A DNA stretch of 38,300 nucleotides, from the IMG/VR virus record IMGVR_UViG_3300025086_000088, positions 1 through 38,300 of that record. The stretch is one strand, 5' to 3'. This document shows, in pieces, positions 1-38,300 of this stretch. This stretch comes from a virus. Position 1 is the first letter of the stretch, and each line of letters starts with the position of its first letter. The position numbers were made by a program, and so were the translations under genes. The notes beneath the pieces are model-generated. The model searched no databases and had not been told where the DNA came from. It was given only the letters and a program-made list of their open reading frames with translations.

Positions 1-1260
1 CTTCAGCAGCATCCACGCGCAGTTGTAAAGCCGGTTGAGGCCCATGCGGAAAATGCGCAAACGCAAGTCACTGCTCTGGCTGAACAGGTTTGAAATTTGG
101 TTGATCTCTGTGGCCGTGCGGCGCTCGGCGTTTTGCAGAGATTGCGACATACCAAAATCAGGCGTAGCAACCCGTTGCTCGGCAATGTCGCGGGTGAACA
201 TCATCGATTGATCAAACGAAACCGGCGGTGCTGGCATCGGGATCGGTTGGATGTCGTAAGGTAAAATCTGACCGGGCGAAAATTTCAGGTTAGCCGCATT
301 GGGGATTTCACGGGCCGAACGGAACAAGGGCCGGTTGACCAGCGTCATGTAATCGTTCTTCTCGTTAAGCAGCTTAGTCAGTTCCGCCTCGTGGACCGCA
401 ACAATCTCAGTCACACCACGCGGGCTGTACCAGCGACCATCCTTCACCTCGTACTCAAACTGGCTAAATGGATGCTTATCAGCGTAACCTTTGCCGAGCT
501 TGTACGACTTGCGGATATCCTCATCAGGGCGTAGCGGGCTAAATGTCTCGCAGTACCAGGAACCATCTTCGTCCCGGCACCAGACTTCCCAAACAATGAT
601 GTAATCTTCCTCGTTATAGGTCAGCCCCTCACGCTGGTACTGGGCTTGCACCTTAATGTTGTCACCCCGGACATCGGTGCCAGCGCCTTTAATGCGCTTA
701 ATCAACCCTTCATCCTGGCTAAACAACTCATTGCGCCGGTAAGCCTCTTCTGAGTAGTGCTGGACATGCACGATCCGGTCAGCGTCCTCCAGGTTGCGCG
801 TCCAGGTCGGGACGATAATGTGCTGCGGATCAATGTTCTGGAACACCAACCGTTTCTTGTCATGGTCCCAGTAAGTCTTAATTACCGCACGCCCACTCAT
901 CAGCATGAAATCAATCACGCTTAAAATTTCAGTTTCAATGTTCGACTTTTGTTTTAGCTGATAGTCGAACCATTGAGCAGCAGCATTGGCGTATGCGGTG
1001 GTCTTATCCCTAATCGGCGTAAATTGCGCGATCAGGTCTGTCGCAAACATCTGCTGAAAGTAAAAGGGCGCCAACCGCTGGATAACGGTATCTGATAACG
1101 GGAAGTGCGCGTCACTCGCACCGGGCCATGGCTTGTTTTTGCGCCGAAGACCGTTGTGGCGCATGCGGTAGAACATGCTTTGCCGCGTATCCCAAGAATT
1201 GCGGTCTGCTAGGTCATCACGAATTGCGCCGTGCAATTCTTTACGCGACAATAGTCCCAT
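1..1260 (-). CDS. Portal protein (C-terminus cut by window edge)
   Basis: The open frame enters at the left edge and begins at an ATG at 1260; the codon just upstream in frame is TGA, so the start is fixed. The 420 visible codons read MGLLSRKELHGAIRDDL, then segments rich in charged and aromatic residues (YSEEAYRRNELFSQDEG, WYSPRGVTEIVAVHEAELTK, LNEKNDYMTLVNRPLF, FTRDIAEQRVATPDFGMSQ) and ERRTATEINQISNLFSQSSDLRLR. The last pattern (TATEI followed by a long helix) is typical of phage portal proteins, the dodecameric ring through which DNA enters the capsid. The position just downstream of the large terminase, with the scaffold and capsid genes entering from the other edge, agrees. The call rests on pattern and context; the family is not further resolved. 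Portals of this type are usually over 500 residues, so the last part lies outside the window. Confidence 0.82.
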   Translation of the reverse strand, partial: MGLLSRKELHGAIRDDLADRNSWDTRQSMFYRMRHNGLRRKNKPWPGASDAHFPLSDTVIQRLAPFYFQQMFATDLIAQFTPIRDKTTAYANAAAQWFDYQLKQKSNIETEILSVIDFMLMSGRAVIKTYWDHDKKRLVFQNIDPQHIIVPTWTRNLEDADRIVHVQHYSEEAYRRNELFSQDEGLIKRIKGAGTDVRGDNIKVQAQYQREGLTYNEEDYIIVWEVWCRDEDGSWYCETFSPLRPDEDIRKSYKLGKGYADKHPFSQFEYEVKDGRWYSPRGVTEIVAVHEAELTKLLNEKNDYMTLVNRPLFRSAREIPNAANLKFSPGQILPYDIQPIPMPAPPVSFDQSMMFTRDIAEQRVATPDFGMSQSLQNAERRTATEINQISNLFSQSSDLRLRIFRMGLNRLYNCAWMLLK

Positions 1261-1351
1261 TCATCATTTTATGACGGGACAAATACGGTTCGGGCAACAA
1301 TTAATACGTCAATTGACGCATTAGCGTAGTCAGCAGTGGACAGGCGCAGGT

Positions 1352-1387
1352 AAAATTGGTCGGAGCCGCGAGGCGACGGCCAATTTT
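1352..1387 (-). terminator. Hairpin between terminase and portal genes
   Basis: The arms AAAATTGG (1352-1359) and CCAATTTT (1380-1387) form a perfect 8-bp stem, with further G-C pairs inside. The A-tract and T-tract flanks make it look like a bidirectional terminator or an mRNA processing stem. It fills the 131-bp gap between the terL stop and the portal start. The same gap holds a perfect 12-bp palindrome CGTCAATTGACG (1307-1318) and CAGCAGTGGACA (1331-1342), a 12-mer also present in the attP arm at 14447-14458. Whether it stops transcription or only attenuates it cannot be told from sequence. Confidence 0.5.
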
Positions 1388-1391
1388 CCGT

Positions 1392-2795
1392 TTAAAGCCC
1401 CACATCCATCCCATCCGGCAAGGAATCTTCCGGAAATGAGCCATTTAACACTTCATCGAGGCTGGGTCGGACATATTCCATTAACATATCGTCCAGTTGA
1501 CCCTTCGCGCCAACCGCCATCACCACTGCATCCGCCCTATCCGGCGAACTTAACCCCCTAGCCTTCATCTCAGACTTACTTTCCAGGTTCAGTTTACCGT
1601 TTTTGTTGGCCGAACATCGGCGCTGGGTGAGTTGCTGCGCCAAAACCTCATCGTCCGGCATGATAATCTCACACTTTTCCAACAACCGGGCCACGGTGAA
1701 CCACATTTCCGCTGATCGATTTACAAAGGCATCGGGATCTTGTGCCCGACCCCCAAAGTTGACCCGGTGAATGTTCCACCCAGCCTCCGCAAGTGCGTCG
1801 GCCATGGGCAAACCTAGTCCACCTACGTCACAGTAAATCTGGTCCTCCTTCAGACCTTCCTTTTTGAACTCCATAATGAACCGGCCAACTGACGCCATAG
1901 TGTCCCGGTCCCTCCAGGTTACAATCTTCTCAACCTTATTCCCGCGCCGGATTGCCATAGCGTTCTCATCCCCGCCCCCGGCAAAGTCTACCCCGCACGA
2001 AACATCCTTCCCCGACTTCCGCGGTGGATTGGCAGTCGCATTGTCCCAAGTCGCCCAAGGGATAACCAACCGCTCATCATCTGCCTCCATAAACTCACCA
2101 AAGACCATCGACTTGATCAATGGGTGATCCCGACCCCAACGCTCAAACTGTTCCTCAATCCATTCCTTACTGATGTGCGGGCAATCGTAACTGGTCACCT
2201 TATGCAGCGACCACAAGTGCTGTTGCTTGTTAAAGATCCGGTAAAACTCCCCAGAAGTGCCGCCAGGCGAACTAATCACAATCTGCCGGGTAGGCTGACA
2301 CCTAGCAACCGCCTCAAAAATGCCATCATTCACCGTCTTAGCCTCATCAATAATGATCATGAGCGATTCCGCATGCCAACCCTCAAACCGACCAGGGTCA
2401 TCCGTACTAAACCCAATAATCCGAGATCCAGAGTTGGTCACCAAGTCAGTCTGGTTCACCTGTATCCCCCAACCCTTAACCTTTGCCGCCAGTGAACGGA
2501 TGCAGGGCCACATCTGCTCTTTAACCTGACGATATACCCCCGACGTGGTGATCGTAATCGAGTTAGGGTACATCAGGGCATGCCATAGCGCCGCCGGCGC
2601 CGCCAAACATGTGGTCTTACCCGACCCATTCGCCGCCCGGACCGCTACCCGACTCTTACCCCCCTTCCCCGTAATAGCCTTCATGGCATCAATCTGCCAC
2701 TGGTAGAGGTCCATCCCGAATATCTCGCGACTGAAATTCTCCAAATCAGTCACACTCGGATCCAGCTTCTTAGTCTTGGTCGTTACTTCTGCCAT
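1392..2795 (-). CDS. Terminase large subunit (packaging ATPase/nuclease)
   Basis: 467 residues, the usual size for a phage TerL, the motor that cuts concatemers and pumps DNA through the portal. The N-terminal ATPase domain has Walker A NGSGKTT (residues about 56-62) and Walker B LMIIIDEA with D150/E151. An SSPGG motif follows at about 175-179, in the coupling region. The C-terminal RNase H-like nuclease has D270 in CGVDFAGGGDENAMA, D323 in YCDVGGLG, and the last acidic cluster in SSPDRADAVVMA (D419/D422). All key residues are present. It lies 4 bp downstream of a 64-aa coiled-coil gene and upstream of the portal gene, the normal packaging-module order. Confidence 0.93.
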   Translation of the reverse strand: MAEVTTKTKKLDPSVTDLENFSREIFGMDLYQWQIDAMKAITGKGGKSRVAVRAANGSGKTTCLAAPAALWHALMYPNSITITTSGVYRQVKEQMWPCIRSLAAKVKGWGIQVNQTDLVTNSGSRIIGFSTDDPGRFEGWHAESLMIIIDEAKTVNDGIFEAVARCQPTRQIVISSPGGTSGEFYRIFNKQQHLWSLHKVTSYDCPHISKEWIEEQFERWGRDHPLIKSMVFGEFMEADDERLVIPWATWDNATANPPRKSGKDVSCGVDFAGGGDENAMAIRRGNKVEKIVTWRDRDTMASVGRFIMEFKKEGLKEDQIYCDVGGLGLPMADALAEAGWNIHRVNFGGRAQDPDAFVNRSAEMWFTVARLLEKCEIIMPDDEVLAQQLTQRRCSANKNGKLNLESKSEMKARGLSSPDRADAVVMAVGAKGQLDDMLMEYVRPSLDEVLNGSFPEDSLPDGMDVGL

Positions 2796-2798
2796 TTT

Positions 2799-2993
2799 CT
2801 ATCTCCCCGCCAGTTCCTTGTAGTGGGCTACCTCTTTCTCCAGCTTCTCAATGCGTTTCTGAAGGTGGTCCCGGTTCATTTTGGGTTGGCGCGAATATCC
2901 CATCTGATACCCGTCATCCCATCCCTTAGCGTAGTCGCTCGTATTTCTGCCTCTTTGATCGGCAACAGTGTCTTGTGTGGGTTTGTCAGTCAT
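2799..2993 (-). CDS. Small coiled-coil protein in packaging module
   Basis: 64 residues. The N-terminal half is polar (MTDKPTQDTVADQRGRN, then YAKGWDDGYQMGYSRQP). The C-terminal half (KRIEKLEKEVAHYKEL) is a strongly predicted helix with heptad-like spacing. It has no recognisable family. It is packed between the 50-aa basic gene and terL, with 3 bp separating its stop from the terL start, so translation is probably coupled to terL. The tight packing and the two ordered halves support a real gene. A virion or packaging accessory role is only a guess from position. Confidence 0.65.
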   Translation of the reverse strand: MTDKPTQDTVADQRGRNTSDYAKGWDDGYQMGYSRQPKMNRDHLQKRIEKLEKEVAHYKELAGR

Positions 2994-3014
2994 TTTTGAG
3001 TGTCTACCGGAACA

Positions 3015-3167
3015 TTAAGGCTTTTTGTTCCGGAACCTTTTTGCGTGCTTTTTCATGGCTCGTTTTAGACCCCTCTTGTATTCGCGGGTGCTAAGTTCGT
3101 CCATTACCATGGATCCTTTGTCCCATTCGTATTTCCCGACGTAGGTTTTTAGTTTTGGTTTGTTCAT
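3015..3167 (-). CDS. Small basic protein (50 aa) in packaging module
   Basis: A short frame starting at ATG 3167, reading MNKPKLKTYVGKYEWDKGSM and ending in a very basic helix (REYKRGLKRAMKKHAKRFRN, then KKP). About one residue in three is Lys or Arg, which suggests nucleic-acid contact. The frame can be extended upstream into the GC-rich stretch, but that extension is compositionally odd and probably untranslated, so the ATG at 3167 is preferred. A recognisable Shine-Dalgarno is lacking; only an A-rich AAGAAAA precedes the ATG. Family and function are unknown. Confidence 0.55.
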   Translation of the reverse strand: MNKPKLKTYVGKYEWDKGSMVMDELSTREYKRGLKRAMKKHAKRFRNKKP

Positions 3168-3395
3168 AATTTTCTTACGCGAGGGGTAAAAATGGGGTGG
3201 GGGGGGCGAAATACCGCGCCGCGATCTGGGTGCCCCCCTACCCCCATTTTCTTGTGGTGCCCTGCCCCGACCCACCCATATGTTGTGCCGCCGCCGGCGG
3301 TATGCCCTGCCGCCCGCACCACTACAGGTTGTGGCCTCGATGCCGTGACCATGCCTGGTTCGCCCCTGTTTTTGTGGGCCTTTCAGGACGGGAAC
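3168..3395. other. GC-rich structured non-coding stretch between terS and terL
   Basis: About 230 bp with no convincing gene. It contains two nested structures. The first is an imperfect inverted repeat: a G-run arm at about 3188-3207 (AAAATGGGG then a G8 tract) faces a C-run arm at about 3232-3250 (C6, TA, C5, ATTTT). The second has arms GTGGTGC (3254-3260) and GCACCAC (3316-3322) enclosing CCGCCGCCGGCGG and two copies of GCCCTGCC. The G-runs could also form a quadruplex on the plus strand. Reading-frame translations through it are Pro/Cys/Gly-rich artefacts of the composition. It could be a terminator, a structured late RNA, or part of a packaging (pac/cos) site, since it sits next to the small terminase gene. 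Confidence 0.5.
3188..3250 (-). terminator. Strong GC hairpin with T-tract, terminator-like
   Basis: On the minus strand a long G/C stem is followed by CCCCATTTTTACC, the classic order of a rho-independent terminator, and the opposite strand ends in CCCCCATTTTC. The loop is about 24 nt. It lies upstream of the 50-aa gene and terL, so complete termination would cut them off from terS; partial read-through, or a role other than termination, is therefore more likely. Confidence 0.4.
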
Positions 3396-3420
3396 TGTTA
3401 GCATAACTGTTAGCACGGTG
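3396..3420 (+). repeat. Remote copy of the 25-bp attP arm repeat
   Basis: A 25-bp stretch identical to 14256-14280 beside attP. It contains two TGTTAGCA boxes (3396-3403 and 3408-3415) separated by TAAC, and ends CACGGTG. It sits 10 bp past the terS stop codon. Because the attP-proximal copy lies among probable integrase or excisionase binding sites, this copy may bind the same protein. A packaging-site role or a recombination relic is also possible. Confidence 0.7.
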
Positions 3421-3430
3421 CAGGATATCC

Positions 3431-4027
3431 CTATATATCAATGGTTTCTGGGCCTGAATCAGGTGATTCTGTATCACCTGATGCGTCCCTCTCGGATCTC
3501 GCGCCGTGCAATCCGGCCAGCATGTCCGGGCTGATCTGCGTCTGGGCGATCACGCCAGCCACCTGGTGCTTGCTGTGTGCCGCCCACTCGTTCGGGAACC
3601 GGCGCTCAAGGACTTCCAGCGCCAACCGAGGGTTCTTGGCCATCCCTTGCCGCACAACGCCGTACAATTCATTCTGAGCCACTGCACCCGCGCACGCGAG
3701 AGCCTCGGCCATGTCACCCCACTTCTTCTTCCACTCCGTCAATGTGCCCGCACTAATTCCAGCTAACTGTGCTGCCCTCCCCTCCGGCATACCTATGGCT
3801 ACATTCCTAAGAATAGCCTCCACGGTATCTGGATTGTATTTGTTCGGTCCACCCCTTGTCCTACCAAGCGTATCCTTCCCCTTCTTCTCCCTGCATGAGT
3901 CTGGGATGAGATCCTTAACATCCACCCTCGACGGGTCAGGAGTCATGATTAACGCCTTGGCAGCGGTTGGACTATTGCCGGGTTTCTTCCTCGGCTTAAC
4001 TCGCTTCTTCTCCTCGTTTTCACTCAT
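3431..4027 (-). CDS. Terminase small subunit
   Basis: 198 residues from ATG 4027. This start has GGAGAG seven bases upstream; a TTG at 4057 in the same frame has no such site and is less likely. The N-terminus is basic and flexible (KKRVKPRKKPGNSP). Residues about 65-105 form a helix-turn-helix with the sequence YNPDTVEAILRNVAIGMPEG and ...QLAGISAGTLTEWKKKW, as in small terminases that recognise the packaging site. A helical oligomerisation segment follows (NELYGVVRQGMAKNPRLALE, EVLERRFPNEWAAHSKHQ), and LERRFPxEW is a pattern seen in many TerS proteins. The tail is acidic. Small terminase binds the pac/cos site and hands DNA to TerL. It is probably the first gene of the late transcript. Confidence 0.85.
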   Translation of the reverse strand: MSENEEKKRVKPRKKPGNSPTAAKALIMTPDPSRVDVKDLIPDSCREKKGKDTLGRTRGGPNKYNPDTVEAILRNVAIGMPEGRAAQLAGISAGTLTEWKKKWGDMAEALACAGAVAQNELYGVVRQGMAKNPRLALEVLERRFPNEWAAHSKHQVAGVIAQTQISPDMLAGLHGARSERDASGDTESPDSGPETIDI

Positions 4028-4041
4028 GACAAAACTCTCCA

Positions 4042-4101
4042 GTACGGACGACGACAAAATACCCTTTCCCCTTTAGGGGGAAGGGGTTTTGTCTGTCGTA
4101 C
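4042..4101. terminator. Long hairpin between primase-helicase and terS
   Basis: The core stem CCCTTTCCCC (4062-4071) pairs with GGGGGAAGGG (4076-4085) across a TTTA loop, with one G-T pair. AAA/TTT pairs extend it, and outer arms GTACG (4042-4046) and CGTAC (4097-4101) close it. It lies directly upstream of the terS ribosome-binding site. The most economical reading is a boundary element that ends leftward early transcripts. On the minus strand the trailing T-tract is short (TATTTTG), so an mRNA-processing or packaging-site role is also open. Confidence 0.5.
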
Positions 4102-4209
4102 TTCGACATAATGACGACGACATCCATTCCTATTCTGTCGGTCACCCATATTAATACTGTTTTTACTGTTCATTCCTGTTCCTATTTACGACAAAACTAT
4201 TCTGTCGTA
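4102..4209. promoter_or_regulatory. Cluster of TGTCG repeats, possible late control or packaging site
   Basis: The 95-bp gap and the end of the primase gene hold an exact direct repeat CTATTCTGTCG (4130-4140 and 4197-4207), an inverted repeat TACGACA/TGTCGTA (4187-4193 and 4203-4209), and several more GACGACGACA and CATTCCT copies. Such a density of one short motif at the early/late boundary, next to terS, suggests a protein-binding region. An AT-rich segment read on the minus strand (GTATTAATATG) could be a -10 element for late transcription. This is inference from position and repetition only. Confidence 0.4.
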
Positions 4210-6215
4210 CCTCCAATCCACACCAATCCACCCTCATTTCCGTATTTGATGGTCTTGTTGTCGATTAGGTTGTTGATTCGGCGCTCCATGTTCCTTTGAG
4301 ACATGCCGTACTCGTCTGCCAGATGCCTAGCTAGACCTGCCTTGGACAGTTTGCCGTGACTGTTCTCAATTGAATCTTTGAAGGCTGTGAACGGCACCTC
4401 AGTTGCCTTACGACCCGGCTTCTTCTCTTCTGGCTGGTAGTCTGATGCTAACCAACACAATCCACGGTCGGAGTGTTCAAGGTGGATATGGTCTGAGCTA
4501 GTGCTGTAGTCATGACTCATACCAGCCCGCTTACCACGCTTGGCCGCTGTGAGCCTGTATACGCCCTCTGAGCCTCTTTCAGCCTGTAACACCATGATGG
4601 CGCGTGCCCAGTTAGTCAGGACGCTAGAACCTAAACCAGCGTACATTAAATCCGCATTGGTAAATCCCTTTGTGTCGTTGCTGGTCTTCGGCTTGCCGGT
4701 GTGATGAATCAGGTGGAACAGGCACTTAGACTCAATGGCTAGTTCATCGAGTAGCCCAGTGAAGTGGCTGACATCCTCTGACGAGTTCGGATCTCCACCT
4801 AAATAGCATAGGAGCGGATCGATCCACACCATGTCGGGCTGATACTCAGCGATCATGGACTTTAGCTGGGCAATGAACTCGATGCCCTGAGAGTTGACCA
4901 TCCGCACAATGCTGACCCGTTGCTGGATCTCGTCGAAGCTAATCTCCGGATACTCCTCGGCTAGTCCGGTTTTGACGCCTTGGATGGTTTCGGCCACATC
5001 CCCGAAATTGTTCTCAGCCTGGACGATTAGACTCTTGTAATAGCCCTTTGGCTGGATACCGAAGAACGGTATGCCGGCGGCCCACGTCATTGCTGCCTGT
5101 AGAGTGAGGACTGACTTGCCTAACCCGGATGAGCCGACCCAAACGCAGCTACCACTTTTAGAGAGCCAACGAGATCCCAGCATGCAGTCCATGTCCTTGC
5201 TGGCATCGAACGCCAACAAGTCCGGCCAATCCATGGCGCCAGGCAGTCTAGGTGCATTGGGATTCTCGTAGAGCGGCGCCGATTCCATTGCTTCGACGAT
5301 TTCCTTGCCGGTTGCGCCGGCCTTCACCCAATCGTTGAGGTCTTTATGTTCATCCGGTGTGGCGACAATGTGGCACCGTGAATGCATGCCAGTGATATCA
5401 TCCTGCCATTTTTCAGCCGCCTCATCATTCTGGGTGAAGAGATACACCTTAGACTTGGCCGGTATCAGTCCGTTAATCTTCTTGGCACCCTGTGCGCCGC
5501 GAGTGATTAGGATTGAGGATACTGCGGCAATGGACTCGGCCCACTTCACCTTGTCCATGAAGGCGAACGCATCCCACTGCGACTCGAAGACGAACACATG
5601 TTCCTCATGGTCGCCTATCCACCAAGGGGAAGACTTCCCGCCTAGTATCCTCCACCCCTTTTCCCTATGAAAGAGATGGGCACCGTCGGCACTCCCGTTT
5701 GGCGTGGTACGGGGTTGATGTTGTACCGGGAATGCCAGTTGTCCCTGGACGATGCCCAAATGGTTATTCTCGTGTAGCCAGTCTACAAACTCGTTTGATA
5801 ACCCGCGCCACTCGGCCAGCTTGGAACGGTGCGCAGGTTGAAATGCATTGGTAGCCTCAGTCCAGTTGATCCGGTTTGGTGGATCCATTAGGACAGGCAC
5901 CGCGTCGGCGGCGCCAGCTAACTCCTTAAACTTTTTGATCGCCTCATTCTGACTGATGTTCAGGGCAATCTCGATGAAGTCGATTACGTCACCACCACCA
6001 CACCCGGCGTGGCACTTCCACTTCCACTCGCCCTTGTCTTCCCAAATCCCAAATGACGGGTTTTTGTCATCATGAAACGGACAGTTCGTTGAAGGCTTAA
6101 TTATTGAACGGTCATAGCCCAGATCGGCTACAGCCATTGGTAAAGTATATTTCTGTTTTAATTCATTTATATCAACCACGCCACACCTCAATTCCATCAT
6201 AGGGACCATAAGCAT
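4197..6215 (-). CDS. Primase-helicase (CHC2 zinc finger, Toprim, RecA-like ATPase)
   Basis: Up to 672 residues. The zinc-binding start has C45-x2-H48 and C68/C72 (NCPFHDDKNPSFG, KCHAGCGGGDVIDF). A Toprim primase core follows with E211 in VFVFESQWDAFAF and D264 in LFTQNDEAAEKW. The C-terminal half is a RepA/gp4-like RecA ATPase: Walker A GSSGLGKS (361-368), Walker B DMVWIDPLL (D466), and LFHLIHHTGKPK near residue 505 as the motif after Walker B. The final 70 residues look like a winged helix. It would open DNA and lay primers at the fork. Several starts are possible: ATG 6215 has no clear ribosome site, while GTG 6179 has GAGG six bases upstream. The start overlaps the 67-aa gene. With no polymerase in the window, it must work with a host polymerase. 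Confidence 0.9.
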   Translation of the reverse strand: MLMVPMMELRCGVVDINELKQKYTLPMAVADLGYDRSIIKPSTNCPFHDDKNPSFGIWEDKGEWKWKCHAGCGGGDVIDFIEIALNISQNEAIKKFKELAGAADAVPVLMDPPNRINWTEATNAFQPAHRSKLAEWRGLSNEFVDWLHENNHLGIVQGQLAFPVQHQPRTTPNGSADGAHLFHREKGWRILGGKSSPWWIGDHEEHVFVFESQWDAFAFMDKVKWAESIAAVSSILITRGAQGAKKINGLIPAKSKVYLFTQNDEAAEKWQDDITGMHSRCHIVATPDEHKDLNDWVKAGATGKEIVEAMESAPLYENPNAPRLPGAMDWPDLLAFDASKDMDCMLGSRWLSKSGSCVWVGSSGLGKSVLTLQAAMTWAAGIPFFGIQPKGYYKSLIVQAENNFGDVAETIQGVKTGLAEEYPEISFDEIQQRVSIVRMVNSQGIEFIAQLKSMIAEYQPDMVWIDPLLCYLGGDPNSSEDVSHFTGLLDELAIESKCLFHLIHHTGKPKTSNDTKGFTNADLMYAGLGSSVLTNWARAIMVLQAERGSEGVYRLTAAKRGKRAGMSHDYSTSSDHIHLEHSDRGLCWLASDYQPEEKKPGRKATEVPFTAFKDSIENSHGKLSKAGLARHLADEYGMSQRNMERRINNLIDNKTIKYGNEGGLVWIGGTTE

Positions 6216-6375
6216 GATCCACTTTTACCCGTACTAGAGCATACGGGATTCCTCCTTTTTCCATGTCGGCGCACACTCGCTCCCACATGGCCTTTTGCTT
6301 CGGCCTGTAGGGCCGAGTTAATGACCGAAGCCCCATGGCTTCAGCCTGTTCAGGATTGATTACTTTGTTGTTCAT
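6172..6375 (-). CDS. Conserved-looking small protein (67 aa), unknown
   Basis: It reads MNNKVINPEQAEAMGLRSLT followed by RPYRPKQKAMWERVCADMEK and ends ALVRVKVDHAYGPYDGIEVW-RG. It is basic, with a helix rich in Lys, Arg and Glu and then a probable beta hairpin. Its start lies within the end of the methyltransferase gene and its stop within the start of the primase gene, so all three are translationally linked in the early operon. I do not recognise the family. The tight overlaps and even composition support a real gene. Confidence 0.6.
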   Translation of the reverse strand: MNNKVINPEQAEAMGLRSLTRPYRPKQKAMWERVCADMEKGGIPYALVRVKVDHAYGPYDGIEVWRG

Positions 6376-7537
6376 CCATCAACTCCTTGTAAAGCGTTCT
6401 GAACGCTACTTCTGCCGTATCCGGCACCACTCCATTGCCTAATAGCCTTAACCGATCCACGCGGTTGGCAGTTGGGTCCAGCCCACTGGTAGGCCCATCA
6501 GTTGCTCCACCCAATTCGGATTCAGTTTGCCGTTTGCTTTGCCCATCAACCTTGTGATCTTCCGCCCCTTGCTCATCTGGTACGGAACATTTTTGCAGTC
6601 GGTCTGAATCGGCGTCGGCCATGTCTCCTCTTTCTTCACCTTCTCCTCCAGATACAACGGCACAGTGTTCTTGCCTTTGCTCTGTCGAAACTTCAGACAC
6701 TTCTCCATTGTCTCCTCGGATCGAGGCCGACTCATTGCTGTGGGCGTCGGCCATTGCTCCTTCACCTGACCCAGTAATCCCAGTTCGCCCTTCCGCTCGT
6801 TTCCTCTCGTCGTAAAGTTCTGCGCCTGTGGCGTCGCCCACGACTCTTGGTTCTTCCCATTCGTGCTGGGGTTCGCCTGGTCGGGCGGGCCAGTTTCGAT
6901 AACTACGGTAGTCAAAGACTTCTGCGTCCCCTTCTTTCCATTGTTGCGGTTCTGGAAGCCTAACCGTGCTTCGTGTGCTGCCGGAGTGGGCCAAGATGAA
7001 GACTCGTTTGCGTTGGTGCGTTGCGCCGACTTCAGCCGCTGAGAATACTCCTGCCGTCGCCCTATAACCCACTCGTTCCAACTCTCTAATGACATGGAGC
7101 AAAACGGGCGTTCCGGCTGGGTCTTCCCATCCGTCTCCCTTGAGTTTTGCGGAGATGATTCCTTCCACGTTTTCAAGGAAGACGATTCTTGGCTGAATAG
7201 TTCGTATTGCATTTTTTATGTATGGGAAGAGGTGTCTTGGGTCTTCGTCGCCTTCCCGCTTACCTGCGGCGGAGAAAGGTTGGCACGGGAAGCCGCCAGA
7301 GATAATCTCCAGGCCCGTTGGAAACGCTTCCAATGGCAGGGTTTTAAGGTTTGTCCAGATAGGCGCTTGATCCAGTTCACCCTCTTCCATCTTTGCGACC
7401 AAGTTCGCGACGGCGAAACACTCGATCTCCACATAAGCGACTGTTCTGCAAGTTGGGAAAACTCTTCGCAACCCAAGGTCAATTCCTCCGTATCCGGCAC
7501 AGAGAGAGATGTGATTAATTGCTTTGGAAGTATCCAC
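6350..7537 (-). CDS. DNA cytosine-5 methyltransferase (Dcm type)
   Basis: 395 residues. Motif I is AGYGGIDLGL (14-23). Motif IV is GGFPCQPFSAAGKR with catalytic C85. Motif VI is ENV (122-124) in VFLENVEGI, and motif VIII is QRKRVFI (175-181). Motif X appears near the end in VDRLRLLGNGVVP. Residues about 185-345 are unusual: polar and low in hydrophobics, with repeated short phrases (VGDATGA, MADAHSNE, MADADSDR) in place of an ordinary target-recognition domain. That stretch overlaps a second, better-structured frame (see 6448-7212). The enzyme would add a methyl group to C5 of cytosine, protecting phage DNA from restriction; no partner endonuclease is visible. It lies in the early operon between the DnaA-like gene and the 67-aa gene. 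Confidence 0.9.
   Translation of the reverse strand: MDTSKAINHISLCAGYGGIDLGLRRVFPTCRTVAYVEIECFAVANLVAKMEEGELDQAPIWTNLKTLPLEAFPTGLEIISGGFPCQPFSAAGKREGDEDPRHLFPYIKNAIRTIQPRIVFLENVEGIISAKLKGDGWEDPAGTPVLLHVIRELERVGYRATAGVFSAAEVGATHQRKRVFILAHSGSTRSTVRLPEPQQWKEGDAEVFDYRSYRNWPARPGEPQHEWEEPRVVGDATGAELYDERKRAEGRTGITGSGEGAMADAHSNESASIRGDNGEVSEVSTEQRQEHCAVVSGGEGEERGDMADADSDRLQKCSVPDEQGAEDHKVDGQSKRQTESELGGATDGPTSGLDPTANRVDRLRLLGNGVVPDTAEVAFRTLYKELMDEQQSNQS
6448..7212 (-). CDS. Overprinted protein inside the methyltransferase gene (WPTP-repeat family)
   Basis: 254 residues from ATG 7212, in a different frame of the same strand, wholly inside the cytosine methyltransferase gene. It reads MQYELFSQESSSLKTWKESS, then SWNEWVIGRRQEYSQRLKSA, then four Trp-Pro/Ala-Thr-Pro phrases (SWPTPAAHEA, SWATPQAQNF, QWPTPTAMSR, TWPTPIQTDC), and ends GKLNPNWVEQLMGLPVGWT. 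I recognise this combination as a recurring phage/metagenome protein family found beside Dcm-type enzymes; its function is unknown to me. Where this frame encodes WPTPTA, the methyltransferase frame encodes MADAHS, so both frames are constrained together. A protein helping target recognition by the methyltransferase is one possibility. Fusion by a frameshift is a further one. Confidence 0.62.
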   Translation of the reverse strand: MQYELFSQESSSLKTWKESSPQNSRETDGKTQPERPFCSMSLESWNEWVIGRRQEYSQRLKSAQRTNANESSSWPTPAAHEARLGFQNRNNGKKGTQKSLTTVVIETGPPDQANPSTNGKNQESWATPQAQNFTTRGNERKGELGLLGQVKEQWPTPTAMSRPRSEETMEKCLKFRQSKGKNTVPLYLEEKVKKEETWPTPIQTDCKNVPYQMSKGRKITRLMGKANGKLNPNWVEQLMGLPVGWTQLPTAWIG

Positions 7538-7541
7538 ATCA

Positions 7542-7982
7542 CTAACTCCTTTTAATCCGAACCCGTTCCTGTTTGATCTCAGCCTTTTGCGCCAAGACCG
7601 CAGCCAGTTGCGGGTCAGTTAGATTTTGGTGCCCCGGAATATGTCCCTCCAGAGTGATGGAAACCTTGTCTTCAGGATCCTCATCCTCCACCAGCACACC
7701 GACTAGCATCTCCCACTTCTGGCGAAACGCGGGCCAGACCTCGACGTTGTTGGTAACCGACTTAACCGCATGCAGTACCGTGCCGTGATCACGATCAAAT
7801 GCTCGGCCCACTGCGCTCAGTGAATAGCCACGGGTGCGCAGCACCGTCATGCATGCTTGCCTGGCACCAGTGACTTCCTGAGAAACGCGGCGCCGACTCA
7901 ACAGGTCGGATGACTTAACACCCCAGATTGGCGCAGCTAATTCCGCAATGGCTTTAGCCTCAAAGTTGATAGCATTACTCAT
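7542..7982 (-). CDS. DnaA domain-IV-like DNA-binding protein
   Basis: 146 residues. Residues about 10-75 resemble the C-terminal duplex-binding domain of DnaA: IWGVKSSDLLSRRRVSQEVT, GARQACMTVLRTRGYSL, then SAVGRAFDRDHGTVLHAVK, which matches the DnaA signature (RDHTTVLHA). The AAA+ ATPase domain of full DnaA is absent. The rest is a charged tail. Such a protein could bind DnaA boxes in the phage origin or compete with host DnaA for them. Its ATG overlaps the end of the nuclease gene and its stop lies 4 bp from the methyltransferase start, within the replication operon. The domain call is good; the role is inferred. Confidence 0.8.
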   Translation of the reverse strand: MSNAINFEAKAIAELAAPIWGVKSSDLLSRRRVSQEVTGARQACMTVLRTRGYSLSAVGRAFDRDHGTVLHAVKSVTNNVEVWPAFRQKWEMLVGVLVEDEDPEDKVSITLEGHIPGHQNLTDPQLAAVLAQKAEIKQERVRIKRS

Positions 7983-8788
7983 GCTGCCACCTCCTGCGCT
8001 TGGGGGAAGTAGTTACGCTGAAGCTGCCAGATTTCTGTGCAGCGCCGAAACACGTCCCAACTGGTTTTGGTTTTTTGATCGTCCCAAAGTTTTTCAAATG
8101 GATCCATCGCCTCCTTACTGTTAATGACAACAGACAGGCAACGCGGTTTAGGCTCGATGCATTCGCGGTACGCCGCCAATTGCAGCGGCCATGAATCATA
8201 GTAATTAGGGCGCCCGTACTTCATGTTCTGAGTCTTGAAATCGATCAGCACGGTGCCGTGTTCCTGATGCTCCGCCAGTAAGTCCATGGTGCCAGCGTAA
8301 CCATGCTTTTTGTTCACCACTGTGCGCTCGCTATCGATCACCCGAATGATGTTGGCCCTGAACCATGCCTTGTATTTCTCATAAAACGGCCAAAGCAACT
8401 TATCGCCCGGAATGTAATTCGGGTCGCTATGGAAACGGTCAATCATCTCATGAATTGCCGAACCAAATTCCCGTGCATCGGCGCCGAACTGGTCGGCATC
8501 CTTACGGCAACGCTCGGCAAACATCGTGTAGCTTTCGCCCCGAAACTTTTCCGGCATAGTCCATGCCGCCTCGATCAGCATTCCTTGATACCATTTGGTG
8601 ATACCGAAGTTTGATAGAATTTTGATTACTTCGGTGACACTGGGGAACAGTCCCAGTTTGCGGGCATCCCGCAGGTTAGTGTTGCGAGTCGTGCCATCGC
8701 CCGACTCTATTGTGTGTTGGCTCAGTCCATTGGCGTAGTACCAATGCGCTTCTGAACCCGCTTCGACTTTTAAAGTTAAATCATCCAT
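7979..8788 (-). CDS. PD-(D/E)XK nuclease (RecB/Cas4-like)
   Basis: 269 residues with a complete RecB-type active-site pattern: GSAIHEMID (H113), SERTV (E154), GYAGTMDLLAE (D169), and VLIDFKTQNM (D183, K185). No cysteine cluster of the Cas4 iron-sulphur type is evident, so a plain exonuclease of the YqaJ/RecB sort is more likely. In phages such enzymes resect DNA ends for recombination or degrade host DNA. Its neighbours, an SSB-like protein and a Holliday-junction-resolvase-like nuclease, fit a recombination module. The ends overlap the 74-aa gene and the DnaA-like gene by a few bases. Confidence 0.85.
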   Translation of the reverse strand: MDDLTLKVEAGSEAHWYYANGLSQHTIESGDGTTRNTNLRDARKLGLFPSVTEVIKILSNFGITKWYQGMLIEAAWTMPEKFRGESYTMFAERCRKDADQFGADAREFGSAIHEMIDRFHSDPNYIPGDKLLWPFYEKYKAWFRANIIRVIDSERTVVNKKHGYAGTMDLLAEHQEHGTVLIDFKTQNMKYGRPNYYDSWPLQLAAYRECIEPKPRCLSVVINSKEAMDPFEKLWDDQKTKTSWDVFRRCTEIWQLQRNYFPQAQEVAA

Positions 8789-9000
8789 AGCAGTTTCAAT
8801 ATGTTAAAAATAAAATAAAATACGGACACCCAGATCAGCAGCAGCACAAACTCTTGAGCGAACTGCAAAACACCCTCCAGCGCATACCGCGCCGCCCTGA
8901 GTGTCCGAGTTAAAAGAGAGACTCGCCCGACTGAGTTACGGCGAAGGCATAAGCCGCACCCAGCAGGAGGTTGGTGAAGTTCGGGCGAGTCTTGATTCAT
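8776..9000 (-). CDS. Small single-span membrane protein
   Basis: 74 residues. The first 45 are soluble and Arg-rich (CGLCLRRNSVGRVSLLTRTL). The last 25 are strongly hydrophobic (FVLLLIWVSVFYFIFNILKL), predicting one membrane span with a very short tail. The gene is squeezed between the SSB-like gene (3 bp) and the nuclease (13-bp overlap), so it is expressed early. It could be an early membrane-directed inhibitor or superinfection factor; a holin role is less likely given the separate lysis cassette at 30 kb. No family recognised. An 11-bp inverted repeat lies inside the gene (8920-8930 and 8981-8991). Confidence 0.6.
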   Translation of the reverse strand: MNQDSPELHQPPAGCGLCLRRNSVGRVSLLTRTLRAARYALEGVLQFAQEFVLLLIWVSVFYFIFNILKLLWMI

Positions 9001-9003
9001 GGC

Positions 9004-9576
9004 CTAGAATGGTACGTCATCTTCGACTTCACCGACGTTGGCGAAGTCATCAGTCGCTCCCTTCTCAACAGTGTAGGCGGGCTGGGCGGAGTTGTTTTCT
9101 TCCTTTTTCGCTTCGATCCGTTCACGGGCCTTGTCGCCGTCGTATTCGCCGGACGGTTTGATCCAATCCTTTTTGCCGAGCTTTCGAGCGCGGTCCACAT
9201 AGACCACAACCTTGTCCTCGCCATCTGGACGGAACTCTTCCATCTCAATAACGCAACCCACGCCCAGCATGGAACGGAGGTTGAACTCTTCACCCGGCTC
9301 GAACGGTTTGCCGCGCCATTTGGTGAGGAACTTGTAAAGGTTGGATTTTTCGTTCAGCGAATTGGTGAACTTTTTGCGCACCAAGAATGGGCGCCCGTCT
9401 TCCATTTTCGCATCTAACTCGAAATAGAAAAACAGCAAGTCCTTCACTCCGAATTTTGTTTGTTCACCCTTGGACAGTATGATGTCCACGAGGATCGCTT
9501 TGTGTTCACCCACCGGAGGTGGAGTGTATTCAGTGACGGCGCCGCCGCCACCCGCTGTGAGGGTTAGTTCACTCAT
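9004..9576 (-). CDS. Single-stranded-DNA-binding-like protein
   Basis: 190 residues. The central part (about 20-140) is beta-rich with aromatic and basic residues (HKAILVDIILSKGEQTKFGV, LLFFYFELDAKMEDGRPFLV, KFTNSLNEKSNLYKFLTKWR), a layout seen in phage SSB/DUF669-like proteins. The C-terminus ends VEDDVPF, close to the DDDIPF tip by which bacterial SSB recruits partner proteins. It would coat single strands at the fork and during recombination. It sits between the resolvase-like gene (8-bp overlap) and the membrane protein gene. The SSB call rests on the tail, length and context more than on a diagnostic motif. Confidence 0.7.
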   Translation of the reverse strand: MSELTLTAGGGGAVTEYTPPPVGEHKAILVDIILSKGEQTKFGVKDLLFFYFELDAKMEDGRPFLVRKKFTNSLNEKSNLYKFLTKWRGKPFEPGEEFNLRSMLGVGCVIEMEEFRPDGEDKVVVYVDRARKLGKKDWIKPSGEYDGDKARERIEAKKEENNSAQPAYTVEKGATDDFANVGEVEDDVPF

Positions 9577-9991
9577 TGGTTTCGTTTTCTTTCGTTTTGG
9601 TTTCGTTAGTCGGAGGTAAGTCGCCGCGCAAAAATTGGGCGAAATGCTCCAGGGAAATTGTTACTAGGGGATCAGTGCTGTTGCGCTTGTGGATGACGCA
9701 GGGGATCTTCCCTGCACCACTGGCATCACGCCGTGCCTGATCGTAGGCATCTTGAAGCTGCAACCGCTCAACGTGCTTGGCTTCAATGTGTAGCCACTCA
9801 GTTAATCCGGGCACGATAAGGTCAGGGGCGTCTTGGCCCGTGTTCACATCGCGGCCACTGTGTTGGCATCCTCTTTTGGCGCTGGCCCAGCCCTCATCTC
9901 GGAACCAGAGAGCGAGATATCGCTCGAATCTGGCGCCCTTTGCTCTGCTATTTATCGGCATGATATTATATTCAATACATTCAACATCCAT
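9569..9991 (-). CDS. Holliday-junction-resolvase-like nuclease
   Basis: 140 residues. The pattern SRAKGARFERYLA (E23), then DAPDLIVPG (D57), then LHIEAKHVE (E70, K72) is the PD-(D/E)XK active site as arranged in Hjc-type archaeal/phage resolvases. A C-terminal helix and a short acidic/Lys-rich tail follow. It would cut branched DNA before packaging. ATG 9991 is preceded by GGAGG about eight bases upstream, which supports it over the internal ATG at 9961 (MPINSRAKG). It is expressed with the SSB-like gene, which it overlaps. Confidence 0.8.
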   Translation of the reverse strand: MDVECIEYNIMPINSRAKGARFERYLALWFRDEGWASAKRGCQHSGRDVNTGQDAPDLIVPGLTEWLHIEAKHVERLQLQDAYDQARRDASGAGKIPCVIHKRNSTDPLVTISLEHFAQFLRGDLPPTNETKTKENETNE

Positions 9992-10011
9992 GGCCCATCC
10001 TCCATGGGGGT

Positions 10012-10221
10012 TTAGTGGTCGGGGGTTTCGTTTGGTCGAGGGTGACTACACCCCATGACCGTTACTAATAAGGCATCAATCAGAATCGCCATCGGTGCGC
10101 AAGTAGCGCAGATGTAGCCCATCAGGGTCTTATCGTAGTGCGTAACCATTGTCGCCCGTTCGCAATGAACGCAAACTCCGGGCGAGGCATAGCACCGCTC
10201 TCTTATTGCGGATCTCGCCAT
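10012..10221 (-). CDS. Small zinc-binding protein
   Basis: 69 residues with two CxxC pairs (GVCVHCERA and YICATCAPM) about 19 residues apart, a likely single zinc ribbon, followed by a hydrophobic helix (AILIDALLVTVM). Such mini-proteins are common in phage early regions and often act on host nucleic-acid enzymes; no specific role can be given. The gene starts at the last base of the upstream HTH-transglycosylase gene and ends just before the resolvase gene. Confidence 0.6.
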   Translation of the reverse strand: MARSAIRERCYASPGVCVHCERATMVTHYDKTLMGYICATCAPMAILIDALLVTVMGCSHPRPNETPDH

Positions 10222-10835
10222 TACTTTGCCTCCAAAAAACGGTTGAGCTTAACCGCCGCCCGCTGAGTGATTGATGGCGTTTTGCTGATGTCGAATCCAC
10301 GGCGCTTGAATCCCGTGTATCCCAAATTGTACGCGGCGTAGATTTCAGCCGCGCTCGGCTCTCTACCGATTGCCCTCCTTAATTGACCGTTCAGAATAGA
10401 GAGGTAGATTTTGCAATACTGATGACTAATGGTCGGATCGTTTACGCCCTTTTCGTAGGTCGTAGTTTTAAATCCGTTTCTCTTCAGCCATTTGGAGCAG
10501 TCCTGCCATGCGGGTTTCCACATTTGGAAAGCACCATTGGCCTTGCCCTGATCGCCCACAGCACGGTGGTTGTTATTGCTCTCCACCATAGCCACGGCAT
10601 TAATCAATTTGCCGTTAATCTCCACGGCAGGTGCAACTGCCATGAAGGCGAAGCACCCTGCTGCGGTTAGGAAACGGCGCAGACTGTCGCTTGTGATCCT
10701 TGGGGAATTTTCGCCAATCCATTTAGTGGCGAGTTGACCCGACTGACGTAGCCGGTCGATTGTTTTGGTGGAAACCGAGAGTCGCTTGGCGACCTCTTGG
10801 CGGGTATACAGTTGGTTTGCAGTTTCTGTTTTCAT
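10221..10835 (-). CDS. Excisionase-like HTH fused to lytic transglycosylase
   Basis: 204 residues in one uninterrupted frame joining two unrelated parts. Residues about 8-57 form a MerR/excisionase-type helix-turn-helix (LYTRQEVAKRLSVSTKTIDR, LRQSGQLATKWI, then PRITSDSLRRFL). Residues about 76-204 form a lysozyme-like lytic transglycosylase (LINAVAMVESNNNHRAVGDQ with E85 as likely catalytic acid, GAFQMWKPAWQD, and AYNLGYTGFKR). Between them, residues 51-70 (SLRRFLTAAGCFAFMAVAPA) look like a signal peptide ending in an AxA cleavage pattern, so the last HTH helix runs into the signal's basic start. No strong internal ribosome site is visible; a CTG at the start of that segment has an AAGGA about 14 bases upstream. 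It may make one fusion or two products. The first 20 bases are identical to those of the gene at 12565. Confidence 0.85.
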   Translation of the reverse strand: MKTETANQLYTRQEVAKRLSVSTKTIDRLRQSGQLATKWIGENSPRITSDSLRRFLTAAGCFAFMAVAPAVEINGKLINAVAMVESNNNHRAVGDQGKANGAFQMWKPAWQDCSKWLKRNGFKTTTYEKGVNDPTISHQYCKIYLSILNGQLRRAIGREPSAAEIYAAYNLGYTGFKRRGFDISKTPSITQRAAVKLNRFLEAK

Positions 10836-10836
10836 C

Positions 10837-10992
10837 TTAATTTTCTTCTTTTGCGGTGATGCAATGCTTATCGATCAAAGCCTCCAGGACATTGGTAGCG
10901 GTTACCCGTTTGCGCTTTGCAAACCGGGCCAACCGCTTTTTGAGTTGGGGCTGTAACCGAAAGGCACATAGGATTTTTGGTGCTGTTTTCAT
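10837..10992 (-). CDS. Small ribbon-helix-helix regulator (51 aa)
   Basis: A 51-codon frame from ATG 10992: MKTAPKILCAFRLQPQLKKR, then LARFAKRKRVTATNVLEALI and DKHCITAKEEN. It has the RHH plan: a short beta strand (ILCAFRL), helix A (PQLKKRLARFAKRKR), a turn, and helix B (TATNVLEALIDKHC). It is the first gene of the leftward early operon, one base before the HTH-transglycosylase ATG. The operators with ACGTCT palindromes lie immediately upstream, so autoregulation is likely. It probably works as a Cro/Arc-like switch protein. Confidence 0.7.
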   Translation of the reverse strand: MKTAPKILCAFRLQPQLKKRLARFAKRKRVTATNVLEALIDKHCITAKEEN

Positions 10993-11189
10993 GTTTTCAA
11001 AATATACGTCTATATACTGTCTAGACGTTTTACTCCTTCAAAAAACCCTGCGTATTCCCGCAGGGCGTTTGTGTTATACGTCTAGACGTTACCCGAAACA
11101 ATCACATTTTTTTTTGTTTGACAGGATGGTATATACAGTTGAGGTTTTTAACACTGTATTTACAGTGCAAAGCACCAACCAAAAAAATA
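10993..11189. promoter_or_regulatory. Divergent early/lysogeny control region
   Basis: 197 bp between two divergent RHH genes. Contents: a perfect 12-bp palindrome ACGTCTAGACGT (11079-11090); a spaced version with half-sites ACGTCTA and TAGACGT (11006-11028); a promoter-like pair on the minus strand (TTGTTT, 17 bp, TATAAC) enclosing the palindrome; and on the plus strand TTGACA (11118-11123) and TTGAGG (11139-11144) with weak -10 matches. A second palindrome, CACTGTA TT TACAGTG (11153-11168), sits just before the rightward RHH gene. Two palindrome types and two RHH proteins suggest a two-repressor switch. Confidence 0.65.
11045..11068 (-). terminator. Rho-independent terminator inside the control region
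   Basis: Stem CCCTGCG/CGCAGGG with a 6-nt loop, followed on the minus strand by TTTTTT. It lies between the upstream minus-strand promoter-like pair (-10 at about 11075-11080) and the RHH gene start at 10992. A transcript from that promoter would meet it after some 20 bases, so it could act as an attenuator or shield the leftward operon from antisense read-through. Confidence 0.65.
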
Positions 11190-11414
11190 ATGCCCAATAT
11201 TAAAAAAGACAGTTTAAGAAAATCTGCTGCCTACAGATTTGAAGTGGCATTCCTTGAACGACTAAAAGCAGCATCAGGCGCAACCGGCCTGACCATTACA
11301 TCTATTATTGAAAGATGTGTTGAGAAATCTCTTAATGAGGTGCTGGTGGAAGCTCGCAAGGAGCGTGACGCTCAGACCACCGAGCTTCAAAAACTTCTGA
11401 AACTTCGCAAGTAG
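11190..11414 (+). CDS. Ribbon-helix-helix regulator with coiled-coil tail
   Basis: 74 residues from ATG 11190. A TTG at 11118 is in frame, but it would place the operator palindrome inside the gene and has the look of a -35 box. The protein reads MPNIKKDSLRKSAAYRFEVA, FLERLKAASGATGLTITSII, ERCVEKSLNEVL, then a Glu/Lys/Leu helix to the end. Strand-helix-helix spacing with the TGLTITSIIERCVEKSL helix is the RHH/CopG pattern. It starts the rightward lysogeny transcript, just past the palindrome at 11153-11168, and is the best candidate for lysogenic repressor, since no CI-like protein is present. Confidence 0.72.
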   Translation: MPNIKKDSLRKSAAYRFEVAFLERLKAASGATGLTITSIIERCVEKSLNEVLVEARKERDAQTTELQKLLKLRK

Positions 11415-11532
11415 ATCGACCTGTTTGGTCCTCTATTTTTTGATCAATCTCATTAATTTGATTGATCAGTTTCTCCCGTTTTTCCAGTAAAATTCGTAGT
11501 TCTTCAGCCTTTAGTTCTTCTTTTTCGTACAT
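11332..11532 (-). CDS. Possible small coiled-coil protein, convergent with RHH gene
   Basis: 66 codons from ATG 11532, preceded by GGAAAG seven bases upstream. The first 36 residues form a clear coiled coil (MYEKEELKAEELRILLEKRE, KLINQINEIDQKIEDQ). The last 28 residues lie antisense to the end of the RHH gene and look non-native. The gene may be real with a read-through tail, or the coiled coil may mirror the A/T-rich composition of the opposite strand. Kept with low confidence. Confidence 0.35.
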   Translation of the reverse strand: MYEKEELKAEELRILLEKREKLINQINEIDQKIEDQTGRSTCEVSEVFEARWSERHAPCELPPAPH

Positions 11533-11677
11533 TCGGTGCTTTCCGCTGCGAAGGGATGAGATTGATACCCAATATCAATTAACCCTTACAACATAAATAT
11601 AATACAATTTAGGTAGGACATTTACAGTCCCAGCCCCCCCCCCTAAAAAATAAATGTATAAACAGGTGATTTTGGTG

Positions 11678-11705
11678 TTGCACTGTATAGACGTTCGTAT
11701 ATACT
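11678..11705 (+). promoter_or_regulatory. Promoter with embedded ACGTCT-type half operator
   Basis: TTGCAC (11678-11683), a 16-bp spacer, then TATACT (11700-11705), about 45 bp before the start of the gene at 11750. The spacer contains TATAGACGTTCG, the same AGACGT half-site as the control region at 11006-11090. The promoter is therefore probably under the same RHH repressor, and would drive the short-gene cluster and integrase. The rest of 11533-11677 holds only A/T-rich sequence and a C9 run (about 11634-11642). Confidence 0.65.
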
Positions 11706-11749
11706 AGGCACCAGTTCAAGCACATGGAGTGCGGGGGCTAAACTGCAAA

Positions 11750-12094
11750 ATGTTTAACATAAATAACTCACTGATCGAAAAGGGTAAAACTTACAACCTT
11801 AGCCCAATAGCCACTGGGGGAGGGTGTGATTTTATGTGGCGGGGTGCTGGCGAGCTTGTCGAGATGGATGGCTATGATTCATATATGATCGATTTGGTTC
11901 TTGGCAGCAAAGCAGACGTAGGTGTTTCTCCGGATAGCCTGTCAGAGCCTTCAATTGTCGGTTGTTATATTGGTGATCCTGAGTGGCAGGATGGAATCTT
12001 CATTAATTTTGATACTGCTGAAGAGGCAATGAAGTTTATGGCATCGGTTGAGACTGCTGATGATATTTACAATAAGAACAAAACTGCAAAATGA
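11750..12094 (+). CDS. Unknown acidic protein (114 aa)
   Basis: It starts MFNINNSLIEKGKTYNLSPI, continues GGGCDFMWRGAGELVEMDGY and ends with an acidic stretch (DPEWQDGIFINFDTAEEAMK). A start 21 bases upstream is in frame but is followed closely by this ATG, which carries the AAACTGCAAAATG element shared with the next gene. No family recognised; the fold looks beta-rich and soluble. The stop codon overlaps the next ATG (ATGA), so the two are coupled. Confidence 0.6.
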   Translation: MFNINNSLIEKGKTYNLSPIATGGGCDFMWRGAGELVEMDGYDSYMIDLVLGSKADVGVSPDSLSEPSIVGCYIGDPEWQDGIFINFDTAEEAMKFMASVETADDIYNKNKTAK

Positions 12095-12249
12095 TAATTC
12101 AAACAAAACATAACGGAAGAATTTACACTGCAACATCCCCAACGTGGAGTTGGAGGTCAGATAAGGGCAACATTGTAACTTCAAGGGCACTTATCCAGAA
12201 GTTGAATAAGAAATTTTATAAACAACTAGAAACACAAAAAACTGCATAA
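12091..12249 (+). CDS. Small protein (52 aa), unknown
   Basis: Reads MIIQTKHNGRIYTATSPTWS, WRSDKGNIVTSRALIQKLNK, KFYKQLETQKTA. Basic and probably mixed alpha/beta. Its ATG overlaps the previous stop, and it ends one base before the next ATG, with the same KTA-coding AAACTGCA element at its end. The packing on both sides supports translation. No homologue recognised. Confidence 0.55.
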   Translation: MIIQTKHNGRIYTATSPTWSWRSDKGNIVTSRALIQKLNKKFYKQLETQKTA

Positions 12250-12250
12250 T

Positions 12251-12439
12251 ATGGAAAAGACTATTTCACTTACCGAGGCCGAGGCTCATATCATAATGGA
12301 TAACATTCTTACCCATTTGGAATGTGTCGATGGGTTTGACCGATCCAACGATTCCTATAAAGCGGATTGGAGCGTAATTGATAAACTTTGCGCAGCAGGG
12401 TTTCGCGTTCCAGCCACCTACGAAAAGGTAGTAAAATAA
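12251..12439 (+). CDS. Small helical protein (62 aa), unknown
   Basis: MEKTISLTEAEAHIIMDNIL, THLECVDGFDRSND, SYKADWSVIDKLCAAGFRVP, ATYEKVVK. Mostly helical and acidic in the first half. It follows the 52-aa gene by one base. The family is unknown. The stop codon is followed within 11 bases by the 5' arm of the structured RNA candidate. Confidence 0.55.
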   Translation: MEKTISLTEAEAHIIMDNILTHLECVDGFDRSNDSYKADWSVIDKLCAAGFRVPATYEKVVK

Positions 12440-12450
12440 AAACCAATTTT

Positions 12451-12561
12451 GGCAGTGTAAAAGCAACGTAGTGGTGCCCCTAGTAAGCCCGCATTGAAAC
12501 AATATGTAGGGACTAGGACGCCGCTCGCCCCCTCGACGGGGCTATGCACTGCCTCTCTTTT
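12451..12561 (+). ncRNA. Candidate structured RNA with three-way junction
   Basis: No gene covers this 125-bp gap, and it folds well. Closing stem P1: 12451-12459 pairs with 12545-12553 (9 bp, one G-U). P2: 12471-12476 with 12519-12524, continuing CCTAGT (12479-12484) with ACTAGG (12512-12517), CCC (12488-12490) with GGG (12509-12511), and an ATTG-AAA-CAAT tip. P3: GCCCC (12527-12531) with GGGGC (12538-12542). P1 is followed directly by TCTCTTTT, as at a rho-independent 3' end. It could be a free small RNA or a leader controlling the gene at 12565, whose ATG is four bases further on. I do not recognise it as a known riboswitch or ribozyme class. Confidence 0.6.
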
Positions 12562-12564
12562 AAC

Positions 12565-12894
12565 ATGAAAACAGAAACTGCAAAACATACCTACTCCGTA
12601 GGCGATATCATCCACGTCCCTTGGGGATGGTCGATGATCCTCCATGAGTTCTATCAAGTCGTGGAGGCAACACCAAAGACCGTTGTGGTTCGCCATATCG
12701 CCTCAAACGAGGTCGGTGGGTGGCCCATCGGCACTACCACTCCGATTCCAAATCAATTCATTGATGAGGATTCGGATTTTTTCCCCGCGAAGAAACGCTG
12801 CAAGGTTCGTCCTGACGGTTTTATTCGCATCAACTCTGACCGTTCTGGTTCCCTTTGGGACGGTGAGGAAAAGCATTATGACAAGGCAGACTAG
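12565..12894 (+). CDS. Conserved mobile-element protein (109 aa), function unknown
   Basis: Starts MKTETAKHTYSVGDIIHVPW, then GWSMILHEFYQVVEATPKTV, VVRHIASNEV, and ends RINSDRSGSLWDGEEKHYDK. The order SVGDI..WGW....FYQVV..TPKTVVVR, then KKRCK..PDGFIRINS..R.GSLWDG, is one I recognise from short proteins on plasmids and phages, mostly near recombinases; no function is known to me. It looks like a compact beta-barrel (SH3-like) domain. An upstream in-frame ATG at 12544 would fall inside the RNA candidate, so the ATG at 12565 is preferred. The first 20 bases equal those of the gene at 10835 on the other strand. Confidence 0.7.
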   Translation: MKTETAKHTYSVGDIIHVPWGWSMILHEFYQVVEATPKTVVVRHIASNEVGGWPIGTTTPIPNQFIDEDSDFFPAKKRCKVRPDGFIRINSDRSGSLWDGEEKHYDKAD

Positions 12895-12895
12895 C

Positions 12896-13153
12896 ATGGA
12901 TAAATTAAAACTGGTGAAACACCTTCAGAAGAAATTTCCGAAGGCTCCTCTTATCGAAGACGGCAATGAGTTTGGTTGGGGTAAGAACTCAATCTTAGTC
13001 GGCGCCGAGCATAATCCGTATGCCGACTACTGGCAGATGAACAACAACGATACCATTTTCGGTATCGACAAAAAATTCTATGAGGAGTGCGAAGCCAATG
13101 GCTGGTACCCCGAATGGAACGATCCCGGCACAATCTTACTCTACAAGTCATGA
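12896..13153 (+). CDS. Small protein (85 aa) before integrase, unknown
   Basis: MDKLKLVKHLQKKFPKAPLI, EDGNEFGWGKNSILVGAEHN, then DYWQMNNNDTIFGIDKKFYE, ending EWNDPGTILLYKS. Aromatic-rich, probably a small alpha/beta domain. It follows the previous stop by one base and its own stop overlaps the integrase ATG (ATGA), so it is co-translated with the integrase. An accessory role in integration is possible from position only. Confidence 0.6.
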   Translation: MDKLKLVKHLQKKFPKAPLIEDGNEFGWGKNSILVGAEHNPYADYWQMNNNDTIFGIDKKFYEECEANGWYPEWNDPGTILLYKS

Positions 13154-14214
13154 CCTACATCATCCGAAAAAACAACTACACTGCCATTGAATCCATTAAC
13201 GGCAAACGGGTTTGGTTTGCGACCAAAACGCCTAACAAGCGTTTGGCGGAGAAACGAGCCAAGACATACTTTCAGGCACTGCGGGAAGAAAACCTCGCCG
13301 CCGCTGAGAAGCTGATGAATCGTAATCCAAGCTCAATCACTATCGGTGACTTGCTGGATCTTTACGAGAAGCTGGCAACGGTAAAGGCCGACACCCGGAC
13401 CAAAAACATTGCCAAGCTGAAACTGATCCTGAAGGAAACCGAGACACCACTAACCTCTCAGGTTAATGCGCTAACGGGACGGATCATTTCTCGCTTTGAG
13501 CGTCAACGTCATAAGGCAGCTACTGATGTGCCGTCACTCCACACTGCCAAGCGCACGGTTGCCGCTACAGTGCGTCAGGCTCGCAGCGTGTTTGCCAAGC
13601 GCATGCTTCAACTGTACGCCGATGAGGGGTTTAACATCGATGTGTCGGACTTCACTTCGCGCAGCGTGGAACAGGGCCCAAGTATCCGTTACAAGGCCCC
13701 AAAGGATGGCCTAGCCGCAAAGACTCTTGCCGCCAGTAAAAAGCTGCGAGAGGACGATCCTGAAGCGTACAAGGCGTTTATCTGCGAATACTTTGCTGGC
13801 ATGCGCAAGAATGAGGTAGCTCATGCCAAAGTATCTTGGCTAGGCGATCACTCAATCCACATTCAGCCGGATGGAGATTTTGACACCAAAAACTCCTATG
13901 ACCGTGAGGTGTATCTTGCCCCTGATATCTGGGCAACCCTGATGGAGTTGGTCGGTGACCAGACCGATTACATCCTCAAGGGCACCAAGACCGAGCGCAC
14001 CGACAAAGTGTTTCGGCGCTTAAATGCTTGGCTGACTGATCAAGGCTGGACTCATACCAACAAACGGGGGCATGAGCTTCGGAAGGTCTACGGTTCAACC
14101 GTATCCAAGATCGCTGGCATTCAGGCCGCGCAACAATTGCTCGGACACATGGACATCAAAACCACTGACCGCTTTTACTCTGACATTCAGGCCAAGGTTG
14201 TGGTCAATGAGTAA
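13150..14214 (+). CDS. int: Tyrosine recombinase (phage integrase)
   Basis: 354 residues from ATG 13150. An earlier in-frame ATG (13087) lies inside the preceding gene and adds an unlikely N-terminus. Residues about 1-50 form an arm-binding beta domain (MTYIIRKNNYTAIESINGKR), followed by a core-binding helical domain (about 60-170). The catalytic domain has R219 (YFAGMRKNEV), K247, H308-x-x-R311 (HELRKVYGS), H333 (LLGHMD) and nucleophile Y343 (TTDRFYSD), so the full active site is present. It joins attP to attB in a host tRNA-Ile2 gene; attP lies about 120 bp downstream. It is last in the rightward transcript, which a terminator at 14407 probably ends. Confidence 0.95.
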   Translation: MTYIIRKNNYTAIESINGKRVWFATKTPNKRLAEKRAKTYFQALREENLAAAEKLMNRNPSSITIGDLLDLYEKLATVKADTRTKNIAKLKLILKETETPLTSQVNALTGRIISRFERQRHKAATDVPSLHTAKRTVAATVRQARSVFAKRMLQLYADEGFNIDVSDFTSRSVEQGPSIRYKAPKDGLAAKTLAASKKLREDDPEAYKAFICEYFAGMRKNEVAHAKVSWLGDHSIHIQPDGDFDTKNSYDREVYLAPDIWATLMELVGDQTDYILKGTKTERTDKVFRRLNAWLTDQGWTHTNKRGHELRKVYGSTVSKIAGIQAAQQLLGHMDIKTTDRFYSDIQAKVVVNE

Positions 14215-14220
14215 ACTAAC

Positions 14221-14280
14221 TGTTAGCACGATGAGTGCAAAAAACGGACAACAGGTGTTAGCATAACTGTTAGCACGGTG
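14221..14280 (+). repeat. TGTTAGCA arm-type repeats beside attP
   Basis: Three TGTTAGCA boxes: 14221-14228, 14256-14263 and 14268-14275. The last two lie in a 25-bp stretch that recurs exactly at 3396-3420. They fall between the integrase stop and the tRNA fragment, where lambda-type attP sites carry arm-binding sites. They could bind integrase or the excisionase-like HTH protein. Confidence 0.65.
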
Positions 14281-14332
14281 TGCATTGGAAATTGGCCCAT
14301 TCCGTTTGAGCCTGAAAAAACAGGAATAAAAA

Positions 14333-14382
14333 TGGTGGGCCCTGTAGGATTCGAACCTACGACCAAGGGATTATGAGTCCCT
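14333..14382 (-). other. attP core: 3' half of a tRNA-Ile2 (CAT) gene
   Basis: Read on the minus strand: anticodon stem AGGGA/TCCCT around the loop CTCATAA (anticodon CAT, 14373-14375), variable loop, T-arm GTAGG-TTCGAAT-CCTAC, then acceptor AGGGCCC and ACCA. The GACTCATAATC context and the T-arm/acceptor match tRNA-Ile2 (lysidine-modified CAU) better than tRNA-Met. No D-arm or 5' acceptor is present upstream, so this is not a functional tRNA. It is the segment that rebuilds the host tRNA after integration. Crossover probably lies in or near the anticodon region. Int and phage genes continue on both sides, so this is attP rather than attL or attR. Confidence 0.85.
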
Positions 14383-14389
14383 TACTTTT

Positions 14390-14470
14390 AATGGACACCA
14401 GTAGACAAACCCTCTTTTTTGAGGGTTTTTTCATTTTACCAGTGGACAGCAGTGGACATAGGTGGACACA
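14390..14470 (+). repeat. 10-bp phased GTGGACA iterons beside attP
   Basis: Three units spaced exactly 10 bp: AGTGGACAGC (14441), AGTGGACATA (14451) and GGTGGACACA (14461). Two weaker copies, AATGGACACC (14390) and AGTAGACAAA (14400), are also 10 bp apart. One helical turn between units puts all on the same face of the DNA, as expected for cooperative binding of an arm-site or excisionase protein. A stray CAGCAGTGGACA is at 1331-1342. Confidence 0.7.
14407..14431 (+). terminator. Terminator after the integrase / attP
   Basis: Stem AAACCCTC (14407-14414) and GAGGGTTT (14421-14428) with a T6 loop, followed by a T-tract (TTTCATTTT). A typical intrinsic terminator on the plus strand, ending the lysogeny/integrase transcript before it runs into the convergent late genes. 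It sits between the two iteron groups. Confidence 0.75.
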
Positions 14471-14518
14471 TGCCTGTTGCAAAAGGGTTAGCGTGTTGGG
14501 TGCAGGGGAATCACCTGT

Positions 14519-14746
14519 TTAAATCTTACGCACCTTGGTGCAGCACCCCTTGACCAGCACGGTGAAATCTCCGCTGCCGTCCTTGTATTGGCTAGTAGCC
14601 AGCACCACATAATCAGTCTCGTTCCGAACCAATATGCCTTCGGTCCAACACGGCGCCGGCTTGGCGTTTTCCACCGAGTCTCCAATGTAGCCAGCAGGAT
14701 CGAGCCACTCTACATGCACACGGGTCTGGAGCTTGGGCCATCTCAT
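14519..14746 (-). CDS. Small phage protein (75 aa), unknown
   Basis: MRWPKLQTRVHVEWLDPAGY, then IGDSVENAKPAPCWTEGILV, and RNETDYVVLATSQYKDGSGD ending VLVKGCCTKVRKI. Beta-rich, perhaps SH3-like, with a CC pair near the end. It is the last gene of the leftward virion transcript, 48 bp from the attP iterons. Its ATG overlaps the previous stop (ATGA). Unknown family. Confidence 0.6.
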   Translation of the reverse strand: MRWPKLQTRVHVEWLDPAGYIGDSVENAKPAPCWTEGILVRNETDYVVLATSQYKDGSGDFTVLVKGCCTKVRKI

Positions 14747-15000
14747 TTGATTTTGTAGTGAGGTACGGGGTAGGTCTTTGAGTTGGTATTGAGGACAAAC
14801 TTTCGCACCTCAACTTTTCCGATGGCGGCTAATTGCCTGAGTTTTAAAGACATGTAGCTCAGAGACAGATTTTGCTCATCAGCAATCTGGCGGCAGGTTT
14901 TCCACTCAGGGCCAGGCGACTCTATCGCTGCTTCCCGCACCTCGGAAAGTAGCGAAGTCCAATCGTCTACAGGGTCTTTAGCTTTTCTGGAATTACCCAT
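14743..15000 (-). CDS. Winged-helix-like DNA-binding protein (85 aa)
   Basis: Residues about 25-70 (ESPGPEWKTCRQIADEQNLS, LSYMSLKLRQLAAIGKVEVR) form a plausible helix-turn-helix with a following wing (KFVLNTNSKTYPVPHYKIK). The pattern resembles small MarR/ArsR-like winged helices, but without a clear family match. It overlaps the metallophosphoesterase gene end and the next small gene's start, so it belongs to the same transcript. A regulator of an attP-side gene or a nearby host gene is possible. Confidence 0.6.
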   Translation of the reverse strand: MGNSRKAKDPVDDWTSLLSEVREAAIESPGPEWKTCRQIADEQNLSLSYMSLKLRQLAAIGKVEVRKFVLNTNSKTYPVPHYKIK

Positions 15001-15689
15001 GTCTTATTAATCTCCTCAGCCTGAAAAGTCCAGTAGTCGCCGGTCTTCTCATTGTACGTTCCTAGAATAAAACCGTTGGCGTGCCTCATGGATGAGGGCG
15101 TGCGGCTATTGTAATGCATATCGGTTTTACACAAACACCCAGCACCCCGCGCCACACGGCGTTCCAGGCCCGGTATGGCGTACTCGTCAATGGTGTGGGT
15201 GTGTCCGAACAGGCAAGCCCCGTATGTAAGCGCATGAGAACGTGCCGCCGACATTCCATGGTAATAGCCATGTAGGCATTTCATGTGGCCGAATTGGAAT
15301 ACGGATCTCTTGTGGTACGGCAACCACTCGGTCTTGTGCTTGTCTAGGCGATCCTCTAACTCCTGAACGCCTTTAAATGCGTAATCTTGCTCGATGCCTT
15401 TGGAGTCATTTTCGGCCAAATCATATAGTCGCTGATCGTGATTGCCTAACAGGAGGTGAGTAGGTTTCCAGAGTGAAATAAACTCCAACCCCTTTCGCCA
15501 ATCAGTCATCATCGACTCACTTCGTTCCTCTTGGGAACAGCCACGCCTAAGAGGGCGCAGATCAAACAGGTCGCCCCCAAAGATTCTCAGGTGCGGCTTG
15601 AAAGACTCTGTTGCTTTAAACAGCGCCTTAACCGCCGCCTTATCCTGTTGGTCGCCATGTAAATCCGTGGCGAATATAAACCGCTTCAT
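14967..15689 (-). CDS. Calcineurin-like metallophosphoesterase
   Basis: 240 residues with the metallophosphoesterase signatures in order: ATDLHGD (D8, H10 region), GGDLFDL (about 40), LLGNHDQRLYD (about 80-90), CLHGYYHG (about 140) and LFGHTHTIDEY (about 160). All metal-binding positions are present. Family members cleave phosphodiesters of nucleic acids, cyclic nucleotides or dinucleotides, so this one may be a nuclease or an enzyme that removes a signalling nucleotide. It sits at the end of the late operon, next to attP, where accessory genes collect. Start ATG 15689 is 15 bp after the giant gene's stop. Confidence 0.85.
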   Translation of the reverse strand: MKRFIFATDLHGDQQDKAAVKALFKATESFKPHLRIFGGDLFDLRPLRRGCSQEERSESMMTDWRKGLEFISLWKPTHLLLGNHDQRLYDLAENDSKGIEQDYAFKGVQELEDRLDKHKTEWLPYHKRSVFQFGHMKCLHGYYHGMSAARSHALTYGACLFGHTHTIDEYAIPGLERRVARGAGCLCKTDMHYNSRTPSSMRHANGFILGTYNEKTGDYWTFQAEEINKTWVIPEKLKTL

Positions 15690-15704
15690 GAAACCACCCT
15701 TTCA

Positions 15705-18700
15705 TTAGTTGCGTGTGTTAAGTAAAAACAAACTTTCCTTGGTTAGCCTTTTCGACCCAGCATCCGTTCCGTCAAAATCAGCGAACCTAACTCCGAGCTT
15801 CCCCCTCTTAATTAATTCATCCCTAAATTTTTCAAGATTGGCTTTACCTATAAAAAATTCATCTAGAAGCGTTTCTGCTGCATATTGTTTATGCACCAAA
15901 GCGGGAAACTCGTAATCCGACACAGCAATGCCAATTTCTTTCATTACATTTCGAGCTTCTTCTTCGCTTAAAATTTTATCTAGATTTACTTTCTTTTTGT
16001 GTACCCCTCCAGGATCACCAAACGCATACTCTAGTGCTTGCGGCTTTTCCATTGCAGCAAAATGAAATCCACCGTGCCGATCAGAAACTTTGCGGCCTGA
16101 TGTTGTCCCTCGGTAAACCGTAACCTCTCCACCCGCTGGCATAAACATTGCCTGACCTTGCTGCACATCAGCTTTCATCTGGGGCGTGATATCAACGTAG
16201 TGTGCGGTGGAGGATTTCATCGTTTCCTGCGGTGACCCTTCCCAATATTTGCGTAGATCAATCCTAACCTCACCGACTTCACCGCCCCACTTCTTAACGT
16301 ACTTGCCAGTGTAATTAGGAAGATCGATGTCGTAAAACTGTTTGTGACCTTCACCGCCAACAGCTAATTCAAGTCCCTCAAACTCACCTGACCCGGACTT
16401 GTCGGCGGCAATCTTCTCAGCCAATTCTCGGCCAACAGTTCTCTTCATGTCCTTGCTGGCAACCATCGTATCAGGGATTACTTTGTTCCCAGCCTTGTCC
16501 CATGCGCTAACCATGGTCCGGTCTTCACCTGGCAATCTCTGGTACTCAACTCGATCAATAAATTTGCTCAAGTTGTACCTATCGGCAGTGTCTCGGCCAG
16601 TAATCCAACCTACCCGATCAAATCCGTTGTCGGCGCCCCAACGAATCATTCGCTTCATTGCTAAGGCTCGCCACTTGTCATCTTCTACAAACCGATTGCC
16701 TTTTCGTTTAGAAACAAACGGCGCCGCCGGTACGGACTCTTCACGCCCCCCAACAACGTCGCCATTAATGTAAGGCTCGTTAAATCCAACACCCCTTCCT
16801 TTAGCCGCCCAATCGCTTTGCACTTCTTCAATAAAGAGCATGCGCTTACCGTCGGCGTCTACCCGCTCATTAAACCGAACGTGAGCAAAAACATTTTCAT
16901 CAGTCTCGAAGTGGGATTCTTTAAAAGGTCTATTGGCAGGAATTTCTTTTAGATCTGTTTTTCTTATTTTGCTCGCTGCGGCCTCGGCTTCTGCTTTGGA
17001 CTCAAACCTTCCGGATGTATAACCGTTTGGACCCTCTACTCTGGCATGGTAGGTCATTACATATTCGCCCTCACTGCCCAGCATTGAGCCAATAGATTCC
17101 ACTATTACCTTGGGTGACTTTTTTGGACCAGGCAGCATCAGCTCAAGTTCACGGTAAGATCCCTTGACGGCGCCAGGCAGAGACAAATCTGATTTATCGA
17201 ACTGCGGATCAAAGTCTTTAGAGACAAACTCTAAGTTAGCTGTTGCCTCCTCAAAGGCCATCTCCGCATCCCGCGCCTCCTGATAAGTGCCCCGGTCATC
17301 AGCGTCGTACATTTCCTGACGTGCATCCTCAACCGCTTCCTCGGCTGCGCGAAGTTCTGGTGAATCCTCTCCACCCCGGACTTTTTCCACCACCGCAATC
17401 TGGTTGGTATCAATAAAGTCCTGCACCTCTTCCTTGGTGACCTTACCCTTTTTGTCCATCAACCAACGGTCCAGATCAATCCACTTCATTTCCTGTCGAG
17501 CAGCAGGATCTTGCCGAAGGATATCATTTAGCATGGCTGCACCCGTTGCCGAGTTCCGCACCTTGGGAGATTCCAGCGCCTTGCTGGAGTTACTGTAGAA
17601 GATGTCGCCGCCTTTACCGGCGGGCATGAAGTAAGTGCCCAACTTATCGAAAACAGGCATCACTGTCTGAAGGGGTTGCGGGCCGATATTTTTTTTCAGC
17701 TTCGCCTTACCTTTGCCTTGATAGATTTTAGTGCTAGATGTTAAGTCTCGGACGTTATGAAATTCTTTCAGGAATCCAATGGGTTTACCTTCTACTGTCC
17801 ATGGGTAACTATAGTGAAAGTCCGTCTTCCTTGGTCGCTTGGTTAAATTCAGTTCCACCAGTGCCACAACATCTCCGATTTTCGCATCACGCAACTCTGG
17901 ATCCGACATGTCTCGCATGAGAGAAGAAAGATCCATTCCTGCCTCTACCAGTTCGGGTTGAATAATCTCTAATTTAGAGTTCTTCATTTTCCCGATATTG
18001 GTAAACTTATCTTTAATCATTCCCGCTGTGGCGAAGTTGATCTTCTTAGACTCCACCGCCCGACGAAGACCTCGTAGCCCTTTGATCCCAGAAATTATTT
18101 TTCTTTGCTGGGGAGTGAAATCTTTTGATTCTGATTTAGCCACCAATCCCATCAAATCCTTGACGTATTGATTCATGCGCTTCGAGCTAAAGGTGCCGCT
18201 CTCAACTCCAGCCTCTAGGTTCCGTACAAATCCATTCAGTCCGTAAGCGGAATTAAAGTGCGTGGTTGATCCTTGCGAAGTGACCCCCATGATCACGGTA
18301 TTCTTGCCGCCAGACACATCCAGACCCCGCTTTATTAATCGCTTGGCGGCGCTTTCATCAGTGAATGCCCAAATCATATTGTCCGGGTCTAGGAATTGAA
18401 AACCGCGCCCGCCTTGGGCCGGTACATCAATTGGAGCTTTGGCCCCAGTTGGACCAACCTCCAAATCCCCAACAGCAAGATTGTCTGCTGCTAGTGCGAA
18501 AATAGCCCGGTCCTTGTAGTTCTCCAACTGAACCTTTTTGGCTGGCATGAATTGAGCCAAGATCGGCTTGCTCAGATTGAACTCAGCCCCATCTTCGGCG
18601 CGTACTCGGCCCGGTGCTACCTCGACTCCTTTCCCTGCTGGCATGTAGAGGAAATCACCCTTATCACCAAACTTGGCATTCTTAACGAACACCGTGTTGC

Positions 18701-21700
18701 CAATTTGAACTACCTCATCGCCTCCAATAATTGGCCGGTGCGGCGCTGATCTATCGTAAATGTAACTATGGCGATCAGGGTTAAATCCAGCTTGTGTTGA
18801 TGCTTCGGTATTAATCCACCGTGGAAGTATTTGGCTTTTGTGTTTCTTACCCTTAATTACAATTGTTGGTGTTTTTTGCTCTCCAGAACCTATCTTCAAG
18901 GAAGCTCTTTGCATTCCTTCTGTCGGAACAAGTTCAGGATCAGTAATCCTGATAAGGTTTTCATAGGTCGTTACGTCTTTTGATTTCCCAGTAACAATTC
19001 CAACTCCGTACTTAGACATGGAATCAACATCCTGGCGCAAGGTCATTGGAGTGCCCGCAGGGATTTCATTAAGCCTACCTATGTTTTCTCTTTGCCGAGC
19101 ATTTAAGGCGTTAAACATTTCAGCCTCAGTAGGTAAGTCCTTCATCTTTGGAATTGGGACTTCCCTGATTGGGTACTCTTCCTCAATCGCTTTCTCTAGC
19201 TTCTCCCGGTCCAGCTTTTTACCCTGCCTAAACTCTTGGAGCATTTTTCTTGCGGTAGGCGAGTGCGGGCGATCAACCCCTTCCACCTTTTTAGCGCCAC
19301 CCTTGTCTGCTCTGGCGGGCATGAAGTTGCGTTTTAGGTTTAAGTAATTCACGGGGAAGGTATCACCCATGATGGTGTTAACCTCTTCCATCCGATCAAC
19401 CCGTAAACTAATCGGCACCACATGCTCTTTATTCGTGCTGATTCGGTCCGGGTTCTGCTCCATCATGCCTTGCTCACCGGCATTCATGAAATCATATATG
19501 GCATCCTTTTGCGGGGTAGCTTCATTGCGAACGCCCCGCACTTGGTTGTGCATATACTGAACAGCAGCAGACCGGAAATTGTCCGGGGATCCACCAAACA
19601 GATCGAAAAACTTCTTATACTTACTGTTGCCCTTCTGGGCACGCTTCCACCAGTTGTTTAATTTGTTTTCAAACCGGCTAATGCTAAATGTTTCTAAATT
19701 AAAGTTTCCAGCCTTGGAAATTGAAAACCCGTATGGCGAAACATGCTGGTGCTTCATACTGGCCCTCGATGTGTAGGCCGAACCCGTGGTTGCTTTGTAG
19801 TACGAAATCAGAAAGTTCATTGCCGGATCACCCTCAAGGTTTCCTACAGCATCAAAACCTTTTGCTAGGTTTTCATTGAGTTTCTGAATCTTGGCCTTCA
19901 TTGACTGAGGCACAACCTCATCGGGTAACTGCATGATGGCGGCAAGTTGCTCTTCGCTCATATACCTACCGCGATAAGAAACCTCCCCGTCCGAATGCAC
20001 CTTCCTTTGCAACCCGGTCACATATTCCCCGGCAGCGACTGAATCCAGCGCCTGAAATAAAGCCATAGAGACAGTAGTCTCACGCTCTTTACGTTGCTTA
20101 CGGGTGAGCAGCACCGGCATCCCGTTCTCGTATTGAACATTGCCCTGCTCATCGAGCTTGAACATCCCGCTATTGCGGAATTTTTCGACGGTGCCAGGGT
20201 CGTTCTTTGAGAGCAGTTCTTTCGCGCTAACAGCAAACCCGTCACTGCCTTCAGTCTCGTCGGCTAATGACAACCGTTTCAGCAATTTATCTTTCGCCAA
20301 AACATACTCAGACAATAAGGCGTTAATCTCTGGCGAGTTTGCCAGACCCTCACCGCCTTTGCCGATAATCCTACCGTCGCCGGTAAGTTTAATGCCGCGT
20401 GCAGTTGAAGGATCCTTAAACAATTTAGAAACAGGGTTTCCGCCAGCATCAAACTCCACGCCCATTGCTTTAAATGCATTTTGCATTCTTGCCAGTAAAG
20501 CTGATTGGAACTTGTAAAGTTGGTTTGTAAGTAAGCCAGCCTCCGGGGAAGTGCCTTTTGCTCGTTTATTAACCTTATTGGCGTAGGCGACCACATCTCC
20601 TTTTGACGCCTCGGCAAAGTTGCCAAACGCTTCCGATAAAATTTCTCCCGCAACAAAGCTGCGCCTAGCCTGAATAGACTTTTGGTAGTGATCAGACTGC
20701 CAACCTTCGCTCATCATGGAAACGTAGTCGCTTTCCAGCATTTTGAATTGAGCGTCATTGTATTGACCGGCAACAACCTCATTGCCCTCTTGGTCCCTTA
20801 TTCCAAAAAGGTTTGATTCCAATTGCGCCCTGAATGCCATCAATGGATCACTGGGGTCGCCAGACTCAAATTTAGGATGGAACAACTCATGCGCCAATGC
20901 GCGAAGGGGATTCACTGCCTCGGAAATGTTTACGACTACCAAAGGTTTCCCATTGTAATCATCTATGGCTACTCCTTGATAGCCAGCCTCCGCACTGCCA
21001 AGCGTCCCGCGCAATTGAGGATCAGCGGCAATTTGATCCGTTGTCATGTAGCGGATATTTAGATCGCCAGTATCGCCGCCAATCAGCATGCCGCGACCAA
21101 ATGCATCTAATTTTGCTAACTCTAAAAGTTTAGGTGGAAGAAGCTGACCTGTAAGAACTTCCCGATCTGAGCTTGGTAGTTGAGCCAAAAAGTTTGAGAC
21201 TAAATCTTGGTCAGGAATATCCAGGATAGAGTCTACCTCTTTGGTGACAATCTTCCCGTTTTCCTTTGTAGCGTAAGTAATCTTTCCGGCGCCCGTAATC
21301 TTGCCTAGCGCGTAACCCTGCGCCATACCGATAGGACCGCCCAGAACACCAACACCTAAACCCCCGGCAGCGCCTTCCCTACCAGCAATCAAATAGCCCA
21401 TGCCCGCACCAAACACTGAGCCTTTCACTGCTGCGTCTGATATCTCCCCAGCAAGGCGCAGTGTCCGGTTCATCGCAGGATTATCAATCCGCTTCAGCGC
21501 CTCAATTGCGCCCTGCGAGTAGCCTCCCTGCTTTGCCGCAATACCCAAGCTACCCATTTGCGCACCCCTTGCGGCGCCGCTGATGGTGTTGCCTATTGTT
21601 TTAGCTTTGGCGCCAACCTTGCCAATATATTTAGGCGCACCTTTTGCTGTAGCGTATGTACCAATCCCAGCAATAAGTGTATCGATAAGCGATTCATCAT

Positions 21701-22712
21701 CTTCAATCGCCTTATGGATTCCGTACCCAACCGCAGTTGCGGCAGCATACTTACCAACCTTTGTATCTGCCGCTTTTGCTATTCCTTCCCCTGTTTTGGA
21801 AACAGCTTTACCGGCAAGATCCGCAGTCCTAGTGGCGGGGCGCCGAGCAAACTGCGCGGCCCATTCTCCGGCGCTAGAAAGTTTTTCGCTTTTGGGAACT
21901 TTTTCGGCAATGTCTTTGAGCGACTTTGTGAGGCGAGCCAGCTTCTCTCCCTTAACACCCTTATCGACAAGGTTGCTTGCCTTCGCAGCTTGCCCGCCAG
22001 GTATAAGCCAGGTTGGGTCTAGTAAGATGGACCAAGAGTCGGCCCATTTCATGTTTACGTCCTCATCAAACGACTCTCCCAGTGCTTCGCCTTTAACCGG
22101 GTCATTAAATAGATCACCCAATCCACGCGCATAATTACCAAGGTAACTTTGCGGGCCTTGAACTTTCTTTGCGCCAGGAGTGCTAGGCGGGACAATGTTT
22201 CCCTCTTCATCCTTGTAGACCCCCTGAAGGTCTAAAAACTTACCCGTCAATGAGAGGTAGGCGTTGTATGAGGCTTTATTTGCCTCCTCATCATCCCTCC
22301 ATAATTTTGCGGTAAACCTTCCAGCGCCTTTACCAAGGTCAATAATACCATCTAAAGCACGCAACCCCGCCTCAGTCATGTTTTGAGGTAAACGCTTGTA
22401 TCCTTGCCCTTCAAAAAAACCAGACCCTAAATGCTTTAACGCCTCACCAGCGAGTTTCATGTAGGCAACACTAGCCTCTTGATTTTCCTTCCAACCCTCG
22501 TAGGTAAAGAATTGGCGCCCGTACTCGTCTTCCATGAAAGTATCATGCCCGGAGCGAGTAACTAGCCTGTGATTGTTTTTATTTCGCTTTTGCCGCTCCT
22601 CATAAAGACGGTCAAGTTCATCTGCTAATGTTAAGCCACCAGTGTTTTGCTGTTTGGGTGCCTCACCAAAATAAAAACTTTTGATCCAATCTTCTCGATT
22701 TTTGTCTGCCAT
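15705..22712 (-). CDS. Giant multidomain polyvalent/internal virion protein (2335 aa)
   Basis: One frame of 2335 residues. The first 600 residues are helical, with Gly/Ala-rich hydrophobic stretches (about 350-470). Next is a zincin-type metalloprotease motif RALAHELFHPKF, with HExxH near 607. Around residue 1090-1130, EHVVPISL ... NYLNLKRNFMPARADKGG resembles an HNH nuclease. Residues about 1700-2190 match a large phage polyvalent domain (WIDLDRWLMD, HVRFNERVDADGK, FIEEVQSDWAAKGR, KRMIRWGADNGFDR, GGEGHKQFYDIDLPNYTGKY, ITPQMKADVQQGQ). The last 145 residues resemble an ADP-ribosyltransferase-like fold (VYRGTTSGRK ... GGFHFAAMEKPQALEYAFG). FMPA motifs occur near 1130, 1389, 1696 and 2190, with YMPA near 1356. 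It is probably packaged and ejected with the DNA, counteracting host defence, and possibly cut into parts. Its place after the tail/internal virion genes fits. Confidence 0.75.
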   Translation of the reverse strand: MADKNREDWIKSFYFGEAPKQQNTGGLTLADELDRLYEERQKRNKNNHRLVTRSGHDTFMEDEYGRQFFTYEGWKENQEASVAYMKLAGEALKHLGSGFFEGQGYKRLPQNMTEAGLRALDGIIDLGKGAGRFTAKLWRDDEEANKASYNAYLSLTGKFLDLQGVYKDEEGNIVPPSTPGAKKVQGPQSYLGNYARGLGDLFNDPVKGEALGESFDEDVNMKWADSWSILLDPTWLIPGGQAAKASNLVDKGVKGEKLARLTKSLKDIAEKVPKSEKLSSAGEWAAQFARRPATRTADLAGKAVSKTGEGIAKAADTKVGKYAAATAVGYGIHKAIEDDESLIDTLIAGIGTYATAKGAPKYIGKVGAKAKTIGNTISGAARGAQMGSLGIAAKQGGYSQGAIEALKRIDNPAMNRTLRLAGEISDAAVKGSVFGAGMGYLIAGREGAAGGLGVGVLGGPIGMAQGYALGKITGAGKITYATKENGKIVTKEVDSILDIPDQDLVSNFLAQLPSSDREVLTGQLLPPKLLELAKLDAFGRGMLIGGDTGDLNIRYMTTDQIAADPQLRGTLGSAEAGYQGVAIDDYNGKPLVVVNISEAVNPLRALAHELFHPKFESGDPSDPLMAFRAQLESNLFGIRDQEGNEVVAGQYNDAQFKMLESDYVSMMSEGWQSDHYQKSIQARRSFVAGEILSEAFGNFAEASKGDVVAYANKVNKRAKGTSPEAGLLTNQLYKFQSALLARMQNAFKAMGVEFDAGGNPVSKLFKDPSTARGIKLTGDGRIIGKGGEGLANSPEINALLSEYVLAKDKLLKRLSLADETEGSDGFAVSAKELLSKNDPGTVEKFRNSGMFKLDEQGNVQYENGMPVLLTRKQRKERETTVSMALFQALDSVAAGEYVTGLQRKVHSDGEVSYRGRYMSEEQLAAIMQLPDEVVPQSMKAKIQKLNENLAKGFDAVGNLEGDPAMNFLISYYKATTGSAYTSRASMKHQHVSPYGFSISKAGNFNLETFSISRFENKLNNWWKRAQKGNSKYKKFFDLFGGSPDNFRSAAVQYMHNQVRGVRNEATPQKDAIYDFMNAGEQGMMEQNPDRISTNKEHVVPISLRVDRMEEVNTIMGDTFPVNYLNLKRNFMPARADKGGAKKVEGVDRPHSPTARKMLQEFRQGKKLDREKLEKAIEEEYPIREVPIPKMKDLPTEAEMFNALNARQRENIGRLNEIPAGTPMTLRQDVDSMSKYGVGIVTGKSKDVTTYENLIRITDPELVPTEGMQRASLKIGSGEQKTPTIVIKGKKHKSQILPRWINTEASTQAGFNPDRHSYIYDRSAPHRPIIGGDEVVQIGNTVFVKNAKFGDKGDFLYMPAGKGVEVAPGRVRAEDGAEFNLSKPILAQFMPAKKVQLENYKDRAIFALAADNLAVGDLEVGPTGAKAPIDVPAQGGRGFQFLDPDNMIWAFTDESAAKRLIKRGLDVSGGKNTVIMGVTSQGSTTHFNSAYGLNGFVRNLEAGVESGTFSSKRMNQYVKDLMGLVAKSESKDFTPQQRKIISGIKGLRGLRRAVESKKINFATAGMIKDKFTNIGKMKNSKLEIIQPELVEAGMDLSSLMRDMSDPELRDAKIGDVVALVELNLTKRPRKTDFHYSYPWTVEGKPIGFLKEFHNVRDLTSSTKIYQGKGKAKLKKNIGPQPLQTVMPVFDKLGTYFMPAGKGGDIFYSNSSKALESPKVRNSATGAAMLNDILRQDPAARQEMKWIDLDRWLMDKKGKVTKEEVQDFIDTNQIAVVEKVRGGEDSPELRAAEEAVEDARQEMYDADDRGTYQEARDAEMAFEEATANLEFVSKDFDPQFDKSDLSLPGAVKGSYRELELMLPGPKKSPKVIVESIGSMLGSEGEYVMTYHARVEGPNGYTSGRFESKAEAEAAASKIRKTDLKEIPANRPFKESHFETDENVFAHVRFNERVDADGKRMLFIEEVQSDWAAKGRGVGFNEPYINGDVVGGREESVPAAPFVSKRKGNRFVEDDKWRALAMKRMIRWGADNGFDRVGWITGRDTADRYNLSKFIDRVEYQRLPGEDRTMVSAWDKAGNKVIPDTMVASKDMKRTVGRELAEKIAADKSGSGEFEGLELAVGGEGHKQFYDIDLPNYTGKYVKKWGGEVGEVRIDLRKYWEGSPQETMKSSTAHYVDITPQMKADVQQGQAMFMPAGGEVTVYRGTTSGRKVSDRHGGFHFAAMEKPQALEYAFGDPGGVHKKKVNLDKILSEEEARNVMKEIGIAVSDYEFPALVHKQYAAETLLDEFFIGKANLEKFRDELIKRGKLGVRFADFDGTDAGSKRLTKESLFLLNTRN

Positions 22713-25168
22713 TATTCGCCTTTAAGTTGCTGATTCAAACGTGCTTTGTTTGGCTTAAAATCTCCGGACTCAATCCGCTTACTCAATCCGCCCCATGACA
22801 TAAACCGTGTAGGCCCGTTGGGGATCCTGATGAACACGCCCCGTGAATTGGTTCGGACAATCTCGCCGGTAGTGCCTCCAATCTTAACCCGGTGCCGGAC
22901 GAATGAGTAAGGATCTCCCCCACCACCGTTATCAGCTAATTTTTGGAACTCCTGTATGGCGCGATATTCCTTAACCTGACCGTCTACCATTGCCTGACGC
23001 TCTTCCTCGCTTTCCCATGGTGTAATGTCTTCAGCTTCTTCCATCTCACCCTCAACACCCTGATCAGCGCCGGGGATTGGCCCCTTCGGTCCTTCGGCGG
23101 GTTCGTCTGAGGCGCCACTTTGTTTGCGGTATTGCGACATGCGTTGCTGCCGGCGTTCTTGCAAGGTTGGATCATACGGAGATTCTTTCTCCTGCTCCGT
23201 CTCCCCCTCAACGCCTTGATCGGCACCGGGAACAGGTTCCTTCGGGCCTTCAGCAGGTTCGTTGGGGTTGAACTCCATATTTGGTTTAGGCGCTGGCTGA
23301 CCTTCCGGTGTGCCTGTTGGCGCCATTTGATTAGGAGTTGGGTCGGGTTGATCCTGCGCCGGTTGGGTTGGCGCTGGGTTGTTAGGCATAAACATTGAGT
23401 GAACCACTGCGCTGCCATCCGGGTAAGTTCCCTTATGCGCACCCATATCAATCATTGTGTTAGCAAAATCACTTACCTCTCTTCTGGTAAACTTGTATTG
23501 CCTCATGCCGTTTTCGCCAGGCAACTTATAGTTAACGGTGCCAGAGGTCTTACCCATCATTACCGCATTAGCCAAAATACTGTTTTCAGCATCCTGAGTG
23601 CTTCGGTAACTTGTTTTAAGTTCCGGAATCCTCGGCATAACCATTCCACCTTGCTGGGCGGGGTTGGCTGCGTTGGTTGGGCTACTGGATTCCCTGTAGA
23701 TCGGTTCACCTGTTATATCAGAGTAAAGTCTGGTGTACCCTGAAACATTTTGCCTAGCACTTATTGAGTCTTCCAATTTCCTAACAATTACGTCATCAAC
23801 CAAGTTTTTGGTAATTTCATAAAGTTTTTCGTTAACTTCTCTTGGGTTTTCAATTGAAACAAATGCCGCCTTGTAGTTCTTAATGTCGTTATCAGTAAGA
23901 ACACCAACCTCCCCGTAAATACCACGGGCAAGGTTGGGGATGATGGCATTAAGTAGTCCATCCATTTCTTGAATTGCCATACCTTCATCAGTTTCAAACA
24001 GTTTCTTAACGCTCGCAAATTTTGATTTTAATTTACCCGAATCAACGCTTTTCCATGCAGATTCAACTCCTTTAATCTGATCCCTAACGGTAATTGCTTT
24101 TTCAAACCCGCGCCGTTGATCAACTCCCATACCCTCCCCAAATACTCGACTTAATTGGAGCTTCTGAGTCATGGGCGTATTTTGGTCGCTTATCTGGTTG
24201 TAAACCTCAGCACGCCTTTGGTTCACCTTTGCCACTAAAGCATTTTGCCCTGGCATAGTTGAAGTAGTGACAGCCATCCCGCTCATTGCTAGGTCATTAA
24301 CAAAACTTTCTTCTATAGGCTGACCCGCAGTGATGTTTTTGGCTTTCTCAAGCAGAAGATCATTCCTAAGTTTTATGTCTTCCTTCGTCTGGAAATCGTC
24401 AAGATCAGCCTGTCTTTCCGCTGCCGCCGTTCTTTTGGCCCTTTCCTCTAGTTGGGTGGATATTACGCCAGTGGCGCCGTATACATCCTCACGATCAACC
24501 GTCCCGCTACCGTCAACATCAAGTTCTGCCGGAACAGGTAAGCCAGCCTCGACGTACATTCCTTTAATTTCCTCACCAGTAACGATTGCTGTGGCATCGG
24601 CTATGGTGGATGCGTAGCCTTCAGGATCATTCGCCTCGACTAAAGTGGTTGGCTTAAACGAAGGATTTATTTTCTGGGCCTGAAGCACTAGCGACGCATT
24701 GTCTTCGGCCAATTTCTTTTTGTTGTGCAAACCAATAAGGGCAAGTTGCCTTTCTTGATTTCGGTTTTCTTCAGACGCATGGAAAACAGGTTTTTCAAAA
24801 AGCGTATCTCGCCAAAGCTTGTAATTATCGTATGTATCCCCGTGCGCCTGTATGTCTGAAAGGTGTTTTTCTTCCGCAAACCTAAACGCACTAAGCCTTT
24901 GCTCATCAGTCTTTAGATCAGGGGAATTAATTATGTCTTTAAGGGCCATGAAGCTAACGCCAGCACTGTCCCTTAATCCCCTCTGCCGTGCCCGCTCTTT
25001 TGCTCTCTCCTGCGCCTCACGCAGTTGAGAGTCAATAAGCTGATTGCGCCTTTCCTGCGCATCCTGCTGCAACTTCATCTGTTGCGTCCGTTGCGACCTT
25101 TCAAAACCCTTGTTGTAAAGGTCGGTACCAACCTCAAACCCCTGTAAGAATGAACTTTTTCGTGCCAT
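22712..25168 (-). CDS. Internal virion protein (818 aa) with Pro/Glu-rich tail
   Basis: 818 residues. The first 120 are a charged coiled coil (QRTQQMKLQQDAQERRNQLI, SQLREAQERAKERARQRGLR). Residues about 212-225 (DVDGSGTVDREDV) match an EF-hand/dockerin calcium loop. The centre is helical. After MFMPNN the tail is rich in Pro, Asn, Glu and Gln, with two copies of a 52-residue-spaced repeat (EPAEGPKxPxPGADQGVEGE). A Trp/basic end (TRFMSWGGLSKRIESGDFKP) closes it. A gene of this size beside the giant protein and the nozzle gene is typical of ejected cores of podoviruses (like T7 gp15/gp16). The role is inferred from position; I see no enzymatic motif. It ends at the last base of the giant gene's start. 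Confidence 0.65.
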   Translation of the reverse strand: MARKSSFLQGFEVGTDLYNKGFERSQRTQQMKLQQDAQERRNQLIDSQLREAQERAKERARQRGLRDSAGVSFMALKDIINSPDLKTDEQRLSAFRFAEEKHLSDIQAHGDTYDNYKLWRDTLFEKPVFHASEENRNQERQLALIGLHNKKKLAEDNASLVLQAQKINPSFKPTTLVEANDPEGYASTIADATAIVTGEEIKGMYVEAGLPVPAELDVDGSGTVDREDVYGATGVISTQLEERAKRTAAAERQADLDDFQTKEDIKLRNDLLLEKAKNITAGQPIEESFVNDLAMSGMAVTTSTMPGQNALVAKVNQRRAEVYNQISDQNTPMTQKLQLSRVFGEGMGVDQRRGFEKAITVRDQIKGVESAWKSVDSGKLKSKFASVKKLFETDEGMAIQEMDGLLNAIIPNLARGIYGEVGVLTDNDIKNYKAAFVSIENPREVNEKLYEITKNLVDDVIVRKLEDSISARQNVSGYTRLYSDITGEPIYRESSSPTNAANPAQQGGMVMPRIPELKTSYRSTQDAENSILANAVMMGKTSGTVNYKLPGENGMRQYKFTRREVSDFANTMIDMGAHKGTYPDGSAVVHSMFMPNNPAPTQPAQDQPDPTPNQMAPTGTPEGQPAPKPNMEFNPNEPAEGPKEPVPGADQGVEGETEQEKESPYDPTLQERRQQRMSQYRKQSGASDEPAEGPKGPIPGADQGVEGEMEEAEDITPWESEEERQAMVDGQVKEYRAIQEFQKLADNGGGGDPYSFVRHRVKIGGTTGEIVRTNSRGVFIRIPNGPTRFMSWGGLSKRIESGDFKPNKARLNQQLKGE
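23061..23271 (-). repeat. Tandem repeat in the tail of the 818-aa protein
   Basis: Two copies, 156 bp apart, encode EPAEGPK(E/G)P(V/I)PGADQGVEGE. The DNA copies diverge in third positions, so selection on the protein, not recent duplication, maintains them. They flank a basic segment (TLQERRQQRMSQYRKQSGAS), suggesting a flexible stalk. Confidence 0.7.
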
Positions 25169-25182
25169 TAGATTTTATTCCT

Positions 25183-26148
25183 TTATCGCCTGTGAGTTGT
25201 GGTGACCGGATTAACATTAACCCCACCTGCGCCGCTAGTTAACGCACCAGCCGCCACTGCTCCAAGCGGTCCTCCAAGTGCCGCTCCCGCCACACCAGCA
25301 ACCATACCTAATCCCTCCATCCACGGATTACTTTGGTTCCCTAACCCCTGCACATAGGTTGAGTAATTGCTGCTGGCAAACTGTGCTGCCTGACCTGCCG
25401 CGTTCGGGTTCTGACCAATGCCCTGCTGCAACTGCATTGGCGCAAAGTTAGCAGCACCTTGCTGCGCCCCACTGATTGCCCCGTACTGCGCCGTAATGGG
25501 TGTTCCTAGCGCGTAGGCTTGCGCCTGAGACATTCTCTGCGTCAAAAGGCGTTGACCTGCATCAAACTTAGCTAAAGCCTCCTGACCGATGTTGGCAGAG
25601 CCATATACGTTGCCCCGTGCAGATTGGGCGCCGCGCACACTCTGTTCTACCTGGCGGGATGCATCTTCCCCTAACTCTCGTCCGGCAGATAATTCTTCCA
25701 GCGTGGTTTGGGCCAATTTCTGGCGTAGCTCATAACCAACTGGATCCGCCTCCTTGATGCGCTTCAACTGCTCAAGGTTCATCTGCTCGCCATACCGTTG
25801 CTGGATGTCGAGGTTCATGGCGGCAATTGCATCGGCGCTGGTCCGCATTGCCTCCAGATCAATTCCCAGTTGATCAATATCACCGAACCCAGTGAAGTCT
25901 ACGTCGATCCATTCTCCGCCAACCTGAACCCGGCCTTTGCCGCCGGACTTGGCTAATGACTCAATGATCTTCCGCGCTGGTAGAGTTCGGATATCTGTTT
26001 CAATTCCTTTAGCTGCTGAATCAGAGTAGTCTGGTGCCGGGGGAGGCGTACCCTTGTTCACCGCATCCCGTGCTGCCCAGAATCGTTCACCATACGCGGC
26101 CACAATGCTTTGCGCCGCCCGTTCGCATTGTTTCATTAGATCATTCAT
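25183..26148 (-). CDS. Internal virion protein (321 aa), Gln/Ala-rich
   Basis: 321 residues. The N-terminus is helical. Then QVEQSVRGAQSARGNVYGSA, FDAGQRLLTQRMSQAQAYAL and AISGAQQGAANFAPMQLQQG are Gln/Ala/Gly-rich repeats, and a hydrophobic Gly/Ala stretch (GMVAGVAGAALGGPLGAVAA) near the end looks membrane-active. The Gln/Ala-rich core with a hydrophobic end is common in ejected podovirus proteins that line the DNA path through the envelope (like T7 gp14). It lies between the 98-aa gene and the 818-aa gene, in the internal-core position. Confidence 0.65.
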   Translation of the reverse strand: MNDLMKQCERAAQSIVAAYGERFWAARDAVNKGTPPPAPDYSDSAAKGIETDIRTLPARKIIESLAKSGGKGRVQVGGEWIDVDFTGFGDIDQLGIDLEAMRTSADAIAAMNLDIQQRYGEQMNLEQLKRIKEADPVGYELRQKLAQTTLEELSAGRELGEDASRQVEQSVRGAQSARGNVYGSANIGQEALAKFDAGQRLLTQRMSQAQAYALGTPITAQYGAISGAQQGAANFAPMQLQQGIGQNPNAAGQAAQFASSNYSTYVQGLGNQSNPWMEGLGMVAGVAGAALGGPLGAVAAGALTSGAGGVNVNPVTTTHRR

Positions 26149-26437
26149 TTAAAGCCTTATCGTACAACCCCACTAAGTCTTCCCGGTTTAGTTCCATTAG
26201 ATTTTTTACGGTCAAATACGACCCGTACAGGTCGCCCTTAAATTTGCTCACATACACCTCGGCAACGTGCGGCTGGTGCGGTAGCACCCACACTGCGCTT
26301 TTGCCCAGGTCATCATCACCCAACCGCGATTGGCCTATATAAACACCAACCGGGATTGGCTTTTGCATAACCACATTTGCTGTAGGCGGTTTATGCTCAA
26401 ACCCTTGCCCCTCAATTACTGGCCCGGTTATTTCCAT
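26141..26437 (-). CDS. Small virion-region protein (98 aa), unknown
   Basis: MEITGPVIEGQGFEHKPPTA, NVVMQKPIPVGVYIGQSRLG, then VYVSKFKGDLYGSYLTVKNL. Beta-rich at the start and helical at the end. It overlaps both neighbours by a few bases. No family recognised; a tail-core accessory from position. Confidence 0.55.
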   Translation of the reverse strand: MEITGPVIEGQGFEHKPPTANVVMQKPIPVGVYIGQSRLGDDDLGKSAVWVLPHQPHVAEVYVSKFKGDLYGSYLTVKNLMELNREDLVGLYDKALNE

Positions 26438-26847
26438 CGCTCAACAATTCGCTCAAATACTTCCGGCTTAATCTGCTTCCGCTTGCCGTGCCGGTTGGCA
26501 AACAACTTCAATTCCCGCCATTCGGGACAACGAACATCGAGTTCGTCGAGACACGCTGCCAATCCTTGTTTCGTCTTCGCCACAACGTCCGAGAGAAGCA
26601 TACAGTCTCCGCTTTTGTCCCAGCACCTCCAGTGCTTATCGATGTCAGTCTCAAGCATCTTCGTCCCAACCGCCAACGCGACCAACTCGCCGTTGTCTTC
26701 GACGAGGACCAGACTTCCATTTGAATGGTGCCACGACAGGTAAATTCCCATGATATCGTCCGGCCATCCTCCGAAACACCAGTTCCGAGAATCGTTCGCC
26801 CTGGCGAAACGCAGGACCGAATCAATTGAATGATTTCCTTCACTCAT
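26428..26847 (-). CDS. Tail/core accessory protein, acetyltransferase-fold-like
   Basis: 139 residues. A strand pattern (LVLVEDNGELVALAVGTKML) and a helix-rich end (CLDELDVRCPEWRELKLFAN) resemble the small GNAT-like proteins beside podovirus nozzle genes, such as T7 gp13. There is no clear acetyl-CoA-binding motif, so any resemblance is to a fold and not an activity. The gene overlaps the nozzle gene's end by 4 bp and the 98-aa gene by 10 bp. Confidence 0.45.
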   Translation of the reverse strand: MSEGNHSIDSVLRFARANDSRNWCFGGWPDDIMGIYLSWHHSNGSLVLVEDNGELVALAVGTKMLETDIDKHWRCWDKSGDCMLLSDVVAKTKQGLAACLDELDVRCPEWRELKLFANRHGKRKQIKPEVFERIVERWK

Positions 26848-28475
26848 GTTTCCTGCTCGATTGAGTTCACAAAGGCGCTGGCCTTAATTCCGCGAACCCA
26901 CATTTTGCCCGAATTGGTAACAACCTTGAACTGCATCTCCCGGCACGGTCCATTGCTTAATAAATTGTACGAGTTCCGGATCGGCACCGTTTTCGGGAAC
27001 GTCACTGGCAGGGTAAATGGCAGAGTTAGTGCGCTTGTCTCCGTATTAATAAACTGCTGGTTTACAACCGAATCAGATTCCTCATCCAAGATCGCCCGAA
27101 TGTTAATTGCAGTAGCAGTTGCCGGTTTCAATTCCAACTCAACATGGTTCGGCAGTAACTCACTGAACTGCTCGCCAAAAGTCATACCCCGCGTCAACAC
27201 GCTGGAAGTGTAATTTGATCCGTCATCCTGGTAAGTTTCGTCCGTTTCAGAGGTATTTTGGACGTAATCAAGGTATGCCAGCGCCTTGCCGGATTCAGTG
27301 CCCATTACGAGCCTCAGATTGCCGCTGAAGGCGCTTACGGTAAAATCGGTGGCATCCCATGTCCAAGTGCCCACAAACGCCTTGGCGACGGTATTGTATA
27401 CAATAGTTGTGTTGTTGGTGGTGCTGGACCCAGTGGGCACACTCAAAATGTAGTGATTGTTCCAACTGACACCGCATGCTTGCTCTTTTGCGTAGTTCCA
27501 GTTGATCGTATCAATTACATCTTGGATGCCGATTGAGATAGGTTCACTGACTGCTTGAGCGGCACCTTCCAAAATTGATCGCACGGTGCGAATGCCGTCT
27601 GGCGCCAAGAAGAATAAATCCTGACCGACCTGTGCCACTGACCGATGCGATACGCATCCCATCCGGGTATCAATAGTTTCAACCGACCAACTGGCAGCAG
27701 TTGCTGCGGTAGGATCAGCGACCACATTGAAAATCGAACGCTCCTTAAACACTACCAGATTCACCCCAATCCAAGGGTGGATGGCGGTGATGGGATCCCC
27801 TACCGAGCCTCCAATCCTTATCTGGTTGTTGACGTTATCCCAGGTGGAACCATCAAGCAGGTCGCTGGCGTATAAAGCATCCGGCACTGACGAGACCCCG
27901 GCAGCGAAGAGACGGTTTGTATGCGTTTTGAGATATTTGCAGATCGGCGGGTTTCCCGATCCCGTCGATTCGTCGGTGAATGTCGATCCATCGTAACTCC
28001 GTACATTATTGGTTCCGTCAGTCAGATAAACCTTGTCGGTTAGCTGCGCCATTTCCACGTTGGCGCCATCTGCCGGGGTGTAGCCCGTAACCTCAGTCCA
28101 AGTTGTTCCGCCAATGTTTTTGTAAACTTTCTGATCAGCTACAGCCAGCAACTGCTCAAGGCTGGGCGTATCAAAATAGAAAACCGAATCAACACGCTCC
28201 GGGTCGGCGTTCCATGTTGAGGTATAAGTCTCCCAGTTGTTTGTAGCTTCGTTCCAGTTGTAGGAATTTGTGTTTGGAATAATCCCGTAATCATCATCCA
28301 AACCGCGCCTGGTAATGATTCCACCAAACCGATCAATGTCCACATTGACCCCCTCAGAATACTGAGTCGGCCCGATTAGGTTAGAACGCACGTTGCTAAC
28401 CTGACCCCCAACAAAGGACTGAACGGCGTCAAACGCCATCTGGTCATCTAAACTGTCATTGTAAACTACAGGCAT
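26844..28475 (-). CDS. Tail nozzle protein (tail tubular B-like)
   Basis: 543 residues. The N-terminus (SNLIGPTQYSEGVNVDIDRF, GGIITRRGLDD) matches the typical start of podovirus nozzle/gp12-like proteins and their relatives. The body is a run of beta-rich repeats (LEQLLAVADQKVYKNIGGTT, MAQLTDKVYLTDGTNNVRSY, THTNRLFAAGVSSVPDALYA, HPWIGVNLVVFKERSIFNV) characteristic of a beta-propeller. It forms the lower part of the tail tube. It starts at the final base of the adaptor gene, the usual A-B pair. Confidence 0.75.
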   Translation of the reverse strand: MPVVYNDSLDDQMAFDAVQSFVGGQVSNVRSNLIGPTQYSEGVNVDIDRFGGIITRRGLDDDYGIIPNTNSYNWNEATNNWETYTSTWNADPERVDSVFYFDTPSLEQLLAVADQKVYKNIGGTTWTEVTGYTPADGANVEMAQLTDKVYLTDGTNNVRSYDGSTFTDESTGSGNPPICKYLKTHTNRLFAAGVSSVPDALYASDLLDGSTWDNVNNQIRIGGSVGDPITAIHPWIGVNLVVFKERSIFNVVADPTAATAASWSVETIDTRMGCVSHRSVAQVGQDLFFLAPDGIRTVRSILEGAAQAVSEPISIGIQDVIDTINWNYAKEQACGVSWNNHYILSVPTGSSTTNNTTIVYNTVAKAFVGTWTWDATDFTVSAFSGNLRLVMGTESGKALAYLDYVQNTSETDETYQDDGSNYTSSVLTRGMTFGEQFSELLPNHVELELKPATATAINIRAILDEESDSVVNQQFINTETSALTLPFTLPVTFPKTVPIRNSYNLLSNGPCREMQFKVVTNSGKMWVRGIKASAFVNSIEQET

Positions 28476-29122
28476 CAGTCAAAATCATTTATGTCCCACA
28501 CGTTAGGTACTTCCGGAATCAGGCGGGCAATCTTTGCCGATTGCGCCGATTCAAGATCCCGCATCAGCATCATGGCGCCAGCAGCTTCCTGCTGCTTCAC
28601 CTGTGCCTTGCCGTACTGACGCATGTGTTCAAGCATATCGCCCTCCACATAGGCCAGTAGTGCATTATCAATGCCGTTAATCTTTGGGGAATCGGAATCC
28701 GTTAAGGCAGTCAGCTTCAACTTGCCCAACACCAGCAGTGTCTTAGCCTTGTCAGGCTTGCGGATCAAACGGATCACTGCGTTGCCGCTGGAATCGTTTG
28801 GCAGCGTGATAAAACTTGTTGGCGAACCGGACTCATCAAACAGTGCCGGGTTAATCTGAAACACCGTCTCGTAGTCCATGGATGATATTTCGTTATCGTC
28901 CCAGGCTACTGCAACAGCAAACCGCACCGCACTATTGAGGGTAACCTCGCTAGTGTCGGCGGCTACTGAGTAGCTTGTGGTCCCTAGCGTTTCGCGCCAA
29001 AGACCAGAGTCCCAAATCATCTCATACCGGCGATCAATAAAACTCTTCAAAAGAGTCAGCGAACCCGCATCACTCTTCTGGAGTTTATCCGCCACAAATT
29101 GTGCTATAGCCGATTTAGTCAT
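28475..29122 (-). CDS. Tail adaptor protein (tail tubular A-like)
   Basis: 215 residues, the usual size. The N-terminal helix (AIAQFVADKLQKSDAGSLTL, LKSFIDRRYEMIWDSGLW) and the C-terminal helices (ALLAYVEGDMLEHMRQYGKA, QVKQQEAAGAMMLMRDLE) flank a central beta region. This is the head-tail adaptor layout of podoviruses (T7 gp11-like). It connects portal and nozzle, and its gene directly precedes the nozzle gene. Confidence 0.75.
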   Translation of the reverse strand: MTKSAIAQFVADKLQKSDAGSLTLLKSFIDRRYEMIWDSGLWRETLGTTSYSVAADTSEVTLNSAVRFAVAVAWDDNEISSMDYETVFQINPALFDESGSPTSFITLPNDSSGNAVIRLIRKPDKAKTLLVLGKLKLTALTDSDSPKINGIDNALLAYVEGDMLEHMRQYGKAQVKQQEAAGAMMLMRDLESAQSAKIARLIPEVPNVWDINDFD

Positions 29123-29979
29123 CAGGTTTTAATAATGTAATTCAACGCAATGTAAGGTTGCAGGTTGTTGTGAGGTTGATCTTCAGTGATTGCTGCATTG
29201 CTTGAGTCAAAAAGCTCTTCTGTGGTGTATTCAGTAGCTGGCCCAGCAGAGTCTCTGCTGCCACCCTGAGCGTAGCTTCCCCCAAACGCCGTGGCGTTAG
29301 AAATTCTATGTTTATGCTTAGGAAGCTCAGTTTGAAGCAATCGGTGATCTTCAGTTCCGCCCGTTGCTGCCAGAGCAAAGTTAGTGCCGGAACCGGAATA
29401 GTCCTCTGCCGAGGAATCCCACTTACCGCTTGTTTGCTGGCCTACGCCAACAGGGATTCGGCCTCTCAAGTCTGGCAGGGTAAACGTAGTGGAAACACCG
29501 TCTTGATCCGTTACCCCAGCCGAGTATGCAGTCCCTCCGTATGTGTTCGAGATTACAGCATGAAGGTCTTTGTAGGTGAACGTGTTTAAGGTGGCATCGC
29601 CGTTTGCCAGCAACCATCCAGAAGGTGCAGTTGACCCAGCATATTGCGTAACCGACCCAGTTGGAAGTGCCGCGCCAGCCGCCAGTTTTGCGGCAGTCAC
29701 AGCATTATCCGCTATCATGTCTGTAGCGACCTGAACTTCAGAAATTACACCGTCAGCAGACGTACTACCCAGAACCCTGTTGGCAGTTTCCACGTTTTGA
29801 ATCTTGGCGTAGGTGACATTATCATCAGGAATCTTAACGGTAGTGCATGCCGAATCACCAAGTTTCGCAGTTGTGATCGCATTGTTGTTAATCACCGCAT
29901 CATCCAGCAGTGAGTTAAGGTCTGCCGCCGTTACAGTGTCGCCGGATGAAAATGTTTTTCCTTTAGTGATATCTGGCAT
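29122..29979 (-). CDS. Tail fibre / tail collar domain protein
   Basis: 285 residues. The first 110 residues are short repeats of NNAITTAKLGDSACTTVKIP type (AITTAKL, VTAAKLA), a fibrous trimer region. Then comes a phage tail-collar domain: PSGWLLANGD, FTLPDLRGRIPVGVG, LLQTELPKHKHRISN, and the end QPHNNLQPYIALNYIIKT. That set of phrases is diagnostic for tail-collar/microcystin-dependent-type proteins. It probably tips the tail or sits on the adsorption apparatus. It lies between the lysis cassette and the tail adaptor gene. Confidence 0.9.
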   Translation of the reverse strand: MPDITKGKTFSSGDTVTAADLNSLLDDAVINNNAITTAKLGDSACTTVKIPDDNVTYAKIQNVETANRVLGSTSADGVISEVQVATDMIADNAVTAAKLAAGAALPTGSVTQYAGSTAPSGWLLANGDATLNTFTYKDLHAVISNTYGGTAYSAGVTDQDGVSTTFTLPDLRGRIPVGVGQQTSGKWDSSAEDYSGSGTNFALAATGGTEDHRLLQTELPKHKHRISNATAFGGSYAQGGSRDSAGPATEYTTEELFDSSNAAITEDQPHNNLQPYIALNYIIKT

Positions 29980-29980
29980 C

Positions 29981-30190
29981 CTAGTTTCCCTTCTCTAAAA
30001 TCTCTTCGTACTTGTTAATCAGTAAACCCAAACTCCTCACGAACCGCGCACCCTCATCCGTCGCCACTGCTGCCTCGAACCCCTCCGGATCCGCCAGGGT
30101 CGCTTCCTCGAACCCCATCAACTTCTGGCTCAGACATCCGCTCCAAACGGCGCTGGCGAGCAGCAGCAATAAGATCGTCAATGTTTTCAT
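29981..30190 (-). CDS. Small lipoprotein, possible outer-membrane spanin
   Basis: 69 residues from the ATG at 30190 (MKTLTILLLLLASAVWSGCL). The frame extends 15 codons upstream, but the signal begins here. A Lys, a Leu/Ile run, and SGC form a lipoprotein signal, with Cys19 as the lipidation site; the lipobox (VWSGC) is not perfect. The rest is helical and acidic (FEEATLADPEGFEAAVATDE). In Gram-negative phages such a lipoprotein is often the outer spanin that joins the two membranes at lysis. It overlaps the 83-aa gene in another frame, as Rz1 often does Rz, but the 83-aa protein has no clear membrane anchor. Confidence 0.55.
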   Translation of the reverse strand: MKTLTILLLLLASAVWSGCLSQKLMGFEEATLADPEGFEAAVATDEGARFVRSLGLLINKYEEILEKGN

Positions 30191-30305
30191 CCTTCTCCTC
30201 ACGCCTGGCACTTGCAGCAGCAGCAGTTGTCGCATCCGTCAGCGCATTGAGGGCATCCGCAATGGCAGGGAGTGCCCTCAATGCGGCTAACACTTCGGTG
30301 ATCAT
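30054..30305 (-). CDS. Lysis-region protein (83 aa), partner of the lipoprotein
   Basis: MITEVLAALRALPAIADALN, ALTDATTAAAASARREEKDE, then a basic helix (DDLIAAARQRRLERMSE) and a Gly/Ser-rich end. The N-terminal helix is amphipathic, not a clear membrane span. It overlaps the holin gene by 4 bp and the lipoprotein by about 140 bp in another frame. The overlap recalls Rz/Rz1, with this in the inner-spanin position, but the transmembrane segment expected there is missing, so the role is uncertain. Confidence 0.5.
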   Translation of the reverse strand: MITEVLAALRALPAIADALNALTDATTAAAASARREEKDENIDDLIAAARQRRLERMSEPEVDGVRGSDPGGSGGVRGSSGDG

Positions 30306-30529
30306 TTATTGCTCTCAATTTCAGCCGCTTTCACGTTGCCCCGGCTTGCGCTATATCCAAGCGCCGCTAGTGCTGATGCAATAAATGCCACTGACTTCTC
30401 TATGCCAGATGTTCCGGCCTCAGTAATCAGTCCGCTTCCATAGGCAAGGCCGATTAGCATTGCCACCGAACTCATCCAGAACTCGGTTGTTTTGTATCCA
30501 GGTTTTTTCATGTCTGTTTTTTGTTCCAC
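30302..30529 (-). CDS. Holin
   Basis: 75 residues. It opens with KKPGYKTTEFW, followed by two hydrophobic segments (SSVAMLIGLAYGSGLI and SVAFIASALAALGYSASRGN). The phrase GYKTTEFW ... AALGYxxSRG is typical of a family of small two-span phage holins. Both candidate starts (30529 and the M at about 30511) give the same membrane topology. The holin times lysis by opening the inner membrane. It sits in a cassette with an XhlA-like protein and the lipoprotein. The muralytic enzyme is elsewhere, at 10.2-10.8 kb. Confidence 0.8.
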   Translation of the reverse strand: MEQKTDMKKPGYKTTEFWMSSVAMLIGLAYGSGLITEAGTSGIEKSVAFIASALAALGYSASRGNVKAAEIESNK

Positions 30530-30536
30530 GCCAAAT

Positions 30537-30758
30537 TTATTCTCCGCCGAATAGCTTAGAAAACGCAGCCGCAGCCCCCGCCGAGGAAAGCGAAACGGCC
30601 CCTACAATTTTCCAACGAAACTCCTCTAAGAATTTTATCCTTTGAGAATGGTTGTTCATTCGTTCCGCAATTTCATCGAGCCGGTCAGCAATATGTATCT
30701 GCCTGGACTCAATCCGAGCCAGTTGCGCCGATAACGAATTAGGGTCGTACTCTGCCAT
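30537..30758 (-). CDS. XhlA-like membrane-anchored coiled-coil protein
   Basis: 73 residues: a coiled coil (SLSAQLARIESRQIHIADRL, DEIAERMNNHSQRIKFLEEF) then one membrane span (IVGAVSLSSAGAAAAFSKLF). This is the XhlA layout (helix, then C-terminal span), which assists holin-dependent lysis. It precedes the holin gene by 7 bp. Confidence 0.7.
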   Translation of the reverse strand: MAEYDPNSLSAQLARIESRQIHIADRLDEIAERMNNHSQRIKFLEEFRWKIVGAVSLSSAGAAAAFSKLFGGE

Positions 30759-30760
30759 CT

Positions 30761-30808
30761 CTAATATCCCTTTTTACCCTTTTTAGATTTCTTCTTTTTA
30801 TTCGCCAT
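30761..30808 (-). CDS. 15-aa lysine-rich micro-protein with strong ribosome site
   Basis: A 16-codon frame, MANKKKKSKKGKKGY, preceded by a full AGGAGG (30815-30820) six bases before the ATG. It ends 2 bp before the XhlA-like gene starts. The ribosome site is among the best in the window and lies inside the end of the 158-aa gene, so it could instead serve translational coupling to the following gene. Nine of 15 residues are Lys. Function unknown; it could bind DNA or RNA. Confidence 0.5.
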   Translation of the reverse strand: MANKKKKSKKGKKGY

Positions 30809-31274
30809 CTTTATCCTCCTCGCGCTTTGATTTAGCCGCCTCTTCTTCAGATTCCATCCGGTCACGCTCGGCCTGTTCGTCTGGATTGATCGGCCATTCC
30901 TGTTTAATCTTGTCAAAGTCTTCGTAGCTTTCGGCCAAGGCATACTCTCCCTCTAACCTCTGACACTCCGACACAACTCCGGCCCGGTAAGACGCCCACT
31001 CTTCTGGCATATTCTTGTCCGGCAACTCACGCCAATCGGAGGGGTGCAACATCTTCCATGCGGTGTCTTTAGCTCGTGCTATGCCGTCACGCTTCTCACG
31101 CTCAAGCGGCGCACGGACTACTGGTGGTTCTTCAGGAGTCACCCAGCTAATCCCTTGCGCTTCCTTGTCGGCAGGTGTGGATAGCCGAAGCCAGTTGGCT
31201 GGAAATGAAATGTTGTTGTGACTGAACGCCTTGTCCATCGGCAGCACCCGTCCTTCTGTTGTAATGTATGGCAT
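30798..31274 (-). CDS. Tail fibre assembly chaperone-like protein
   Basis: 158 residues. MPYITTEGRVLPMDKAFSHN opens it. The middle contains AWKMLHPSDWRELPDKNMPE and EWASYRAGVVSECQRLEGEY, the Trp-x-x-YR pattern seen in phage tail-fibre assembly proteins (tail assembly chaperone/DUF4376 type). The tail is highly charged (DRMESEEEAAKSKREEDKDG). It sits 15 bp downstream of the 1095-aa fibre, where such chaperones usually lie. It would fold or trimerise the fibre. Confidence 0.6.
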   Translation of the reverse strand: MPYITTEGRVLPMDKAFSHNNISFPANWLRLSTPADKEAQGISWVTPEEPPVVRAPLEREKRDGIARAKDTAWKMLHPSDWRELPDKNMPEEWASYRAGVVSECQRLEGEYALAESYEDFDKIKQEWPINPDEQAERDRMESEEEAAKSKREEDKDGE

Positions 31275-31289
31275 AGTAAAATCTTTCTG

Positions 31290-34200
31290 TTATCTGGCGT
31301 TGCTTGGTGCTGCGAATGGCTGTTCCGCAAAACACGCATAGATGTATTTAGCGGATGATGACGAACTGTTAATGGTATTGTTGGTGGCTCTAATCTTAAA
31401 CCCGTTTGAAAGCAGGTCGATTGCCTCATTGGTTGTCTCCGCTCCTGAAGTGTTGGGGTGCAAAAGTGCGTCAGCAGGATTGTAGGTGTCCCTAGCGGAA
31501 TCTTTTAAGCCCCATCCAAAGCCGCTAGAGTCTATGCGTTTGGTTAGAACAAAGGCTGGTCGAAATCCGGTGTAGATAAATGGGCCGTCTACGTTTCCGT
31601 TTGGGTCGTAAGTGCCGAACTTTGAATAGCCATCGACGCCAGAAAATAAATACAGATAGATGTCCCAATACCCATCCATAGAATTAGCCCCCGCGATATC
31701 TCCGCCAATCTGGAATGTGGTTGCCGTGCTGCACCCAGATGGGAAGTATCCGCTGCCAGTTGTTTGGGCTGAATTTTGGTTGAGCTTGAGATATTTATTG
31801 GCGTCTAAATCTTTGTGCCACGCGAATATATCGTAGGTGTTTGACGTAACGTCTATCAAGAACGCAAACTCTGGTGCTTCGCCAAGGCTGTGGTTAACAG
31901 TAACGCCCGTCATCGGATAGCTATTGCTGCTTTCCTCTTGCCGAATGACTGACACCCCCGCCGAAGCGTTGTACTTCTCCGTGGTAGGATCAGTGTTTCC
32001 GGCGGCCCACGTTGACGAACTGCCGTTGCTGCCGAGCTTCCAGCCCCAAGCTGCATAGCGTTCGTAGGTGTCTATTGAGCCGTTCCAATCACTGTCGCAA
32101 GCAAAGTTCACAGCCTCCGATTCATCTAATGTGAAGCCATCTGAATCAAAAGAGGAAACTCCGTTGTAGCCATCTAGACTGCCACTAAAATCATTTGAGC
32201 CAGTGTAGTAACCGCCATCAATGTTAATAGCTTTGCCGCTGCCTTGAACTGAATCAAATAGATAATGGCCTTGGTATCCGCTGCTGTTATTTGATTGGTT
32301 ATCCCTGTCCTTAATCCAGAGGAGGCTGGGTTCAAATCCCATTCCGGTAACGGCGTTGGATGTGGCTCCGAGGGAGTTGCTGTTATCCCGTGTGCCTGTG
32401 TAAAGTACCGTGTTGAAATTCTCTGCTGGCTTAACGGCGGGGTCATCGAGATTGCTGGTGTTGAGGCTTTGGAATCCGGTGGGCGGCGCATAGTAGAACT
32501 CGGATTGGCTAGTGTCCTGACCGCTGGTGATTTTTCCTGCGAATGTATTGTCCTGACCGTAGTTAACTCGCAATTCATTGGTTCCGCTACTGGGCAAACA
32601 GTCGAAGGCTGGAGTCCAAGTGTATTCCCCCGCCGGAATGTTCTGTGCAGAACCTAGTGCAGAGCCATTCTTATAGAATTGAATTGTTTTTGTTGAGGAA
32701 TCTAAATCTAGCGCAATACCAATAATATCCTCATCACTATTCCAAGCACCTAGATTAACAGTTGATCCTGAACCGTTCCGGTAGTTTCCATCATAGCTAT
32801 TCAGGGAGAGTTCTTGATACGTTGCAAAAGCACTACCACCGCCTAACGCGAAGCCCCCTGTTGGGGAAGGCGTGTTAACAGCTTTAACTCCAGCTTCATT
32901 AGACCAAGTAGTGCTTGTTCCAACCTTACAAACCTCCCAGTACCACTTGCCGCTATTAACTGCAATCGTGCTGGTAAATCGCGGGTAATATGTGGAAATA
33001 TATCCGGTTAGCTTTAGGTTTCCCTCGCTGGTTGAAGAGACTGTATTCTTAATGTCTAGCGGATTCAACGTAGCGTAATTCTTCGTCGGCGTATCCAGCA
33101 TGACATCGTGGCTACTGATGTTCGTTGGCTCGAAGTGGTTTTTGTTTCCTGATTGGTCGCCTCCGATGTAGACGGGGTTAAGCTCGAATGGGGCTGATGG
33201 TTTAGACCCGCCAGTGTCTACTCCCTTTTGTGCGCGGAAATCGTAACAGTAGCCATCTAAATAATACCCATCGTAGTTGTCGTAAAACCTGCCAATAATT
33301 ACAGGAAGGTTAGCGTCTGGTGCGGAAGAAAGTGTTGCGCTAATCTTTTCGTCTGCATCCACATACACCTTGTAGGTTGTTCCGTTTTTACATAGTGCAA
33401 TGTGATACCACTGCCCCGTGCTAAACGTAAATGAACTGGTGTTGTATGAGTTGTTTACGGATTCAAAGAACTGAAGAGTCCCGCTAGAATTAGTACACAC
33501 CGCCCATTCTTGAGTTGATGAGTTGTTCCTAGAGAAAATCCCATCGGGCGTCTCGCTGAACCCATTAAAATAAAACCAACCTTCGTAGGTGTAACTACCG
33601 GAGCCAAAGTCAAAGTCACTAGATGTTGCTACGGATAAATAGTCACCTGTTCCGTCAAAGGAAATAGCAGTCCCGCTTGAGTCGAATGGGTTGCCAACCG
33701 TATTGCTATGCTCTGGGTCGCCACCTTTAGTAATCGTATGCCCCTTCGCCACATCAACAAAGGTTGTGTCGCCATCGCTGCGGCCTACGGAAGTTACGAG
33801 GAGGTCGGCATCGTGGGCTGGCTGGGCGTCGAAATGGAACGAATTGCCAGAGTAGCTGGACATATCGAACGCCGCCTTGGGCTTGCAGGACGAATAACCC
33901 GTGCTTTCGATAAAGTTTGTATCTGGCTCAACAGCAGACCCGTCAATGAAGTAAAAGTCAGCTAGGTATCCTGAATATTTATACCTAAACCTGTCTGCTT
34001 CATCACCTATGCAATGCTGCACGTTTACACTGCCGCTTCCGTACCAAGTAGTTGTCGCCTTACCTAAAAGATGATTTGTAGCCCCTGAAGATGGGTTAGT
34101 GCCAGAAAGGTTAGCGGAAGGCTCCCGAACTCCGTTAATATAGATTTTACACCTGTCAGCGGCGGCAGATTCATCAGTGTTTATTAGGATAGCAATGTGC

Positions 34201-34577
34201 ATCCACGCGCCAACATCTCTAAATTTCCTCGAAGTAGTTTTAGCCCAAGTGTTATTTGAGGGGTCAGGGTATGAGTAGACAGCAAGCGTGTCATCCGACT
34301 TAAAGCGAACGTAAAACGTATTTGTATTTTCAGAGTGTGATGTGCCGTTAGCAGAAATTATATCTTGGTCGCTTCCCAGCTTTGACCTCTTAACCCAAAA
34401 AGCTAAAGTGCTGACCTTGTTGCTGGATGGTGCGCTACCGAATGTTTTTGTCAGGCGGTGCGTTGCCCCAGACTCAAACCGCAGCGAGCGTGTCACAGGG
34501 TCAGACGCGCCACCACTGCCTTCCCCTGTGTCGCCACTGGTCGGCTTATTCCAAAGTGCTGATCCGAAGTCTGCCAT
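31290..34577 (-). CDS. Tail fibre with two LamG-like domains and a SPRY-like domain
   Basis: 1095 residues. Residues about 45-210 and 290-470 are LamG/concanavalin-like jelly-rolls (KVSTLAFWVKRSKLGSDQDI, KIYINGVREPSANL; then YTYEGWFYFNGFSE, FSTGQWYHIALCKNGTTYKV). Residues about 540-690 are SPRY-like (SGKWYWEVCKVGTSTTWSNE, IIGIALDLDSSTKTIQFYKN). The last 350 residues match a domain repeatedly seen in marine phage fibres (GMGFEPSLLWIKDRDNQSNN, FDSDGFTLDESEAVNF, YIYTGFRPAFVLTKR-type and LSNGFKIRATN, KYIYACFAEQPFAAP). Such proteins bind surface sugars. Gene order with fibre 2 and the chaperone supports a receptor-binding role. Confidence 0.85.
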   Translation of the reverse strand: MADFGSALWNKPTSGDTGEGSGGASDPVTRSLRFESGATHRLTKTFGSAPSSNKVSTLAFWVKRSKLGSDQDIISANGTSHSENTNTFYVRFKSDDTLAVYSYPDPSNNTWAKTTSRKFRDVGAWMHIAILINTDESAAADRCKIYINGVREPSANLSGTNPSSGATNHLLGKATTTWYGSGSVNVQHCIGDEADRFRYKYSGYLADFYFIDGSAVEPDTNFIESTGYSSCKPKAAFDMSSYSGNSFHFDAQPAHDADLLVTSVGRSDGDTTFVDVAKGHTITKGGDPEHSNTVGNPFDSSGTAISFDGTGDYLSVATSSDFDFGSGSYTYEGWFYFNGFSETPDGIFSRNNSSTQEWAVCTNSSGTLQFFESVNNSYNTSSFTFSTGQWYHIALCKNGTTYKVYVDADEKISATLSSAPDANLPVIIGRFYDNYDGYYLDGYCYDFRAQKGVDTGGSKPSAPFELNPVYIGGDQSGNKNHFEPTNISSHDVMLDTPTKNYATLNPLDIKNTVSSTSEGNLKLTGYISTYYPRFTSTIAVNSGKWYWEVCKVGTSTTWSNEAGVKAVNTPSPTGGFALGGGSAFATYQELSLNSYDGNYRNGSGSTVNLGAWNSDEDIIGIALDLDSSTKTIQFYKNGSALGSAQNIPAGEYTWTPAFDCLPSSGTNELRVNYGQDNTFAGKITSGQDTSQSEFYYAPPTGFQSLNTSNLDDPAVKPAENFNTVLYTGTRDNSNSLGATSNAVTGMGFEPSLLWIKDRDNQSNNSSGYQGHYLFDSVQGSGKAINIDGGYYTGSNDFSGSLDGYNGVSSFDSDGFTLDESEAVNFACDSDWNGSIDTYERYAAWGWKLGSNGSSSTWAAGNTDPTTEKYNASAGVSVIRQEESSNSYPMTGVTVNHSLGEAPEFAFLIDVTSNTYDIFAWHKDLDANKYLKLNQNSAQTTGSGYFPSGCSTATTFQIGGDIAGANSMDGYWDIYLYLFSGVDGYSKFGTYDPNGNVDGPFIYTGFRPAFVLTKRIDSSGFGWGLKDSARDTYNPADALLHPNTSGAETTNEAIDLLSNGFKIRATNNTINSSSSSAKYIYACFAEQPFAAPSNAR

Positions 34578-36275
34578 TTAGCTAAAGTCTAATTGCGGTG
34601 CGCCGAGCAAGATGGTGTTGTCGGCTTGTATAATGTACGGCAGCACATCCACTTTGGCTGACCCGCTTGAAAGTGTCGGTGCGCTGCCTCCAACATTCTT
34701 GTAATCAGAAGTCCACGTTGCTGTTGACGCTGAACTGTCTTGGATCAATACGATCACTCCAGTTTGCCCGGTGTTGCCTGAATCGGTTGTCGGGTTGGTG
34801 AAAGCGTTCGTGCCAGCACCTAAAGTGATTACGAAATTCTGGTAAGTGTCGAAGTCTAATACGCCCGAACTCAACGCAGAGAAAGCAGCAGTTTGCGTGT
34901 TGCCTTGCTGGGCGGCACTCCAAGTGTTGCTAGATGCTTTTTCTGCGTAAGCTGAGTGAGCGTGCGCCGAGGCAGCAGCACCAATGTCGCTCAACACCTC
35001 CGCTGTGCTGCGACTCTCTAATCCACTCGCCGTGAATCGAGCGTACTCGTCATCAGCTACATCCGCTGAGTTGATTTGAACGGCGTTTGTGTTGGCGATG
35101 CCGAAGGTGAGTGCCGCTTGCTTTGCGTTCCACGTTGACGCGCTGGCAACGTAACTGTCAGCAATCGCTGTACCCTGCCACGTTCCTGTGCCGACAGTCC
35201 CCAGAGTTGTGACATTGCTCGACCCGGCCCATGTGGATATGGCTGTATCCTCAACGCTTCCCAAGCCAACGTCAGAGGCTGTGGTGTTGCTGTTGAGCAG
35301 AGTGGTAATCGCGGTTAATCCTGTGCCGCCATTAGCAGCGGGGAGTGTGCCTGTTACGTCACTCGTCAGGTCAGCACTAAGAGTGCCGCCCAAGGTTAAG
35401 CTGCCCGAACTTGTGACCGTGCCAGTCAAGGTTAGCCCGGATACAGTGCCAGCACCGTCCACTTGAGTGACAGTGCCAGAGCCGCCTCCGCCGCCGCCCG
35501 AAACAGATTCCCATTTCAGCCCACCAGTTTCTCCGCTTCGCGCAACCAGACTGTAACCATCGGTGGGCGTGTTGCTTACTTTGAGGTTCGCCTCGTCTAC
35601 CACGTTATCAGCGATGACCGTTGCGCCATCCGCTGTGGAAGTCACCTCGCCGGAGTGGTCGGGGTGGCTGTAATTGTTTGCGCTGGCAGTGATTCCATCT
35701 AGCTTGGTTTTATCGCCATCGGCAAAGGCACCCTCAGATGGCTTTGGCTGAAGCGTTGAGATTGTAACACCCTTAACTCCCGCCAAGTCGGTAAGCTCGG
35801 AGTCCATTAAGGCTCCGGCAGCAGTCACATTGGTTGCGTCAGTGACATCGGCACTAGCTTCGATGGCGTCGAGCTTAGTTTTATCACCATCCACAAAAGC
35901 ACCTTCAGATGGTTTAGGCTGAAGGGTTGAGATTGTAACGCCCTTGACTCCCGCTAGATCGGTAAGCTCAGAATCCATCAACGCACCAGCGGCGGTTACG
36001 TTGGCGGCGTCTGTGACATCGGCCCCATCTTCCAGGCTACTAATTGCGGTGCCGCCCAAAGTAAGAGTGCCGCCGACAGTAAGGTTGCCGGTTGACTCCA
36101 AAGTGCCGGTAGATTTTACCCCGGCAGTCGATACCTGCAATGTGCTTTCGGTGCCTTCACCATCCATCACCGTGCGCAGGGTGCCGTCCACGCCCGAATT
36201 TGCATTCGGCACCTGCAAGAGATCCTTGTAGGTATCCGAAATTGCTTTCCCGTTTAATGAATCGCTTCCCGCCAT
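34578..36275 (-). CDS. Tail fibre (565 aa) with internal repeats
   Basis: 565 residues. The N-terminus (SDSLNGKAISDTYKDLLQVP, NANSGVDGTLRTVMDGEGTE) probably attaches to the tail. Then come two 57-residue repeats (VTAAGALMDSELTDLAGVKG, VTISTLQPKPSEGAFxDGDK) and Gly/Ser/Thr-rich fibre sequence (TVTQVDGAGTVSGLTLTGTV). The end is a compact beta domain (SGVLDFDTYQNFVITLGAGT, DNTILLGAPQLDFS). This is a common layout in aquatic phage fibres. It is followed 1 bp later by the 1095-aa fibre; the two may form one receptor-binding assembly. Confidence 0.8.
   Translation of the reverse strand: MAGSDSLNGKAISDTYKDLLQVPNANSGVDGTLRTVMDGEGTESTLQVSTAGVKSTGTLESTGNLTVGGTLTLGGTAISSLEDGADVTDAANVTAAGALMDSELTDLAGVKGVTISTLQPKPSEGAFVDGDKTKLDAIEASADVTDATNVTAAGALMDSELTDLAGVKGVTISTLQPKPSEGAFADGDKTKLDGITASANNYSHPDHSGEVTSTADGATVIADNVVDEANLKVSNTPTDGYSLVARSGETGGLKWESVSGGGGGGSGTVTQVDGAGTVSGLTLTGTVTSSGSLTLGGTLSADLTSDVTGTLPAANGGTGLTAITTLLNSNTTASDVGLGSVEDTAISTWAGSSNVTTLGTVGTGTWQGTAIADSYVASASTWNAKQAALTFGIANTNAVQINSADVADDEYARFTASGLESRSTAEVLSDIGAAASAHAHSAYAEKASSNTWSAAQQGNTQTAAFSALSSGVLDFDTYQNFVITLGAGTNAFTNPTTDSGNTGQTGVIVLIQDSSASTATWTSDYKNVGGSAPTLSSGSAKVDVLPYIIQADNTILLGAPQLDFS
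35701..36042 (-). repeat. 171-bp tandem repeat in the 565-aa fibre
   Basis: Two copies, 171 bp apart (AGCTTGG at 35701, AGCTTAG at 35872), encode a 57-residue fibre unit ending DGDKTKLD. They differ at scattered, mostly third codon positions, so the duplication is not recent. Each adds one segment to a rod-like fibre. Confidence 0.75.
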
Positions 36276-36278
36276 AAC

Positions 36279-36530
36279 TTAAATTCCCCAGACTCGTTTA
36301 ATTTCTTTTTTGCTGTAGTTCGACTTCCACCCCCGGTTTTCCAGTTCCCGGTACCCGCGCCGAACCTGTTCTTTCATGGTGCCTGGATCGGTTGCATTTC
36401 CACTAACACCAAATCCCGCAACCAGGTCGCGGGTGTAAACTCTTCCATCCTCGGTAATCGCCTGAGTGCCACGTTGCACCAGGCGTTCGACGGTCTTGCC
36501 GTCTTCATCTTTAAAAACGTAAATCGGCAT
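36279..36530 (-). CDS. Small protein between capsid and fibre genes (83 aa)
   Basis: MPIYVFKDEDGKTVERLVQR, then GTQAITEDGRVYTRDLVAGF and MKEQVRRGYRELENRGWKSN. The start resembles FmdB-type ribbons (MPIYxF) without the cysteines. No function is known. It may be a capsid decoration or head-completion protein, from its position just after the capsid gene. Confidence 0.55.
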   Translation of the reverse strand: MPIYVFKDEDGKTVERLVQRGTQAITEDGRVYTRDLVAGFGVSGNATDPGTMKEQVRRGYRELENRGWKSNYSKKEIKRVWGI

Positions 36531-36574
36531 TTTAAAAGCCGGGGGGAGGTTCCCCTCCCCCCAGTTGTCAGCTA

Positions 36575-37549
36575 TTAGCTGAAGTTAGTTTTGGAGTACA
36601 TTTCGACGTAGTACTTCGGCTGAAGTGTCTTCGCCGCGTAGAACGATTTGTAACCCACAACCGTTTTCTGGTTGAGAGGATCGTCCTTGCTGGCGCCGTC
36701 GGTGACGTACACGCTCGGCCCGTAAGGGCTTTGGCTCGCAACATCCGAAACGCCGTAGGCGTTTTGACCGAACACGAACGAGGAGTGGACAGTGCCGCTC
36801 GCGTCGTAAGTGTGCTGAGTGCTTCCGTCGGACAAGAAAGGAACGGTGGTCTGGAGGAAACGGATTCCCCACAAGCGACCGATCTCACCTTTATACAATG
36901 ACTCAACAGCGGAGTAGCTGGCAGCATTTTGCCAACCGCTGGTCTTCATCAGGTCACTAGCCACTTCTGGGCTAACAACGCCGACGTAGTTTCCGCCGAT
37001 CATCGGTGTGTTGTTTTTGCGAAGCTGCGTGGTGCAGTCGAGGAAGTCGTTAAACTCCACAACCGCATCAGCGGCGCTGGCAGCGCCAACGGCAGCGTAA
37101 TCAGCAAGACCATTGGCCATGCGGGTTTGCTTGCCGGTAACATTGCTACCCAACTCATTACGCACAATCTTGTCAGCGTGCAGCGCGGCATCTTGACCTG
37201 TCACCTTAACAGCTTGCTCGACGTGCGAGAAAAGCTCGGTGAGTTGCAGGATGTCCGTGATGCTGATCACTTGACCGTATTGCACCAAGTCAGCGTCCAC
37301 ATTCTCCAGGCTCAAAGCACGCTCGCCGGTAGGCTTTACGCCTTCGTTTGAGAGTGTTTCGATAGCGCCAGTGCTAGGCTCGTCGAAACGGAACCAGCGA
37401 ATGGTTTTGCTGCCGCTCTTGGCGGGCAACGGTGCTTTTTGCGCGAATTGTACTAACTGCAACGACTCAACAATGTAGTCGAGCAGTTCCTTTGAAAAGT
37501 ACCGCTGGAATTGTGTGCTAATTCCAGAGGTTCCGGTTTCTACTGCCAT
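36575..37549 (-). CDS. Major capsid protein, N4-gp56 type
   Basis: 324 residues, HK97-like fold family. Diagnostic phrases: FQRYFSKELLDYIVESLQLV, QFAQKAPLPAKSGSKTIRWF, ETLSNEGVKPTGERALSLEN, LVQYGQVISITDILQLTELF (the QYG ... ITD.LQLT signature) and VTGQDAALHADKIVRNELGS. The end has KTVVGYKSFYAAKTLQPKYY. These match N4-gp56-family capsid proteins; this one is shorter than N4 gp56 itself. It lies directly after the scaffold gene. Confidence 0.92.
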   Translation of the reverse strand: MAVETGTSGISTQFQRYFSKELLDYIVESLQLVQFAQKAPLPAKSGSKTIRWFRFDEPSTGAIETLSNEGVKPTGERALSLENVDADLVQYGQVISITDILQLTELFSHVEQAVKVTGQDAALHADKIVRNELGSNVTGKQTRMANGLADYAAVGAASAADAVVEFNDFLDCTTQLRKNNTPMIGGNYVGVVSPEVASDLMKTSGWQNAASYSAVESLYKGEIGRLWGIRFLQTTVPFLSDGSTQHTYDASGTVHSSFVFGQNAYGVSDVASQSPYGPSVYVTDGASKDDPLNQKTVVGYKSFYAAKTLQPKYYVEMYSKTNFS

Positions 37550-37575
37550 TAGATTTTAACCCCTATTAATGCGTG

Positions 37576-38300
37576 TTACCGAAACACGGCCATCCCAGCC
37601 TGTTGCTCGTCGGCATTTCGCAAGGCGTCCACTAACTTTTCACGTTTTTGGGCCTGGCTCATGCTGTCGAAGTTCTTCGGCGTGGACTCTCGTCCGGGAG
37701 GCGCTCCGGTAACACTGGTTTGTTTAGTTAGTTCATCGACCTGCGCTTGCAGATCGCCGTTTTCTTTTTGCAAAGATTCCACCTTCTTGGCGGCAATCTT
37801 TGACACTACGAACTCAACTGCATCTTGGATGCCTTCCGAATAAGCTCGGAGATGCGGGCGTTGATCCAATATGTTTTCAACGCCTCGCGATATTTCGCTG
37901 GATGAGTCTTTCAACTCCGGGTATTGCTCCTGAAGATCCTTCAGGTTTTCAGTCCAATTAGATTGGATTGACTCAGCTACTTTGCTTTGTTCGTTCGCAG
38001 TCTTGCGTGCCTCAACTTCCTTAGCCTTTTCCAATGCAAGTTCGGCAAGTTCAGTCTCGCCGTCTTCCTTGTATCGTTCTGCCAACTCTCGGTAGTCGTC
38101 CGGGGAAGTCTGGTCGTCCTGATGCTGTTGCTTCAGGGCTTCCAATTCTTCCCTCTCCTTTTTCAGGGTCGCCTTTTCCTCATTGAGTTTATCCCAATTT
38201 CGGTCTAGGCGGTCGTTGGATTTCTTCTCTCGGTTGGTCAGAGGCTTTTCATCAGTCTCCGCATCGCTTGCTTGTTCAGGTGCCTCAGCTTCCACTTCTT
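37576..38300 (-). CDS. Scaffold protein (5' end cut by window edge)
   Basis: The open frame runs off the right edge; a GTG at 38295 is in frame but preceded by further codons, so the true start is probably outside. About 240 visible residues are highly charged coiled coil (NREKKSNDRLDRNWDKLNEE, EKATLKKEREELEALKQQHQ, EKAKEVEARKTANEQSKVAE, ESLQKENGDLQAQVDELTKQ), ending MSQAQKREKLVDALRNADEQ. This acidic/basic helical makeup just before the capsid gene is typical of podovirus scaffolds, which shape the procapsid and leave before DNA fills it. Confidence 0.8.
   Translation of the reverse strand, partial: EVEAEAPEQASDAETDEKPLTNREKKSNDRLDRNWDKLNEEKATLKKEREELEALKQQHQDDQTSPDDYRELAERYKEDGETELAELALEKAKEVEARKTANEQSKVAESIQSNWTENLKDLQEQYPELKDSSSEISRGVENILDQRPHLRAYSEGIQDAVEFVVSKIAAKKVESLQKENGDLQAQVDELTKQTSVTGAPPGRESTPKNFDSMSQAQKREKLVDALRNADEQQAGMAVFR

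Follow-up and report, generated by a model that had tools for sequence, protein, structure and literature searches.

A phage C5-cytosine methyltransferase with its two subunits probably encoded in overlapping reading frames

Can two reading frames of the same phage DNA encode two parts of one C5-cytosine methyltransferase? The question is raised by a viral sequence of 38,300 nucleotides (the window; IMG/VR record IMGVR_UViG_3300025086_000088, positions 1 to 38,300), for which the initial annotation reported that two minus-strand frames both resemble protein over positions 6448-7212. This was borne out. Frame 0 holds an ORF of 395 residues, here called alpha, and the +1 frame holds one of 254 residues, here called beta. 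We consider it very probable that they are the subunits of a two-polypeptide C5-cytosine methyltransferase, in which beta would bring the recognition region and motif IX. The sequence architecture, its conservation, the frame-by-frame constraint and the structural model of alpha were established directly. All features of the locus described below lie on the minus strand. Elsewhere in the window, an integrase match (13087-14214, plus strand, phrog_1, E=3e-20) and matches to a terminase, a major head protein and a tail fibre suggest that the source is a temperate tailed phage. An 818-residue ORF (22712-25168, minus strand), which adjoins a 2335-residue ORF (15705-22712), has no PHROG match at E 1e-4.

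Alpha (6350..7537) begins with GTG and is the catalytic polypeptide of a C5-cytosine methyltransferase. In a Pfam search, PF00145 (DNA_methylase) covers only residues 8-210 (E=2.4e-34), and alpha also matches phrog_363 (E=3e-53). Motifs I, IV (PCQ), VI (ENV) and VIII (QRxR) of the PF00145 family are present in order. Motif IV, with the catalytic cysteine, lies at 7280..7288, and its P and C are invariant in alignment A2; motif VIII, QRKR, lies at 7004..7015. Motifs I-VIII are followed by a linker with ADA phrases, by an island from PARPG to WEEPR (PARPGEPQHEWEEPR, 6845..6889) and by motif X (NRVDRLRLLGNGVVPDTAEVAF, 6401..6466). The AlphaFold2 model of alpha is mostly confident for residues 1-189, disordered in the linker at 251-361 (pLDDT ~38) and confident again at 365-394 (pLDDT ~95), where the motif X helix is packed on the catalytic domain. 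Residues 1-393 of the model span residues 5-327 of M.HhaI in a structural alignment, with 208 of 327 residues aligned (Z 20.7, rmsd 3.4). The model fits a catalytic domain plus motif X without the small domain. In PF00145 enzymes a single polypeptide carries the recognition domain together with motif IX, and at this locus a motif IX-like sequence is found in the +1 frame only.

Beta (6448..7212) has the four WPTP/WATP segments that the initial annotation described, at residues 74-77, 125-128, 154-157 and 198-201, and the sequence quoted there, GKLNPNWVEQLMGLPVGWT, at residues 228-246. The WPTP region (6529..6993) varies among relatives, is constrained in the +1 frame and is a candidate target-recognition domain. 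It is followed by the near-invariant motif IX-like sequence KLNPNWVEQLMGLPVGWT (6475..6528), whose relative position matches that of PRLAAAFPEWMMGWPAGWVT in gp72 of Mycobacterium phage Tweety, a single-chain enzyme. The proposal that the second protein holds the part missing from alpha is supported by the layout, in that the conserved beta carries both the variable region and motif IX. Beta residues 115-248 match phrog_1008, 'DNA methyltransferase' (E=1.6e-16), and the segment that follows in this profile is matched by the C terminus of alpha. This suggests that the two parts are adjacent in one family and are placed here in two frames. Beta has no significant match in Pfam, NCBIfam or PDB sequences. 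The AlphaFold2 model of beta alone is poor (mean pLDDT 60, pTM 0.30); a helix spanning residues 42-65 and the surroundings of motif IX are confident. The ADA phrases of alpha and the WPTP segments of beta are coupled through shared codons, and MADAHS in alpha does lie opposite WPTPTA in beta, as had been noted. The ADA phrases are largely a shadow of the WPTP codons.

The openness of both frames exceeds chance. In the window, an open alpha frame survived synonymous shuffling of beta in 0.02% of trials (0.0002), and an open beta survived synonymous shuffling of alpha in 0.34% (0.0034). Among dereplicated loci with motif IX in the +1 frame, the alpha frame is open between motifs VIII and IX in 74 of 78, against about one expected under synonymous-codon shuffling of beta; these loci are related, so that the expected counts do not come from independent trials. 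The stops in this segment number 42 against 480-530 expected, and all fall in four loci (L033, L038, L074 and L125). The +1 frame has 2 stops before PCQ, where 92-113 are expected, and 7 between PCQ and motif VIII, where 61-65 are expected. The control was the third frame, with 210, 223 and 802 stops.

Constraint at the codon level, which the initial annotation had proposed to measure in homologues of both frames, was estimated from 29 disjoint sequence pairs. Ungapped in-register blocks were used because pairwise alignments had too many gaps in the variable region. The third codon position of alpha has the highest rate of change (0.18-0.26) from the gene start up to motif VIII and again past motif IX. 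In the interval between these two motifs, the highest rate is at the alpha first position, which is the wobble position of beta (0.223 versus 0.076 and 0.085). The beta dNN/dNS is 0.19 in this interval and 0.36-0.61 elsewhere, whereas the alpha dNN/dSN is 0.67 there and 0.11-0.33 elsewhere. The baseline of these ratios is about 0.5-0.6, not 1, in regions where strong constraint on the other frame is not expected, so the alpha value of 0.67 indicates little or no constraint. Finer bins revealed a frame-0 island at PARPGEPQHEWEEPR within the otherwise +1-constrained WPTP region and an abrupt switch back to frame 0 just past motif IX, which continues through motif X. Two upstream stretches, one some 50-20 codons ahead of PCQ and the other some 60-80 codons past it, change less at the alpha third position, and this is consistent with some double constraint. 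Constraint confined to a single frame was absent in its strong form; it alternates along the gene, mostly one frame at a time.

The +1 frame extends far beyond beta, a feature that the initial annotation did not mention. The start region reads AAAAGGAG-TTAGTG-ATGTGG. In ATGTG (7535..7539) two start codons overlap: the ATG belongs to the +1 frame and the GTG to alpha. The Shine-Dalgarno-like AAAAGGAG (7546..7553) is common to both starts and would serve both. An upstream gene at 7542-7982, which encodes a DnaA C-terminal helix-turn-helix (PF08299, E=8e-13), ends inside this region. From the ATG, a +1-frame ORF of 107 codons, beta-N (7216..7539), runs to TAA-AAA-ATG (7210..7218; junction TAAAAAATG), in which the beta ATG follows 3 bases after the stop. 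The same *KMQYELFS junction occurs in L004, L005, L006, L012 and L089, and beta opens at an equal offset in L010, L092 and L094. In most relatives beta-N runs on into beta, so that the +1 ORF is uninterrupted from the paired start to motif IX; the stop separates the two in the clade of the window. Beta-N has no match in family searches; together with the +1 frame of relatives it shows a conserved MWILPK..L start and a W-rich segment, likewise without family match. No clear ribosome-binding site precedes the beta ATG at 7212, and in this clade beta is likely restarted by termination and reinitiation. After dereplication, 85 loci had a complete 5' end. In 77 of them an ATG of the +1 frame lies no more than about 15 nt from the alpha start, and in only 6 does the third frame have such an ATG. 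ATGTG is used by 63, and other loci have paired starts that are spaced differently.

These starts bear on how beta would be made, for which the initial annotation had offered separate translation or frameshifting. Two ribosomal frameshifts, one into the +1 frame after motif VIII and a second that returns to frame 0 ahead of motif X, would yield one polypeptide, a conventional single-chain enzyme. Constraint changes frame at exactly those points, and single-chain relatives such as Tweety gp72 exist. Nevertheless we regard this explanation as improbable. It requires two opposite shifts, and it leaves unexplained the openness of the +1 frame from the start of the gene, the ATG paired with the alpha start and the open alpha frame across the linker. 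In a programmed frameshift the second frame is needed only past the shift site, whereas here it is open upstream and has a paired start of its own. Separate translation of beta is the better supported of the two routes, because the +1 frame is open far upstream of the point that a shift would require and contains start codons of its own.

The arrangement is not restricted to the window. Viral contigs were scanned once with beta and once with alpha as query, giving about 135 locus entries, some contigs being caught by both. Both ORFs could be placed in 130 entries, and every one of these, including loci fetched through alpha alone, has beta in the +1 frame relative to alpha. The recurrence of this relation in 130 locus entries rules out sequencing error as the source of the two frames. 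In the relatives motifs I-VIII are in frame 0, motif IX is in the +1 frame (consensus LNPxWVExLMGLPxGW, with variant sequences in a few relatives) and motif X is in frame 0. The +1 arrangement was found in nine phage records (Shelly, C75C1, Lc-Nu, R23.9, ABMM1, Haboob, SEN4, BcepC6B and BS-TP4), and the cultured phages that have it span seven host genera. Among the phage regions opened, beta is annotated in Shelly only, as 'g55 internal gene'; hit lists suggest that it is annotated in several other Paenibacillus phages also. A genome scan gave seven matches, two of which (L139 and L145) have the +1 arrangement, L145 being from the bacterium Kroppenstedtia guangzhouensis. Among plasmids, the search yielded only two matches, both weak.

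Some relatives depart from the common layout. L033 and L038 have many alpha-frame stops right after motif VIII and an intact beta; their frame 0 is open again ahead of the PARPG island and through motif X. These stops indicate that the ADA linker is dispensable in some phages. In L125, alpha stops just after EEPRTT, past the PARPG island, and motif X is in the beta frame. The opposite case, a WPTP frame broken by stops with the alpha frame kept, which had been named as evidence against a second protein, occurs in none of the loci examined. In L132 (2865-4165) a stop interrupts the alpha frame at motif IV (GGFP*SCQ), possibly through sequencing error or decay; both frames are otherwise open.

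Comparison with other phage enzymes suggests where beta came from. Paenibacillus phage Shelly gp55/gp56 is similar to the locus in the window, with a nested +1 beta, WGTP/WATP/WPTP segments and LNPEWVECLMGFPIGWT, but it lacks the beta-N extension with overlapping starts, and its beta begins about 180 nt into alpha. Tweety gp72 has motifs I-VIII, a WPTP-like LLPTP, a IX-like motif and motif X, but all in a single chain and a single frame, and it matches both phrog_363, as alpha does, and phrog_1008. When beta and gp72 were compared as profiles, the match was weak (probability 17%, E=0.0015, 30 columns) and fell on motif IX. A second methyltransferase gene near gp72, gp69 (L137, 1489-2274), has motifs I-VIII and LLPTP without motif X. 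Because gp72 combines motifs IX and X, LLPTP and both PHROG matches in one chain, beta is best seen as a relocated domain of a single-chain enzyme, placed in another frame, and probably not as a wholly new protein. The description of the second gene as overprinted does not hold in the sense of a novel protein: beta matches part of single-chain methyltransferases, which points to an enzyme divided between two frames.

The same evidence bears on the role of beta. Both chains could be made with beta acting as a regulator or as a separate protein, for example in anti-restriction, instead of as the recognition subunit of alpha, and beta has neither a solved relative by sequence nor a confident fold. 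We think this very unlikely, since the motif IX-like sequence absent from alpha sits in beta, the profile matched by beta includes motif X, and beta is fused to motif X in L125. That alpha alone is functional, with the WPTP frame open through codon bias or as a relic, is hardly credible: kinship among the loci does inflate the openness counts and shared codons do tie the ADA phrases to WPTP, but constraint between motifs VIII and IX tracks the WPTP frame and not that of alpha, L033 and L038 keep WPTP despite their alpha-frame stops, and alpha has neither motif IX nor a folded small domain.

A two-polypeptide methyltransferase, the reading we prefer, has precedents. The small subunit of M.EcoHK31I is encoded within the large-subunit gene in another frame. 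M.EcoHK31I and M.AquI are both two-polypeptide C5 methyltransferases, and in M.EcoHK31I the recognition domain is predicted on the large subunit, together with motifs I-VIII and X, and motif IX alone is on the small subunit (PMC3404938). The locus shares with M.EcoHK31I (YGGCCR) a large chain that carries motifs I-VIII and X and a small chain that carries motif IX. It differs in the recognition domain, for at this locus, unlike in M.EcoHK31I, beta holds most of the constrained variable region between motifs VIII and IX, the PARPG island excepted. The relatives also show paired overlapping starts and a nearly full-length overlap that reaches the start codon, which may be a further difference. 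M.AquI (CYCGRG) is likewise one C5 enzyme that occurs naturally as two polypeptides, but its motif X is on the small subunit with motif IX, whereas in the window motif X is on alpha, in frame 0; L125 has the M.AquI-like division. No report of phage cytosine methyltransferases with overlapping or nested genes emerged from a literature search, and the passages found of a frame-transition survey (PMC3711429) do not mention the methyltransferase family of this locus.

From these data we infer that both chains are translated and assemble into an enzyme that methylates DNA. Alpha would be the catalytic domain, with AdoMet binding, the catalytic cysteine and a disordered linker that leads out to motif X. 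Beta would be the small domain, with motif IX and the variable WPTP region, which its position, variability and constraint, together with motif IX, mark as the probable site of target recognition. Alpha and the +1 frame probably start at the overlapping ATGTG from a single ribosome-binding site; in the clade of the window the +1 frame would halt after 107 codons and beta would restart 3 nt later, probably by reinitiation. Methylation would probably shield the phage DNA from host restriction.

It seems evenly balanced whether the locus represents a widespread, mostly unannotated class of phage C5 methyltransferase that arose from a divided single-chain enzyme, with both subunits encoded in two frames along almost the whole gene, an ATGTG co-start and alternating selection. 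As an example of long double coding it is unusually clear, because each segment shows which frame is constrained, and the natural variants L033, L038 and L125 look like alternative splits. Repeated ADA- or ANT-type phrases past motif VIII suggest a WPTP protein in the +1 frame and may serve as a clue for annotation. Many phage cytosine methyltransferases are probably annotated by their catalytic half alone. If so, their target specificity would be sought and cloned in the wrong frame, and this could explain inactive recombinant enzymes.
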